This document shows positions 1 through 58,668 of a DNA stretch of 58,668 bases, in pieces (position 1 is the stretch's first letter; each line of letters opens with the position of its first letter). The notes beneath the pieces were generated by a model, which ran no database searches, was not told where the DNA came from, and saw nothing but the letters and a program-made list of their open reading frames with translations. The stretch is from Aquificaceae bacterium (GTDB taxonomy: Bacteria; Aquificota; Aquificia; Aquificales; Aquificaceae). The DNA is taken from assembly GCA_025062075.1 (NCBI GenBank), contig JANXBA010000052.1, forward strand, positions 1 through 58,668, in the 5' to 3' direction. The translations under genes and the position numbers were made by a program.

Positions 1-393
1 GACGAGGCGGAGAACATAGCACAGAGAGCCATACTCTTGGCTCAAGAACCACCTCTGAAACCCTACGTAAGCCTTACCCTGATGGCTGCCAACGTCAGAA
101 GCATGGTGGAGGATGCAGTGCTCTCCTTTTTCCAAAAGGACGTAGCCCTCGCTAGGAAGGTCATAGAGAGGGACGAGATGGTGGACGAGCTCTACCATCA
201 GGTGCAGAGAGAGCTCATTACCTACATGTTAGAAGACCACAGAAACATAAAGAGGTCCCTGCACCTTTCCTTCATAGCTCGGCACTTTGAAAGGATGGCG
301 GACCACGCGGAGAACATAGCGGAGATGTCCATCTACTGGTCCGAAGGGGAGGTGGTCAAGCACCAACACTCCAAGGACAAAGAAACGCATTGA
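1..393 (+). CDS. phoU: PhoU-like phosphate regulator (5' truncated)
   Basis: This reading frame is open from the first base, so the gene is cut by the window edge; 130 C-terminal residues are visible. PhoU proteins are cytoplasmic helical-bundle proteins that restrain the Pst phosphate transporter and its PhoR kinase. Two copies of the helical-repeat motif are visible, DEAENIA at the very edge and ADHAENIAE near residue 97, the latter with the acidic metal-binding pattern of the family (FERMADHAENIAE). The C-terminus ends just after this repeat, as in other PhoU proteins. The stop TGA overlaps the TTG start of the downstream histidine kinase (TTGA), so the two are probably translated together. 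The family call is firm; the phosphate role is inferred from family knowledge. Confidence 0.88.
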   Translation, partial: DEAENIAQRAILLAQEPPLKPYVSLTLMAANVRSMVEDAVLSFFQKDVALARKVIERDEMVDELYHQVQRELITYMLEDHRNIKRSLHLSFIARHFERMADHAENIAEMSIYWSEGEVVKHQHSKDKETH

Positions 394-1955
394 AGCTGTA
401 CATAGCCTTTGCCCTTTTTCTGATTTTTTTTCTGTCGGTAAACATCGCTTTTTTGGACAACCTGCGGAAGGTATGGGGGGTTAGCTACCCCTTAGTTCTT
501 TTGGCCATCAACTTAGACCTCCTGGTGCTGATGGTGGTATTTGTGCTCTTCTTCAGAAAGTTTCTGAAGACCTATCTGGCGGGCAGGCGCGCACCCCTGA
601 GACGCAAGCTTTCCACCAGCCTCATGCTTTACATCATCACTCCCTTGCTTTTTCTGAACCTGGTAACTGCAATCATACTTCTGCAGGCTACCAAGTCTTA
701 CGTGAGCGGTCAACTCAAGGAAGTGGCAAAAAGGTCAGAAGCTCTGCTCCTGCTCTTAGAAGAGAGCTCTGAGAGACTCTCAGAAAAGTCAAGCGAAGCC
801 CGCGTCAAGGAGCTGGCGCAGGACATGCATAGAACTGCAGTGGAACTCAGAAACATGGTAAAGGCTCGGGACATAATAGGGGGAATCTACGTCTACTTTC
901 TGGTGCTGGCGGGCTTTGCCTCCTTTCTGTCTGCGGTGTGGTTTGGCAACCTTATTGCCAGACACATCACCCTGCCCTTGGAAAAGCTCACGCAGAAGTC
1001 TAAAGAGATAGCCCGCGGAAACTTTGAGGTGAGCGTGGAGGTCCCTCAGAGCGGGGACGAGGTGCAAGAGTTGGCCCTTAGCTTCCTGAAGATGAAAGAG
1101 GAGCTGAAAGACCTCTACGGGAGGCTCCAGCAGGAGAAGGAGACGCTCTTGGAGCTCCTGAATGCTCTGCCGGTGGGCATAGTCTTCTTCTCCAAGGAGG
1201 GGGAGACTTTCAAAAACCGAGCCTACGAAGAGCTCTCCAAAAAGTCAAGCGTGAGGGAGAGTTCCATGGAGCTTGCTCTGGGCAGGCTCTTAATTTACGA
1301 AGACTTAGAGTCCGTCATACTGGCGGAGAGGTTCAAAACTTGGCAGATGGCAGTAAAAAGAATAGCCCACGAGATAAAAAACCCTCTGACTCCGATAAGT
1401 CTCAACCTTGAGAGGCTCATAAGGCTGTTAGACAGAGGTGAGTGCAAGCCCGAGAGTTTGCTTCCCGTGGTAAAGCTAGTGCTGGAGGAGCTCCACAGGG
1501 TCAAAAAAGTCGTGGACCAGTTTCGTAGCCTCTCCACAGAGGTGGAGCCCCAGTTTGCGGAGTTACAGCTCGAAGAGTTGGCACAGCAGGTGGCCCGTAT
1601 GTACGGCGACATGCAGGTGCAGGTAGAGGGCAAGCTCAGGATTCTTGGGGACGAGAGGCTCCTCAGAGACATGTTTTTCAACCTCTTTAACAACAGTCTT
1701 GAGTGGGGTGCCAAGAGGGTGTGGGTAGAGCTCCGAGAGGGTGCGATAGTTTACAGGGACGACGGGGTGGGCATAGAGAAGGGTAAAGAGGAGCTCATAT
1801 TCTTGCCTTACCACTCGGAGAATCCAAAGGGTATGGGGCTTGGGCTTGCGGTGGTCAAGCACATAGCGGAGCTCCACGGCTGGACTGTTCGGGCCCTGCC
1901 ACAGGAAGGAGGTTTTCATCTGCTCCTTGAGAGGTCCAAGAAAGGAATAATCTGA
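390..1955 (+). CDS. NtrY-like membrane sensor histidine kinase
   Basis: This is a 521-residue two-component sensor kinase. Hydrophobic segments lie at about residues 1-22, 34-58, 76-100 and 165-190. They are followed by a HAMP linker (ITLPLEKLTQKSKEIARGNF), a short PAS-like region around 250-310, then HisKA with the phosphoacceptor His at about residue 327 in AHEIKNPLTPISLNLERL. The ATPase domain has the N box (FFNLFNNSLEW), G1 (DDGVGIE) and G2 (GMGLGLAVVKH). The HEIKNPLTP motif is typical of NtrB/NtrY kinases. The start is TTG at 390, overlapping the phoU stop, which suggests coupling. No response regulator is encoded in the window, so the partner must lie elsewhere. The 3' end overlaps the convergent gene by 40 bp. 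The stimulus is unknown; nitrogen or phosphate are guesses from family and neighbour. Confidence 0.88.
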   Translation: MKLYIAFALFLIFFLSVNIAFLDNLRKVWGVSYPLVLLAINLDLLVLMVVFVLFFRKFLKTYLAGRRAPLRRKLSTSLMLYIITPLLFLNLVTAIILLQATKSYVSGQLKEVAKRSEALLLLLEESSERLSEKSSEARVKELAQDMHRTAVELRNMVKARDIIGGIYVYFLVLAGFASFLSAVWFGNLIARHITLPLEKLTQKSKEIARGNFEVSVEVPQSGDEVQELALSFLKMKEELKDLYGRLQQEKETLLELLNALPVGIVFFSKEGETFKNRAYEELSKKSSVRESSMELALGRLLIYEDLESVILAERFKTWQMAVKRIAHEIKNPLTPISLNLERLIRLLDRGECKPESLLPVVKLVLEELHRVKKVVDQFRSLSTEVEPQFAELQLEELAQQVARMYGDMQVQVEGKLRILGDERLLRDMFFNLFNNSLEWGAKRVWVELREGAIVYRDDGVGIEKGKEELIFLPYHSENPKGMGLGLAVVKHIAELHGWTVRALPQEGGFHLLLERSKKGII

Positions 1956-2383
1956 AGAATTCTTATGAGGTGATTCTCCCAGATTACTTCCAGCTCTTGC
2001 ATCACCGCCTGCTCCTGCTCTTGCGGGCTTAGGCGCTTAAAGGGCTCTGACCTTACGCCCCTCTCGTGCAGGAGAAGGGGCACGAAGAGCTTACCCAGGG
2101 CATAGAAGACAAAGCAGAGCTCTACCTCCGACAGCTGGGGAAAGGCGTTGAAGGTCCTGTAAGTTTTTAGGCCTGCCCAGTTTGCCCAGTGGCGAACGTC
2201 GGGGTCTTCCAACCTCCTCTCGTGACCTCCCACGTGCATGGAAAGAATCGCCCTCAAGAGCCTGCCTTCCGCCTGCAGGTCTTCCAGCTCCTGTGCCTCC
2301 TTGGTAGCTATCAGAGGATAGTCTCTCAGGAACTGCTCTTTCCAACTCTCGTAGCGGATAAACTCGTGGTGGGGGAGCTTCAT
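1916..2383 (-). CDS. Conserved-looking protein of unknown function, 155 aa
   Basis: I do not recognise this protein. It follows sucC directly: its ATG (2383-2381) overlaps the sucC stop as ATGA, which supports this start over an upstream in-frame one inside sucC. The product ([19 protein letters not shown]...) is soluble and mainly helical, rich in Glu, Leu, Arg and aromatic residues, with no signal peptide, membrane segment or cysteine cluster. The centre holds several His and Trp residues ([17 protein letters not shown]). The tail overlaps the last 40 bp of the histidine kinase gene on the other strand. Co-translation with sucC hints at a metabolic or assembly link, but this is only context. 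Confidence 0.7.
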
Positions 2384-3534
2384 CTCTGACTTGCCAGCTC
2401 TACCGCCTTTTTTGCCCCGTCCCACATGTCCACCGCGTTTACGAAGTTAAGACCGGACTCCGCAAGGAGTCTTCTTCCCTCCTCCACGTTGGTGCCTTCC
2501 ATCCTGACCACTACGGGCACTCTAATCTCCACCAGCTTCGCCGCCTCAATAAGACCTTGCGCAAGCCTGTCGCAACGCAGGATACCGCCGAAGATGTTTA
2601 TGAAGACCGCCTTTACCTTGGGGTCTGCCATGAGTATCCTAAAGGCGTTGGCGATTTGCTCCACGTTGGCACCGCCCCCCACGTCCAAGAAGTTGGCAGG
2701 TTCACCCCCGGCCAGCTTTATTATGTCCATGGTAGTCATGGCAAGCCCTGCACCGTTTACCATACAGCCTATGTTGCCGTCCAGCTTTATGTAGTTCAAG
2801 CTGTATTTCTTAGCTTCTACCTCAAGAGGGTCGAGCTGTGAGAGGTCTTCTAACTCCTCCAAGTCCCTGTGTCTGAGGAGGGCATTGTCGTCCAGCTCTA
2901 CCTTGGCGTCCAAGAGCACCAGACTGCCCTCCTTGGTAAGCACCAGCGGGTTTATCTCCAAAAGGCTCGCATCTAGCTCCACGTAGGCTCTGTAAAGGGC
3001 AAGGGCTACTTCTACAAACTCCCTCACCGGCAGACCGAGCTTGAAGGCCAGCTTTCTTGCCTGAGAGGGCATGAGACCAAGGGCTGGGTCTATGTGGAGC
3101 ATGTGTATGGCCTCGGGCTTTTCCTTTGCCACCTCCTCTATTTCCATGCCACCTTCTGCGGAGACCATCAGAACCGGTTTTGAAACCGCCCTATCAAGGG
3201 TTATAGAGAGGTAGTACTCTCTCTCTATGTTTGTTGCCCTCTCTATCCAGACCCTGCTTACGGGCTTGCCGTCAGGACACTGAAAGGTTTTGAGAACTCT
3301 TCCGAGCATACTCTCTACCGCCTGAACGAGCTCTTCGGGGTTTTTGACCAGCTTTACGCCTCCTGCCTTCCCTCTACCACCGCAGTGGACTTGGGCTTTT
3401 ACGACCAGAGGAAACTCTCCCAAAAGTTCGCCTGCCTGCACCGCCTCCTGAAGGGTGAAGGCCACTCTCCCTTCTGGAACTGGGAGTCCGAATTTTTTCA
3501 GAATTTCTTTTGCCTGATGCTCGTGTAGCTTCAT
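2380..3534 (-). CDS. sucC: Succinyl-CoA synthetase beta subunit
   Basis: The 384-residue product is the ADP/GTP-forming beta subunit, which interconverts succinate and succinyl-CoA; in Aquificaceae it would act in the reductive TCA cycle. The N-terminal ATP-grasp region begins [20 protein letters not shown], and [17 protein letters not shown] is the nucleotide-binding stretch. The C-terminal ligase domain carries [15 protein letters not shown] and [10 protein letters not shown], and length is normal for SucC. Aquificales also have a related citryl-CoA synthetase large subunit (CcsA), but the SucC length and motifs fit better. The ATG at 3534 has a strong upstream GGAGGAG site and a TATAAT about 30 bp upstream. 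sucD is not adjacent in this window. Next downstream is the coupled unknown gene at 2383. Confidence 0.93.
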
Positions 3535-3564
3535 ATTCTCCTCCGTAAAATTTTGTGATAGAGG

Positions 3565-3570
3565 ATTATA
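3565..3570 (-). promoter_or_regulatory. -10 element for sucC
   Basis: An exact TATAAT on the minus strand ends 30 nt before the sucC ATG, leaving room for a short leader with the GGAGGAG ribosome-binding site at 3544-3538. No convincing -35 is seen. Confidence 0.55.
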
Positions 3571-3652
3571 TCAGAGCTCTCAACTTTGACACAGTATAGC
3601 CCGGAGCTTTGAGGGACAAGCACTTGAGAGGGGTACCCCCCTGACAGGAGCA

Positions 3653-3669
3653 TTGCTAAAGGTTGCTAA
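3653..3669 (+). repeat. Tandem TTGCTAA repeats upstream of glnE
   Basis: Two identical 7-mers TTGCTAA start at 3653 and 3663, one helical turn apart, about 27-43 bp upstream of the glnE -10 hexamer. The spacing suits a dimeric regulator or tandem activator site; that role is inference. Confidence 0.3.
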
Positions 3670-3695
3670 TCTACCGTGTGGAGTTTAAAAGAGCT

Positions 3696-3701
3696 TAGAA
3701 T
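3696..3701 (+). promoter_or_regulatory. -10 element for glnE
   Basis: TAGAAT (5 of 6 to consensus) is followed by six bases and then the ATG, with no Shine-Dalgarno sequence, so the transcript would start at or very near the ATG. Confidence 0.5.
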
Positions 3702-3707
3702 ACAAAC

Positions 3708-6488
3708 ATGTTTCCCTCCGAGTGGTGGCAGAGGGCTGAGGAGAGAGTTTGCAACCTACGGAGGGCCAAGGATGGTCTTGAGGAGCTCCTACGGAGACAC
3801 CCACAGCCCAAAAGCCTAATAGAATACCTAAACGAGAGGAGGTTTATCTTACTTCTTGAGCTTCTTGACCGCTCCGAGTGCGTAAGGAAGTTTCTCATAA
3901 ACCACCCAGAAGACTTCCAGAATGCCATACCCGGTCTTTGGTATGTTTTCAAAAGCAGGGAGGACTACCTGAGAGAGCTCCGAGCTCTGCTCTCTGAGAG
4001 CCTTTCAGAAGAAGAGTTCTCCGCCAAGCTCGCCTACTACCGGCACAGGGAGCTGATGAGGATACTGGCCAAGGAGGTCCTCCGCACCGCCAGACTTGAG
4101 GAGCTCTTAGAGGAGTACTCTCGCCTGCCTGACGCCCTTTTGCAGGTCTGCTACGAAAGAGCCATGGAGGAGACAAAAAACACATATGGAGAGCCCGTGG
4201 AAGAGGACGGAAAACCCGCCGGGGGTCTCGTAGTGGCCTTGGGCAAGCTCGGGAGCTCCGAGCTCAACTACTACTCGGACATAGACATCATGTTTTTGCA
4301 CTCCAGCGACAGGGGGATGGCTGGCAAGCTCACGCTGGGAGAGTTCTTTTCAAAGGTCTTCCAAAAGGTTCTAAAGCTCATGTCCGCCACCACGCCGGAG
4401 GGAAAGCCCTACGAGGTAGACCTGGACTTGAGACCCTTTGGCAAGTCAGGACCCCTGAGCATGTCCTTGAGGGGTGCGGAGCTCTATTACGAGTCCTACG
4501 GCAGGACATGGGAGAGGTTTGCCCTCCTCAGAGCCAGATACTGCGCAGGGGAAGAGGAGCTCTACAGGGCCTTTGAGAAGCAGGTGAAAGAGCCCTTCGT
4601 CTTTAGAAAGTCGGTGGACTACAGGATAATAGAGGAGATAAAGCTCGTAAAGGCTCAGATTGCCAGCGAGGCAAAGAAGAAGCTCTTCAACAAGTACAAC
4701 GTCAAGACAGGAGAGGGGGGCATAAGGGAGGTGGAGTTCACCGTGCAGTCTCTGGTGCTCCTGCTTGGGGGGAAGTTCCCCTTCCTAAGGGAGAGCAACA
4801 CCTTCAGAGCCATATGGAAGCTTCACCAGAAAGGGGTCTTCTCCGACGAGGAAGCCCTCCTGCTGGAGAAAGCCTACGAGTTTCTAAGAAGGTTGGAGCA
4901 CGCCATCCAGCTCCAGAACTGCGTAGCCACCCAGAGTTTTTCGCAATCGGACCTGAAAAGGCTTGCCCGGGTCATGAACACGGACGAGGAGACCCTGTTC
5001 AAGACCTACCAGGAGCTCACTCGCGGGGTCAGCGCCATCTTCTCCAGCATAATGCCCTCCTCCGAAGAGGAGGAGCTCCACCCTCTACAGCAGGTCCTGC
5101 TGAAGGGAGACTCCGAAGAGGGCAAGGAGGTGCTAAAAAACTACCGCTTCCGAGACCCAGTAAGGGCCTTTAATCTCCTCTCCAGCTACATAAACGGAAG
5201 GGAGGGCATAAAGCTCTCCACCCAAGAAAAGCAAACCTTTTTGAGAGTGCTTCCCAAAATAGTGGAAACCATCTCCCAGACCACTGACCCTGACGAGACC
5301 CTTTCCAACTTTGACAAGTTTTTCTCCAACCCTACCGGCAGGAAGGTGGTGCTCAGCCCCGCAAGGGAGGACCTCATAGGTAGCCTGTGCAAGATTTTCT
5401 CCTTGTCTTCTTACCTTTCCACGCTCGTGGGTAGGTATCCTGACTTGGTGGAAGATGTGCTGACACTCTACCAGGACTTCCCCGAAGAAGAACAGCTCCG
5501 CGAAGAGTTTGAAAGGTACAGGGAGACGCTACGCCTCAGCCCTGAAAACCTCTACCGCCGTTTCAAGAGGGTCTGGGAGATAAGAATAGCCTTGGTCTAC
5601 ATGGTAAAAAGGGAGGAGCGCCAGAAAAAGCTCTTTGAGTTTTTCCAGAAGTTGTCCGGTCTTGCGGACTTCCTGCTTGGGCGTCTTTGGAAGGACATGT
5701 CCATGAAGAGCTCCTTGCTCGTGGCCTTAGGAAAGTACGGAAGCGGTGAGCTCACCGTGGGCTCGGACCTGGATTTGGTGTTTGTCTCCAAGGAAGGAGG
5801 TCCAGAGCAGGCGAAGAAGTCCCAGGAGTTTATCGCCTTTCTCAGCAAGCACACCCCAGAGGGCTACCTCTACCGGGTGGACTTTCGTCTTAGGCCCATG
5901 GGCAGTGCGGGTGAGATAGCCCCTGCCCTGAGCTTTTACAGGGAGTACTTCCAGACGCAGGCAAGAACTTGGGAGAGGCTCGCCTGGAGTAGGTGCAGGT
6001 GCGTGGCGGGAGAGGAGGAGCTCAGAGAGAGCTTTGAAGAGCTCCTCAGGAGCTTTCTCTTTGACAGACCCTTGGGTGAGAAGGAAAGAAGGGAGATAAG
6101 AGACATGAGGTTCGCCCTTGAAGGTCAGGCAAAGAAGGGTAAGGGCTTGCTGGACCTGAAGTTCTCCACAGGAGGGCTCGTGGATGCGGAGTTTCTAGTG
6201 CAGTACTACTCCCTTCTGGAGAGGTTAAGAGAGTCCTCCACCCTAAAGGCGTGCCAGAGACTGGCTTCCAAGTACACTCTCCTGAGGGAGGTGCAGGAGA
6301 TTTACGCATTCCTGCGCTTGGTGGAGACACAGCTCAGGCTCTCCAAGGAAACCGCCGGCTCCGCCTTGGGACCGCAGGACTTGACGAAGGTGGCAAACTC
6401 CCTGAGCATGCAGGCGGAGGAGCTCCAAGAGAAGGTAAGACAGTACACGAGAAGGCTGAGAGAGCTCTTTTTAGAGGTGTTTGATTAG
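3708..6488 (+). CDS. glnE: Glutamine synthetase adenylyltransferase/deadenylylase
   Basis: The 926-residue product matches the two-domain GlnE layout (E. coli about 946 residues). GlnE adds or removes AMP on a tyrosine of glutamine synthetase in response to PII and glutamine. Two nucleotidyltransferase modules are visible: ALGKLGSSELNYYSDIDIMF near residues 178-195 and ALGKYGSGELTVGSDLDLVF near 673-695. Each has the G-S-x9-D-x-D type signature with paired catalytic aspartates. Each is followed by the GGIREVEF or GGLVDAEF stretch of GlnE/GlnD-type helical domains. By family knowledge the N-terminal module deadenylylates and the C-terminal one adenylylates. The gene is alone on its strand; its promoter region carries tandem TTGCTAA repeats. 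Neither glnA nor glnB is in the window. Confidence 0.95.
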   Translation: MFPSEWWQRAEERVCNLRRAKDGLEELLRRHPQPKSLIEYLNERRFILLLELLDRSECVRKFLINHPEDFQNAIPGLWYVFKSREDYLRELRALLSESLSEEEFSAKLAYYRHRELMRILAKEVLRTARLEELLEEYSRLPDALLQVCYERAMEETKNTYGEPVEEDGKPAGGLVVALGKLGSSELNYYSDIDIMFLHSSDRGMAGKLTLGEFFSKVFQKVLKLMSATTPEGKPYEVDLDLRPFGKSGPLSMSLRGAELYYESYGRTWERFALLRARYCAGEEELYRAFEKQVKEPFVFRKSVDYRIIEEIKLVKAQIASEAKKKLFNKYNVKTGEGGIREVEFTVQSLVLLLGGKFPFLRESNTFRAIWKLHQKGVFSDEEALLLEKAYEFLRRLEHAIQLQNCVATQSFSQSDLKRLARVMNTDEETLFKTYQELTRGVSAIFSSIMPSSEEEELHPLQQVLLKGDSEEGKEVLKNYRFRDPVRAFNLLSSYINGREGIKLSTQEKQTFLRVLPKIVETISQTTDPDETLSNFDKFFSNPTGRKVVLSPAREDLIGSLCKIFSLSSYLSTLVGRYPDLVEDVLTLYQDFPEEEQLREEFERYRETLRLSPENLYRRFKRVWEIRIALVYMVKREERQKKLFEFFQKLSGLADFLLGRLWKDMSMKSSLLVALGKYGSGELTVGSDLDLVFVSKEGGPEQAKKSQEFIAFLSKHTPEGYLYRVDFRLRPMGSAGEIAPALSFYREYFQTQARTWERLAWSRCRCVAGEEELRESFEELLRSFLFDRPLGEKERREIRDMRFALEGQAKKGKGLLDLKFSTGGLVDAEFLVQYYSLLERLRESSTLKACQRLASKYTLLREVQEIYAFLRLVETQLRLSKETAGSALGPQDLTKVANSLSMQAEELQEKVRQYTRRLRELFLEVFD

Positions 6489-6520
6489 CTTCTTTTTAGC
6501 TTCTCCTTGAGCAGATGGCT

Positions 6521-7525
6521 CTAAAGAATAAGCATCCCGTCCCCGTAGCTGTAGAACCTGTACCTTTTCTCCACCGCCTGCTGGTAGGCGCTCAGGACAA
6601 AGTCCTTTCCGCCAAAGGCACACACCAGAAAGAGTAGGGAAGACTTAGGCAGGTGGAAGTTGGTAATCATGGCGTCCACCACCTTGAAGTCGTAGCCCGG
6701 GTGAATGTATAGGTCCGTCCAGCCCTCAAAGGGGGCGTCACCGGCCGTCTCTAAAGCCCTCACCACCGTAGTGCCCACAGCCACCACCCTGTTGCCCCTG
6801 CGCTTACACTCTCGCACCAGATTTATCACATCCTCCGCAACTCTTACATACTCAGGGTCTACCCTGTGCTCTTCCACGGTGCGCACCTTCACGGGCTTGA
6901 AAGTCCCGTAAGACACGTGCAAGGTTATAAAGGCGCTTCTTATACCGTGCTCTTCTAGCCTTCTCAGGAGTTCTTGTGAAAAGTGCAGGCTGGCGGTAGG
7001 TGCGGCCACCGAGCCCTCCACCTGCGCAAAGACCGTCTGGTAGTAAACCCTGTCTATGGGCTCTTCTTCTCTTCTTAGGTAGGGTGGGATGGGTATCTTG
7101 CCGTACCTGTCTAAGGCTCTCAGGGGGTCTGGAGAGAGCAGTCTCACCATGAACTTGGCACCCTCCAAGTGCTGAAGCACCTCCACGCGCAAGTCCTCCG
7201 CCACCTCTACCGTAAGACCTTCCCTTATGGCCTTGCCCCCTACGAGGGCGTGCCACTCCTCCTTGGTTATGTAGTCGGTAAGGAGCACCTCCACCTTTCC
7301 CCCCGTAGGCTTTCTCCCGTAGAGTCTGGCGGGAAGCACCTTAGAGTTGTTAAAAACCAGAAGGTCACCCTCTTGCAGGTAAAGGGGCAGGTTCCAGAAG
7401 GTGTCGTGTCTGATGCTACTTTGTCGCCTGTCCAACACCATGAGTTTGGCCGCGTGTCTTGGCTCTACCGGGTAGCGGGCGATGAGCTCCTCGGGAAGGT
7501 AGTAGTCAAACTCCTCTACCTTCAT
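6521..7525 (-). CDS. queA: tRNA preQ1(34) S-adenosylmethionine ribosyltransferase-isomerase
   Basis: QueA transfers and isomerises the ribosyl moiety of SAM onto preQ1 at the wobble base of GUN-anticodon tRNAs to give epoxyqueuosine. The 334-residue protein starts with the family signature MKVEEFDYYLPEELIARYPV and carries GGKVEVLL, SLHFSQELL, HVSYGTFKPV, HRVDPEYV, VGTTVVRALE and the C-terminal TNFHLPKSSLLFLV. Length is close to other bacterial QueA proteins. The ATG overlaps the stop of the upstream antiporter gene (ATGA at 7525-7522). It is the last gene of the long minus-strand run. Its 3' end lies 32 bp from the convergent glnE stop. Confidence 0.96.
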   Translation of the reverse strand: MKVEEFDYYLPEELIARYPVEPRHAAKLMVLDRRQSSIRHDTFWNLPLYLQEGDLLVFNNSKVLPARLYGRKPTGGKVEVLLTDYITKEEWHALVGGKAIREGLTVEVAEDLRVEVLQHLEGAKFMVRLLSPDPLRALDRYGKIPIPPYLRREEEPIDRVYYQTVFAQVEGSVAAPTASLHFSQELLRRLEEHGIRSAFITLHVSYGTFKPVKVRTVEEHRVDPEYVRVAEDVINLVRECKRRGNRVVAVGTTVVRALETAGDAPFEGWTDLYIHPGYDFKVVDAMITNFHLPKSSLLFLVCAFGGKDFVLSAYQQAVEKRYRFYSYGDGMLIL

Positions 7526-8709
7526 TCTTTTGCCAGCATCTTGAGGGCAAAGGGCGACAGGAGTGTGGTGACCGCCACCACAAACACCACCACCGCGTAG
7601 AGCGTGGCGTCATAAAGACCGCTCTGCCTGCCAAACTCCGCAAAGATGAGCCCCACCTCACCGCGCGGGAGCATGGAAAAGCCTATGAGGAGCTTCTCCC
7701 TTAAAGTGCCACGCACGAAGAAGCCGGAGAGCACCTTGCTCACGACTGCAACCACCAGCAGGAGAAGAGAAAGGCGCCAGAACTCGTAGGAGCTAAAGTC
7801 TATAGCTTTCAGGTTCAGCTGGAGACCCACGTAGACAAAAAAAACGGGCGTGAAGACCCAAACGAGCGGAGTGATGGTATGCTCCACCTTGTGGGCCATC
7901 TTTTCGTCGGTTTTCAGAAACAGGGCAAAGGGCAGAGCAAAGCGTCTGGAGAGAGCCAGACCTGCGGTAAAGGCTCCCAGTATCTCAGGAGAGCCCATCT
8001 CGTGGGCCAAAAAGGCAAAGAGGAATATGGTGGCAACCACGGTAGGAGGAATAAAGTCCTCTGTGCCCAAACCTTTGGAGAGCAGGCTTATTATCTTCCC
8101 TAAAATCTGAGCCAGAATGGGGGAGAAGATAAAGAAAACCGCTATGTAAAGCACCAGCAGGCCCAGACCTTCTAATTGCACCTCGCTCTCCTTGGAAAAC
8201 TCGTAAAGACCCGCCAGGACTATAACTCCCAGAATGTCGTCCAAAACCGCCGCACCGAGCACTATCTGGGCAAACCTCTCCTTCATCTTCCCCAAGTCGT
8301 CAAGCACGCGCACCGTTATGCCTATGCTGGTGGCGGTAAGGGTTCCACCCACGAAGAGGGACACCATGAGGGGAAGACCCAGCAGGTAGTAGCTCACCAA
8401 GGTGCCAAGAAGCATGGGAGCAAAGGCACCCACGAAGGCCACCACGAGGGCGGAAGGTCCTACCTTGCCAAGCTGGTTTATGTCCGCCTCAAGCCCGATG
8501 TGAAACAGGAGCAGTATGACCCCTATCTCCGCAAGTATTTTTATCACCTCGTTGGCAGGTATGAGCCCGAGGGCGCTCTGTCCGAGAAGCACGCCCACCA
8601 GTATCTCGCCCAACACCGGCGGAAGTCCCAGCTTCCCAAAGGTGTCGCCTATCACCCTCGCTAGAAAGAGGATTATGGCAAGATACAGAAAAAGGTCGTG
8701 GACTTCCAT
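7522..8709 (-). CDS. Monovalent cation:proton antiporter, CPA2/Kef-NapA type
   Basis: This 395-residue integral membrane protein has about twelve to thirteen hydrophobic segments and belongs to the CPA2 Na+/H+ or K+/H+ exchanger family. Family features include LGEILVGVLLGQSALGLI near the N-terminus, LLFHIGLEADI, GGTLTATSIGITVRVL, AAVLDDILGVIVLA with the paired acidic residues of the ion site, and a C-terminal SMLPRGEVGLIFAEFG. There is no C-terminal TrkA-N domain. The ATG at 8709 is chosen over an in-frame start overlapping dut: it lies 4 bp after the dut stop and 10 nt after an exact minus-strand TATAAT. The ion transported cannot be read from the sequence. Confidence 0.9.
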   Translation of the reverse strand: MEVHDLFLYLAIILFLARVIGDTFGKLGLPPVLGEILVGVLLGQSALGLIPANEVIKILAEIGVILLLFHIGLEADINQLGKVGPSALVVAFVGAFAPMLLGTLVSYYLLGLPLMVSLFVGGTLTATSIGITVRVLDDLGKMKERFAQIVLGAAVLDDILGVIVLAGLYEFSKESEVQLEGLGLLVLYIAVFFIFSPILAQILGKIISLLSKGLGTEDFIPPTVVATIFLFAFLAHEMGSPEILGAFTAGLALSRRFALPFALFLKTDEKMAHKVEHTITPLVWVFTPVFFVYVGLQLNLKAIDFSSYEFWRLSLLLLVVAVVSKVLSGFFVRGTLREKLLIGFSMLPRGEVGLIFAEFGRQSGLYDATLYAVVVFVVAVTTLLSPFALKMLAKE

Positions 8710-8713
8710 AGAA

Positions 8714-9163
8714 TCATATATTATAATAGCCCGTGGAACCAAAACCCCTCTCCGCCCGCCCTGTGGTGCTGAGCTCCTCCACCTCCTCCAACTCTACTCT
8801 CACCACCTGACAGACTACCAGCTGGGCTATTCTGTCCCCGCGCCTTACTAAAAAGTCTTCCTGACCAAGGTTTACGAGAATTACCTTGACCTCCCCTCGG
8901 TAGTCCGCGTCCACGGTGCCGGGGGAGTTAAGCAAGGTCACGCCGTGCCTGAGGGCAAGACCGCTTCTCGGTCTGACCTGCGCCTCAAAGCCGGGCGGGA
9001 GCTCCACCGCTATGCCCGTGGGGACTAAGGCTCTACCTAAGGGCTTTATAAGCAGGGGCTCTTCCACCGCCGCCAGCAGGTCCATGCCCGACGCGTGCTC
9101 CGTGGCGTAAAAAGGCAGGGGCAAGTCCCGTGCGTGGGGAAGCCTTTTTACCTTTATGCGCAT
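8714..9163 (-). CDS. dut: dUTP diphosphatase
   Basis: This 149-residue trimeric-type dUTPase hydrolyses dUTP to dUMP and pyrophosphate, keeping uracil out of DNA and supplying dTMP synthesis. All five family motifs are present: [41 protein letters not shown] and the C-terminal phosphate-closing arm [11 protein letters not shown]. Length is standard. The ATG at 9163 is preceded by TAAAAT (9178-9173) rather than a Shine-Dalgarno site. It sits between mlaE and the antiporter in the minus-strand run. Confidence 0.96.
8720..8725 (-). promoter_or_regulatory. -10 element for the antiporter gene
   Basis: An exact minus-strand TATAAT lies inside the last codons of dut and ends 10 nt before the antiporter ATG. 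It suggests an internal promoter in the run, with an extremely short leader. Confidence 0.5.
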
Positions 9164-9172
9164 GGCCAGAGT

Positions 9173-9178
9173 ATTTTA
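9173..9178 (-). promoter_or_regulatory. -10-like element for dut
   Basis: TAAAAT overlaps the mlaE stop codon and ends 9 nt before the dut ATG. It is a 5-of-6 match; the case rests on the same layout at other genes. Confidence 0.35.
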
Positions 9179-9913
9179 GAATATAACCGCAGTGAGGAAG
9201 TAGTCGGACACGAGCACCAGCATGGAGGAGGTCACCACGCTGTTTGTGGTGGCCCTACCTACGCCCTCCGTGCCCCCCTGCGTGTAGTACCCAAAGTAAC
9301 AGCTGACCGCAGAGACTATAAACCCGAAGAAAACCGCCTTGTAAAGGCCTCCTACAAAGTCGTAGAGCTCCACGAGGTCTCGCATCTTCTCCCAGAAGAG
9401 GTACTCGTTGACCTCAAAGAGCTTGACCGCCACAAACCACCCGCCGAAGATACCCGAAAGGTCCGCAATCACCACCAACATGGGCACGCCCACTATGCCC
9501 GCAAAGAGTCTGGGACTCACCAAGTAGCTGACCGAGTTTATGCCCATCACCTCGAGGGCATCTATCTGCTCCGTGATTCTCATGGTGCCTATCTGGGCGG
9601 TCATGGCAGAGCCCACACGTGCCACTACCATGAGGGAGGCCAGCACCGGCCCCAGCTCCCTGCCCATGGAGAGGGCAACCACCGCACCTATCAAAAACTC
9701 CGCGTTGAACCTCTGAAAGACGCTGTAGGTCTGCAGGGCGATGACCCCACCAGAGAAGGTGGAGGTAATCACCACCACCGGAATGGTTTCGGAGGCAAGG
9801 TAAGCAAGCTGTTTTACAAAGTGGGCCACTCGTGGGGGTTTCCTGAACATGTAGTAAAGCCCCCAGAGGGTAAGAAGGGTAGCCCTGCCCACCTCCTCAA
9901 TAATCTTTGACAT
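9176..9913 (-). CDS. mlaE: MlaE-family ABC transporter permease
   Basis: This 245-residue inner-membrane protein has about five to six hydrophobic segments and belongs to the MlaE/YrbE permease family, which moves phospholipids or other lipids between the inner and outer membrane. Characteristic stretches are GGVIALQTYSVFQRF, GRELGPVLASLMVVARVGSA, IGTMRITEQIDALEVMGI and the C-terminal GTEGVGRATTNSVVTSSMLV. Its start overlaps the end of aroC by 17 bp, so it is read as part of the same operon. The partner ATPase (MlaF) and substrate-binding protein (MlaD) are not in the window. The protein matches the family in length. Confidence 0.93.
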   Translation of the reverse strand: MSKIIEEVGRATLLTLWGLYYMFRKPPRVAHFVKQLAYLASETIPVVVITSTFSGGVIALQTYSVFQRFNAEFLIGAVVALSMGRELGPVLASLMVVARVGSAMTAQIGTMRITEQIDALEVMGINSVSYLVSPRLFAGIVGVPMLVVIADLSGIFGGWFVAVKLFEVNEYLFWEKMRDLVELYDFVGGLYKAVFFGFIVSAVSCYFGYYTQGGTEGVGRATTNSVVTSSMLVLVSDYFLTAVIF

Positions 9914-11057
9914 GCTCCATGTACCTCTCGAAACGCTCTTTTATCTCCTCCATAAAGTCCCCTCCTAACTTCTCCAAAAGGGCGTCCGCCAGCACGAGGG
10001 CGAGCATGGCCTCCCCCACCACCGAGGCCGCAGGAACTGCTACCACGTCGCTTCTCTCCTTGCCCGCCCTTACCTCTTCTCTTGTTTTTATGTCCACACT
10101 TTTAAGAGCCTTAGTAAGAGTAGGTATGGGCTTCATGGCACAGCGCACCACCAAGGGCATACCATTGGTGATACCTCCCTCTGTGCCACCCAGCCGGTTG
10201 GTGTGGCGAAAGTAGCCCTCCTCGGACCTGCCTATCTCGTCGTGGACCTCTGAGCCGAACATACTCGCCAGCTGGAAGCCTCCCCCTATCTCCACACCCT
10301 TTATAGCCTGTATGCTCATCATGGCTTGGGCTATTCTCCCGTCTATGCGCCTGTCCCACTGGATGTGACTACCAAGACCCGGTGGCACTCCCAGCGCAAA
10401 AACCTCAAACACGCCCCCCAAACTTTCACCTTCCTCCCGTGCCCTGTCTATGAGCTCTTTAAACTGCTCGTCCTTGGAAGGGTCTGGAAAGCGCACCTCC
10501 GAGAGCTCCGCCAGCTGGTGTCTTCTGAGAAGGTCCGGCTCTTCCACCGGCGGTGTCAGCTTGCCTATGCTTACCACGTAGCTTCCTATCTTTATGCCAA
10601 ACTCCTCCAAGAGGCGTTTGCATACCGCTCCCGCGGCCACGCGGGCGACTGTCTCCCTGGCGGAGGCTCTCTCCAACACGTTGCGTAGGTCTCTCTGGTT
10701 GTACTTTATGCCACCTGCCAAGTCCGCATGGCCCGGCCTTGGCCTTGTGAAAGGGACAACCTTCTCGGAGGGCTCTCCTTCGCACGCCATCTTCTCCTGC
10801 CAGTTTTCCCAGTCCTTGTTCCAAACGGCCATGGCGATAGGGCTTCCCAGCGTCTTCCCAAAGCGAAGACCCGAGAGAAACTCCACCCTGTCGCTCTCTA
10901 TCTTCATCCTGCCCCCCCTTCCGTAGCCCTTTTGCCTTCGCTGGAGCTCTGCGTTTATGTGTTCCGAGGAGAGCTCTAAGTTAGCCGGGATGCCCTCAAG
11001 TATGCACAGAAGGCCCCTTCCGTGGGACTCGCCAGCGGTCAGAAACCTTATTGGCAT
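9897..11057 (-). CDS. aroC: Chorismate synthase
   Basis: AroC converts EPSP to chorismate, the last shikimate step, using reduced FMN. The 386-residue protein carries the N-terminal signature FLTAGESHGRGLLCILEGIP, the RRQKGYGRGGRMKIE stretch, RPRPGHADLAGGIKY, ERASARETVARVAAGAV and GGTEGGITNGMPLVVR, so the FMN and phosphate-binding arginines and histidines are present. Length is normal. The ATG shares one base with the rpmB stop (TGATG), so translation is probably coupled to ribosomal protein L28. The 3' end overlaps mlaE by 17 bp. Confidence 0.97.
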   Translation of the reverse strand: MPIRFLTAGESHGRGLLCILEGIPANLELSSEHINAELQRRQKGYGRGGRMKIESDRVEFLSGLRFGKTLGSPIAMAVWNKDWENWQEKMACEGEPSEKVVPFTRPRPGHADLAGGIKYNQRDLRNVLERASARETVARVAAGAVCKRLLEEFGIKIGSYVVSIGKLTPPVEEPDLLRRHQLAELSEVRFPDPSKDEQFKELIDRAREEGESLGGVFEVFALGVPPGLGSHIQWDRRIDGRIAQAMMSIQAIKGVEIGGGFQLASMFGSEVHDEIGRSEEGYFRHTNRLGGTEGGITNGMPLVVRCAMKPIPTLTKALKSVDIKTREEVRAGKERSDVVAVPAASVVGEAMLALVLADALLEKLGGDFMEEIKERFERYMEHVKDY

Positions 11058-11257
11058 CAGTCCGCAGTGGCTACCTTAACCACCTTGCCCGCCTTCAGAC
11101 ACTTGGTGCACACATAGACCCTCCTCACGGAGCCGTCGGGCATCTTCACCCTTACCCTCTGCAGGTTGGGCTTGAAGGTCCTTGAGTTTTGCTCTGCAGA
11201 GAAGGTAACGCTCTTTCCGAACTTGGTCGCTTTTCCGCACACAAAGCACCTTGCCAT
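11057..11257 (-). CDS. rpmB: 50S ribosomal protein L28
   Basis: The 66-residue product reads MARCFVCGKATKFGKSV at the N-terminus and ends shortly after RVYVCTKCLKAGK. It carries two CxxC pairs (Cys4/Cys7 and about Cys50/Cys53) that form the zinc-binding type of L28. The start at 11257 is set by a strong AGGAGG site just upstream; the longer frame that runs back to 11518 lies inside leuC and is not used. It sits 29 bp after leuC and its stop overlaps the aroC start. Confidence 0.95.
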   Translation of the reverse strand: MARCFVCGKATKFGKSVTFSAEQNSRTFKPNLQRVRVKMPDGSVRRVYVCTKCLKAGKVVKVATAD

Positions 11258-11286
11258 ACTCCAACCTCCTGCTTGCGAAGGGTAAA

Positions 11287-12570
11287 TTATACTACGCTGA
11301 CTGCCCTTTTGCCGACCACCTCCTCTGGGTGGGCAATCCTGCCGAGCACCGCACTGGCGGCGACCACCGCAGGGCTTGCAAGGTAGGCCTCGCTCTTTGG
11401 ATGTCCCATCCTGCCGGGGAAGTTCCTGTTGGAGGTGGAAATACAGCGCTCTCCCTCCGCCAAAATGCCCATGTGTCCTCCGAGGCAGGGACCGCAGGTG
11501 GAGACGGACACGGAGCACCCCGCCTCTAAAAACACGTCAATGAGCCCCTCTTTTAGAGCCTGCATGTAAACCTGCTTGGAGGCGGGTATGACTATGCACC
11601 TCACGTAAGGATGGACCTTCCTGCCCCTGAGTATGCTCGCTGCGATGCGCAGGTCCTCCAACCTACCGTTGGTGCAGGAACCTATAAAGGCTTGGTCTAC
11701 GCTTATGTGGGTGGACTCGGAGACGGGGTGCACATTGGAAGGCAGGTAGGGCCAGGCCACCAGAGGTTCTATCTTTCCTGCGTCCCACTCGTAGACCACT
11801 TCGTACCGGGCATCCGGGTCGCTCCGATAGACCTTCCAGGGCTTTTTGGCCCTCTGGGATACGTACTCTAAGGTTTTCTCGTCAGGGGCTATGATACCGC
11901 TTTTACCTCCTGCCTCTATGGCCATGTTGGTTATGGTGAGCCTTTGTTCTACTGAGAGGTTCCTTATGGCCTCCCCGTCAAACTCCATGGCCTTGTAGAG
12001 AGCTCCGTCCACCCCTATGTGCCCTATGGTGTGCAGGATGAGGTCCTTTCCAGAGACCCAAGGCTGGAGCTTGCCGTAGAAAACGAACTTCATTGTGGGC
12101 GGGACTTTGAGCCAGGTCTCGCCGGTGGCCATGGCGTAGGCTATGTCCGTAGAACCCATGCCGGTGGCAAAGGCTCCTATGCCTCCGTAGGTGCAGGTGT
12201 GGGAGTCCGCACCCACCACTAAGTCACCTGGCACCACTATGCCCTGCTCGGGCAGTATGGTGTGCTCTATGCCTTCACCCTCTTGGAAGAACCACTTTAC
12301 GTTGTGCCTCCTGGCGAAGTCTCTCACCACCTTTGCCTGCTCTGCGGACTTTATGTCCTTGGCGGGGACAAAGTGGGAGAGCACGAGGGCTATCTTCTCC
12401 GGGTCAAAGACTTTGTCTATGCCGTGTTTTTCCAAGGTTTTTATGGCCAAGGGGGCGGTCACGTCGTTGGCCATGACCAGGTCCACCTTTACGGTGATGA
12501 GCTCGCCAGGGTGGACCTCCTTTTTGCCTGCGTGGTCCGCCAGTATCTTCTCCGTTATAGTCATGCCCAT
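11287..12570 (-). CDS. leuC: 3-isopropylmalate dehydratase large subunit
   Basis: This 427-residue aconitase-family protein isomerises 2-isopropylmalate to 3-isopropylmalate in leucine synthesis; closely related homoaconitase is the main alternative. It is the shorter, archaeal/thermophile-type LeuC. The 4Fe-4S ligands are visible in IGSCTNGRLEDL and STCGPCLGGHMG, and VVGADSHTCTYGGIGAFATG is the substrate-binding stretch. A GGAGGT site six bases upstream supports the first ATG at 12570 rather than the second ATG two codons later. The small subunit leuD is not in this window. The gene follows ftsH by 20 bp. Confidence 0.93.
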   Translation of the reverse strand: MGMTITEKILADHAGKKEVHPGELITVKVDLVMANDVTAPLAIKTLEKHGIDKVFDPEKIALVLSHFVPAKDIKSAEQAKVVRDFARRHNVKWFFQEGEGIEHTILPEQGIVVPGDLVVGADSHTCTYGGIGAFATGMGSTDIAYAMATGETWLKVPPTMKFVFYGKLQPWVSGKDLILHTIGHIGVDGALYKAMEFDGEAIRNLSVEQRLTITNMAIEAGGKSGIIAPDEKTLEYVSQRAKKPWKVYRSDPDARYEVVYEWDAGKIEPLVAWPYLPSNVHPVSESTHISVDQAFIGSCTNGRLEDLRIAASILRGRKVHPYVRCIVIPASKQVYMQALKEGLIDVFLEAGCSVSVSTCGPCLGGHMGILAEGERCISTSNRNFPGRMGHPKSEAYLASPAVVAASAVLGRIAHPEEVVGKRAVSVV

Positions 12571-12590
12571 GCCTTTACCTCCACAGGTTT

Positions 12591-14456
12591 TTATTGGACT
12601 TTTTCCAGCTTTTTCTCTTTCTTAAACTCCTCCTTCTTGCACTCGTTTCTGACCTCCACGCCGTGGAGCTTGAGTATCTCCACCACCTCCTCGCAGGACA
12701 TGGTCTCCTTCTCCAGAAGTCTCTTCACGACCGCCCTTATGGCTTCGCTGTGCTCTAACACTATGCTTTTGGTGTCCTCGTAGGCTCTGGTCAGTATCTC
12801 CCTTACCTCCTCGTCTATCTCCCTTCTGAGCTCCTCGCTTATGTCCACGGAGGTGGTCATGCCTCCCAGGAAGGGGTTTACCGTTCTCCTTACCGCGATA
12901 GGACCCACCCGGTCACTCATCCCCCACATGGAGACCATGCGGTAGGCAAGCTCGGTAGCCCTCTGCAGGTCGTTCTCCGCACCGGTGGTTATGCCCTCCT
13001 TTCCGTAGAAGACCTCCTCGGCGGCACGCCCTCCTAAGAGGGAGAGTATCCTGCTGTAGAGGTCCTGCCTGTCGTACATGTGCTTGTCGTCTATGGGTAG
13101 CTGTTGGGTGACCCCAAGGGCCATGCCTCTGGGTATGATGGAGACCTTGTGCAGTGGGTCAGAGCCTGGCACCATGAGGCTCATGATGGCGTGGCCCATC
13201 TCGTGGTAGGCGATTTTCTCCTTCTCCTTCGGCGATATGACCATACCCTTTCTTTCCAGGCCCATGGTAATCCTGTCTATGGCCTCCTCTATGTCCTCCA
13301 TCTCTATGGCCTCCTTGCCTTTGCGCGCCGCCAGAAGTGCGGACTCGTTCATCACATTTTCCAAGTCCGCACCCGTAAAGCCGGGTGTTGCCCTTGCCAC
13401 TATCTCCAGGTCCACGTTGGGAGAGAGCTTTTTGTCCTTGGCGTGGACTCTGAGAATTTCAAACCTTCCCCTTACGTCCGGTCTCGGTATGTATATCTGA
13501 CGGTCAAACCTGCCCGGTCTGAGAAGGGCTGGGTCCAGTATGTCCGGTCTGTTGGTGGCGGCAATTACTATGATGCCCTCCGAGGTGTCAAAGCCGTCCA
13601 TCTCCACGAGGAGTTGGTTGAGGGTTTGCTCCCTCTCGTCGTGACCACCGCCTAAGTTCAGGGCTCCTCTGGAGCGACCTACCGCGTCTATCTCGTCTAT
13701 GAAGATGATGCAGGGGGCGTGCTTTTTGGCGGTGTCAAAGAGGTCTCTGACCCGCGCCGCACCTACGCCGACGAACATCTCCACAAAGTCAGAGCCCGAG
13801 ACGGATATGAAGGGCACGTGGGCCTCCCCCGCTATGGCCTTGGCCAGCAGGGTTTTGCCTACGCCGGGCTCCCCATAAAGGAGCACCCCCTTAGGGGGTC
13901 TGCCACCGAGCCTCTGAAACTTGACCGGGTCCTTGAGGTACTCGATTATCTCCTTTACTTCCTCTTTTACCTCCTCCATGCCTGCCACGTTGCTTAGGGT
14001 AACTTTGGGCTTTTCGTCGATGTACACCTTTGCCCTGCTTTTGCCAAAGCTAAAGGCCCTGGAGGTTGGGTTTCCTCCACCGCTTACCTGCCTCATCATG
14101 TATATCCATATGCCGATAAACAGCAGTATGGGAAGCCAGGAGACCAGAAAGGGCACGAGCCAGCTGTTTTCTTGAACCGCCACCTCTACCTTTACTCCCT
14201 TCTCTATGAGCTTGTTAACTACGTCCGAGCCGGGGGGGATGCCCGTCTCTATCTTCTGACCTTCCGTGGTGGTTCCCACAATAAGGTTGTCCTTGACCTT
14301 GACCTCCTTGAGCTTGCCCTGCTCAGCAAGCTCAAGCACGGTGTTTATGGGAGTTCTTACGGAGGAGTTCTTTTTGCCGTTCTCAAAGAGGTTGAAGGCA
14401 AGGACCATAAAACCCAGTAGCAGTATCCATATGGAGAGGTTTTTCACCCATTGCAT
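12591..14456 (-). CDS. ftsH: ATP-dependent membrane zinc metalloprotease FtsH
   Basis: This 621-residue protein degrades misfolded membrane proteins and regulatory targets such as LpxC in many bacteria. Two N-terminal membrane segments (about residues 5-22 and 106-124) flank a periplasmic domain. The AAA module carries Walker A GEPGVGKT near residue 193, Walker [13 protein letters not shown], and the second region of homology [19 protein letters not shown]. The protease zinc site is HEMGH near residue 416. The ATG at 14456 has a GGAGG site seven bases upstream. lpxC, a classical FtsH substrate in enterobacteria, is about 3.4 kb away in another transcript; whether this FtsH controls it is unknown. 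Confidence 0.97.
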
Positions 14457-14489
14457 TATGCTACCTCCACGCTTGAAGTTTAAAAATAA

Positions 14490-15383
14490 TCATGCCCCAA
14501 GGCTTTTCAAGTGAGAACCCTTTTCTACGCTATTTATGGTGCTTTCTATCGGTTTTAAACCTCTTGGTCCATAAAGGTGATAGAGAACTCTTCTCTGTAG
14601 AGCTCTGGGGAGTTTCAGAAAAGCCCTTCTGTCAAGTTGCCCCTGCGTGAAAGTCTGCCGTAGTGCCTCCTCCGTGAGCCTCTTGAGCAGGCTTTCCTCT
14701 TCCCAGAGTATTTCCCTGAGCCTTAGGAAGCTCTCCTCCAGCTTAGGGTTTATTTTTTTGAGCTCAGGAACGACTCTGTGTCTTATGAGGTTGCGGGCAA
14801 ACCTAAAGTCCTGATTGGTAGAGTCCTCCACCCACTCTTCGCCTCTCGCCTTTACAAAGCTTTCAATCTCCTCTCTGCGGGCGTAGTAGAGAGGTCTTAC
14901 TACTTTGCCTTGCCTCTCCTCAAAGCCCAAGAGCCCCTCTCTGCCCGCACCCCTAACCAGCCACAAAAGCACAGTCTCTACTAAGTCGTTAAGGTGGTGG
15001 GCGGTGGCTATGAAGTCAAAGCCTTCTTGGCTTCTTACCCTCTCCAGGGCTCTGTATCTGAGCTCCCGGGCTACCGCTTCCAAGTTGGGAGTTTGAGGGT
15101 CTATGTGAAGCCTCTCCACGAAGAGTCTGAGTCCCTTCCTTCTGGCAAAGTCCTGGCAGAAGAGCTCGTCTCTCAGAGCTTCTTCCCCTCTCAGGCCGTG
15201 GTTTATGTGAAGGAGCGCCAAGTCCTGTATAAGGAGAAAGTTTTTCAGCTCTATCAGGGACAGGACGAGGGCCACCGAGTCCACGCCCCCGGAGAAGGCC
15301 ACCAAAACCTTGGAGTGGGGTGGCAGGAGCTTTTTACTTCTTTGAAGGCTTACCACCTTTCTTAGGAGCGGGTGATATCTCAT
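14490..15383 (-). CDS. tilS: tRNA(Ile)-lysidine synthase
   Basis: TilS ligates lysine to cytidine 34 of the minor tRNA-Ile so that it reads AUA, which matters in a genome with abundant ATA codons. The PP-loop ATP-binding motif SGGVDS occupies residues 31-36, and family stretches LHINHGLRGEEA, ATAHHLNDLVET and EDSTNQDFRFARNLIRH are present. At 297 residues it is the short form, lacking most of the C-terminal domains of the E. coli enzyme. The ATG overlaps the stop of the upstream gene (ATGA at 15383-15380). Confidence 0.94.
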   Translation of the reverse strand: MRYHPLLRKVVSLQRSKKLLPPHSKVLVAFSGGVDSVALVLSLIELKNFLLIQDLALLHINHGLRGEEALRDELFCQDFARRKGLRLFVERLHIDPQTPNLEAVARELRYRALERVRSQEGFDFIATAHHLNDLVETVLLWLVRGAGREGLLGFEERQGKVVRPLYYARREEIESFVKARGEEWVEDSTNQDFRFARNLIRHRVVPELKKINPKLEESFLRLREILWEEESLLKRLTEEALRQTFTQGQLDRRAFLKLPRALQRRVLYHLYGPRGLKPIESTINSVEKGSHLKSLGA

Positions 15384-15982
15384 TCCCTCAGCCTTTTCTT
15401 TACCTCCTCGTAGAAGGGGTGGGGGACGCCTACGGCGTGAAACTTCTCCAAGAGCTCCAGGGCCTTTTCTTTCTCTCCCTTTTTTTCCAGAAGGTAGACC
15501 ATGAGCTCGTAGGAGTTCAGCTGGGGCAGTCTTCCGCCGTTTTTCTCTTGGAGCTTTTCCCTGTAGTCCTCAAAGAGCTCCAGGTCCATGAGGGCGTACT
15601 TTTCCATCTTTTCAAAGTCTTTCAGCTTCTGGGAGAGCATGAGAAGGTCGTTGAGAATAAGGTGCTTCTCGTAGGGGTCTTGGGCAAGCTCTAAGGCTCT
15701 GTGGTAGAGCCACTCCGCATCTTCGTACTTTCCGTCCAGAAGGGCGGTCTGGGCCAAGGTGCCCAAAAGGGTCGCCGGCGTGTAGCCGGGGTTTTGCACC
15801 TGGCCACTGTCAAAGTGTTTTGCCCTAAAGGGAAAGCGCAGGTCTTTTATGCTCTTGAGAGAAAAGTAGTACTTTACCCTTTTTTGGTCTTTGGGGTCTA
15901 AAGCCTCGTACCACTCCCAAAGGTTTAGAGCTCTCAGCACGCCTCCCCTTTCACGAAATATCCGGAAGACCTTACCAATCAT
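15380..15982 (-). CDS. Helical-repeat (TPR-like) protein of unknown function
   Basis: I do not recognise this 200-residue protein. After an N-terminal segment ([19 protein letters not shown]) the second half looks like two or three TPR-like helical pairs ([40 protein letters not shown]). There is no signal peptide or membrane segment. Two starts are possible: GTG at 15997, with a 26-bp overlap with panD, or ATG at 15982, with an 11-bp overlap; I prefer the ATG. It is coupled at its 3' end to tilS by an ATGA overlap. Its place between panD and tilS gives no clear functional hint. Confidence 0.72.
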
Positions 15983-16370
15983 AGGTGCTACCCACACCCT
16001 CTATGAGCATCTCCCTGCGTACTTCCCTTATCTGGTTGTTTTCGTCCACGTAAACCAAGTAGGGCCTGTAGTTCTGGAGCTCTTCCTCCACATAAAGGGC
16101 GTAGGAGGCAACTATGAGAAGGTCGCCCACCGCACCCAGTCGGGCGGCAGCGCCGTTGAGTCTCACCTCTCCCGAGCGACTGGGGGCAGGTATCACGTAG
16201 GTGGAGAAGCGGGCACCGTTGCTGACGTTGTAGACCTCCACCTTTTCAAAGGGCAAAAGGCGGGCTGAGTTCATAAGAGCGGTGTCCAAGGAGAGGCTTC
16301 CCTCGTAGTGGAGCTCCGCACCGGTTACTTTCACTCGATGAATCTTGGACTTTAGCATGGCTCTGAGCAT
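15972..16370 (-). CDS. panD: Aspartate 1-decarboxylase precursor
   Basis: PanD makes beta-alanine from aspartate for pantothenate and CoA. The 132-residue proenzyme begins [20 protein letters not shown] and cleaves itself at Gly24-Ser25 (HYEGS) to create the pyruvoyl cofactor. [13 protein letters not shown] and [15 protein letters not shown] are the other conserved stretches, and the length and first residues align with E. coli PanD, which fixes the start at 16370. It is the first gene of the long minus-strand run. TATATT lies 7 nt before its ATG. Confidence 0.96.
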
Positions 16371-16377
16371 GCTTTCA

Positions 16378-16383
16378 AATATA
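16378..16383 (-). promoter_or_regulatory. -10 element for panD
   Basis: TATATT (5 of 6) ends 7 nt before the panD ATG and could drive the whole panD-to-queA run from a nearly leaderless start. Confidence 0.45.
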
Positions 16384-16414
16384 GCTTAACCCTTGCGAGC
16401 TTCAACATGTGTGA

Positions 16415-16420
16415 GATAAT
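16415..16420 (+). promoter_or_regulatory. -10 element for the NfnA-like gene
   Basis: GATAAT (5 of 6) is followed by six bases and the ATG at 16427, without a Shine-Dalgarno site. Confidence 0.4.
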
Positions 16421-16426
16421 CTTGGC

Positions 16427-18683
<2,257 letters not shown>

Positions 18684-18704
18684 GCCCTTAAAGATATGCA
18701 AACT

Positions 18705-19397
18705 TCATGCCAAGGTCTTCAGGAGGGCTATTAAACTCTCAAGGGTGGGCTTTTCAGGCTTGAGGCAGGGCAGGTCCAGCAACTGACGGAGGACACTCTC
18801 CGTAGTCTTTCCAAGGCACAGAAGCCTCTTCTGAGCGAGAAGGCTTTGGGCGGTCTGCCTTTGCAAGTTTGCCAAAAGCCCCTTCACCGCAGAGGGACTG
18901 GCAAAGACCACCACCTGAGCCTGCGAGAGCTTCTCTTTTATCTCCTCCTCCTCGTAGAGCTTGGCTCTTACCGTGTAAACCTCCAAGGGATAAACCTCAA
19001 GGCCGAGGCTTTTCAAACCTTCTAAGACCTCCTCCCTGCCTACCGCGGAACGAGGCAGAAGCACCCTTCCCTTAAGACCTCTGAAGAGCTCAAGGAGTTC
19101 CTGACCGTAATATTCTTCCGGCATTGCCCAGACTTGGTAGCCAAAGGCCCGCACCTCCCTTGCGGTCTTTTCGCCCACCACCACTATCTTTTCCTCCCCG
19201 AGCTGACACTTAGAAAGAAATAGCCTGACCGCCCTGGGGCTTAAAAATACCACGTAGTCAAACTCTATTTTTGGCACCTCAAAGGGCAGGGGCACCTCCT
19301 CAAGAAGGGGGAGCTCCACCACCTGAAAGCCCTCCCTCTCTAAAGCCACTTTGTCCTTTTGCACGTCCTCGGGGCTTCTGGTCAGGGCCACTTTCAT
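18705..19397 (-). CDS. hemD: Uroporphyrinogen-III synthase
   Basis: HemD closes hydroxymethylbilane with inversion of ring D to give uroporphyrinogen III. The sequence is poorly conserved across the family, but the 230 residues show the two-lobe pattern. Supporting stretches are VALTRSPEDVQKDKVALEREG at the start (quoted in part by position 2-22), FDYVVFLSPRAVRLF, VVVGEKTAREVRAFGYQV, LLPRSAVGREEVLEGL, VVVFASPSAVKGLL and LCLGKTTESVLRQL. The C-terminal serine-containing FASPSAV loop is diagnostic. It is divergent from dnaG across only 17 bp, and is followed by lpxC. hemH lies 9 kb away in another unit. Confidence 0.88.
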   Translation of the reverse strand: MKVALTRSPEDVQKDKVALEREGFQVVELPLLEEVPLPFEVPKIEFDYVVFLSPRAVRLFLSKCQLGEEKIVVVGEKTAREVRAFGYQVWAMPEEYYGQELLELFRGLKGRVLLPRSAVGREEVLEGLKSLGLEVYPLEVYTVRAKLYEEEEIKEKLSQAQVVVFASPSAVKGLLANLQRQTAQSLLAQKRLLCLGKTTESVLRQLLDLPCLKPEKPTLESLIALLKTLA

Positions 19398-19399
19398 AG

Positions 19400-19407
19400 A
19401 TTATAAT
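19400..19407. promoter_or_regulatory. Palindromic bidirectional -10 (hemD/dnaG)
   Basis: ATTATAAT is its own reverse complement and contains TATAAT on both strands. It fills half of the 17-bp gap between the two ATGs. For dnaG the hexamer (19402-19407) ends 7 nt before the ATG. For hemD the equivalent hexamer ends only 2 nt before the ATG, so a neighbouring TAAATT (19411-19406) may serve instead. Confidence 0.45.
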
Positions 19408-19414
19408 TTACCCT

Positions 19415-20950
19415 ATGGCCTCCTCCAGAAGCCCGCTCGACAAGATAGACATAGTGGAGGTCGTATCTTCCTACATAGAGCTCAGAAGGGTGGGCAACAA
19501 CTTCGTGGCCCGCTGTCCTTTTCATCCGGACGACACTCCTTCCTTTTACGTGTCCCCCTCCAAGGGCATATTCAAGTGCTTTGGCTGTGGGGTAGGGGGC
19601 GATGCGGTGAAGTTTGTCTCCCTCTACGAAAACATAGACTACTGGGAGGCCTTGGAAAAGCTGGCCAAAAGGTACAACATACCCCTAAACGTAAACAGAA
19701 AAAGTGCAGACGACAAGCTCCTGCTGGCACTACAGCTGGTGGCGGACTTCTACCACCAAGAGCTGGCAAGCAGTAAGCCTGCCCTCCAGTACCTACAGAG
19801 CAGAGGCATAAACTCCAGCACCATAAAGAAGTTCCATCTGGGCTTTGCGGGGAGCGTGGAAAGGCTCGTAAACCTGCTCAAAAGGGAGGGGCTATTGGAA
19901 GTTTACGAAAAAAGCGGCAACATCCTGAAGGCGGAAAAAGACCTCTACCACGACCTTTTCAGGCACAGGCTTGTCATACCCATAAGGGGCGTAAAGGGTG
20001 AGGTTCTTGCCTTTGGGGGGAGAAGCCTTGACGGTAGCCACCCCAAGTACATAAACTCCCCCGAATCAGAAGTCTTCAAGAAAAAGTCCACACTCTTTGG
20101 GCTGTACGAAGCCAAGGAGTACATAAAGGAGCAGGAAGAGGTAACCCTCGTGGAAGGGTACTTTGACCTGATGAGCCTCTGGCAGGCAGGCATAAGAAAC
20201 TGCGTTGCCCCGTTGGGGACCGCCTTTACGGAGGAGCACGCCCGCCTACTTTCCAAGTTCACCAAAAGGGTGGTGCTACTCTACGACGGTGACGAGGCGG
20301 GCAAGAAAGCCGTAAAGTCCTCCGTACCTCACCTTCTCAAGGTGGGCATGAAGGTAAGGGTGGCCTACCTGCCCGAGGGAGAAGACCCAGACTCTCTCGT
20401 AAAGAAAGACCCACAGCTCCTGAAGAACCTCCTTCGCTCCGCACCTGCGGTGGAGGTGGACCTTCTGGAGAAGGTAAAGAGGGGCCAAAAGGGAGCTCTC
20501 GAAGACCTCCTGCACTTTTGTAGCTACGTGCCAGACAGCGTAGCTAGGTTTGACCTCCTGAAAGAGGTAGCTGGGGTCATCGGGCTCCCCCTTGCGGACC
20601 TCCAGCGAAGGCTGGTCAAGGTAGAGATAGGGCGGGAACGGGAGGAACAACCGCTGAGCTACCCTGAGGTGGCCCTGCTGGCCTTTCTCTACAGATTCGG
20701 TTTTGAGGGTGTTTCTTTGGAAGGCCTCAGTCTGTCGCCATACGCACTTAGCTTGGTGGAGGCCCTACGCCTGCAGGAGTACCACCTTATACCTGAGCGC
20801 ATAAAAAACTTCAAAGCAGAGAACATGCACAGCGTCCTCATAGACAGCTTGAAAGCCCTTAGTCTGCCCGAGGTGGAAGTCTTCAGAGACTTTCAACACA
20901 GGAGGGAAAAGAGCACATCAAAGCCCAGGAAGATAAGAAAAAGGGTTTAG
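19415..20950 (+). CDS. dnaG: DNA primase
   Basis: DnaG lays RNA primers at the replication fork. The CHC2 zinc ribbon is at residues 34-58 (Cys34, His37, Cys55, Cys58 in RCPFHPDDTPSF and FKCFGCGVGGDAV). The catalytic core carries FHLGFAG, HRLVIPIRGVKGEVLAFGGR and the Toprim signature VEGYFDLMSLWQAG, with LLYDGDEAGKKA as the second acidic motif. At 511 residues it is shorter than E. coli DnaG (581), with a reduced C-terminal helicase-binding region. The ATG at 19415 lies 7 nt after TATAAT, without a Shine-Dalgarno site. The stop is 4 bp from the convergent neighbour. Confidence 0.96.
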   Translation: MASSRSPLDKIDIVEVVSSYIELRRVGNNFVARCPFHPDDTPSFYVSPSKGIFKCFGCGVGGDAVKFVSLYENIDYWEALEKLAKRYNIPLNVNRKSADDKLLLALQLVADFYHQELASSKPALQYLQSRGINSSTIKKFHLGFAGSVERLVNLLKREGLLEVYEKSGNILKAEKDLYHDLFRHRLVIPIRGVKGEVLAFGGRSLDGSHPKYINSPESEVFKKKSTLFGLYEAKEYIKEQEEVTLVEGYFDLMSLWQAGIRNCVAPLGTAFTEEHARLLSKFTKRVVLLYDGDEAGKKAVKSSVPHLLKVGMKVRVAYLPEGEDPDSLVKKDPQLLKNLLRSAPAVEVDLLEKVKRGQKGALEDLLHFCSYVPDSVARFDLLKEVAGVIGLPLADLQRRLVKVEIGREREEQPLSYPEVALLAFLYRFGFEGVSLEGLSLSPYALSLVEALRLQEYHLIPERIKNFKAENMHSVLIDSLKALSLPEVEVFRDFQHRREKSTSKPRKIRKRV

Positions 20951-20954
20951 CTGG

Positions 20955-22286
20955 TCAAAGACTGCTCGGCCTTAACTCCTCAAGCCTGAGAGTTCTGCCC
21001 TTGAGGTGGAACTCTTTCAGAGGAGTGCCATAAGATGCCTCGCAGGTTATCACGTAGCGAGCCTCTGGCGTCTTGTCCAGCCTAAGTAAGGGCTTGCCCT
21101 TAAGTATGCCCACGTAAAGACATACAGACCTCTCCTGCGGACACTCACAGGCGGTATCAGAGTCTATTAACCTCGCCATCTGCAGAGCTACGCCCTTTCT
21201 TGAGCTCTCTTTGCCCTCCTCGTAAGGAAAGTAGAAAAGCCCATAGAGAGACCGTAGCACTACCGTAAAGACCACAGTGGCCACCACCAGCCTTTTAAAG
21301 CCAGCCTGCTGAGTAGCCCTGTGGATGTGGTAGGCAAACAGGACCGCCACAAAAGGGTACAGGGGAAGAACGTACCTACCTGCGGAGTCAGAGACCCAGT
21401 AGGGCAGGTAGTTAAAAACGAGGAGAAATAGCAGAAGACCTACCTGTGGTGGGAGCTGGAGCTCTCTCCTCAAGGTGTAGAGAGCTCCAAAGAAAAGAAA
21501 ACTCCACGGGAGCAGGTCTTTTAGGTTGAGCAGAGGGTAGGTGAGCATGTGCTCCAGTCTGGAAAAGTCACCCCCTACTCTACCAAAGGTCTCTTTCCAG
21601 AGGTAGGAAGAGTACACCAAGGGCTCAGGTGTAAAGACCAGCCACAGTAGGGGGACAAGCAAGGAGAGAAAGTAAATGCTAAAAGCCTCTTTCCTGAGAA
21701 GTGGGGTAAACCTCCTGCGGTAGGTGGCAAGCGCCAGAAGGGAGAGACCCATAAAGGCGTAGGAAGGAAGACCCTTAAGAAGGGTAGACAGACCAAAGAC
21801 CAGGCCGGAGACGACTGCGGTAAGCCAACCGCCCCTCTCCCACCACGCGTGGAGAAAAAAAACGCTTAAAAACACAAAGAAGGTAAAGGTCATGTCAATC
21901 TCCGCAAGGTATCCGTAGAAGAAGAGCACGTTTCCGAAGGTGACGAAGATTAGGGAAGACAGGAGGGAGAGCTCCAAGCTTCTAAACAGCCTGTAGGAGA
22001 AAAGGCCCGTCAGAAGGGCGGTAAGGTTCAGAAAAGTCAGGCTTACCACCCTACCAGCCAGTTCACCCCATTCGAAGAGCTGGGCGGACAGCAGGATAAA
22101 CCAGTTAAAGAGAGGAGGCTTGTTGTAGTAGAGCTCCCCAAAGAGGGTGGGCTGTAGAAGGTCTCCTCGATGCCACATCTCAAAGGCCACCGCATGACGC
22201 AGGGACTCCTCGTTTTTGAAAGGGTATCGGTGCAGGTTTGGCAGCGTGCTGAGCAGGGCGGTGAGCAAAAGAAGAAGCCAGAGCAT
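20955..22286 (-). CDS. GT39/ArnT-like membrane glycosyltransferase
   Basis: This 443-residue polytopic protein has ten or more hydrophobic segments. The first periplasmic loop has the PMT/ArnT-like pattern: the acidic pair in FKNEESLRHAVAFEMWHRGD followed by YYNKPPLFNWFI. Such enzymes use polyprenyl-phosphate sugars to modify lipid A, glycans or proteins on the periplasmic side. A second conserved point is GRYVLPLYPF in the C-terminal half. The acceptor and sugar cannot be told. Its ATG follows the glgB stop directly (TGAATG), so it is probably co-translated with glgB, though a functional link to glycogen is not obvious. Confidence 0.82.
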   Translation of the reverse strand: MLWLLLLLTALLSTLPNLHRYPFKNEESLRHAVAFEMWHRGDLLQPTLFGELYYNKPPLFNWFILLSAQLFEWGELAGRVVSLTFLNLTALLTGLFSYRLFRSLELSLLSSLIFVTFGNVLFFYGYLAEIDMTFTFFVFLSVFFLHAWWERGGWLTAVVSGLVFGLSTLLKGLPSYAFMGLSLLALATYRRRFTPLLRKEAFSIYFLSLLVPLLWLVFTPEPLVYSSYLWKETFGRVGGDFSRLEHMLTYPLLNLKDLLPWSFLFFGALYTLRRELQLPPQVGLLLFLLVFNYLPYWVSDSAGRYVLPLYPFVAVLFAYHIHRATQQAGFKRLVVATVVFTVVLRSLYGLFYFPYEEGKESSRKGVALQMARLIDSDTACECPQERSVCLYVGILKGKPLLRLDKTPEARYVITCEASYGTPLKEFHLKGRTLRLEELRPSSL

Positions 22287-24197
22287 TCACTCTCGCCCTT
22301 GGGTCCACTTGAAGACCACCACTGCCAAAGGTGGGAGGGTAAGCGACAGGGAGAAGGGCCTTCCGTGGAAGGGCACGCTTTGCGCCCTTACGCCCCCGAG
22401 GTTGCCCAAGTTACTACCGCCGTAGACCTCCGCATCCGTGTTCAGGAGCTCTCGCCAAAAGCCTTCAAGGGGGACGCCCACCCTGTAGCTGAAGCGGGGC
22501 ACGGGGGTGAAGTTGCAAACCACCAGCACATGCTCGCCCTGCGAGGACTTCCTGAGGTAGCTTATTATGCTCTTTTCCCAGTCTCCGAAGTCCACCCACT
22601 CAAAGCCCTCCGGCTCGCAGTCCAGCTCGTGTAGGGCCCTTTCTTCCCTGTAGAGCCTGTTCAGGTCCTTGACCAGCCTTTGCACGCCTCTGTGGGCAGG
22701 GTACTCAAGAAGGTGCCAGTCAAGGCTCTCCTCGTGGTTCCACTCCCTCCACTGGGCAAACTCACCCCCCATAAAGAGAAGTTTCTTACCGGGATGGGTC
22801 CACATGTAGGCAAAGAGAGCCCTCAGGTTAGCAAACTTCTGCCAGTGGTCGCCCGGCATCTTCTCCAAGAGAGAGCCCTTGCCGTGGACCACCTCGTCGT
22901 GGGAGAGCGGAAGGACGAAGTTCTCGTAGAAGGCGTACCATATGCTGAAGGTGAGCTGGTGGTGGTGGTACTTTCTGTATATGGGGTCCTTGGACATGTA
23001 AAAGAGCGTGTCGTTCATCCAGCCCATGTTCCACTTAAAGCCAAAGCCAAGACCCCCGAGGTATACCGGCCTGCTCACCATAGGAAAGGCGGTGGACTCC
23101 TCCGCCACGGTCATGACGCCTTCAAAGGCCCCGTAGACGCAGGTGTTGAACTTTCTGATAAAGTCTATGGCTTCTAAGTTCTCCTTTCCTCCGTAGATGT
23201 TTGGAACCCACTCCTTTCTGGAGTAGTCCAGATAGAGCATGCTTGCCACCGCATCCACCCTTAGGCCGTCTACGTGGTACTTCTCAGGCCAGAAGTGGGC
23301 GGAGCTCAGAAGAAAAGACCTCACCTCACCCTTTGCGTAGTCAAAGACGTAGCTCTTCCAGTCGGGATGCCAGCCCTTTCTCCAGTCCGCGTACTCGTAA
23401 AGGTGCGTGCCGTCAAAGTAGGCAAGGCCGTGTCCGTCGGTGGGAAAGTGCGAAGGCACCCAGTCTAAGATAACCCCTATGCCTTCCCTGTGTAGGTAGT
23501 CCACCAAGTACATAAAGTCCTGCGGGCTTCCGTAGCGGGAGGTGGGCGCAAAGTAGCCAGTAATCTGATAGCCCCAAGAGCCGTAAAAGGGATGTTCCAT
23601 CAGGGGCAGGAACTCCACATGAGTGAAGCCCATCTCTTTTACATACTCGGCCAGCAGGGGTGCGAGCTCCCTGTAGCTAAGCGGTCTGTTGCCCTCCTCC
23701 GGCACCCTCCTCCAAGAGCCTATGTGGACCTCGTATATGCTGATGGGAGCCCGGTGGTGGTTGAGAGCTTTTCTCCTCTTTAGCCAATCCTCGTCAGACC
23801 AGTTGTAGCTCAGGTCCCAAACTACGGAGGCAGTCCCCGGCGGAGTCTCATGCATAAAGCCGAAGGGGTCAGCCCTGTCCGTCCAGTAGCCCCAAGGGGT
23901 GTAAAGGTGGTACTTGTACCTTTGACCCTTTTTAACTCCTTGTACAAAGCCCTCCCATATGCCAGAGCCGTCTTCCCTTCTCTTCAGGGGCAGGGAGTGC
24001 TTGTCCCAGCGGTTGAAGTCCCCAAAGACGAAGACCTGCTCCGCGTGAGGAGCCCAGACCGCAAAGTAGGCCCCTCCCTCCATTAGGTGACAGCCGAGCT
24101 TCTCGTAGAGCCTGCAGTGCGACCCCTCCTTGAAAAGGTAAACGTCGTAGTCAGTTATGAGGCTGACGTGGTAGCTTACGCGGGCTTGCGCCTCCAC
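22287..24197 (-). CDS. glgB: 1,4-alpha-glucan branching enzyme
   Basis: GlgB introduces alpha-1,6 branches in glycogen. The 636-residue protein has an N-terminal CBM48-type domain ([20 protein letters not shown]) and a GH13 barrel. The catalytic set is visible: Asp nucleophile in [11 protein letters not shown], acid/base Glu in VAEESTAFP, and [12 protein letters not shown]. The stretch [20 protein letters not shown] is typical. The frame is open to 24275, inside gatB, but the better start is GTG at 24197, seven nt after a minus-strand TATAAT; this gives a length close to the Aquifex enzyme (about 630). No other glycogen gene is nearby. Confidence 0.93.
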
Positions 24198-24203
24198 CTG
24201 AGC

Positions 24204-24209
24204 TATTAT
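24204..24209 (-). promoter_or_regulatory. -10 element for glgB
   Basis: An exact minus-strand TATAAT is followed by six bases and the proposed GTG start. It lies 13 bp from the gatB -10 on the other strand, so the two promoters must overlap. Confidence 0.5.
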
Positions 24210-24222
24210 ACTGGAGCTGTTG

Positions 24223-24228
24223 TATGAT
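24223..24228 (+). promoter_or_regulatory. -10 element for gatB
   Basis: TATGAT (5 of 6) ends 11 nt before the gatB ATG at 24240. Its -35 would coincide with the glgB -10. Confidence 0.4.
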
Positions 24229-24239
24229 TGTATGGTGGC

Positions 24240-25655
24240 ATGGAGTTTGAACCGGTCATAGGTCTTGAAATACACGTGCAGATGGACACGCGCACCAAGC
24301 TCTTCTGCTCCTGTCCCGTGGAGTTTGGCGCAGAGCCCAACACCAATGTGTGTCCCGTGTGCTTGGGACTTCCTGGGAGCTTGCCCGTCATAAACCGAAG
24401 GGCGGTGGAGTTTGCCATAAGGGCAGGGCTTGCTCTAAACTGCAAGATAAACACCCGCTCCCTCTTTGCCAGAAAAAACTACTTCTACCCGGACCTGCCC
24501 AAGGGCTACCAGATTTCCCAGTACGAAGAGCCCCTGGCGGTAGACGGCTGGCTGGAGGTGAGGGACCGCAGGATAAGGATAAGAAGGCTTCACATAGAGG
24601 AGGACGCAGGCAAAAACCTGCACGAGGGCCCGCACACCTTCGTGGACCTAAACCGGGCCGGGACGCCCCTCATGGAGATAGTGACCGAGCCCGACATAGA
24701 CTCTCCCGCCCTTGCCAAGGAGTTTTTGGAAAGGCTCAGAACCCTGATGCGTTACATGGGCGTGTCCCGTGCGGACATGGAGAAGGGACAGCTCCGCTGT
24801 GACATAAACCTCTCGGTAAGACCCAAAGGTTCAAAGGAGCTGGGGACGAGGGTGGAGATAAAAAACGTAAACTCCTTCAAGTTCGTGCAAAAAGCCATAG
24901 AGTCGGAGATGGAAAGGCAGGTAGAGCTCTTGCGGTCTGGGGGCAGGGTAGTCCAGGAGACGCGCACCTTTGACCCTTCCACCGGACTGACCTACCCCAT
25001 GCGTAGCAAGGAGGAGGCGGAGGACTACCGCTACTTTCCCGAACCGGACCTGCTACCCTTGGTCATCTCCCCACAGTGGGTGGAGGAGATAAGGCGGAGC
25101 ATGCCCCAGCTCCCCGAGCAGAGGCTGAGAAAGTTTATGGAGGAATACCGCTTAGACGAGTACTCCGCAAGGGTGCTCACCGACAACAAGGAGCTGGGCG
25201 ACTTCTTTGAGGCCTCCTTGGAGCACTACGGTGCGGAGCCGAAGCTCACCGCCAACTGGCTACTCAACGACCTTTTGGGACAGCTCTCAGAAGCGGGCAA
25301 GGACGTGGAGAACTCACCGGTAAGCCCCCAGAGCTTAGGAGAGCTGGTAAGGCTTATAAAGGAAGGCACGCTCTCCTCTAAGCTTGCAAAGGAGGTGCTA
25401 AGGGACATGGTGCTCACCGGCAAGCCACCTTCCCAGATAGTGGAGGAGAAGGGCCTCAAACAGGTGAGCGACGAGGGTGCCATAAGAGAGCTCGTGCGAC
25501 AGGTCCTGCAGGAGAACACCAAGGAAGTGGAGCGCTTCAAGGCAGGCGAGGAAAAGCTCTTCGGCTTTTTGGTGGGTCAGGTCATGAAAAAGGCAAAGGG
25601 CAAAGCAAACCCTCAGATGGTCAACCGGCTCCTGAGGGAGCTCCTGAGGTCGTAG
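24240..25655 (+). CDS. gatB: Asp-tRNA(Asn)/Glu-tRNA(Gln) amidotransferase subunit B
   Basis: GatB is the kinase and tRNA-binding subunit of the GatCAB amidotransferase that makes Gln-tRNA(Gln) and/or Asn-tRNA(Asn). The 471-residue protein starts [20 protein letters not shown], followed by the zinc-site cysteines (LFCSC and [13 protein letters not shown]), [42 protein letters not shown], and the C-terminal YqeY-like helical domain with VNRLLRELL at the end. The ATG at 24240 matches family N-termini; a TTG four codons earlier is open but unlikely. gatA and gatC are elsewhere. Confidence 0.97.
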
Positions 25656-25656
25656 C

Positions 25657-26103
25657 ATGCAGAGCATAGCGGTAGGCTCTGACCACGCAGGGTATCCCCT
25701 AAAGGAGAAGATAAAGGAATTCCTCCTGTCCAAGGGTTACAGAGTGTTGGACTTTGGTGCCCAGTCCACGGACTCCACCGACTACCCCCTTTTTGCCAGA
25801 GAGGTGTGCCTTTCCCTTCAAAGAGGCGAGGCCCAAAAGGGCATACTGGTCTGCGGCACGGGCATAGGCATGTCTGTTGTAGCCAACAAGTTCAAGGGTA
25901 TCAGGGCCGCCCTTTGCCTTAACGAGTACATGGCCAGAATGAGCAGGAAACACAACGACGCCAACGTGCTGTGTTTGGGTAGCAGGGTAGTGGGGCAGGA
26001 GCTGGCCCTTTCCATAGTGGAGGCGTGGCTGTCCACCGACTTTGAAGGGGGCAGGCACGGGGAGAGAGTAGAACTCATAAAACGGATGGAAGGTATGGTA
26101 TAA
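25657..26103 (+). CDS. rpiB: Ribose-5-phosphate isomerase B
   Basis: RpiB interconverts ribose 5-phosphate and ribulose 5-phosphate. The 148-residue protein begins with AVGSDHAGYPLKEKI, has the catalytic Cys66 in VCGTGIGMSVVANKF, and keeps ARMSRKHNDANVLCLGSR. Length and motifs are standard for the RpiB/LacAB family. It begins one base after the gatB stop. The final bases of the gene contain the TATAAT proposed for the ATP synthase genes. Confidence 0.95.
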   Translation: MQSIAVGSDHAGYPLKEKIKEFLLSKGYRVLDFGAQSTDSTDYPLFAREVCLSLQRGEAQKGILVCGTGIGMSVVANKFKGIRAALCLNEYMARMSRKHNDANVLCLGSRVVGQELALSIVEAWLSTDFEGGRHGERVELIKRMEGMV

Positions 26104-26104
26104 T
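26099..26104 (+). promoter_or_regulatory. -10 element for atpF'
   Basis: An exact TATAAT overlaps the rpiB stop codon and ends 7 nt before the atpF' ATG, with no Shine-Dalgarno site between. Confidence 0.5.
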
Positions 26105-26111
26105 ACTGCTC

Positions 26112-26552
26112 ATGGACATACAGCAGGCTATGCAACCCAACATAACCCTGCTCGTTCAGGCGGTGCTGTTTATTGTCTTCGTCCTGCTGGTAAGAAGCCT
26201 GCTGGTAAGGCCCTACTCACAGGTCATAGAGCAGAGAGAAGCCCTAATTCGGAAGAACGCGGAGGAAAGCCTGCGACTTAGGGAGGAGGCCAGAAAGTAC
26301 TTGGAAGAAGCCCAAGCCATACTGGAGAAGGGAAGGGCCGAGTCCAACCGCACAATAGAGGAGGCCAGAAGACAGGCGGAGAAGCTAAGGGCGGAGCTCC
26401 TCTCTGAGGTGGAAGCCCAGACGCAGGAGGAGATAGCCAAGGCGGTGGAAGATATAAGAAAGAGCTTGGAGCAGGAGAAGAGAAAGCTGGAGGAGAAGGT
26501 GGAAGAGCTCGCCCAGCTCCTGACCGGCAAGGTGCTGGAGGAGGTAGCATGA
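26112..26552 (+). CDS. F0F1 ATP synthase subunit b'
   Basis: This 146-residue protein is the shorter b-type peripheral-stalk subunit. One membrane helix lies at about residues 11-32, then a long charged coiled coil (EEARKYLEEAQAILEKGRAE and onward). It is the first of two adjacent b-type genes, as in organisms with b/b' heterodimeric stalks such as phototrophs and Aquifex. Its stop overlaps the next ATG (ATGA). Which of the two is b and which is b' is assigned by order and length, not by a specific residue. Confidence 0.85.
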   Translation: MDIQQAMQPNITLLVQAVLFIVFVLLVRSLLVRPYSQVIEQREALIRKNAEESLRLREEARKYLEEAQAILEKGRAESNRTIEEARRQAEKLRAELLSEVEAQTQEEIAKAVEDIRKSLEQEKRKLEEKVEELAQLLTGKVLEEVA

Positions 26553-27043
26553 AGGAGGGCAGTCATCTTTTGGAAGTCCTCTGGAAGGGCGTCAACGTGC
26601 TTGCCTTCTTGGGGCTAGTCTACTACTTTGGCAGGAAGCACATCTCTGAAGCCTTTCAGCGCTACTTTGAAGGTCTCACCGAGCAACTGCTCTCCTCCGA
26701 GAAAGACCTCAGAGAGGCCCAGGAGGAGCTAAGCAGGGCGAAAAGTAGCCTTGATGAAGCCCGCAGGCGTTACGAGGAGCAGTTAAAGTTAGCTCAGGAG
26801 ACTGCAAACTCCATAAAGGAAGAGGAGGAGAAAAAGGCCCAAGAGATGGCAAGGAGGATAAGGGAGAAGGCAAAAGAGGTCATAGAGATAGAGCTCAAGA
26901 GGGCAAGGGAGGAACTGCTCCGCTACGGGGCGGAGAGGGCGCGCACCCTTGCGATGCAGAAGTTAAAAGAGAGCTTCAGCAACCAAGAGGTGCAGAGCTC
27001 TTACATAGAGAAGTCCCTCAGCCGGCTGGAGGTCAGGAGATGA
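26549..27043 (+). CDS. atpF: F0F1 ATP synthase subunit b
   Basis: The 164-residue protein has a single N-terminal membrane helix (about residues 10-28, VLWKGVNVLAFLGLVYYFGR) and a long coiled coil full of Glu, Lys, Arg and Ala. It ends in a helical segment that in this family contacts the delta subunit. It overlaps its upstream b' partner and the downstream atpH gene by ATGA junctions, so the three stalk proteins are translationally coupled in order b', b, delta. Confidence 0.88.
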   Translation: MKEGSHLLEVLWKGVNVLAFLGLVYYFGRKHISEAFQRYFEGLTEQLLSSEKDLREAQEELSRAKSSLDEARRRYEEQLKLAQETANSIKEEEEKKAQEMARRIREKAKEVIEIELKRAREELLRYGAERARTLAMQKLKESFSNQEVQSSYIEKSLSRLEVRR

Positions 27044-27576
27044 CCGCAAGACCAGAAGTGGTCAGAAAAGGCGCCCGCCTGATTTTGGAGAAAACCCCCA
27101 AGGACAGACAGTCCCTGATGAAGACCTCCGAGTTTCTCCAGCTACTCTACAGACTCTACAGGTCGGAGAAGGAGTTCAGGGGCTTTATGCTAAACTCCAC
27201 CGTGCCCAAGGAGAGAAAGCTTGCCCTCATAAAAGCCCTTAGGGATAGGTTCGGCCTCGGGGAGGAGGTGGATGGCGCTCTCGAGTACCTTCTGGAGATA
27301 AACGCCCTGCCCCTCTTTGGGGAGATAAGCAGGGTCTACGACCACGAGGTGGAAAAGCTCCTGAAGGTGAGCAGAGCTTTGCTGGTGTTGGCGGGCAAGG
27401 TGGAAGACGGGCAAGTAGAGAAGATAAAACAAGCGGTGAGAAACTTCACCGGCAGGGACTACGAGTTTGAGGTGGTGGAGGACCCCGAGCTCATCGGCGG
27501 CTTCTTGGTGAAAACCTCCAGCTTTCTAATAGATGTCTCTGTAAGGAGGAACTTGGAGGCTCTGCTCAAGAGTTAG
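27040..27576 (+). CDS. atpH: F0F1 ATP synthase delta subunit
   Basis: This 178-residue protein is the OSCP-like delta subunit that joins the peripheral stalk to the top of F1. The N-terminal six-helix region contains FRGFMLNSTVPKERKLALIK, and the C-terminal region has the family signature EDPELIGGFLVKTSSFLIDV. Normal length. Unlike the classical operon, atpA/G/D/C do not follow; the next gene is ndk. Confidence 0.92.
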   Translation: MTARPEVVRKGARLILEKTPKDRQSLMKTSEFLQLLYRLYRSEKEFRGFMLNSTVPKERKLALIKALRDRFGLGEEVDGALEYLLEINALPLFGEISRVYDHEVEKLLKVSRALLVLAGKVEDGQVEKIKQAVRNFTGRDYEFEVVEDPELIGGFLVKTSSFLIDVSVRRNLEALLKS

Positions 27577-27586
27577 GAGGCAAAAG

Positions 27587-28009
27587 ATGGAGAGGACGCT
27601 GGTGATAGTAAAGCCTGACGCTTTTGAGAAGGGTGCCACGGGCAAAATCATAGACAGGTTTATCTCCGAAGGCTTTCAGATAAGGGCACTTAAACTCCTC
27701 AGGCTCACGCGCGAGCAGGCGGAGGGCTTTTACGCAGTCCACAGGGAAAGGCCCTTCTTCGGGGAGCTGGTGGAGTTCATGACCTCCGGCCCTGTGGTTG
27801 CCATGGTGTTGGAGGGCCAAGAGGCGGTAAAAAGGGTAAGAGAGATAATAGGTCCTACCGACAGCGAGGAGGCCAGAAGGGTTGCGCCGGACTCACTGAG
27901 GGCTCTTTTTGGCACCGACAAGGGAAGGAACGCGGTCCACGCCTCAGACTCGGTAGAGTCCGCCAGCTACGAGATTCCCTTTATCTTCTCACAGTTGGAG
28001 ATAGTCTGA
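27587..28009 (+). CDS. ndk: Nucleoside diphosphate kinase
   Basis: Ndk balances nucleoside triphosphates using a phosphohistidine intermediate. The 140-residue protein begins ERTLVIVKPDAFEKG and has the active-site His118 in RNAVHASDSVESA, plus GPTDSEEARRVAPDSLR, all canonical. A GGAGG site sits 6 nt before the ATG. It follows atpH by 10 bp. The last 43 bp overlap the 3' end of hemH on the opposite strand. Confidence 0.97.
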   Translation: MERTLVIVKPDAFEKGATGKIIDRFISEGFQIRALKLLRLTREQAEGFYAVHRERPFFGELVEFMTSGPVVAMVLEGQEAVKRVREIIGPTDSEEARRVAPDSLRALFGTDKGRNAVHASDSVESASYEIPFIFSQLEIV

Positions 28010-28986
28010 AGGGTTATCTCCTTCAAGGCTTGGATGTAGGTGGGGTGGGTCTTAAGGGTAGGTACTCTCACGAAGTCCACGCCTTTCTCTCTCGCCATAG
28101 AGCCGTAAAGGTGGTCAAGCTCGTATAGAGTCTCCGAGTGCTCGCAGGTAAAGGACACGGGTATGACCGCCACCTTTCTCACGCCCGAGGCGATGAGCTC
28201 CTCCAAGAGCCTGTCAGTGAAGGGCTCAAGCCAGCGCGTCGGACCCACCTTGCTCTGGTAGCCCAAGGCGTGGCCAACGCCGGGGAAGTGCTCCATGATG
28301 AGCCCTACCGTCCTCTCGGTTTGCCTTTGGTAGGGGTCGCCCTCCTTGATGATGCTCAGGGGCAGGCTGTGGGCGGTAAAGAGGAAAAAGTACTCCTCCC
28401 AGCGGGGTAGGTGCTCCTTTATGTTCTCCACCATCGCCCTTATGTAGGTAGGGTGCTCGTGGTAGCAGCTAACTTTGTAAACGGGCATGGCGGAGCTATA
28501 AAAGTAGGCTCTCTCTTGACCCTTGAGCGTGGTCAGAACAAAGCGCTTCCCTTTGGGGCTTATTCTTCTGAAGACCCTGTCAAACTCGTTGAAGGAAGAG
28601 CCCGTGGTAGTCCTGCTGTACTGGGGGTAAAGAGGAAGGAGCAAGACCCTCTCCACAGGGCTTTTGAAGAGCTCCTGCAGGGCCTCCTCGGTCGTGGGGT
28701 GCCAGTAGCGCAGGGCAACCACCACCTTAAAGTCCTCTCCCAGAGCTCTCTGCAGGGCCTGCGCCTGAGCTTGAGTCTGCTCCCTCTGAGGGGACTTGCC
28801 ACCCATTATCTCGTAGTAGTGTCTCGTCTTCTTGGCCCTCAGCCTTGATATGAGCCAGGCCAAGGGCTTTTGCAGGGGTCTGGGAAATCTTATAATGTCG
28901 TGGTCCGAAAAGAGGTTGTAAAGAAAGGGCTGTATCGCCTGTAGGCTGTCTGGCCCTCCCATGTTGAGGAGCACCACGCCGGTCAT
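27967..28986 (-). CDS. hemH: Ferrochelatase
   Basis: HemH inserts ferrous iron into protoporphyrin IX (or coproporphyrin III in some lineages). The 339-residue protein begins GVVLLNMGGPDSLQAIQPFL, and has PQYSRTTTGSSFNEF, the catalytic-histidine motif FTAHSLPLSI, and the C-terminal PVSFTCEHSETLYELDH. The ATG at 28986 lies 6 nt after a minus-strand TATAAT. The tail overlaps ndk by 43 bp. A cysteine in the family's iron-sulfur positions is not evident. Confidence 0.95.
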   Translation of the reverse strand: MTGVVLLNMGGPDSLQAIQPFLYNLFSDHDIIRFPRPLQKPLAWLISRLRAKKTRHYYEIMGGKSPQREQTQAQAQALQRALGEDFKVVVALRYWHPTTEEALQELFKSPVERVLLLPLYPQYSRTTTGSSFNEFDRVFRRISPKGKRFVLTTLKGQERAYFYSSAMPVYKVSCYHEHPTYIRAMVENIKEHLPRWEEYFFLFTAHSLPLSIIKEGDPYQRQTERTVGLIMEHFPGVGHALGYQSKVGPTRWLEPFTDRLLEELIASGVRKVAVIPVSFTCEHSETLYELDHLYGSMAREKGVDFVRVPTLKTHPTYIQALKEITLQTISNCEKIKGIS

Positions 28987-28992
28987 AGGGCA

Positions 28993-28998
28993 ATTATA
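28993..28998 (-). promoter_or_regulatory. -10 element for hemH
   Basis: An exact minus-strand TATAAT overlaps the hisA stop codon and ends 6 nt before the hemH ATG. Confidence 0.5.
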
Positions 28999-29698
28999 AG
29001 AGCTCCTCCAGCCTTATTTTGCCCTCGTATATTGCCTTTCCAACCACCACTCCTTCCACCACGCCCACAAGCTTTCTTATGTCCTCCACGCTCGCCACAC
29101 CTCCAGACGCAAGAAGGGGCTTTCTGAAGTGCCTTTTAAACTCCAGGTAGGGCTGGGGGTCCACGCCCTCGAGCGTCCCGTCCCTGTCTATGTTGGTGTA
29201 GAGGTATCCCCAGAGGGGTTTCCCCTCGTAGAGGGAGGCCAGCTCCTCCGGGCTTAGGGAGCTCCTGTCTTTCCAACCGCCCACCGCCACCCTACCGCCC
29301 TTTGCGTCCACCGCTAGTATCACCCTGTGGGGGAAGTAGCTAAGCACCTCCTCAAAGACTTGGGGCTCTCTGAGGGCCAGCGTGCCCACCACAAAAAAGT
29401 CCACGCCCTCCTTGTCTAAAATCTGACAGCTCTTTAGGCTTCTTATGCCCCCGCCCACCTGTAAGGTGCCTGAAAAGGCCCGCCTTATGAGCCTTATAGA
29501 GCGCAGGTTTGCGGGGACGCCTTGGAGACTGCCCTCCAAGTCCACCACGTGAATCCTCTTAAAGCCCAGCTCCTGAAAGAGCTCCGCCATCTCCTGAGGT
29601 GAAGAGGGGTAGACCTTCACCCTGTCAAAGTCTCCCTTGAAAAGCCTTACCACCTTGCCCTCTTTTAGGTCTATGGCAGGTATCACAAAATCTTTCAT
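28994..29698 (-). CDS. hisA: ProFAR isomerase, histidine biosynthesis
   Basis: HisA isomerises ProFAR to PRFAR. The 234-residue beta-alpha barrel starts FVIPAIDLKEGKVVRLFKGD with the catalytic Asp in PAIDL and the second catalytic Asp in YTNIDRDGTLEG. Phosphate-binding loops are LQVGGGIRS and ASGGVASVEDI. The related HisF is excluded by the PAIDL and NIDRDG sequences. It is divergent from hslV with TAGAAT hexamers facing each way. hisZ lies far away in the window; other his genes are absent. Confidence 0.96.
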   Translation of the reverse strand: MKDFVIPAIDLKEGKVVRLFKGDFDRVKVYPSSPQEMAELFQELGFKRIHVVDLEGSLQGVPANLRSIRLIRRAFSGTLQVGGGIRSLKSCQILDKEGVDFFVVGTLALREPQVFEEVLSYFPHRVILAVDAKGGRVAVGGWKDRSSLSPEELASLYEGKPLWGYLYTNIDRDGTLEGVDPQPYLEFKRHFRKPLLASGGVASVEDIRKLVGVVEGVVVGKAIYEGKIRLEELL

Positions 29699-29704
29699 CT
29701 GATT

Positions 29705-29710
29705 ATTCTA
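29705..29710 (-). promoter_or_regulatory. -10 element for hisA
   Basis: Minus-strand TAGAAT (5 of 6) ends 6 nt before the hisA ATG. Confidence 0.42.
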
Positions 29711-29722
29711 AGCCAAGCGGTG

Positions 29723-29728
29723 TAGAAT
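29723..29728 (+). promoter_or_regulatory. -10 element for hslV
   Basis: TAGAAT (5 of 6) ends 7 nt before the hslV ATG. It mirrors the hisA element across a 37-bp spacer. Confidence 0.42.
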
Positions 29729-29735
29729 ACTACAC

Positions 29736-30272
29736 ATGACAAACGCAAGGTCAACCACGGTCCTGTGCGTGAGAAGAGAGGGCAAAACGGTGATGGGGGG
29801 AGACGGTCAGGTGACCTTGGGCGACTCGGTGGTAAAGCACACTGCCAAGAAGATAAGAAAGCTTTACAAGGACAGCGTCTTGGTGGGGTTTGCAGGCTCG
29901 GCGGCGGACGGGCTTTCCCTCATGGAAAGGTTAGAGTCAAAGTTGGAGGAGTTCAGAGGAAACCTGATAAGGGCCTGCGTAGAGCTGGCAAAGGACTGGA
30001 GGATGGACAGAAGCCTGCGCAGGTTGGAGGCCCTCATGCTGGTGGCGGACAGACAGCACATGCTGCTCCTGTCGGGCAACGGCGACGTTATAGAGCCAGA
30101 TGAGCCTGTGCTGGCCATTGGCTCCGGTGGCAACTACGCAAGGGCCTCCGCCTTAGCCCTCTACAGGAACACCTCCCTGAGCGCGGAGGAGATAGTAAGG
30201 CAGTCCCTGGAGATTGCCGGGGAGATATGCATATACACCAACCGGCGGTTTGTGATAGAGAGCATAGAGTAA
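29736..30272 (+). CDS. hslV: ATP-dependent protease subunit HslV
   Basis: HslV is the proteasome-like peptidase that works with the HslU unfoldase. The mature N-terminus should be [20 protein letters not shown], so the catalytic Thr is residue 7 and is preceded by a six-residue propeptide MTNARS. Other family marks are [31 protein letters not shown] and GEICIYTN. The length of 178 is normal. hslU is not adjacent, so the pair is split. Confidence 0.95.
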
Positions 30273-30278
30273 GGTCCC

Positions 30279-31004
30279 ATGGATATCCTTTTCCTGAGCT
30301 TTCTCCTCTTTGCGGGCACCTCCTTAGGCAGTCTTCTGGCGGTTTTTCTGAGAAGGCCCTACCTTGGAGTGGGTGTGAGCCTGTCCTTCACCGGCGGGGT
30401 GATGCTGGTGGCCAGCTTCACCAGCCTGATTCTGCCCGGGTTGGAGGTGGGTGGCTTTCTTCAGGTGGCTCTTGGCATCGTGCTGGGCTTTCTTGTGATG
30501 GCCCTGTTGGAGCACGGGGTGCCCCACGAGCACACCCTCAAGGGCAGAGAGGGGCCCTCCTCCCAGAGGATAGGCGGTCTTTACCTGATAGTGATGGCGG
30601 TGGTGCTACACAACGTGCCTGAGGGCTTCAGCGTAGGCATTGCCACCGCCTTCTCTACGGAAAAGGGCTTTGAAACCGCAGTGGCCATGGCACTTCAGGA
30701 CGTGCCGGAGGGTTTGGTGGTGAGCCTGCCCTTGATGCTCACGACTGGAAGACTGGTCACACCTACGCTGGTGGGCTTTCTGAGCGGGATACTTGAAGCA
30801 CTCTTTGCTCTGGTGGGCTTTGTCTTTTTTGAGGCCTTCAAGAGTCTTCTGGCGGTAGGCTTGGGCTTTGGTGGCGGTGCCATGGTTTACATAACCGCCA
30901 AGGAGGTCTTTCCTGAGGCCTACGCGGAGGGCAAACACACCCAGTCCACCGTCGCCTTCCTCTTAGGGCTTTTACTCATGCTCTTTCTGGATACCTCTCT
31001 CTAA
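30279..31004 (+). CDS. ZIP-family metal transporter (GufA-like)
   Basis: This 241-residue protein has seven to eight hydrophobic segments and belongs to the ZIP family, which brings zinc, iron or other divalent metals into the cytoplasm. A His-rich loop (EHGVPHEH, residues 78-85) precedes the metal-site helix with HNVPEGFSVG (His111). The second metal-site motif is QDVPEGLVV (140-148), with Gln-Asp replacing the usual His-Asn; GufA-type members show a similar Gln. Substrate is not predictable. It follows hslV by 6 bp with a weak AAGG site. Confidence 0.9.
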   Translation: MDILFLSFLLFAGTSLGSLLAVFLRRPYLGVGVSLSFTGGVMLVASFTSLILPGLEVGGFLQVALGIVLGFLVMALLEHGVPHEHTLKGREGPSSQRIGGLYLIVMAVVLHNVPEGFSVGIATAFSTEKGFETAVAMALQDVPEGLVVSLPLMLTTGRLVTPTLVGFLSGILEALFALVGFVFFEAFKSLLAVGLGFGGGAMVYITAKEVFPEAYAEGKHTQSTVAFLLGLLLMLFLDTSL

Positions 31005-31007
31005 AAT
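31002..31007 (+). promoter_or_regulatory. -10-like element for the Gfo/Idh gene
   Basis: TAAAAT begins with the upstream stop codon and ends 6 nt before the ATG at 31014. Confidence 0.35.
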
Positions 31008-31013
31008 ATACCT

Positions 31014-31781
31014 ATGCACGTGCTCCTCGTGGGTCTTGGAAACATGGGCAACAAGTACTTCTGGAAGCTGGAGCAGATAGGCGAACCGCTGGTGCTCTGC
31101 GACATAGACCCCACCAAGAACAGGAAAACTCATCCCTTTTACTGCCACTTCGGAGACATAAAGGAAGAACTGCGGGCGGTCATAGTGGCGGTGGACCCGC
31201 AGGACCACGCAAGCATAGCCCACCAGTTCCTGAGTAAGGGCCTGCCCGTGCTCTTGGAAAAACCCCCTGCGGTGAGCTCCCGGGAGTTTAGCCTGATAAA
31301 GGACTACCCTGGGCTCTTCGTGTCCGAGGTGGAAGCCTACTCGGTGTGCGCGGAATATCTGCAAAAACCGCGCAGGTCCTTGAGAATTGAGAGGTTTGGC
31401 AGGGGTAGGGGCTACATATCACCCCTTTGGGACCTTGCCTGGCACGACCTCTACCTTCTGCAGAGAGTATCTCCCCACATCCAGCTAAAGGCCCTGCATG
31501 TGGAAGACCGCGTATGGACCCTTACCGGACAGTTAGAGGAGGTGCCCTTCAGCATAAGCGTGGCCTGGGAACACCCGGAGCCAAAACGGGTCTGGCGTAT
31601 AGACGAGGAGCTCCTTCTGGACTTCGGTCAGGAGAGGGTCTACCGCGAAGGACGCCTCCTGAGGGAGGAAAAGAGGGACAAGCTCAAGCTCATGCTGGAG
31701 GACTTTCTCAGAGGAAACTTCAACGGGGACAGCGTGGACAGAGCCTACAGAAACCTCAAACTTCTGGAGAGCCTCTCTTAA
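31014..31781 (+). CDS. Gfo/Idh/MocA-like oxidoreductase
   Basis: This 255-residue protein has the N-terminal Rossmann signature VLLVGLGNMGNKY, an acidic second-strand end (CDIDPTKN) that usually favours NAD, and the LLEKPPAVS motif equivalent to the catalytic EKP of Gfo/Idh/MocA enzymes. It is shorter than most members (about 330 residues), so the C-terminal sheet domain is reduced. The conserved DLAWHDLYLL matches the family His region. The substrate is unknown; sugar or cyclitol chemistry is the family's usual role. It overlaps the convergent reductase gene by 4 bp. Confidence 0.72.
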   Translation: MHVLLVGLGNMGNKYFWKLEQIGEPLVLCDIDPTKNRKTHPFYCHFGDIKEELRAVIVAVDPQDHASIAHQFLSKGLPVLLEKPPAVSSREFSLIKDYPGLFVSEVEAYSVCAEYLQKPRRSLRIERFGRGRGYISPLWDLAWHDLYLLQRVSPHIQLKALHVEDRVWTLTGQLEEVPFSISVAWEHPEPKRVWRIDEELLLDFGQERVYREGRLLREEKRDKLKLMLEDFLRGNFNGDSVDRAYRNLKLLESLS

Positions 31782-32509
31782 TCGTACTTCTCCTTCTTTA
31801 TGTTACTCTTCTCTACGCCTAACTCTGCGAGCATAACCGCCATGTCTTCTACGAACTGGGGCGGTCCGCACAGGTAGTAGAGATGGTTGGGCACGTCTTC
31901 CACCTCCCTTAAGAGCATGTGGGCATTTATCCTGCCCACGTAGCCCTCCCAGTGGGCTGGCTGGGAACGGGTCAGGGTGTGGACCACCTTTACGTTAGGC
32001 AGTCTTCCCAACCTTTCCAGCTCCTCCCTGTAGATTATCTCCTCGTAGTGCGTGTTGGAGTACAGCAAGGTGGCCCTAACCTGTTCCAGCCCTTCGGAGG
32101 CTATGTGTCGCAGTATGCACATGAGGGGGACTATACCGCTCCCTGCACCTATGAGCACTATGCGATGGCCCATCTCGGGCACCCACACGAACTTGCCGTA
32201 GGGTCCCTTTATGAGAAACTCCTGACCCTCTTGGGTCTGCTGGGTGAGCACCACCGAGGCCCTGCCGTTGGGAGTTCTCTTGACCGTCAGCTCCAACCTA
32301 CCCTTTTGCGAGGGCGGACTGGCTATGGAGTAGGCCCTCCTGAGGAGCTCTCCCGCGTAGGGAACGCTCAGCATCACGTACTGCCCCGGGTAGAAGTCAA
32401 AGTCCACGCCCTCTGTGTCAAAGACCAAGGTTTTGGTGGTGGGCGTCTCGGTTATAACTCGGAGCACCTTTGCCTTGAACTCCCTTAAGGGTTTTTTGGG
32501 CAGTTCCAC
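31778..32509 (-). CDS. FNR-type FAD/NAD(P)H oxidoreductase
   Basis: The 243-residue protein is a ferredoxin-NAD(P)+ reductase-superfamily flavoprotein. RRAYSIASPP is the FAD-binding motif, GSGIVPLMCILRH the nucleotide loop, and YYLCGPPQFVEDM the C-terminal NAD(P) motif. There is no iron-sulfur cluster segment. The start is GTG at 32509, one base after the lysS stop, set by a perfect AGGAGGT six bases upstream; the open frame 18 codons further up lies inside lysS. The electron partner (ferredoxin, hydroxylase or other) cannot be told. Confidence 0.85.
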   Translation of the reverse strand: MELPKKPLREFKAKVLRVITETPTTKTLVFDTEGVDFDFYPGQYVMLSVPYAGELLRRAYSIASPPSQKGRLELTVKRTPNGRASVVLTQQTQEGQEFLIKGPYGKFVWVPEMGHRIVLIGAGSGIVPLMCILRHIASEGLEQVRATLLYSNTHYEEIIYREELERLGRLPNVKVVHTLTRSQPAHWEGYVGRINAHMLLREVEDVPNHLYYLCGPPQFVEDMAVMLAELGVEKSNIKKEKYD

Positions 32510-32510
32510 G

Positions 32511-34214
32511 CTACGACCTCCTGAGGGCAGGGAAAAGGATAACTTCTCTGATTGAGTCCACATCCGCCAAAAGCATCACCAACCTGTCTATGCCTATGCC
32601 CTCTCCCGCCGTGGGTGGCATGCCGTACTCGAGGGCGGTTATAAAGTCCTCGTCCATTTGCATGGCCTCTTCGTCGCCCATTTCCTTCTCCTTGAGCTGT
32701 TGGAAAAATCTCTCCCTCTGCTCAAATGGGTCGTTGAGCTCCGTGTAGGCGTTTGCCAGCTCCCTTCCTGCCACGAAGAGCTCAAACCTCTCCACCAGCT
32801 CCGGGTCTTTCCTGTGGGTCTTTGCGAGGGGCGAGAGCATCTTGGGAAAGTCCGTCACAAAGCAAGGGTCCCAGAGCTCCTCTTCCACTAACCTCTCAAA
32901 GACCTTGTCTATAAGCTTGGCGTGGGTGAGCGTCTCCACCTTAGGCACGCCCAAGTCCCTTGCCAGCGCTCTGAGACCTTCCAGGTCTTTTAGGAAAAAC
33001 TCCTTTTCCTTACCCGTCTTTTCCTGAAGGAGCTCAAAGTAGTGGTATCTCCTGTAGGGGGGCGTCCAGTCCACCTCTCTGCCCTTGTAGCTTCTCTTCA
33101 GGCTTCCCACGGTAGAGACCACCACGTGGGAGAGGAGCCTCTCGGTGAACTCCATAAGGTCCGTGTAGTCCCAGTAGGCCACGTAGAACTCCAACATGGT
33201 AAACTCGGGGTTGTGGGTGGTGTCCACTCCCTCGTTGCGGAAGTTCTTGCCCAACTCGTAAACCCTGTTGAAGCCTCCCACAACCAACCTCTTTAGGTAG
33301 AGCTCCGGAGCTATGCGCAGGAAAAGGTTCTGCTCCAAGTAGTTGTGGTAGGTAACGAAGGGCTTGGCGTTGGCTCCGGAGGCCACGTGCTGTAGCACGG
33401 GCGTCTCCACCTCAAGAAAGCCCTCCGCGTTGAGGAACTCCCTTACGGACTGCACCACCTTGCTCCTGAGCAGGAACACCTTTCTGGCGGTCTCGTTGGC
33501 AATAAGGTCTAAGTACCTCTGCCTGTACCTGACCTCTACGTCCTTTACGCCGTGCCACTTTTCGGGCATGGGGTGAAGGCTCTTGGCAAGAAGGGTAAAG
33601 CTTTTGACTTCCACGGTGAGCTCTCCCGCGTTGGTGCGAAAGAGCCTTCCCTCAACGCCCAAGATGTCCCCCGTGTCCACCAACTCCTCAAAGCTCTTCA
33701 GGGCCTCTTCTCCTACCGTGTCCTTTCTTAGATATATCTGCACCTTGCCCGTGGCGTCTTGGAGGTGTCCAAACAGAGCCTTGCCCATGCTCCTGAGGGT
33801 TACAAGCCTGCCAGCCAGCGACACCTCCTCAAAGCCCGGGTCTAAGTCGTACTCCTTCTTGACCTCCTCCGGGGAGAGGGCCTCCTCCTGACAGGGTAAG
33901 GCATCCATGAGGCAGAGCTTGCCCTCGTAGCGGTCAAGCTTGCCCTTGAGCGTGCACTCCGCACCCACTCTGAGCTCCTCCGAGGTCAGCGCCAGCATCT
34001 CCACGCCCCTGTCTCCCACAAGCCTTATCAGGTAGCCCTCCTCCACCCTTGAGACTTTTTTTACCGAGCCCCTCACGCAGAGCTCCCTGCCCTCGGTAGG
34101 CTTTTCGTACCTGCTTTTTATCTCGCCTATGTCGTGGCTTACCCGAAAGCGGTAGGGGTAGGCTAAGCCCTGCTCTTTGAGCTTTTGGAGCTTTTCTTGC
34201 CTTGCGCTCTCCAT
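32511..34214 (-). CDS. lysS: Lysyl-tRNA synthetase, class II
   Basis: LysS charges tRNA-Lys. The class II core shows motif 1 (FLEVETPVLQHVASGANAKP), motif 2 (RVYELGKNFRNEGVDTTHNPEF, quoted by position near 315) and motif 3 (GEGIGIDRLVMLL). At 567 residues it is about 65-70 longer than typical bacterial LysS. The extra length is N-terminal: residues about 43-112 (GRELCVRGSVKKVSRVEEGY and on) look like a second OB fold preceding the usual anticodon-binding OB fold (VSLAGRLVTLRSMGKALFGH). The ATG is 10 nt after a minus-strand TATAAT. The downstream reductase follows directly. Confidence 0.95.
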   Translation of the reverse strand: MESARQEKLQKLKEQGLAYPYRFRVSHDIGEIKSRYEKPTEGRELCVRGSVKKVSRVEEGYLIRLVGDRGVEMLALTSEELRVGAECTLKGKLDRYEGKLCLMDALPCQEEALSPEEVKKEYDLDPGFEEVSLAGRLVTLRSMGKALFGHLQDATGKVQIYLRKDTVGEEALKSFEELVDTGDILGVEGRLFRTNAGELTVEVKSFTLLAKSLHPMPEKWHGVKDVEVRYRQRYLDLIANETARKVFLLRSKVVQSVREFLNAEGFLEVETPVLQHVASGANAKPFVTYHNYLEQNLFLRIAPELYLKRLVVGGFNRVYELGKNFRNEGVDTTHNPEFTMLEFYVAYWDYTDLMEFTERLLSHVVVSTVGSLKRSYKGREVDWTPPYRRYHYFELLQEKTGKEKEFFLKDLEGLRALARDLGVPKVETLTHAKLIDKVFERLVEEELWDPCFVTDFPKMLSPLAKTHRKDPELVERFELFVAGRELANAYTELNDPFEQRERFFQQLKEKEMGDEEAMQMDEDFITALEYGMPPTAGEGIGIDRLVMLLADVDSIREVILFPALRRS

Positions 34215-34224
34215 GAGAATAAGG

Positions 34225-34230
34225 ATTATA
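34225..34230 (-). promoter_or_regulatory. -10 element for lysS
   Basis: An exact minus-strand TATAAT ends 10 nt before the lysS ATG. Confidence 0.5.
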
Positions 34231-34245
34231 GCATGTGCGTTGTGC

Positions 34246-34251
34246 TACAAT
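34246..34251 (+). promoter_or_regulatory. -10 element for the gene at 34258
   Basis: TACAAT (5 of 6) ends 6 nt before the ATG. It lies opposite the lysS promoter in a 43-bp spacer. Confidence 0.42.
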
Positions 34252-34257
34252 TACACC

Positions 34258-34674
34258 ATGCCCGTGCAGGAAGCCTACAGAGAGATGGCCCTGTCAAAGT
34301 TAAGGGAGCTGGGAGAGGCTATCAGACCGAAGGTCCGAGAGCTCCTTGAAAAAGTTGACCCAGAGGACTTGGAGTTTGGGCTGAGACTCCAAGTAAAGTG
34401 GCAGGAGTTGGAAGAGGCCTGGAGGGAGAAAGTAGAAGAGAACAACTACATGGAGGTGGTCCACACGGAGATAATGGAGCATCACGACGGGGCCTACCTG
34501 AAGGCCACCTTCAGAAACAGCTACGGGGACTACCAGCAGGAGCGCTACGTGAGCGTGAGGAGCTCGGGCAGGGTGGAGGTGTCCCACGCCCTTTTCGTTT
34601 ACTTGGAGGGCTTGAGGGTGAGGGTGGAGAGCTTAGGCGGAGGGGCGTTTGAGCTCTACGTAAAGGCCCGATGA
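34258..34674 (+). CDS. Protein of unknown function upstream of lpxB, 138 aa
   Basis: I do not recognise this protein. It starts at the ATG at 34258 (MPVQEAYREMALSKLREL); an upstream frame into lysS is open but implausible. The N-terminal half is helical and charged (LLEKVDPEDLEFGLRLQVKW). The C-terminal half looks like beta strands (YLKATFRNSYGDYQQERYVS, VRVESLGGGAFELYVKAR). There is no signal peptide or membrane segment. It overlaps lpxB by ATGA, so it is probably co-translated with a lipid A enzyme. No function is proposed. Confidence 0.72.
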   Translation: MPVQEAYREMALSKLRELGEAIRPKVRELLEKVDPEDLEFGLRLQVKWQELEEAWREKVEENNYMEVVHTEIMEHHDGAYLKATFRNSYGDYQQERYVSVRSSGRVEVSHALFVYLEGLRVRVESLGGGAFELYVKAR

Positions 34675-35774
34675 AGGTCTTTGTCTCCTTGGGTGAGAGG
34701 TCCGCCAGCAACTACGTATACCACATATTCAAAGACTTCAAGGGCGTAGAGTTCTACGGAATAACGGAGGAAAGGCTGGAGGCCATAGGCTTCAAGAGCG
34801 TGGCCCGGGTGGAGGACCTGTCGGCGGTGGGCTTGGTGGAAGTCCTTCCCAAGGTGCCCTACGCCTACAGGCTTCTGGGTAGGATTGAGGAGCTCCTCCC
34901 GCAGATGGACGCTCTCGTGCTCTGCGATGCGCCAGGCTTTAACCTACCGCTCCTAAAGAGGGCAAAGGGCAGGGTGAAGAAGATTATCTACTTTATCTCA
35001 CCGCAGGTGTGGGCGTGGAAAGAGGGCAGGGCCAAGCTCATCGCAAGGTTGGTGGACCACTTGGTGGTCTTGCTCCCCTTTGAGGTAGACTTTTACAAAA
35101 AGTATGCTAGGGAGGGCTTCTCCGTCCACTTCGTAGGACACCCTATGGTGGACATAGCCAAGCCTACCCTTAGGGAGGAAGAGGTAAGGGGTCTCGTTGG
35201 AGGTCCCTACATGGCTTTGCTACCCGGCAGTCGCTGGAGCGAGGTAAAGAGACACACCTCTTACCTGCTTGAGGTGCTTAGGTGCCTGAGGCCAGAGCTC
35301 CCCTTGGCAATACCCACCTTCCAGAGCTTTAGTCCCTACGTGAGGGAAAAGTTCAGAGGCTTTAATGTAAAAGTATTGACCCCGAAGGACATGGAAAAGC
35401 CCTCTTACAACCTGATGGCCTACGCGGACTTTACCCTCCTCGCCAGCGGGACTGCGGACTTAGAGGCAAGCCTCTTGGGAGCACCCCATGTGGTCTTCTA
35501 CAGGGTAAGCCCGCTGACCTACTTGGTCGGAAGGCTCTTGGTAAAGGTCAAGCATGTGGCACTGACGAACCTTATTTTAGGGAAAGAGGTGGTGCCCGAG
35601 TTCGTGCAAAAGAGCCCGAAAGAGCTCTGCCTTGGCGTAAAGACCCTCCTGAAAAGCCCAGGAGCTGTAGGGAAGATGAAAGAAGAATTCCTTAGGCTCA
35701 GGGAGGTCTTGGGCGGTGAGGGGGTGGTGCAGCGGTTAAGAGAGCTCTTTCTCCAGTTCCTGCACGGTCCTTAA
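34671..35774 (+). CDS. lpxB: Lipid-A-disaccharide synthase
   Basis: LpxB joins UDP-2,3-diacylglucosamine and lipid X into the lipid A disaccharide. The 367-residue GT19 protein shows MKVFVSLGERSASNYVYHIF, LCDAPGFNLPLLKRA, YFISPQVWAWKEGRAK, FVGHPMVD, LLPGSRWSEVKRH and LASGTADLEASLLGAPHVV, all typical. Family members usually open with a GE-S/AGE-SGD motif; here it is LGERSASNY, a mild variant. The last 39 bp overlap the convergent rluD. lpxI follows two genes later on the same strand. Confidence 0.95.
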   Translation: MKVFVSLGERSASNYVYHIFKDFKGVEFYGITEERLEAIGFKSVARVEDLSAVGLVEVLPKVPYAYRLLGRIEELLPQMDALVLCDAPGFNLPLLKRAKGRVKKIIYFISPQVWAWKEGRAKLIARLVDHLVVLLPFEVDFYKKYAREGFSVHFVGHPMVDIAKPTLREEEVRGLVGGPYMALLPGSRWSEVKRHTSYLLEVLRCLRPELPLAIPTFQSFSPYVREKFRGFNVKVLTPKDMEKPSYNLMAYADFTLLASGTADLEASLLGAPHVVFYRVSPLTYLVGRLLVKVKHVALTNLILGKEVVPEFVQKSPKELCLGVKTLLKSPGAVGKMKEEFLRLREVLGGEGVVQRLRELFLQFLHGP

Positions 35775-36722
35775 GACGCTACTGAAGGGCTCTAGGTCTT
35801 CCACCTCAAAGGAGAGCCACCTTTTCTCCGCAGGGTGTTCAAAGGCCAGATGGTAGCTCAGGAGCATGTGGCACTCACCTAATGACTTTAGTATCTTGGG
35901 GTCAACGGAGCTCCTCTTAAAGCCGTAGGTGAGGTCCCCTACGATTGGAAAGCCGAGGGAGGAGAGGTGCACCCTTATCTGGTGGGTCCTGCCCGTGTGT
36001 ATCTTGACCTTCAAAAGGCTGAGGCCTTGGCGGTAAAACCTCCGCAAGACCCACACCTCGCTCTTTGCGGGCTTTCCCTTCTCCCTTACGCTGAACTTTT
36101 TTCTGTCCACCGCGTGCCTGCCTATGGGCAGGTCCACCAGCTTGTAGTCCCACTCCGGCAGGCCCTTCACGAGAGCTCTGTAGAGCTTTTCCACCTTTCT
36201 CTCCTTGAACTGCTCCGCCAAGCTCCTGTGAGCTAAGTCCGTCTTGGCCACCACCATGAGCCCAGTGGTGTTTTTGTCAAGCCTGTGGACGATGCCCGGC
36301 CTTTCCACACCACCTACGGTGGAGAGGTCTTTTATGTGGTAGAGGAGCGCGTTCACCAAAGTGCCGGAGGTGTAACCCGGCGAGGGGTGCACCACGAGCC
36401 CGCAGGGCTTTACGAGGACAAGCAGATGCTGGTCTTCGTAAACTACCCGCAAGGGTATGTCCTCCGGAAGCACCTCAAGGGGTTCCGGCTCTGGCAGGAG
36501 GAGCGTCACCTGCTGTCCCCTCTTTAGCCTTTTGGAGGGCTTTTTTACCTCTTGACCTTCTACGAGCACGTAGCCCTCCTCTACCAGCCTCTGGTGGTAG
36601 CTTCTGGAGAGGTCAGGGTACACCAAGGGCAGGAACTGGTCCAGTCTCAAACCCTCCTGCTCCTCCTGAACCTCAAAGCTCAGGCTTTCTGTTATCCTCC
36701 TGCATCTTATAATAGTGCCCAT
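35736..36722 (-). CDS. rluD: RluA/RluD-family 23S rRNA pseudouridine synthase
   Basis: The protein has an N-terminal S4 domain ([20 protein letters not shown]) and the RluA-family catalytic domain with the active Asp in [19 protein letters not shown], then [20 protein letters not shown]. RluD itself modifies helix 69 of 23S rRNA, but other RluA-type targets are possible. The start is uncertain. The ATG at 36722 (328 residues) shares the tetranucleotide CATG with the folE start on the other strand. An AGGAGG about 20 bases into this frame would suit a later, non-ATG start, but no good codon follows it. The 3' end overlaps lpxB. Confidence 0.88.
36708..36713 (+). promoter_or_regulatory. -10 element for folE
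   Basis: An exact TATAAT ends 7 nt before the folE ATG and lies inside the proposed first codons of rluD on the other strand. Confidence 0.5.
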
Positions 36723-37281
36723 GCCCGTAGATAGAGAAAAAATAAAGCAAGCGGTCAGACTTTTCCTAGAGGGCATAGGCGAAGACCCGGAGCGGGAGGG
36801 CCTTCTTGAGACCCCAGAAAGGGTTGCCCGCATGTGGGAGGAGTTTGACCGGCAGAGGAGCTTTAACTTCAAGCTCTTTGAGGAGTTTGGCTCTTACAAC
36901 GAGATGGTGCTGGTAAAAGACATAAGCATATACTCCCTGTGCGAGCACCATCTACTACCCTTTTTTGGAAAGGCCCACATTGCCTACATACCGGACGGTA
37001 TCGTGTGCGGTCTTTCCAAGCTGGTCAGGGCGGTGCGTGCCTTTTCCCTCCAACCTCAGGTGCAGGAAAGGCTCACCAATCAGATAGCGGACTTTCTGTG
37101 GGAGAACCTAAAGCCGAAGGGCGTGGCCGTGGTCTTGGAGATGGAGCACCTGTGCATGTCCATGAGGGGCGTCATGTCTCCCGGGCACCTTACGGTCACC
37201 TCAGCCCTGCGGGGCCTTTTCCTAAGCGACCTGAGAACTCGGGAGGAGTTTCTCAAGCTCATAGGCAAAGGTCTCGGATGA
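36721..37281 (+). CDS. folE: GTP cyclohydrolase I (FolE type)
   Basis: FolE converts GTP to dihydroneopterin triphosphate, the first step to folate and to queuosine. The 186-residue enzyme has the zinc ligands Cys74 and His77 ([20 protein letters not shown], quoted in part) and Cys145 ([10 protein letters not shown]). GLSKLVR and LTNQIADFL are further type I marks. It is the classical zinc type, not FolE2. The ATG at 36721 is preferred over a GTG two codons upstream. Its stop overlaps the lpxI start (ATGA). queA at 6521 is a downstream queuosine step. Confidence 0.97.
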
Positions 37282-38060
37282 AGCTCTGTCTTCTGGCAGG
37301 TGCGGGGGAGCTCCCCAAGGTCTTCCTTAGGAAGGCAAAGGAGAAGGGGGTGGAGGTCTTCGTGGCGGGGGTAAAGGGGGTCACAGATGTGCCCGCGGAC
37401 GAGTACTTTCCCTTAGGCAACTTGGAGAGACTCCTCAAGAGCTTAGAAAAGAGGTCAATAGACCAGATTGTGATGCTCGGCAAGTTTGAGCCGAGCCTGC
37501 TCTTTTCCCACCTGCTCACCTTGGACCGCCTGGCCTTGCGAATACTCCAGAAGGCAAAAGACAGAAGACCCCAGACCCTCGTCAAGACCCTGATGCAAGA
37601 GCTGGAGTCCGTGGGCTACCAATTTCCTGACCCAAGGCCTTTCCTTGAGGAGCTCCTGGCACCCGCAGGTGAGATATCGCCCTTTAAGCCATCCCCACAG
37701 GCTATGGAGGACGGTCTGTGGGGCTTTCCCTTGGCAAAGGAGATAGCCACTCTGGACATAGGCCAAACGCTGGTGGTAAAGGAAAAGACCGTGCTGAGCG
37801 TAGAGGCCATGGAGGGCACGCAGAAGGCCATAGAGAGGGTGGGCAAGCTGGCAGGTAAGGGTTGCAGGGTCATAAAGACCGCCAGAAAAAGCCAGGACTT
37901 TCGGGTGGATGTGCCCACCGTGGGACCTAAAACCTTGGAGGCCATAAGGAAGGTGGGAGGGGACGCCCTCTTCGTAGAGGCGGGCAAGGTCTATATTTTG
38001 GAGAAGGAGAAGATGAAAGAGCTCTCCAAGAAGTACTGCATAGCCCTTTACGGGCTCTGA
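37278..38060 (+). CDS. lpxI: UDP-2,3-diacylglucosamine diphosphatase LpxI
   Basis: LpxI hydrolyses UDP-2,3-diacylglucosamine to lipid X in bacteria that lack LpxH. The 260-residue protein matches the DUF1009/LpxI family: [20 protein letters not shown] at the N-terminus, [54 protein letters not shown], and the C-terminal catalytic region [20 protein letters not shown]. The start is the ATG overlapping the folE stop; the longer open frame running back into folE is not used. The last 13 bp overlap the convergent exporter gene. Confidence 0.93.
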
Positions 38061-39703
38061 AGGAAAAAGTCTATAGCCTCTCGGGGCTTTCCTTCAAAGA
38101 CCACGAGCCCGTCCTTCAAGACCACCACCCGGTCGCAAAGGAGCAGGTTGGAAAACCTGTGTGCCACCAGCAGGAAGGTGCTCTTCTCAAACCGAGAAAA
38201 AAGGTGTCCCAAAACCTCTCTTTCCTTCTTGGCGTCTAAGGCGGAGGTGGCCTCGTCCAGCAAGAGCACTTTGGGAGCCCTCAGAAAGACCCTTGCCAGG
38301 GCAAGCCTTTGCTTCTCACCTCCGGAGAGGCTCTTTGGGTTAAGGGGCTGGTCAAGGCTCTTTACAAAGTCACACCCAGCCAACCTGAGAGCTCCCCAGA
38401 GGGCTTCCTCTGTGTGCTCGCCTGCCAGAAGAAGGTTTTCCCGCACGCTGCCGGGCAACACAAAAGGCTCTTGAGACAGCAGGAGGAAGTGCTCTCTGAG
38501 GTCATCCCTGCTTATGTGGCTGAGCTCTAAAGCGTCCACCTTTACGCTACCCTGGTAGGGTAGCAGGCCCGCCAGCACCCTCAGGAGCGTGCTCTTGCCC
38601 GAGCCCGTATCCCCCATAAGACCCAACTTCTCGCCAGGACGCACCCGTAAGCTTACGCCACTGAGAAGCCTGTGCCCTCCCACCTCCACGGAGAGGTTTT
38701 CAATCACTATCTCGCCCCTGAGCTCCTGAAGCCTGTGCTCGCCTTCTTGCTCCTCCTTCAGGGAGAGCAGTTCTCTGACGCGGGAGAGCACGGGCAGGTT
38801 GGCCCTGAGCTCCATAAAGCCCTTCTGGGCTTCCACAAGAGGGTTTTGCAGGAAGACCAAGGCGGTAAGGTAGGAGAGAAAGTCCCCCGGCGTGAGACTC
38901 CCCTGGGCTATTCTGTAACCGCCGTAGAGTATGACCAGAGCCACCACTGCGTAGCCAAAGGTGAAGTTAAAGACCGAGTTCAGAGTAAAGTAGAGCTCCG
39001 ACCTCACGCCGGACCTAAAGAGTGCCCCGTTCAGCTCGCTAAAAAAACGCTCAAAAAGAGGCCTTGCCTTGAGACTGCTCACGCTCTCAAAGCCCGCAAA
39101 GGAGCTGTAGAGTCTGTCCGCCACGCCCGCGTAGCTCTCCTGAGCTCTCTTTATGTGCTTTCCTCGCTTCCTGCCGAAGTACCGCACCGCAAAGACCAGA
39201 ACCGGCAACAAAAGTAGCAGAAGAAGCGTAAGAAGCCAGTCCCTGTATAGGAGAACACCCACCAAGAAGAGCACGGAGATGGGCTCTCGAACGAGCTTTA
39301 CCCCGTAGGAGCTTATAAGAGTCTTGTAGAGGTTCATGTCGGAGACTACCCGTGAGGCAAACTCCCCCGGTGAGGTAACTAAAAAGGCCCTGTAGTCCGC
39401 CCTCAGGAGCTTCTTAAAAGCCTCCTCCCTGAGCCTTTTTGCCTCCAGCTCCGCATGCAGTGTTGAGAAAAAAGAGCTCACAAACTTCCCCAGCTGGGCA
39501 AGAAGCACAAAACCCATGAGGGTAAGCACCACCTTCAGGAGCTCTTGCCCCTCCCTAAGCAGGAAGACCTTGTCCACCAAAGACTTCACAAGAAGGCTCA
39601 CGCCGGCGGTTCCTCCCCCCTCCATAAGGGAGCCAAGAAGGCTCAGAAGCATAAAGTACCAGTAAGCCTTAAGCCTTCCCAAGACCCAATTGATATTTTC
39701 CAT
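38048..39703 (-). CDS. MsbA-like ABC exporter (fused permease/ATPase)
   Basis: This 551-residue half-transporter has six membrane helices (about residues 15-290) and a C-terminal ATPase. Walker A is GDTGSGKST near 363, the Q loop is LLSQEPFVLPGSVREN, the signature is LSGGEKQRLALARV and Walker B is VLLLDEATSALD. Among lpx genes the most likely role is flipping the lipid A core or another lipid/glycan, as MsbA does; drug export or other substrates cannot be excluded. It is divergent from the small membrane protein and overlaps lpxI by 13 bp. Confidence 0.88.
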   Translation of the reverse strand: MENINWVLGRLKAYWYFMLLSLLGSLMEGGGTAGVSLLVKSLVDKVFLLREGQELLKVVLTLMGFVLLAQLGKFVSSFFSTLHAELEAKRLREEAFKKLLRADYRAFLVTSPGEFASRVVSDMNLYKTLISSYGVKLVREPISVLFLVGVLLYRDWLLTLLLLLLLPVLVFAVRYFGRKRGKHIKRAQESYAGVADRLYSSFAGFESVSSLKARPLFERFFSELNGALFRSGVRSELYFTLNSVFNFTFGYAVVALVILYGGYRIAQGSLTPGDFLSYLTALVFLQNPLVEAQKGFMELRANLPVLSRVRELLSLKEEQEGEHRLQELRGEIVIENLSVEVGGHRLLSGVSLRVRPGEKLGLMGDTGSGKSTLLRVLAGLLPYQGSVKVDALELSHISRDDLREHFLLLSQEPFVLPGSVRENLLLAGEHTEEALWGALRLAGCDFVKSLDQPLNPKSLSGGEKQRLALARVFLRAPKVLLLDEATSALDAKKEREVLGHLFSRFEKSTFLLVAHRFSNLLLCDRVVVLKDGLVVFEGKPREAIDFFLQSP

Positions 39704-39712
39704 GGGCAGACT

Positions 39713-39718
39713 ATTTTA
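39713..39718 (-). promoter_or_regulatory. -10-like element for the MsbA-like gene
   Basis: Minus-strand TAAAAT (5 of 6) ends 9 nt before the ATG at 39703, in a 24-bp divergent spacer. Confidence 0.38.
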
Positions 39719-39727
39719 TTAGACCAA

Positions 39728-39988
39728 ATGGTTAAGTGGATAGTAGGCCTGATACTGGCGCTTTTGGTCATTGACCACCTGTGGGTGCGTTATGGAGGCC
39801 CCGTTGCGGAGAGGCTCAGGGGTGAGTACGGGCAAGAACTGAAAAAACACGCCCAAGAGCACGGACACACCGTGGTGCCCACACAGCAGGCCTACAGGAA
39901 AAGCATCATAGAAGAGCTCGTGGAGAAAGCAAAAACCAAGCTGAAGGAGGAAGAAGGCCAAAAAAGCGATGAGGAGGTGGTGCGATGA
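39728..39988 (+). CDS. Small single-pass membrane protein of unknown function
   Basis: I do not recognise this 86-residue protein. It starts [20 protein letters not shown], a single hydrophobic helix, followed by a charged helical tail ([20 protein letters not shown], then [20 protein letters not shown]) that would face the cytoplasm or form a coiled coil. The ATG at 39728 is chosen because the upstream part of the frame is antisense to the exporter gene. Its stop overlaps ribBA (ATGA). No function is proposed. Confidence 0.72.
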
Positions 39989-41187
39989 CCTTTAACACCA
40001 TAGAGGAAGCCTTGGAAGATATAGCTCAGGGTAAGATGGTAATCGTGGTGGACGACCCAGACAGGGAGAACGAGGGGGACCTGGTGATGGCGGCGGAGAA
40101 GGTCACTCCCGAGGCCATAAACTTTATGGCAAAGCACGCAAGGGGGCTTATATGCCTGAGCCTAACCCCTCAGCGCTGTGAGGAGCTAGACCTGCCTCCC
40201 ATGACCCTTAGGAACACGGACCCAAAGGGCACTTACTTCTGCGTGTCCATAGACGCGCATCCTAAGTTTGGAACCACCACGGGCATCTCCGCCTTTGACA
40301 GGGCAACTACCATAAGACTTGCAGTGAGCCCCGACGCCAAGCCCAGCGACTTTGTAAGGCCGGGGCATGTGTTTCCCCTCAGGGCAAAGCCCGGTGGTGT
40401 GTTGGAGAGGGCAGGGCACACGGAGGCTTCGGTGGACCTGGCTCGTCTGGCGGGGCTTTATCCTGCGGGCGTCATATGCGAGATAATGAAGGACGACGGC
40501 ACTATGGCAAGACTTCCAGACCTGATGGAGTTTGCCAAGGTGCACCGCATTAAGATAATCACCATAGCGGACCTTATACGCTACCGCCTTAGGAGGGAGA
40601 GGCTCGTGGTCAGGGAGGCCACTGCCAACCTACCTACCCGCTACGGCTTTTTCAAGATACACGCCTACAAACACCTGCTGACGGGCGAGGAGCAGGTAGC
40701 TCTGACCATGGGAGAGTGGAAAGAGGAAGAGCCCGTGCTGGTGAGGGTTCACTCCGAGTGTCTGACTGGGGACGTGTTTAAGTCCCTCAGGTGCGACTGC
40801 AGGTCTCAGCTGGAAACCGCCATGGAAAAGATAGCCCAGGAAGGTAAAGGGGTGTTGGTTTACATAATGGGGCACGAGGGCAGAGGCATAGGCATAGTCA
40901 ACAAGATAAAGGCCTACCACCTGCAGGACATGGGCTACGACACGGTGGAGGCCAACGAGAAGGTGGGCTACCCTGCAGACCTAAGAGACTACGGCATAGG
41001 CGTGCAGATACTTCTGGACCTGGGCGTCAGAAAGATGAGACTGCTTACCAACAACCCCAGAAAGATAGTGGCCTTGGAGGGCTACGGGCTGGAGGTGGTG
41101 GAGAGAGTGCCCCTGAAAATGCCCGCCTGCGAGCACAACCAGAGGTACTTAGAAGCCAAAAAGCTAAAGCTGGGTCACCTACTCTAA
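39985..41187 (+). CDS. ribBA: Bifunctional DHBP synthase / GTP cyclohydrolase II
   Basis: RibBA supplies both branches of riboflavin synthesis: RibB makes 3,4-dihydroxy-2-butanone 4-phosphate and RibA opens GTP. The 400-residue fusion has the RibB half at about residues 1-200 ([50 protein letters not shown]) and the RibA half after it. The zinc cysteines are in ECLTGDVF and RCDCRSQLE, and [20 protein letters not shown] follows. No FMN riboswitch is visible upstream. The 3' end overlaps the convergent histidine kinase by 9 bp. Confidence 0.97.
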
Positions 41188-42165
41188 GGGCAGGCACACG
41201 CGAAAGGTGCTACCTTCTCCCTCCTTGCTCTCCACCTGCACCTTTCCACCGTGGGAAAGGGCTATGTGCTTGACTATGGAAAGCCCAAGACCGGTGCCTC
41301 CCCTCTCCCTTGACCTGGAGGGCTCCACTCGGTAGAAGCGCTCAAAGATGAAAGGCAGGTGTTCCCGCGGTATGCCCACGCCCGTGTCCGAGACCTCCAC
41401 CACCGCGCTACCATCCCTCTGGTAGGCTCGCACCTCCACGCTACCATCCGGACGGTTGTACTTTATGGCGTTGTCCACCAAGTTTTTAACGAGCAAGAAG
41501 AGCTTGTCCCAGTCTCCTTTTACCTTGAAGCCTTCCCGCACCTCGTTGTAGAGACGGACCCCGCGCTCTTGAGCCTGAGACTCAAGAAGTTCAAAGACCT
41601 CTTCTACCAGAAGGCGCAGGTTTATAGTTTCCCTCTTTAGCCTCTCCTCGCCCGACTCCAGACGTGTTAGGATGAGCAGGTCTTCTACCAGTCTCCTGAG
41701 CTCTTCCACCCTCTTTAGGGCTTTTTCTAAGAAAACTTTTTTCTCCTCCCTGTCTTCCTCTTCATACAGAGTCTCCAGAAGGCTTTTGAGCACCGCTATG
41801 GGCGTCTTCAGCTCGTGGGACACGTTTGCCACAAACTCTCTTCTTGAGCGCTCGTACCTCCTGAACTCTGTAATGTCAGAAAAGCGCACCACCATCAGTT
41901 CACCGCCCACGAAGGCGTACAGAGAATACTCCCGCTCCTCGTGGCTAAAGTCGCACACCTTGTCCCTCCCTTCCAAAAGGGCCTCCGCCAAACACTTCAC
42001 AACCGTCAGGTTGTTGATGCACTCGTAGTAGGGCTTGCCCTCAAAGCCCTCTTTTAGAAGGCCTCTGCGGAGGAGAAAGTCGTTGCCAAACACCACCCTG
42101 CTCTCCCTGTCTATGAGCAGGTACCCTTCCCCCACCTGACTTAGAAACTCCTTAAGAAGGCTCAT
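41179..42165 (-). CDS. Soluble PAS-domain histidine kinase (PhoR-like core)
   Basis: This 328-residue kinase has no membrane segment. An N-terminal PAS-like domain (about 1-105, [20 protein letters not shown]) leads into HisKA with the phosphoacceptor His117 in [16 protein letters not shown], then the ATPase with [35 protein letters not shown] and [19 protein letters not shown]. This catalytic core is PhoR/ResE-like. No response regulator is near. It overlaps purK by 14 bp, so it is transcribed behind a purine gene. The ligand or input is unknown. Confidence 0.88.
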
Positions 42166-43234
42166 GCGAGTAGATAAGGTTTAGGAGCTTTTCTATCTTC
42201 CCTTCCAGCTCCTGCTCCGTGCTTGCCACCACGTTTATGTGCCCTACCTTTCTTCTGGGCTTTTTCCTCTTGCCGTACCAGTAGAGCTTTGCACCCTCTA
42301 CGGACAGGAGACTTTGGAGGTCTAAGTCCTCCAAGGAGAGGCCTATCAGGTTCACCATGCCAGCAGGCGTCTTGAGCTGGGTGGACCCCAGAGGCAGTCC
42401 GCAGATGGCCCTGAGCAGGTTCTCAAACTGGGAGGTGTAGCAACCTTCCAAGGTGTAGTGACCTGTGTTGTGGGGTCTTGGCGCAAGCTCGTTGACGAGC
42501 ACCTGACCTTGCCAGGTGTAGAAAAACTCCACCGCCAGAAGACCTACCACGTTGAGCCTCTCCATAAGGGAGAGCACTATCTCCTCCGCCTCTTTTATCC
42601 TCAGAGCTCTGGTGGAGTTGTGAAGGAGGATGCCCCCCTCGTGGTGGTTCACCGTAAGAGGGTAGAGCTTTTTGTTTCCCTTGGCGTCCCTGACCCCTAC
42701 GATGGAAAACTCAAAGCTGAAGTCTACTAGCCTCTCCAGCAGAAACCTCTCGCCCGGCTCATGATTTTTAAGCACCTTGCTTAGGTCCTCCTTGTAGTAG
42801 ACCCTGTACTGACCCTTGCCGTCGTATCCTTGTCTCTCCGCCTTTACCACGCAGGGGTATCCGAAGGCTTCCACCCTCTGCAGAAGGTCTCCCCACTCCG
42901 CCACGGTAAACTCGGGGATAGGATAGCCCTCTCTTCGGTAGAACTCTTTCTCTTTTATTCTGCTCCTTTTGAGCTCTAAGAGGTTCAGGGAGGGCGTGGT
43001 CAGGTCGTAGACCTTCTGGAGAATCTCTTCCTGGAGGTGCTCAAACTCGTAGGTTATGACCTCTGAGACCTTGATGAGTTCTTCTACCTTGTCTGGGGGA
43101 AACCACCTGTCCGCCACTCTGCTGGCGGGAGCCTTCGGGTCTGGGTCCAAGACGAAGAATTCAAAGCCCAGCTTTTTGCCTTCTAAGATGGTCATCCAGC
43201 CCAGCTGTCCACCACCCAGTATGCCTACGCGCAC
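42152..43234 (-). CDS. purK: 5-(carboxyamino)imidazole ribonucleotide synthase
   Basis: PurK uses ATP and bicarbonate to make N5-CAIR from AIR. The 360-residue ATP-grasp protein starts VRVGILGGGQLGWMTILEGK and has PCVVKAERQGYDGKGQYRVY, the EFSIVG strand, LAVEFFYTWQGQVLVNELAP and RPHNTGHYTLEGCYTSQFEN. The frame is open to 43345 inside bpsA, but the start is taken as GTG at 43234, nine nt after an exact minus-strand TATAAT and at the usual family N-terminus. purE is not adjacent. Confidence 0.93.
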   Translation of the reverse strand: MRVGILGGGQLGWMTILEGKKLGFEFFVLDPDPKAPASRVADRWFPPDKVEELIKVSEVITYEFEHLQEEILQKVYDLTTPSLNLLELKRSRIKEKEFYRREGYPIPEFTVAEWGDLLQRVEAFGYPCVVKAERQGYDGKGQYRVYYKEDLSKVLKNHEPGERFLLERLVDFSFEFSIVGVRDAKGNKKLYPLTVNHHEGGILLHNSTRALRIKEAEEIVLSLMERLNVVGLLAVEFFYTWQGQVLVNELAPRPHNTGHYTLEGCYTSQFENLLRAICGLPLGSTQLKTPAGMVNLIGLSLEDLDLQSLLSVEGAKLYWYGKRKKPRRKVGHINVVASTEQELEGKIEKLLNLIYSHEPS

Positions 43235-43243
43235 GAAGATAAA

Positions 43244-43249
43244 ATTATA
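43244..43249 (-). promoter_or_regulatory. -10 element for purK
   Basis: An exact minus-strand TATAAT lies just after the bpsA stop and ends 9 nt before the purK GTG start. Confidence 0.5.
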
Positions 43250-43259
43250 GAGCACTGGG

Positions 43260-44327
43260 TCAGGTGGTAGAGCCCTCCTCGTCAAGGTAGAACACGTCGT
43301 CAGATATGGGTTCGTTCCACCTTCTAAAGCCCGGAAGGGCCTCAATCCTGTACCAGGCGGAGCGGTACCAAACGCCCTGGGGCTGTCTTTTTACCGGTGC
43401 CACCTGGGCCGCCTTGGTCTCTTGGTGGTAGTCCCAGGTGATGTAGGTGTTAAAGTCCTGCACTATGTCGGTGATGGCCACGCCGAACTCGGTGGTGAGA
43501 GAGACCTGAAAGTCCCTCCAGCGAAAGACGGAGGAGTCCCTCAGGGTCAGTCCGAAGTATCCTACTCCACCCTCTTCCTTGAGAGTGGCGATTCCTCTGC
43601 CGATGAAGGCCCTGAAAGCAGGCAGGGTCTCAGGCGGGTCAGATACAAAAACGTCGTAGCGCCCCAGTATGTCCTGCGGGAAAGGGTTTCTCAGGTCCCA
43701 GACCCGGGCAACCGCGTTGTCTATGCCCAGCTCCTTGAAAATACGGTTGTCAAAGTCTATGAGCCTCTGGTCTATGTCCACGATAAGCACGCTACGAGCC
43801 TTTCTCCACAAGGCCACCGCAAGCCCCGTAAGGTCGTCCTCCGCACCCAAGACCAACACGTCTTTGTTCTCTATGTCGCCCCTTGAGTCCATGAAAAGGA
43901 CGCGTGCCACCGTGGTCTCCGGAGTCACAGACCCTTGGTCGTAGTCCCTTATGGCCTTTGGCCTGTCCTTGGTAACCTGCAAAAACTCCCTGTAGAACTC
44001 CAGTTCTGCGTAGAAGGGTATCCCTCTGCCCTCGCAGGCACTACACACGTAGTCCCTGTATGCCCCTATGCCCAGCTCCTTTACGAGGTCAAGGCCCTTC
44101 TGAGTGAGCCTTATGTTCTCCTCCTCGTCTATGAAGACCATACCCCTCTCCACCAGGGCTTTGACTATGCCAGAGGCCGCAGGCACGGGCAGGTCTGACA
44201 TGTCCACCACCTCCCAGAAGTCCCCACTTCTGAGGAGGGCGGAAAGGACCCTCTCCACGTTTTTCTTGTAGACCCTGACTCCGCCTATCTCCTTGGACCT
44301 GCTGGCGAGCTCCACCAGAATGCTCAA
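43260..44327 (-). CDS. bpsA: N4-bis(aminopropyl)spermidine synthase (branched polyamine synthase)
   Basis: BpsA adds two aminopropyl groups from decarboxylated SAM to spermidine, giving the branched quaternary polyamine found in hyperthermophiles. The 355-residue protein has an N-terminal winged-helix-like part (residues 1-90), a Cys pair YVCSACEGRG, and a Rossmann core. The core shows VLVLGAEDDLTGLAVAL in place of the usual Gly-Asp-Asp-Asp active motif, VDIDQRLIDF, and DVFVSDPPETLPAF. The acidic loop here is Glu-Asp-Asp, a slight variant. The start is TTG at 44327, set by GGAGGT six to seven bases upstream. Stabilisation of nucleic acids at high temperature is the accepted role. Confidence 0.9.
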   Translation of the reverse strand: MSILVELASRSKEIGGVRVYKKNVERVLSALLRSGDFWEVVDMSDLPVPAASGIVKALVERGMVFIDEEENIRLTQKGLDLVKELGIGAYRDYVCSACEGRGIPFYAELEFYREFLQVTKDRPKAIRDYDQGSVTPETTVARVLFMDSRGDIENKDVLVLGAEDDLTGLAVALWRKARSVLIVDIDQRLIDFDNRIFKELGIDNAVARVWDLRNPFPQDILGRYDVFVSDPPETLPAFRAFIGRGIATLKEEGGVGYFGLTLRDSSVFRWRDFQVSLTTEFGVAITDIVQDFNTYITWDYHQETKAAQVAPVKRQPQGVWYRSAWYRIEALPGFRRWNEPISDDVFYLDEEGSTT

Positions 44328-44350
44328 CGGACTACCTCCGCAGAAAGTTT

Positions 44351-44356
44351 TATAAT
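44351..44356 (+). promoter_or_regulatory. -10 element for the gene at 44380
   Basis: An exact TATAAT lies 23 nt before the ATG, leaving a short leader that includes a GGAGG site at 44370-44374. This is the leadered class of promoter in this genome. Confidence 0.5.
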
Positions 44357-44379
44357 TCTAACACAAACTGGAGGCAGGA

Positions 44380-45024
44380 ATGAAACTCCAGAAGCTTATG
44401 AAAGAAGTCCCGCAGGACCTACTTGCGGTAGAACCCTTCGCCAGCTGGCAGGAGCTCTCCCCCTCCTTCGACAAAAGGCCTTTGGGCGACTGCACCCTCG
44501 TGCTGGCAACAGTAAAAGAGGAGGACTTTGAGCCTTTGGTTGGGGTCTTTCAGAGCAGGGAGGAGGCCATGGGTGCCTTCCTCTCCTTTGCTGTGGAGCA
44601 CGGCTGGGAAGAGGTCCCGCAAACTTACTGCGTTTACCATGCGCAGGAGGTGGAGGGCAGGCTGGTGGCCGGTCTTCTCCATCAGGGGCAGGTAAGCACT
44701 TACGAGCAGACCACCTTGGAGCAGATGGTGCAGGTGATGGCCCGAGTCCACAGGGTGGTGGTCTACTCCTACGAGGTGGTCACCTACGTAAAAGACCTCT
44801 ACCCAGAGGTGGACCACAAAGTGTACGCAGTTGCCCGCAAGTTGGCCAAAGTTCTCAAAAGGGCGCCGGAGTTGGAGGAGCTGGCCAAGATTTACGGCGT
44901 GCTTCTTGAGAGCCTTGAGGACAGGCTGAAGCTCATTGAAAAGCTTCTGGAAAATCCGGTAAGGACGCCCTTCGGGGAGGTGGAGCTCCCCCCTTACAGC
45001 TACCCTCTGAAATCCTGCGACTGA
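44380..45024 (+). CDS. Protein of unknown function divergent from bpsA, 214 aa
   Basis: I do not recognise this protein. It has a good Shine-Dalgarno site and its own TATAAT, so it is very likely real. The product (MKLQKLMKEVPQDLLAVEPF...) looks soluble: a mixed alpha/beta N-terminal half (TLVLATVKEEDFEPLVGVFQ) and a helical C-terminal half (VARKLAKVLKRAPELEELAK). There are only scattered cysteines and no signal peptide. It stands alone, divergent from bpsA, and overlaps the convergent nth by 25 bp. No function is proposed. Confidence 0.75.
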   Translation: MKLQKLMKEVPQDLLAVEPFASWQELSPSFDKRPLGDCTLVLATVKEEDFEPLVGVFQSREEAMGAFLSFAVEHGWEEVPQTYCVYHAQEVEGRLVAGLLHQGQVSTYEQTTLEQMVQVMARVHRVVVYSYEVVTYVKDLYPEVDHKVYAVARKLAKVLKRAPELEELAKIYGVLLESLEDRLKLIEKLLENPVRTPFGEVELPPYSYPLKSCD

Positions 45025-45665
45025 GCTCTGTAGTAGTCACACCACTGGGTGAGAGGACACTGGTGGCACAGGGGCTTCAAAGGCTTGCAGAGGGTCTGCC
45101 CAAAGGCTACCAGCAGGCGGTTGTAGTCTCGCCAGTACTCCACGGGTAGGAGCTCGGCGAGCTTGCTCTCCGTCTCTTCGGGGGTTTTTGTCCTCACCAG
45201 ACCCCAGCGGTTGCTTATGCGGTGCACGTGCACGTCCACTGCGATGGCGGGCTTGTTGTAACCCTCGGCGAGAACTATGTTAGCCACCTTCCTGCCCACG
45301 CCCTTGAGCCTGAGAAGGTCTTGGAGGTTGTCGGGCACTTTGCCCTGAAATTCTCCGACGAGCTGGCTGGCCAGCTCTTTCAGGTGTCTTGCCTTGTTTC
45401 TGTAAAAACCCACGGGGTAGATGAGCTTTTCCAGCTCCCGCAGGTCCATTTGCAGAATGTCCTGAGGAGAGCTCACCCTTGCCAGAAGACGGGCACAGAC
45501 CTGTGCGGTAGTCTCGTCCCGAGTTCTAGTAGAGAGAAGTGCGCAGATCAAGGCACTGAACGGGTCGCGCCGTTTTTGGGCTATGAGCTTGACTATGGGT
45601 GCGTGCCACTTGTGAAACTCCGCCTTCATTATCTCCAGAACTGCGGGCAAGTCTTCTCTTTTCAT
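45000..45665 (-). CDS. nth: Endonuclease III (HhH-GPD DNA glycosylase)
   Basis: Nth removes oxidised pyrimidines and nicks abasic sites. The 221-residue enzyme has the helix-hairpin-helix LLRLKGVGRKVANIVL, the catalytic Asp region AVDVHVHRISNRWGLV, and a C-terminal 4Fe-4S loop with spacing Cys-x6-Cys-x2-Cys-x5-Cys (CKPLKPLCHQCPLTQWC). The lysine of the active-site hairpin is within KGVGRK. Its ATG overlaps the stop of the MFS gene (ATGA). The 3' end overlaps the unknown gene by 25 bp. Confidence 0.96.
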   Translation of the reverse strand: MKREDLPAVLEIMKAEFHKWHAPIVKLIAQKRRDPFSALICALLSTRTRDETTAQVCARLLARVSSPQDILQMDLRELEKLIYPVGFYRNKARHLKELASQLVGEFQGKVPDNLQDLLRLKGVGRKVANIVLAEGYNKPAIAVDVHVHRISNRWGLVRTKTPEETESKLAELLPVEYWRDYNRLLVAFGQTLCKPLKPLCHQCPLTQWCDYYRAQSQDFRG

Positions 45666-46792
45666 GGCTTTAGCCTCAGGAGTGCAACAGCTGCCAGGGC
45701 TTGTAAGCTCACAGAGTAGGCTACGAGAGCTCCTGTGGAGAACTCAAAGAGAAGGCCCATCAAAAGACCGCCAAGGAGTGCGGACAGCCCCAAAGAGAAG
45801 TGAAAATATCCGTAGGCCCTACCTCGCACCTCTTTGCCTGACAGGCTTGCCACCGCAGAGCGCATCACCGACTCCTGAACGCCCAGCCCTATGCCCCAAA
45901 ACACGACCGCCAGCACAGGCTGATGAAGCAAAAAGAGCGTAGGAGAACAGAGAAGGCCCAGAGCCAGACCAAGGGTAAGTGCTCTGATGCCTACCCTGTC
46001 GTAGAGAAGGCCAAAGAGCAGGGCAGAGAGGGCACTTACGCCCATGGCCAGGGCAAAGAGCAGAGCCACGCCCCACTCCTCTATACCTCCGTAAGCGGAC
46101 AGGTAGAAGCCAATCAGAGGAAAAGGCGGAGAGCTCCCGAAGGCCAAGCAGGAGACCAACAGATACCAGTAGAACTCCTTGCCAAGAGAGGTAAAACTCT
46201 CCTCCCCTTTGGCAAGCTCCTCACTGTAAGAGGTCTTGGCCACCCACAAGACCAGCAGGGCAAGGAGTGCAGGCAGAAAAAGAGAGAAAAAGGCAGTTCT
46301 GTAGCCGTAGCCTGCTAAAAGAATCAGACCTACGGCGAGCGGTCCGAGCACCGCCCCCATCTGGTCCAAAAACTCGTGAAGGCCAAAGCCCTTGCCGTGT
46401 CCTACCAGCTCGGTAGCCCTTGAAAGCAGGGCGTCCCGGGAGGGCGTCCTCAGACCTTTGCCTATCCTCTCGCAAAAGAGAAGAAGCCCTCCCACCTGCC
46501 AACTCTTGGCAAGCCCCAGCGCTGGCACGGACAGCAGTGTAAGGGCGTAGCCAAGAAGGGTAAAGCTCCAGTAGCTCCTCAGCCTGTCAGAGAGGTAGCC
46601 AGACAGGAGTCTAGTCCAGTAGCCCAGGAGCTCAGAAGTTCCCGCCAGCAGGCTTACCACCAGACCGCTTGCCCCCAGATGGGCAAGGTAGGGGCCCACT
46701 ATTCCTCTTGCCCCCTCGTAGGTAAAGTCCGCCAGCAGACTCACCGCACCCATAAGCAGAATAAACCGATAGGCCCTGCCCCTATCCCACAT
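45662..46792 (-). CDS. Major facilitator superfamily transporter
   Basis: This 376-residue protein has about eleven to twelve hydrophobic segments. The loop between helices 2 and 3 has the MFS pattern GYLSDRLRSYW, and LLFGLLYDRVG is a similar loop in the second half. LADFTYEGARGIVGPYLAHL near the start is typical of a subgroup of uncharacterised MFS carriers, sometimes described as major facilitator proteins with an early E-G-A-R motif. The substrate is unknown. It overlaps the small upstream gene by 11 bp and nth by 4 bp, so it belongs to the dnaX transcript. Confidence 0.88.
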   Translation of the reverse strand: MWDRGRAYRFILLMGAVSLLADFTYEGARGIVGPYLAHLGASGLVVSLLAGTSELLGYWTRLLSGYLSDRLRSYWSFTLLGYALTLLSVPALGLAKSWQVGGLLLFCERIGKGLRTPSRDALLSRATELVGHGKGFGLHEFLDQMGAVLGPLAVGLILLAGYGYRTAFFSLFLPALLALLVLWVAKTSYSEELAKGEESFTSLGKEFYWYLLVSCLAFGSSPPFPLIGFYLSAYGGIEEWGVALLFALAMGVSALSALLFGLLYDRVGIRALTLGLALGLLCSPTLFLLHQPVLAVVFWGIGLGVQESVMRSAVASLSGKEVRGRAYGYFHFSLGLSALLGGLLMGLLFEFSTGALVAYSVSLQALAAVALLRLKP

Positions 46793-47033
46793 CTATGTGC
46801 TCTACTTCCCCTACCACCTCAAGCCCATCTAAGTGTTTTTTTATGTTCTCCAAAAGCTCGTAGAGCTCTTCAAAGGTGTCCGGCGTGGCTATCAGGTAAA
46901 CTTCCTCCGAGCTCTTTTCTTTGGTTCTGGCTATTGCCTTCCTGCCCGACCCGTCTATCAGCGCAGTAAGCAGACCTATCTTCTCCTTAGGAACCCTTAT
47001 CAGGAGGACCCTTGCCCTTACCTCTTTGCTCAT
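46782..47033 (-). CDS. Small protein of unknown function (possibly DUF4911-like), 83 aa
   Basis: This short product (SKEVRARVLLIRVPKEKIGL...) has a beta-alpha-beta pattern like a small ferredoxin-fold or ACT-like domain: strand VRARVLLIRVP, helix KIGLLTALIDG, strand EEVYLIATP, helix TFEELYELLENIKKHL, strand EVVGEVEHI. It resembles the DUF4911 family, from memory only. Its ATG lies 47 bp inside dnaX in another frame, and its end overlaps the MFS gene by 11 bp, so it is embedded in a compact operon. Function is unknown. Confidence 0.68.
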   Translation of the reverse strand: MSKEVRARVLLIRVPKEKIGLLTALIDGSGRKAIARTKEKSSEEVYLIATPDTFEELYELLENIKKHLDGLEVVGEVEHIDVG

Positions 47034-48435
47034 GACTTATGACCTTTGCACCAAACATGTCTTTTAACTTCTCCGCAAAGGCCGGAAGCCCTTCCTGCTC
47101 CGCCTTTGCCTCTACCACAAAGTCTATCCTGGGCTCTAAGGTCTTTATGCGGTTGATTTCCTCCTGGGTGAGCTCTCCCTCCTTTATGTAAAAGAGAAAC
47201 TTGTCTTCTCTCTTTTCGTGCCTTGCCCTTCTTAACACTTCAAGGGTGAAGGTGTCCAACCTCCCCTCCAAGAGTTCTATTGGGTCTGTCTTCTTGGTGG
47301 TCTCAGCCTCCTCCTTCGCCGAGGGCGACGGAGAAAGGCCCTTCAGGAGCTCCCCTATGGGCACGATGTCTTTTATTATCTGGGTCTTTACCACCGCAAG
47401 CTCAAAGGCCCGGAGGAAGTCTCTGCTTCTGGCCTCTGCGCGCACCGCATTGAGCACTTTCTCGAGGTAGAGCAGGGCGCTCAAAGGCACGCTTTGCATG
47501 CTCCTGTGGAAGTCCTCTACCCGCACCACCCTTTCCGGCTCTTGCAGACTCCTGTAGAGTATGAGGTCCATCACCTCCTCTTCCAAGAGCTCGCAGAACC
47601 TGCTCAGGTTGTATCCCTTCTGGTTTATCTCGTTAAGGTAGGCGATTGCCTTGTCCACCTGCGAGTTCAAGAGCAATTTCAGAAAATCCCTGACCTTCTC
47701 CTGGGAGAGAATGCCCAAAAACTCCTCAACCGTGTCCGTATTTAGCCTTCCTTCTCCGTAGGTGCTAGTCTGGTCAAGCAAAGACAGAGCATCTCTCATC
47801 CCGCCGTCGCTGAGCCGGGCTATCAGGTAGAGAGCCCTCTCCTCGCACTCTATGCCCTCTTTCTGGCATATGTTCTTTAGGTGCTGGACTATCTGACTGT
47901 CCTTTAGCTTTGAGAAGAGAAGTCTCTGACAGCGGGAGAGAATGGTGGGCATGATGCGCTCGTACTCGGTGGTGCACAGGACGAACAGGACGCGAGGAGG
48001 GGGCTCCTCCAAGGTCTTGAGTAGGGCGTTGAAGGCCTCTTTGGTGAGCATGTGGGCCTCGTCCAGAATGTAGAGCTTGTACTTGCCCTTTATAGGGGAG
48101 TAGGAGACCGCATCCCTTATGGCCCTTACATCGTCTATTCCCCTGTTGGAGGCAGCGTCTATCTCTACAAGGTCAGGAAAGGAGCCTCTGTCTACTGCAA
48201 GGCAGTTTTCGCACTCTCCGCAGGGCTCGCCTTCCTGTGGACGTAAGCAGTTGACCGCTTTGGCAAGAAGGCGCGCCAGCGTGGTCTTGCCCGTGCCCCG
48301 GGGACCCGCAAAAAGGTAGGCGTTGGAGAGCTTGTGCTGTTTGACTGCGTTTCTGAGCACGCGAACCGCCACCTCCTGCCCTACCACCTCCGAGAACCTT
48401 TTTGGCCTGTACTTTCTGGCTAAGGGCACGTACAT
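46987..48435 (-). CDS. dnaX: DNA polymerase III gamma/tau clamp-loader subunit
   Basis: DnaX is the motor of the clamp loader. The 482-residue protein has Walker A GPRGTGKT at 44-51, zinc cysteines Cys63, Cys72, Cys75 and Cys78 (NCLRPQEGEPCGECENC), Walker B KLYILDEAHML, the LLKTLEEPP segment and the arginine-finger region TTEYERIMPTILSRCQRLLF. The C-terminal third is shorter than E. coli tau and closer to a Thermus or gamma-sized product. I saw no A-run suitable for programmed frameshifting. TATACT lies 8 nt before the ATG. The last 47 bp overlap the next gene. Confidence 0.95.
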   Translation of the reverse strand: MYVPLARKYRPKRFSEVVGQEVAVRVLRNAVKQHKLSNAYLFAGPRGTGKTTLARLLAKAVNCLRPQEGEPCGECENCLAVDRGSFPDLVEIDAASNRGIDDVRAIRDAVSYSPIKGKYKLYILDEAHMLTKEAFNALLKTLEEPPPRVLFVLCTTEYERIMPTILSRCQRLLFSKLKDSQIVQHLKNICQKEGIECEERALYLIARLSDGGMRDALSLLDQTSTYGEGRLNTDTVEEFLGILSQEKVRDFLKLLLNSQVDKAIAYLNEINQKGYNLSRFCELLEEEVMDLILYRSLQEPERVVRVEDFHRSMQSVPLSALLYLEKVLNAVRAEARSRDFLRAFELAVVKTQIIKDIVPIGELLKGLSPSPSAKEEAETTKKTDPIELLEGRLDTFTLEVLRRARHEKREDKFLFYIKEGELTQEEINRIKTLEPRIDFVVEAKAEQEGLPAFAEKLKDMFGAKVISHEQRGKGKGPPDKGS

Positions 48436-48443
48436 GGTTTATT

Positions 48444-48449
48444 AGTATA
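48444..48449 (-). promoter_or_regulatory. -10 element for dnaX
   Basis: Minus-strand TATACT (5 of 6) ends 8 nt before the dnaX ATG. Confidence 0.42.
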
Positions 48450-48454
48450 TATCG

Positions 48455-48460
48455 TATAAT
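48455..48460 (+). promoter_or_regulatory. -10 element for lysA
   Basis: An exact TATAAT ends 9 nt before the lysA ATG and faces away from the dnaX element 5 bp away. Confidence 0.5.
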
Positions 48461-48469
48461 TCAGAAACC

Positions 48470-49732
48470 ATGATTGGAGAGTACAACCCCTACTTAGAAT
48501 ACAGAGGAGGAGAGCTCTACCTTGAGGAGGTCTCTCTCAAGTCCCTTGCGGAGGAGTTTGGCACGCCCTTGTACGTTTACAGCGCCAGCTACGTAAGGGA
48601 CAGGCTAAGGGCCTACCGAGAGGCCTTCCCAGACGCTCTCGTGTGCTACGCAGTTAAGGCCAACTACAACCCGCACATAATAGCCTTAGCCAAGGAAGAG
48701 GGTGCAGGGGCGGACATTGTATCCGGCGGAGAACTCTACGTTAGCTTGCTGGCAGGTGTAGAACCCTCCAAAATAGTCTACGCAGGTGTAGGGAAGACGC
48801 TCAAAGAGCTGGAGTATGCAGTGGACTTGGAGATTCTCCTTTTTAACGTGGAGTCCCCTATGGAGCTGGAGGTGCTGGACCAGGTGGCCCAGAAGATGGG
48901 CAAAAAGGCCCGCGTGGCCATAAGGGTAAATCCTGACGTAGACCCCAAAACCCACCCGTATATCTCCACTGGTATGAAAAAGAGCAAGTTCGGCGTAGAC
49001 ATAAAGACCGCCAGAAAGGAGTACGAGCAGGCAAGAAGGCTGAAAAACCTCTGCGTGGTAGGCATCCACTGCCACATAGGCTCGCAGATACTGGACGTGT
49101 CTCCCTACGTAGAGGCCTCTCAGAAGGTGGTGGAGCTCTACTGGGAACTCCTCAAGGCAGGCTTTGACATAGAGTACTTGGACTTGGGTGGTGGTCTGGG
49201 TATAAAGTACAAGCCTGACCAGTCAAACCCAGAGCCCGCAGACTTAGCAGAGGCCATTCTGCCAGTGGTCAAAGACACCAGAGCAAAGCTTATCTTAGAG
49301 CCCGGCAGGTCGGTGGTGGGCAACGCAGGGGTGCTTCTCACTCAGGTGCAGTTTCTCAAAGACAAAGGGCATAAGCACTTCGTCATCGTGGATGCGGGTA
49401 TGAACGACCTTGTAAGACCCGCCATGTACTCCGCCTACCACCACATAGTCCCCGTGGAGAAAAAAGACAGACCTTACGTAAAGACGGACGTGGTGGGTCC
49501 CATATGCGAGACGGGAGACTTCCTGGCCCTTGACAGGGAAATACCTGCAGTGGAAAGAGGGGAGTACTTGGCCGTGCTGTCTGCGGGGGCGTACGGCTTT
49601 GCCATGTCCTCCCACTACAACCTAAGGCCCAGAGCCTGCGAAGTGCTCGTAGAAGGCAGTAGCTACAGGGTCATAAGAGAGAGAGAAGACTACTCCCACC
49701 TGGTGGGAGAACTCCTTCCCAAAAAGCCCTGA
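48470..49732 (+). CDS. lysA: Diaminopimelate decarboxylase
   Basis: LysA decarboxylates meso-diaminopimelate to lysine using PLP. The 420-residue protein has the PLP lysine in [21 protein letters not shown], the HCHIGSQI motif, [28 protein letters not shown] and the catalytic Cys region [11 protein letters not shown]. Length and order of motifs are standard. lysC (aspartate kinase), the first enzyme of the same pathway, is 3 kb downstream on the other strand. Confidence 0.97.
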
Positions 49733-49740
49733 GTGCACCT

Positions 49741-50385
49741 TTGGAAAAGCTAAAAAGAATTCAAGAAGACTGCGCCAAAAAGGTTGTTCAGAGGGACGAC
49801 TTTGACAGGCTTGAGCTCGTAGGCGGTATAGACCTCACCTTTGAAAATGTAAAGCAAAACCCTACCAGGGCTTGGGCCTCTCTGGTGGTGGTGAGACTCG
49901 TAGACCTAAGGGTGGTCTACCAGAAGGTGGTAGAGGGCTTGGTGGACTTTCCTTACGTGCCCACCTTCCTTGCCTTCAGGGAGCTCCCGCTGATACTGAA
50001 ACTCTACCAAGAGGCGGAGCTAAAGCCCGATGTGTTCTTCGTGGACGGTCAGGGAGTGGCACATCCTAGAGGTTGTGGCATAGCCTCTCACTTCGGCGTG
50101 GAGACAAACTCCGTAAGCGTGGGCGTGGCAAAGACCAGACTCTTTGGGTACTACAAAGAACCGGAGGGCAAAAGGGGAAGCTACAGCTACCTTACCTACA
50201 AGGGTGCGGTAGTAGGAGTGGCACTGAGAACGAAGGACTACTCAGAGCCCGTCTTTGTCTCCGTAGGACACAGGATAAGCCTTAAGACCGCGATAGAGCT
50301 GGTTTTGAAAACTTCCCTCTACAGAGTGCCAGAGCCCACCAGACTTGCCCACAACCTTCTGCAGAGGGTAAGGAAAAGCCCGTAG
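49741..50385 (+). CDS. nfi: Endonuclease V (deoxyinosine repair)
   Basis: Endonuclease V nicks DNA one base 3' of deoxyinosine, an important lesion at high temperature. The 214-residue protein has the metal-binding Asp in GGIDLTF, the conserved [13 protein letters not shown] and [20 protein letters not shown], and [12 protein letters not shown]. The only plausible start is TTG at 49741, 8 bp after lysA, with no strong Shine-Dalgarno site. It ends 3 bp short of the convergent yraN gene. It probably shares the lysA transcript. Confidence 0.92.
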
Positions 50386-50388
50386 GGC

Positions 50389-50712
50389 TCAGATGAGGTC
50401 CTTTATGTGCTCTACCTGCGTGCCTCTTACCACTACCAGCTCTACTCGGTAGTCCTCCGCGGGATGCTCCTGCAAAAACTTCTCAAGACACTGGGTCATG
50501 CGCCGGAGCTTTACCGGAGTGACCCTCTCTACGGGGTCGCCTAGCTCCGCTCCTTTGCCTCCCTTTACCTCCACAAAGACGAGAGAGTCTCCGTCCAAGG
50601 CCACTATGTCAATCTCCCCAAACCCGCAGTGGTAGTTTTTTCTCACTATGCGGTAGCCTAAGCTCTCCAAGTGCTTCACCGCCAGCTCTTCAAACTTCGC
50701 ACCTCTCCTCAA
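50389..50712 (-). CDS. YraN/UPF0102 nuclease-fold protein
   Basis: This 107-residue protein belongs to the UPF0102 (YraN) family, a small fold of the restriction-endonuclease superfamily. The family hallmarks are visible: [20 protein letters not shown], the acidic active-site pattern GFGEIDIVALDGD, LVFVEVKGGKG, and VTPVKLRRM. The E-x-D and E-x-K residues are consistent with a nuclease fold. Its biological role is unclear in most bacteria. It overlaps rfaE1 by 23 bp and is probably the last gene of the lysC unit. Confidence 0.9.
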   Translation of the reverse strand: MRRGAKFEELAVKHLESLGYRIVRKNYHCGFGEIDIVALDGDSLVFVEVKGGKGAELGDPVERVTPVKLRRMTQCLEKFLQEHPAEDYRVELVVVRGTQVEHIKDLI

Positions 50713-51640
50713 GGCTTTGAAGCACCTCCTGGGGTGAGACCACCGCAGTGCCCAACTTACCCACCACTATGCCTGCACACAGGTTTGCCAGCTCACAGGC
50801 GCTGTCCCAGTCCACACCGCAGAGGGCACAGGCGGTAAGCACTGCCACCACAGTGTCTCCCGCGCCAGAAACATCGTAGACCTGTCTGGCTTTTGCCGGG
50901 AAGACCTTAAAGCTCTTCTCAAAGAGTGCCATACCTCTCTGACCCAGAGTTATCACTAAGGTCCCAAGGCTGAGCTCTCTTTTGAGTCGCCAGCCTAAGC
51001 TCTGCAGGTGCTCTTCGGGGAGCATCTCTCTGGCCTCCTTCTCGTTGGGCGTCATCAGGCTGGCACCCACGTAGAGGTTTTTGTTGACCGGTCTTGGGTC
51101 AACGGAGAAGAAGAGCCCCCTTTCCCTTATGCGCTCCATGAGGTCTTTGCACACCACCCCCTTGGCGTAGTCAGACACCACCAGACAGTCCACCTCCACG
51201 TCCAGCCTCTGGAGGAGCTCTCTAAGCACCTTGCCCTTTACTGTCTGCCTGCTTTCGCTGTCTATACGCAGGAGCTGTTGGGAGAGGGCTACCACGCGCA
51301 TCTTCTCCGTGGTGGGTCTGGAGTGGTCTTCCACCAGCAGGTCAACTATTCCCGCCTCCCTGAGAAGACCCTTCACGATGTGCCTTTTGTAGTCCTGACC
51401 CACTACGCCCAACAGGTAGGTCTTTACGCCAAGGCTTGCCAGATTGTTGGCTACGTTGCTCGCACCCCCTAAGCGGAACTCCTCTCTCTGGACCTCCACC
51501 ACCGGCACCGGCGCCTCCGGAGATATCCTCTCCACCTTTCCAAAGACATACCTGTCCAAGATAACATCGCCCACCACCAGAACCTTCAAGCTTTTAAACT
51601 TCTCCAGAATCTCCTCTACCCTGTGTCTGTCAAGGTTCAT
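50690..51640 (-). CDS. rfaE1: D-glycero-beta-D-manno-heptose-7-phosphate kinase
   Basis: This ribokinase-fold enzyme phosphorylates heptose 7-phosphate at C1 on the way to ADP-heptose for LPS core. The 316-residue protein corresponds to the kinase half of Hld[48 protein letters not shown], and the catalytic [17 protein letters not shown]. The nucleotidyltransferase half is absent, so RfaE2 must be separate. It overlaps lysC by 11 bp at its start and yraN at its end. Confidence 0.95.
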
Positions 51641-52868
51641 TCAGGACCTTTACCTCTTCTCCTTCTTCTATAAAGGCAGAGTGGAGCTCTCTCACCGCCA
51701 GCTCCCCGTACTTGTCCTCAATCAGGCAGGAGATTTTTATCTCGGAGGTGGATATGGCCATGATGTTGATGCCCAGCCTGTAGAGCACTTCAAAGACCTT
51801 ACCTGCGGTGCCGTAAGAGCTCCGCATGCCTATGCCTACCACCGACACCTTGGCTATGCGGTCGTCTCGCACCACCTCCTGAGCTCCTATGCTCTGGGCC
51901 ACTTTTCTCACTATCTGCTCCGCCTTAGGTGCGTCGCTTTTGTTAACCGTAAAGGAAAGGTCCGTGTAACCCTGATGGGACACGTTCTGCACTATCATGT
52001 CCACCACGATGTGGGCATCTCCCAGTGCCTTGAAAACCTGATAGGCTATGCCTGGTCTGTCAGGCACCCTGACTATGGTTATTCTTGACTCGTTCCTCTC
52101 CAGAGTTATGGCTCTTACCACGCTCTTTTCCATCACTTCCTCCTCCGGGACTATCCAGGTCCCTTCTTTGTCGCTGAAAGAGCTCCTCACATGTATGCGC
52201 ACCCCGTACTTCATGGCAAACTCTATGCTTCTTGCCTGCATCACTTTGGCACCCAGCGAGGCCATCTCCAACATCTCCTCGTAGGATATGACGGGTATTT
52301 TTCTTGCGTTCGGGACGATTCTGGGATCTGTGGTGAAGACTCCCTCCACGTCCGTGTATATCTCGCAGTCGCCACCCAAGGCGTAGGCCAAGGCCACCGC
52401 GGAGAGGTCTGAGCCCCCTCTGCCTAAGGTGGTTATTTCCCAGCTCTCAGTCACGCCCTGAAAACCTGCCACCACGGGCGTGTAGCCCTCCGCAAGGAGA
52501 TTCTTTAGCCTCTGGACTCCTATTTTCTTTATTCTTGCCTTGGTGTGCACCTCGTCGCTCACTATGGGCACTTGCCAACCGCAGAGGCTAACCGCAGGGA
52601 CGCCGAGCTTTTGCAAAGTAATGGCAAAGAGGGCAACCGCCTGCTGTTCTCCCGTGGATACCAGCATGTCCAACTCCCTCTCCGAGGGCATGGCGTCTAT
52701 CTGGCGGGCAAGGTTTATAAGCCTGTCTGTCTCCCCAGCCATGGCGGAGGAGACCACCACCACCTTGTAGCCTTCCCTTATCTTCTCCAAGACCCTTTTG
52801 GAGGCGTTGTGTATCCTCTCTAGGCTTCCTACTGATGTTCCGCCGAACTTGAGCACGAGAATTCTCAT
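51630..52868 (-). CDS. lysC: Aspartate kinase
   Basis: LysC phosphorylates aspartate to start lysine, threonine and methionine synthesis. The 412-residue protein has the kinase signature [56 protein letters not shown] and two C-terminal ACT domains ([20 protein letters not shown] and [20 protein letters not shown]) for feedback control. It is the monofunctional ACT-regulated type. TAAAAT lies 7 nt before the ATG. It leads a transcript with rfaE1 and yraN. Confidence 0.97.
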
Positions 52869-52875
52869 CCTGACT

Positions 52876-52881
52876 ATTTTA
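52876..52881 (-). promoter_or_regulatory. -10-like element for lysC
   Basis: Minus-strand TAAAAT (5 of 6) ends 7 nt before the lysC ATG. Confidence 0.38.
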
Positions 52882-52889
52882 AACCGTAG

Positions 52890-52895
52890 GATAAT
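52890..52895 (+). promoter_or_regulatory. -10 element for hisZ
   Basis: GATAAT (5 of 6) is followed by six bases and the hisZ ATG. The string ATAATAGTGCC before the ATG is nearly the same as that before folE. Confidence 0.42.
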
Positions 52896-52901
52896 AGTGC
52901 C

Positions 52902-53765
52902 ATGAGGTTGATACCCCCGCAGGAGAGGTTTTTCAACTTTGAGGCCTCGGACAGGCTCAAGGGCTTTTTTCTCAAAGCCTGTGAGGTCTTCAAGGACTAC
53001 AGGTTCATAGTGCTACCCTCTTTAGAGGTTTACCAAGAGGGGCTCTCCGGAGAGTCTCCCTTTGTGGTAGGCAGTCTTCAAGACGGAGGTCTGCTGTGTC
53101 TTAGGCAGGACTGGACGGTGAGCCTTGCCCGTTTTCTGAGCTTGCAGAGGGAACTCCCCCTACCCTTGCGGGTCTTTTACTGGGGGAATACTTTTTCTCC
53201 CGGAGGTGAGTTGGAGAGCTTTCAGGTGGGTGTGGAGTTCCTGGGTGACACCTCGGTGGGGGCGGAGGTGGAGGTCCTACAGGCCATAGGAGACTACCTG
53301 AGAGCCTGTGGCACGCAAGAGCTCACTCTGAGCTTGGGACATGTGGCCATAGTAGAAGAGATGCTAAGAGAGTGCGGACACGGCTACAGGGAGGCAGTGC
53401 TGGAGAAGAACTTCTCCGCCCTCTGCCACGTCCCACCTTTGATGGACCTACTTCTTGCCCAAGGCGGTTTAGAGGTGTTGGAGAGCTTCAGCGGAAAGTA
53501 TCCGCAGTTTTCCCCCCACTGCCAGCACCTTGCCCAAGTGGCCAGTGAGCTGAAGGGCTTTAAGGTGGTCTTTGACCTGTCGGAGATAAGACCCAAAGAT
53601 TACTACACTGGGCTCGTCTTTGAGTTTTACCACCCAAAAGTAGGTCAGCCAGTGGCGGGGGGTGGGAGGTACGACCGTCTTTACAAGAACTTGGGGAGAG
53701 ACATATGCGCCTTCGGCGGTGCGGTCTATCTTGACCCCTTGTTGGAAGTGGTCTCATGCGTCTGA
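52902..53765 (+). CDS. hisZ: ATP phosphoribosyltransferase regulatory subunit HisZ
   Basis: HisZ is a catalytically inactive HisRS-like protein that activates the short form of HisG in histidine synthesis. The 287-residue product has class II synthetase-like stretches: [52 protein letters not shown] and the motif-3-like [16 protein letters not shown]. It is shorter than many HisZ proteins (about 320-390) and lacks an anticodon domain, as expected. Its 3' end overlaps copA by 10 bp. hisG is not in the window. Confidence 0.9.
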
Positions 53766-55765
53766 GCTTGAAAGTGTCTGGTATGACCTGCGTTAACTGT
53801 GCCAAGTCCGTGGAGTTAAGCCTCAAAAGGCTAAAGGGCGTCCAGGAGGTGAGCGTTTCCTTAGAGGCGGGTAGGGTGTGGGTGGAGTTTGCGGAGGACT
53901 ACATAGACCCCGAGCGGATAAGGGCCCACATAGAGTCCTTGGGCTACCGCGTGGAGGAGCTCCAGAGCAGAGACAGAAGTCTGGAGGTGTTGACCCTCTG
54001 CTGGCTTCTGAGTCTGACACTGATGACCCTTATGTTCTGGCACGGCCCTTTCAGCTTAGAGCTCCAGGCCCTTCTGGCCATTGCGGTGCAGGGTGTGGGA
54101 GGCTACAGCCTTTACAGGGGAGCTCTCGGTGCCCTACGCACCCGCGTAGGTAACATGGACCTGCTGGTGGCTTTGGGCAGTACCTCCGCCCTTGCCTACA
54201 GTCTTCTGTCCTTTTGGGGGCTCCTGCCGGGTGAGCCCTTCTTTGAAACCTCCGCCTTTCTCGTGACTTTTGTGCGCACGGGGAAGTTCTTAGAGGAGTG
54301 GGTCAGGGCGAGAGCTCTCAAGAGCCTGCGCGAGCTCCTTTCCCTGCAAACGCTCAAGGCAAGGGTGCTGAAAGAGGGCAGAGAAGAAGAGAAAAGCCCG
54401 CAGGAGGTCTTCGTGGGCGACATACTCTTGCTGAGGACTGGGGACGTGGTGCCCGTGGACTGCGTGCTATTAGAGGGCTCTCTTGAGGTGGAGGAGTCCC
54501 TGCTCACCGGAGAGAGCACGCCGGTAAAGAAAGGTCAGGGAGACAGGCTTCTCTCAGGCAGCTCCGTGGTCTCCGGCTTTGGTAGGGCAAGGGCGGAGAA
54601 GACCTTCTTGGGGAGCTCCGCCAACCTTTTGGCAAAGTTAGTGGAGGAGACCCTAAGCAAAAAGCCCAGGCTTCAGCGGTTGGCGGACCAGCTCTCCCAC
54701 CACTTCGTGCAGGTGGTTCTTCTTCTGTCCGTGGCGGTTTTCCTGCTCTGGTATCTGAAAACCGGGGAGGTGAGGACTGCCCTCAACTTTGCCCTTTCGG
54801 TGTTGGTGGTGTCCTGCCCCTGTGCCTTTGGTATTGCGGTCCCACTGGCCCTCACGGTGGGACTTTTAAGGGCTCAGCGCAGGGGCGTCCTTATAAAAGA
54901 CCCCTCCGCGGTGGAAAAGTCGGTGCAGGTGCTCCTCTTGGACAAGACAGGCACGCTGACTGAGGGTAGACCAAGGCTGGTGAGCTACACTCTGTGGGAG
55001 GAGGGAGCTCTGAAAGTGGCCTGTGCCATGGCAAAGGCCTCCAACCACCCCTACTCGGTAGCTCTGAGGGATTTCTGCACCCAAGGGGGCGTGGAGACAG
55101 GCCCTGCGGAAGACTGCGTAGAAAAGGTGGGCGTAGGCGTGCTGTGGGGAGAGTACCTGCTGGGAAGGTCGGAGCAGGCGCAGGTAGCGCTTTACCGCAA
55201 CGGTCAGAAGCTGGCGGAGTTCTTCTTTGAGGACAGGCTCAGAGAAGAGGTGCGCGAAGTAGTCTCCTTCCTGAGAAAGAGGGGCATGCGCCTTGTTATG
55301 CTAACCGGCGACAGGGAAGAGAGAGCCAAAGCGGTAGCCAAAGAGCTGGGCATAGAGGAGTTTCTGGCAGAGGTGAGACCCGAGGACAAGCTGAAAAAAG
55401 TGAAAGAGCTCAAGGAGAAGGGTCTCCGCGTGGGAGTGGTAGGGGACGGCGTAAACGACGCACCTGCCATGGCGGAGGCGGACATATCCTTCGCCCTGAG
55501 CTCCGGGGCGGACATGACAAAAAGGGCAGGAGACGTGGTGCTCCTTAAAGGCATAGGAGCTCTAAAAGTCTTTTTCCAAGAGAGAGACAGAACCATGAGA
55601 CGCATAAGGGAAAACCTTTTCTGGGCGTTTGCGTACAACCTCGTAGGCATACCGGTAGCCGCAGGCCTCTTCTACGAGCAAGGCATACACCTGAAGCCCG
55701 AGCTGGCGGGTCTTATGATGGCTCTGTCTTCCCTTAGCGTGGTCTTGAACTCGGCGAGGAAGTAG
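53756..55765 (+). CDS. copA: Copper-translocating P1B-type ATPase
   Basis: This 669-residue pump exports copper from the cytoplasm. One N-terminal metal-binding domain carries GMTCVNC (Cys12 and Cys15). Eight membrane helices are predicted, with the ion-binding CPC motif in VSCPCAFGIAVPLAL. The cytoplasmic parts show LLTGESTPVKKG, the phosphorylated Asp near residue 396 in DKTGTLTEGRP, SNHPYSVAL (HP motif) and VGDGVNDAPAMAEADI. CPC rather than SPC or CPH favours Cu(I). It is translationally coupled to hisZ by a 10-bp overlap, an odd pairing. rpsP follows on its own promoter. Confidence 0.96.
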   Translation: MRLSLKVSGMTCVNCAKSVELSLKRLKGVQEVSVSLEAGRVWVEFAEDYIDPERIRAHIESLGYRVEELQSRDRSLEVLTLCWLLSLTLMTLMFWHGPFSLELQALLAIAVQGVGGYSLYRGALGALRTRVGNMDLLVALGSTSALAYSLLSFWGLLPGEPFFETSAFLVTFVRTGKFLEEWVRARALKSLRELLSLQTLKARVLKEGREEEKSPQEVFVGDILLLRTGDVVPVDCVLLEGSLEVEESLLTGESTPVKKGQGDRLLSGSSVVSGFGRARAEKTFLGSSANLLAKLVEETLSKKPRLQRLADQLSHHFVQVVLLLSVAVFLLWYLKTGEVRTALNFALSVLVVSCPCAFGIAVPLALTVGLLRAQRRGVLIKDPSAVEKSVQVLLLDKTGTLTEGRPRLVSYTLWEEGALKVACAMAKASNHPYSVALRDFCTQGGVETGPAEDCVEKVGVGVLWGEYLLGRSEQAQVALYRNGQKLAEFFFEDRLREEVREVVSFLRKRGMRLVMLTGDREERAKAVAKELGIEEFLAEVRPEDKLKKVKELKEKGLRVGVVGDGVNDAPAMAEADISFALSSGADMTKRAGDVVLLKGIGALKVFFQERDRTMRRIRENLFWAFAYNLVGIPVAAGLFYEQGIHLKPELAGLMMALSSLSVVLNSARK

Positions 55766-55767
55766 TG

Positions 55768-55773
55768 TATAAT
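55768..55773 (+). promoter_or_regulatory. -10 element for rpsP-khpA
   Basis: An exact TATAAT lies just past the copA stop and 27 nt before the rpsP ATG, leaving a leader with the AGGAGGT site. Confidence 0.55.
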
Positions 55774-55800
55774 AAATCAATTGTTGACCAGGAGGTTGGT

Positions 55801-56040
55801 ATGGCGCTCAGGATAAGGGTTGCCCGATACGGGAGAAGACATCACCCCATATACAGGGTCGTAGTGGCGGAGGCAAAGGCGGCGCGGGACGGCAAAGTGG
55901 TGGACGTAATCGCCACCTACGACCCAGTCCAGAAGAGACTCATAGAAGTAAAAGAGGAAAAACTAAAAGACTGGCTTCAGAAAGGAGCTCAGCTTACCGA
56001 TAGAGCCAAGGCTATACTCAAGAGTTCGAAAATACTCTAA
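55801..56040 (+). CDS. rpsP: 30S ribosomal protein S16
   Basis: The 79-residue product begins ALRIRVARYGRRHHPIYRVV and has VVAEAKAARDGKVVDVIATY and WLQKGAQLTDRAKAILK, the full S16 pattern. The ATG at 55801 is set by a strong AGGAGGT immediately upstream; the frame runs 12 codons further up through the promoter and is not used. It is followed 13 bp later by khpA, the common bacterial rpsP-khpA order. Confidence 0.97.
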   Translation: MALRIRVARYGRRHHPIYRVVVAEAKAARDGKVVDVIATYDPVQKRLIEVKEEKLKDWLQKGAQLTDRAKAILKSSKIL

Positions 56041-56053
56041 CAGGAGGTGGATT

Positions 56054-56293
56054 ATGAGCCAGCTAAGGGACATCGTGGAGATTACCGCCAAGTCCTTGGT
56101 GGACAACCCCAACAAGGTGAACGTACAGGAAATTGAAGGGGAGAAGACCGTAGTGATAGAGCTGAGGGTGGACAAGGGAGACCTTGGTAAGGTGATAGGC
56201 AAAGGGGGACGCATCGCTAGGTCCCTTAGAACCATTCTGGCCTCCATGGGCAGAAAGATAAACAAGAGAGTGGTGTTAGAGATTCTTGAGTAG
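56054..56293 (+). CDS. khpA: KH-domain RNA-binding protein KhpA
   Basis: This 79-residue protein is a single KH domain with the RNA-binding loop GKVIGKGGRIARSLRTIL and VVIELRVDKGDLGK before it. In other bacteria it pairs with KhpB and affects small RNA and division functions. A GGAGGTGG site lies upstream of the ATG at 56054. Its position after rpsP is the conserved one. The usual rimM-trmD continuation is missing; metK follows on its own promoter. Confidence 0.93.
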   Translation: MSQLRDIVEITAKSLVDNPNKVNVQEIEGEKTVVIELRVDKGDLGKVIGKGGRIARSLRTILASMGRKINKRVVLEILE

Positions 56294-56295
56294 CT

Positions 56296-56301
56296 TATAA
56301 T
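56296..56301 (+). promoter_or_regulatory. -10 element for metK-selC
   Basis: An exact TATAAT lies 8 nt before the metK ATG. It may also transcribe the tRNA gene that begins on the base after the metK stop. Confidence 0.5.
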
Positions 56302-56309
56302 AGACCCCC

Positions 56310-57446
56310 ATGGGAAGGGCTATAAAGATGGCAGAGTCCCCCATGGAGGGGCATCCTGACAAGTTAGCAGACCTGATAGCGGACGCTCTGCTGGACGAGT
56401 TTTTGAGAAAAGACCCCTACAGCAGAGTCTCCTTAGAGATACTGCTACTCTCTGGGATGACCTTTGTGGCGGGGCATGTGTCCACAGAGAGCTATGTGGA
56501 CATACCCGGCGTAGTACGAAGAACCATAAAGGAGACGGGCTACAACAGGCCCGAGTACGGGTTTGACGCGGATTCCTCCGCGGTCATAACCTCCATAGAG
56601 GAGCAGAGCCCAGACATAGCCTTGGGTATATCCTCCGAGGGTGCGGGAGACACCGCCACGGTGGTGGGTTACGCCTGCAAGGACACGCCCAACTACATGC
56701 CCCTTCCCATAAGTCTGGCCCACAACCTCTCCAGAAGGGTTTCAGAACTGCGCAAGTCGGGCAGAGCTCCCTTCCTACGACCTGACGGGAAGGTGCTCAT
56801 AACCGCGGTCTACGAGGAGGAAAGGCCCCTTTTCGTGAAAGACATTATTCTCTTCTGCCAGCACGACCCGGAGATATCCTTGGAAAAGCTCAGAGACTTC
56901 TTAGTGGAAGAGGCGGTCAAGAAGGTAGTCCCAGAGCACATGCTCAAGAGGGAGACCAGAGTGTTAGTGAACCCCTCCGGAAGGTTCGTGCTCGGAGGTC
57001 CTGCGGCGGATGCAGGGCAGACAGGCAGGAAAATCGTCTCCGACGCCTACGGTGATGTGGCCTACTCGGGCGGAAGTGCCTTCTCAGGCAAAGACCCCAC
57101 TAAGACGGACCGAACCGCCTCCTACATGGCCCGCATGATGGCAAAGCATGTGGTGGCCAGCGGTCTTGCGGACCGGTGCATGGTGCAGATGGCCTACGCC
57201 TTCGGCATGAGCGAGGTAATAGCGATAGACATAGAGACCTACCGCACGGAGAAGGTGGAGAAAGAACGCATAATGCAAAGGCTCCTTGAAGTTTTTCCCA
57301 CAAACCCCAGAAGAATGGTGGAGTTCTTAGACCTAAGAAGGCCCATATACAAGCAGACCGCCTGCTACGGGCACTTCGGAAAAGAGGAGCTCCCCTGGGA
57401 GAAGCTCACTAAGGTGGAGGACCTCTCGGAGCTCCTGTCCAATTGA
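56310..57446 (+). CDS. metK: S-adenosylmethionine synthetase (divergent)
   Basis: MetK makes SAM from ATP and methionine. The 378-residue protein follows the bacterial fold in order: EGHPDKLADLIADALLDEFL (His15, Asp17), FDADSSAVITSIEEQSPDIA, PLPISLAHNL, INPSGRF-type VNPSGRFVLGGPAADAG, SAFSGKDPTKTDR and ASGLADRCMVQMAYAFGMSE. Two signatures diverge. The usual GAGDQGLMFGYA is GAGDTATVVGYA (111-122), and the usual GGGAFSGKD is GGSAFSGKD. The catalytic acidic, His and Lys residues appear kept, so I call it functional but distinct. It is leaderless by layout, and selC begins on the next base after its stop. Confidence 0.9.
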   Translation: MGRAIKMAESPMEGHPDKLADLIADALLDEFLRKDPYSRVSLEILLLSGMTFVAGHVSTESYVDIPGVVRRTIKETGYNRPEYGFDADSSAVITSIEEQSPDIALGISSEGAGDTATVVGYACKDTPNYMPLPISLAHNLSRRVSELRKSGRAPFLRPDGKVLITAVYEEERPLFVKDIILFCQHDPEISLEKLRDFLVEEAVKKVVPEHMLKRETRVLVNPSGRFVLGGPAADAGQTGRKIVSDAYGDVAYSGGSAFSGKDPTKTDRTASYMARMMAKHVVASGLADRCMVQMAYAFGMSEVIAIDIETYRTEKVEKERIMQRLLEVFPTNPRRMVEFLDLRRPIYKQTACYGHFGKEELPWEKLTKVEDLSELLSN

Positions 57447-57542
57447 GGGAGAGTTTGGCGCGCTGGTGCGGTCCAGGGACTTCAAATCCCGTGAGAGGCC
57501 TCGAGAGGGGTCTCTGGAGGGTTCGATTCCCTCACTCTCCCG
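57447..57542 (+). tRNA. selC: tRNA-Sec (anticodon UCA)
   Basis: This 96-nt sequence folds as a selenocysteine tRNA. The acceptor stem has 8 bp (GGGAGAGT at 57447-57454 with ACTCTCCC at 57534-57541) plus discriminator G. The anticodon loop CTTCAAA at 57480-57486 gives anticodon TCA at 57482-57484, on a GGGA/TCCC stem. A long variable arm runs from about 57493 to 57514. A 5-bp T stem GAGGG/CCCTC encloses TTCGATT. The 8+5 acceptor-T arrangement and the identical CTTCAAA loop match bacterial tRNA-Sec rather than a Leu or Ser tRNA or a suppressor. CCA is not encoded. The gene starts on the base after the metK stop. Confidence 0.93.
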
Positions 57543-57550
57543 TGAGCGTT

Positions 57551-57556
57551 TATAAT
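57551..57556 (+). promoter_or_regulatory. -10 element for the helicase gene
   Basis: An exact TATAAT lies between selC and the helicase ATG, 19 nt before it, with a G-rich stretch (57566-57571) as a weak ribosome-binding site. Confidence 0.45.
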
Positions 57557-57575
57557 ATCTATCACGGGGGGCAGA

Positions 57576-58668
57576 ATGGAAAACCTTCTCGTTGGTCTTA
57601 GTCAGGCTCAAGAGCGTGCGGTATGCTTACAGAGCAGGTATATAAGAGTGATTGCAGGAGCTGGTGCAGGTAAAACAGAGACATTAACTAGAAGGATCAT
57701 CTATCTGTTGACTACTGATTCTTCTCTGAAACCCAAAAATGTGGTGGCGTTCACCTTTACTGAGAAGGCAGCACAGAGTATGAAAGATAGAATTTACATA
57801 AAGCTGAATGAAATCCAGAGACGAGATGTGTTACAGGAAATAGGTGACATGTTTATAGGAACTATACACAGTTTTTGCTTACGCTTGTTACAAGAGCATT
57901 TCGGATATGGAAACTATATGGTTCTTGATGACAAGCAGGAAGTAGCTTTTCTTTTCCAACATAATAGAGATGTTTTTAATGATTATATGAGAGATAAAAA
58001 TTTAAAAGTGAAGATCCAAAGATTTTTAAAACACGTAAACATATTTTACGATGAGCTAATTGATAAAAAAGACCTTGAAAAACACTTAAGTACAGAACAA
58101 AGATATCAAAGCTTTTATGAAAGCCTAAAAAAATACGAAAGTCTACTTGAAAAACACAAGGTACTCACTTTTCCGCTTATGACCTATTTAGCTGTAGAGA
58201 AATTGAGGCAAAATTCTGATATAATAGAAACGCTTGATATCAAGCACCTAATAGTTGATGAATTCCAAGACCTAAATAAATGTCAGTATGAACTGGTCAA
58301 ATTAATTGGTCAAAAAGCCAACGTATTCGTTGTAGGAGACCCTAGACAAACCATATACCAGTGGCGAGGTTCCAGTAATGAGTTTTTTGAAGAATTTAGC
58401 AAGGATTTTAAGGACGTAAAATATGTACTGATACCTGAAAATAGAAGAAGTGCGACAAGCATAGTTGAATACGCGAACAAATTTTCTGAAAGTTTTGAAA
58501 ATACTATCAAAGACCCAATGGAAAGTAAAAGAGAAAAAAAAGGTGTAGTACAGTATTATGAATATGAAAATCCAAAACAGGAAGCTGAATTTATAGCAAA
58601 ACAAATTAAAGAATTGGTAGAATCAGGAAAGTGCCAGTACAGCGACATTGCCATACTCTTAAGAAGCG
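57576..58668 (+). CDS. UvrD/Rep-family SF1 DNA helicase (3' truncated, AT-rich, probably acquired)
   Basis: The frame runs open from the ATG at 57576 to the window end, 364 codons so far. Superfamily 1A helicase motifs appear in order: QAQERAV (Q motif), IAGAGAGKTETLTRR (Walker A), VAFTFTEKAA (Ia), GTIHSFCLRLL (Ib), IVDEFQDLNKCQYELV (II), VGDPRQTIYQWRG (III) and ENRRS (IV). The spacing is shorter than in UvrD or PcrA, so it may be a compact variant such as those in defense modules or mobile elements. I cannot name the subfamily. Codon use shifts to AAA/GAA and T-ending codons, and local GC is roughly 20-35%, against about 60% in metK. It begins 33 bp after selC. Confidence 0.9.
   Translation, partial: MENLLVGLSQAQERAVCLQSRYIRVIAGAGAGKTETLTRRIIYLLTTDSSLKPKNVVAFTFTEKAAQSMKDRIYIKLNEIQRRDVLQEIGDMFIGTIHSFCLRLLQEHFGYGNYMVLDDKQEVAFLFQHNRDVFNDYMRDKNLKVKIQRFLKHVNIFYDELIDKKDLEKHLSTEQRYQSFYESLKKYESLLEKHKVLTFPLMTYLAVEKLRQNSDIIETLDIKHLIVDEFQDLNKCQYELVKLIGQKANVFVVGDPRQTIYQWRGSSNEFFEEFSKDFKDVKYVLIPENRRSATSIVEYANKFSESFENTIKDPMESKREKKGVVQYYEYENPKQEAEFIAKQIKELVESGKCQYSDIAILLRS

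Follow-up and report, generated by a model that had tools for sequence, protein, structure and literature searches.

A probably acquired low-GC segment behind selC in an Aquificaceae genome, likely opening with the front half of a UvrD-Cas4-type helicase-nuclease gene

The family of UvrD-Cas4 (pfam12705) fusion proteins was described in 2017 in the study Phylogenomics of Cas4 family nucleases (PMC5704561). Type III Mod/Res genes are the commonest neighbours of these fusions, Dcm/Vsr being the other reported context, and an ancillary role in unwinding and cleavage was proposed for them (PMC5704561). The main text of that paper (PMC5704561) mentions neither Aquificota nor Thermotogota. In this study, we analyzed a helicase gene at the end of a contig from an Aquificaceae bacterium. 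It probably represents the front half of a UvrD-Cas4-type fusion, located at the left end of an acquired segment after selC and linked to restriction-based defence. An earlier sequence-only reading of the same DNA had named this place as the best one to look for something undescribed; with the fusion family known since 2017, this is not supported, and the gene probably belongs to a type of anti-phage accessory gene known from the literature.

The window, i.e. the whole stretch of DNA that was analyzed, comprises 58,668 nucleotides and is an entire contig (G000:C31:1-58668) of a genome of 66 contigs (1.247 Mb), the end of the window being the contig end. Nearly the whole bin was read as stretches, with eight contigs shorter than 3 kb masked as N. 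Extension of the assembly to the right, as proposed in the sequence-only reading, did not succeed, since the window is the whole contig and its last 34 bases are absent elsewhere in the bin, giving no continuation past position 58668. Also, the last 15-21 bases had no match in any other fetched contig of the bin, and an exact 30-base pattern search for a continuation in viral contigs gave no match. Low-GC islands frequently fail to bin, which may serve as an explanation. Other contig ends of the bin were inspected as well. The starts of two contigs, G000:C28:1-366 and G000:C64:1-366, are 83% identical, which may reflect gene duplication or the presence of another strain. Contig C14 (G000:C14, L088) has one of the lowest-GC regions of the genome at 17187-18935, carrying cas6 followed by a low-GC ORF that runs off the contig end and is Cas8-like by eye, with no Pfam match; this is a CRISPR-Cas locus broken at the contig end. 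With cas6 and the Cas8-like ORF, this contig end is not evidently the right edge of the selC segment. Further low-GC contig ends on C11 (G000:C11, L085; 346-828) and C22 (G000:C22, L096; 5682-6485) carry, as judged by eye, a putative DNA methylase and an insertion-sequence transposase.

Toward the end of the window, the host-like metK gene for S-adenosylmethionine synthetase (56310..57446, + strand; GC 0.56, GC3 0.71) ends with a stop codon directly abutting selC, the gene for tRNA-Sec with the anticodon TCA, which was detected by ARAGORN (57447..57542, + strand). The selC gene has no encoded CCA, which is likewise missing in 8 of 9 relatives, and it is probably functional because a SelB gene is present elsewhere in the genome. 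The following 33-bp spacer (57543..57575, + strand) forms the 5′ edge of the low-GC segment and contains, as read from its sequence, a hexamer resembling TATAAT as well as a run rich in G ahead of an ATG; a scan of this spacer revealed no two-hexamer sigma-70 promoter. The ORF starting there (57576..58668, + strand) encodes a UvrD-like SF1 helicase, is cut by the contig end after the N-terminal 364 aa, and is ortholog-like to ATHSA_RS09735 of plasmid pATS1. By aligning its translation with the pATS1 homologue and PcrA, we located, all on the + strand, helicase motif I (Walker A; GAGAGKT, residues 28-34, 57657..57677), motif II (Walker B; VDEFQD, residues 227-232, 58254..58271), the motif III region (GDPRQTIYQWRG, residues 254-265, 58335..58370) and the motif IV region (ENRRS, residues 288-292, 58437..58451). 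In addition to these four motifs, the Q motif and motif Ia can be read, and motifs V and VI lie beyond the contig end. The protein gave matches to PF00580 (E 1.7e-56) and to PF13361 (positions 1-80) and, judged by its sequence, is a UvrD/Rep-type SF1 helicase, the classifiable part being 364 aa located entirely within the region common to the UvrD family. Thus, the sequence-only reading was right about the tRNA-Sec gene ahead of the low-GC region and about an SF1 helicase opening the segment; it went too far in ascribing all ATPase motifs to the window, and its description of the helicase as compact lacks support, as the ORF is cut by the contig end and the nearest homologue has 928 aa.

Just past selC, the GC content drops from 0.54-0.61 to 0.29-0.34. 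The last 1000 bases of the window have 33.5% GC, the lowest value of all 11,499 1-kb windows of the genome (mean 0.536, sd 0.027), in line with the fall in GC that had been read from the sequence before. The helicase ORF shows the lowest GC3 among 634 ORFs of at least 250 aa (0.316 vs 0.679 ± 0.052). Its start is less extreme than the remainder, the first 40 codons having 46% GC, yet a GC3 of 0.33.

The distribution of the gene was analyzed with the full-length pATS1 homologue as query (E<=1e-60). Among 136 genomes of the phylum, only the window genome gave a match, and the other 135 were without one. When the window fragment itself was compared with 61 relatives, nearly all matches showed 32-36% identity, consistent with UvrD/PcrA-type helicases; members of the genus and family have only distant UvrD, and the host genome has its own UvrD on contig C66. 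A tree calculated from 46 helicases pairs the window protein with the pATS1 homologue (support 100/97); this pair is joined by the Haloferax and SJ525 (deltaproteobacterial) fusion proteins (95/95), and the Aquificota UvrD clade (99/95) is located apart from the window protein. The window protein thereby combines a UvrD-like SF1 domain (PF00580) with a position inside the clade of fusions. Horizontal acquisition of the helicase, as already proposed in the sequence-only reading, is well supported because of the extreme composition, the absence from 135 genomes of the phylum and the grouping with a plasmid protein of Thermotogota.

The best plasmid match of the window protein was ATHSA_RS09735, encoded on pATS1 of Athalassotoga saccharophila, with 48% identity over residues 8-364 (98% of the fragment) and a BLAST score of 319 bits; the next plasmid match among the matches listed showed 31% identity. 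ATHSA_RS09735 comprises 928 aa, with a UvrD helicase followed by C-terminal PDDEXK_1 (1.1e-23) and Cas4 (6.7e-10) matches. Located 3′ of it are genes for a 989-aa type III methylase Mod and a 1039-aa restriction subunit Res, which score 448 and 438 bits, respectively, on type III models. Upstream of this helicase-Mod-Res arrangement, on the opposite strand, pATS1 (L052) encodes at 8770-10764 a protein of 664 aa whose PLD-like domain is related to NgoFVII. A tblastn search of IMG/VR with the pATS1 helicase gave no relatives, and a search for relatives of the pATS1 Mod, Res, and PLD proteins across the bin (contigs shorter than 3 kb as N) found none. The same UvrD-nuclease domain order adjoins Mod/Res in SJ525 (deltaproteobacterial contig L046) and on Priestia plasmid p6_CACC119, and an N6/N4 methylase on Haloferax pSVX82-3. 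Plasmid 4 of Priestia JX285 carries a 921-aa helicase homologue, whose C-terminus was not scanned, near a cytosine methylase, Vsr and an MspI-type REase. The type III Mod/Res and Dcm/Vsr-like neighbours of the relatives match both contexts given in PMC5704561. The C-terminal PD-(D/E)XK domain is present in the pATS1, Haloferax, SJ525, and Priestia p6_CACC119 relatives; the window ORF ends at residue 364. Related type III Mod/Res also occur with SNF2-type partner proteins on Klebsiella, Aeromonas, and Conchiformibius plasmids and with separate UvrD and nuclease genes in haloarchaea; therefore, the helicase partner is exchangeable.

Concerning the chromosomal context, selC is followed in most relatives possessing it by a conserved 110-aa gene (no Pfam match) and thrS (e.g. 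L054, L055, L056, L058, L060), and several relatives have a gene resembling fdhE before selC. In the window genome, thrS is located on C64 with other neighbours, and the conserved 110-aa gene was not found. The locus could be read in 11 genus relatives, and in all 11 metK and a hisZ-like gene point toward each other; in the window (52902-57446), a hisZ-like gene (52902-53765), a P-type metal ATPase gene, rpsP and metK are all on the + strand, followed by selC. This hisZ-like/metK/selC gene order is a rearrangement specific to the window genome, and the locus is both a rearrangement breakpoint and a composition break, at which selC and metK both changed their context. As the flanks are rearranged on both sides, an empty site is not readable from the relatives, and none with the same flanks was found among them. 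A search of the fetched bin for second copies of the selC 3′ end (14-24 bases) gave none; the right side is not assembled, and no integrase gene is seen in the assembled part of the low-GC segment, which consists of one partial gene. Of the island at selC proposed in the sequence-only reading, the abrupt composition change at the 3′ end of the tRNA gene and the sporadic presence, as expected of a tRNA island, are thus borne out; the rearranged flanks do not agree with it. Arrival by tRNA-targeted integration at selC is a possibility.

The window helicase might be explained in other ways. That it is a vertically inherited Aquificota UvrD with an odd composition is hardly conceivable: beyond shared superfamily membership nothing speaks for it, the host has its own UvrD, and forcing the window protein into the Aquificota UvrD clade costs a delta lnL of 97.8 (AU test, p 8e-77). 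Two observations named in the sequence-only reading as speaking against acquisition, i.e. relatives sharing the helicase and a grouping with vertically inherited Aquificae UvrD, thereby failed to appear, the former being absent from the other 135 genomes at E<=1e-60 and the latter being rejected by the AU test. A stand-alone UvrD/PcrA-like helicase acquired from a plasmid or phage, lacking a nuclease or a defence role and acting as a helper in replication or repair, would fit the good scores of generic PcrA/UvrD models and PcrA structures on the fragment; however, by far the nearest homologue is a fusion protein (319 bits) and the tree groups the window helicase with fusions, which makes this explanation unlikely. 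Very unlikely is the assignment as the GajB subunit of a Gabija system, although many GajB models match the core of the helicase and GajB models were among the best PADLOC matches (195.4 bits, E 4e-58). The generic PcrA model scored higher (204.5 bits), the pATS1 fusion, a non-GajB protein, likewise reached 196 bits with the GajB models, solved GajB sequences matched 93 residues only with about 52 bits as compared to 153 bits for PcrA, and upstream of the helicase there are metK and selC instead of GajA, an OLD-family ATPase/nuclease. A likeness specific to GajB was thus not found, considering the higher PcrA score and the 93-residue match to GajB in the PDB, and the Gabija assignment is not supported. 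Of the defence link suggested earlier, the general idea remains plausible via UvrD-Cas4 fusions beside type III restriction-modification (R-M) systems, and the Gabija example was dropped in view of the PcrA and GajB scores.

A different concern is the contiguity of the last 1.1 kb. These might be chimeric, with the host selC being joined to low-GC DNA of another organism via the conserved tRNA 3′ end. The relatives share an almost unchanged 3′ portion of selC (about 27 nt), and it is precisely at this point that the composition shifts. The contig stops 1.1 kb later with no continuation in the bin, and mixed strains are possible, as the bin contains one or more pairs of contig ends with 83% identity (C28, C64). 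However, a true tRNA-targeted insertion also breaks at the tRNA 3′ end, a start codon with a plausible ribosome-binding site is located 33 bp after the tRNA gene, and the reported contamination of the bin is 0.49%; we therefore regard a chimera as rather improbable. There is also a slim chance that the missing right side is a novel defence island of a thermophile mobile element that targets selC in Aquificota and in which the UvrD-Cas4-type helicase is part of a system other than plain type III R-M.

According to the preferred reading, with the helicase as the front half of a UvrD-Cas4-type fusion, the low-GC tail would form the left end of DNA that was acquired horizontally and starts directly after selC. 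Its first gene would encode a 3′-5′ SF1 DNA helicase with a RecB/Cas4-like PD-(D/E)XK nuclease domain past the contig end; this domain is predicted for the window copy by analogy with the relatives. Likewise, Mod/Res or another R-M system is expected downstream, type III Mod/Res being the most likely partner by analogy with the closest relative. The R-M system would label self DNA and cleave or mark invading DNA that lacks methylation; the helicase-nuclease could then load on cut or stalled DNA and unwind and degrade the exposed DNA, the putative outcome being added defence against phages or plasmids. Such a function would come close to the ancillary one suggested in PMC5704561. In the literature, no experiment on such a degradation role of an R-M-linked helicase-nuclease was found. 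A defence role of the window helicase is what we infer from these relatives. The locus is a clear and quantifiable instance of DNA acquisition by a small Aquificota genome, and it would extend the restriction-linked helicase-nuclease family to Aquificota. The nearest relative in another thermophile phylum suggests exchange between hot-spring lineages, and the contig end illustrates how metagenome bins can lose acquired segments from the left edge onward.

Compared with the known systems, the window gene falls, by its helicase part, among the UvrD-Cas4 fusion members from pATS1, Haloferax, and SJ525; the nuclease half and the neighbours are known from these relatives, whereas the window copy is known as the N-terminal part only. 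The pATS1 helicase and the window helicase are alike in being located in low-GC DNA (helicase GC 0.34-0.35), but the former is plasmid-borne with a PLD-family gene upstream on the opposite strand and the latter is located on a chromosomal contig after selC. Gabija GajB shares the UvrD-like SF1 helicase core; its solved chains have about 500 aa, GajA is not present upstream in the window, and the GajB models are non-discriminating here. With the housekeeping helicases PcrA, UvrD, and Rep, the window protein shares by sequence motifs I-IV and the overall helicase domain, whereas the tree sets it apart from the host UvrD on C66.
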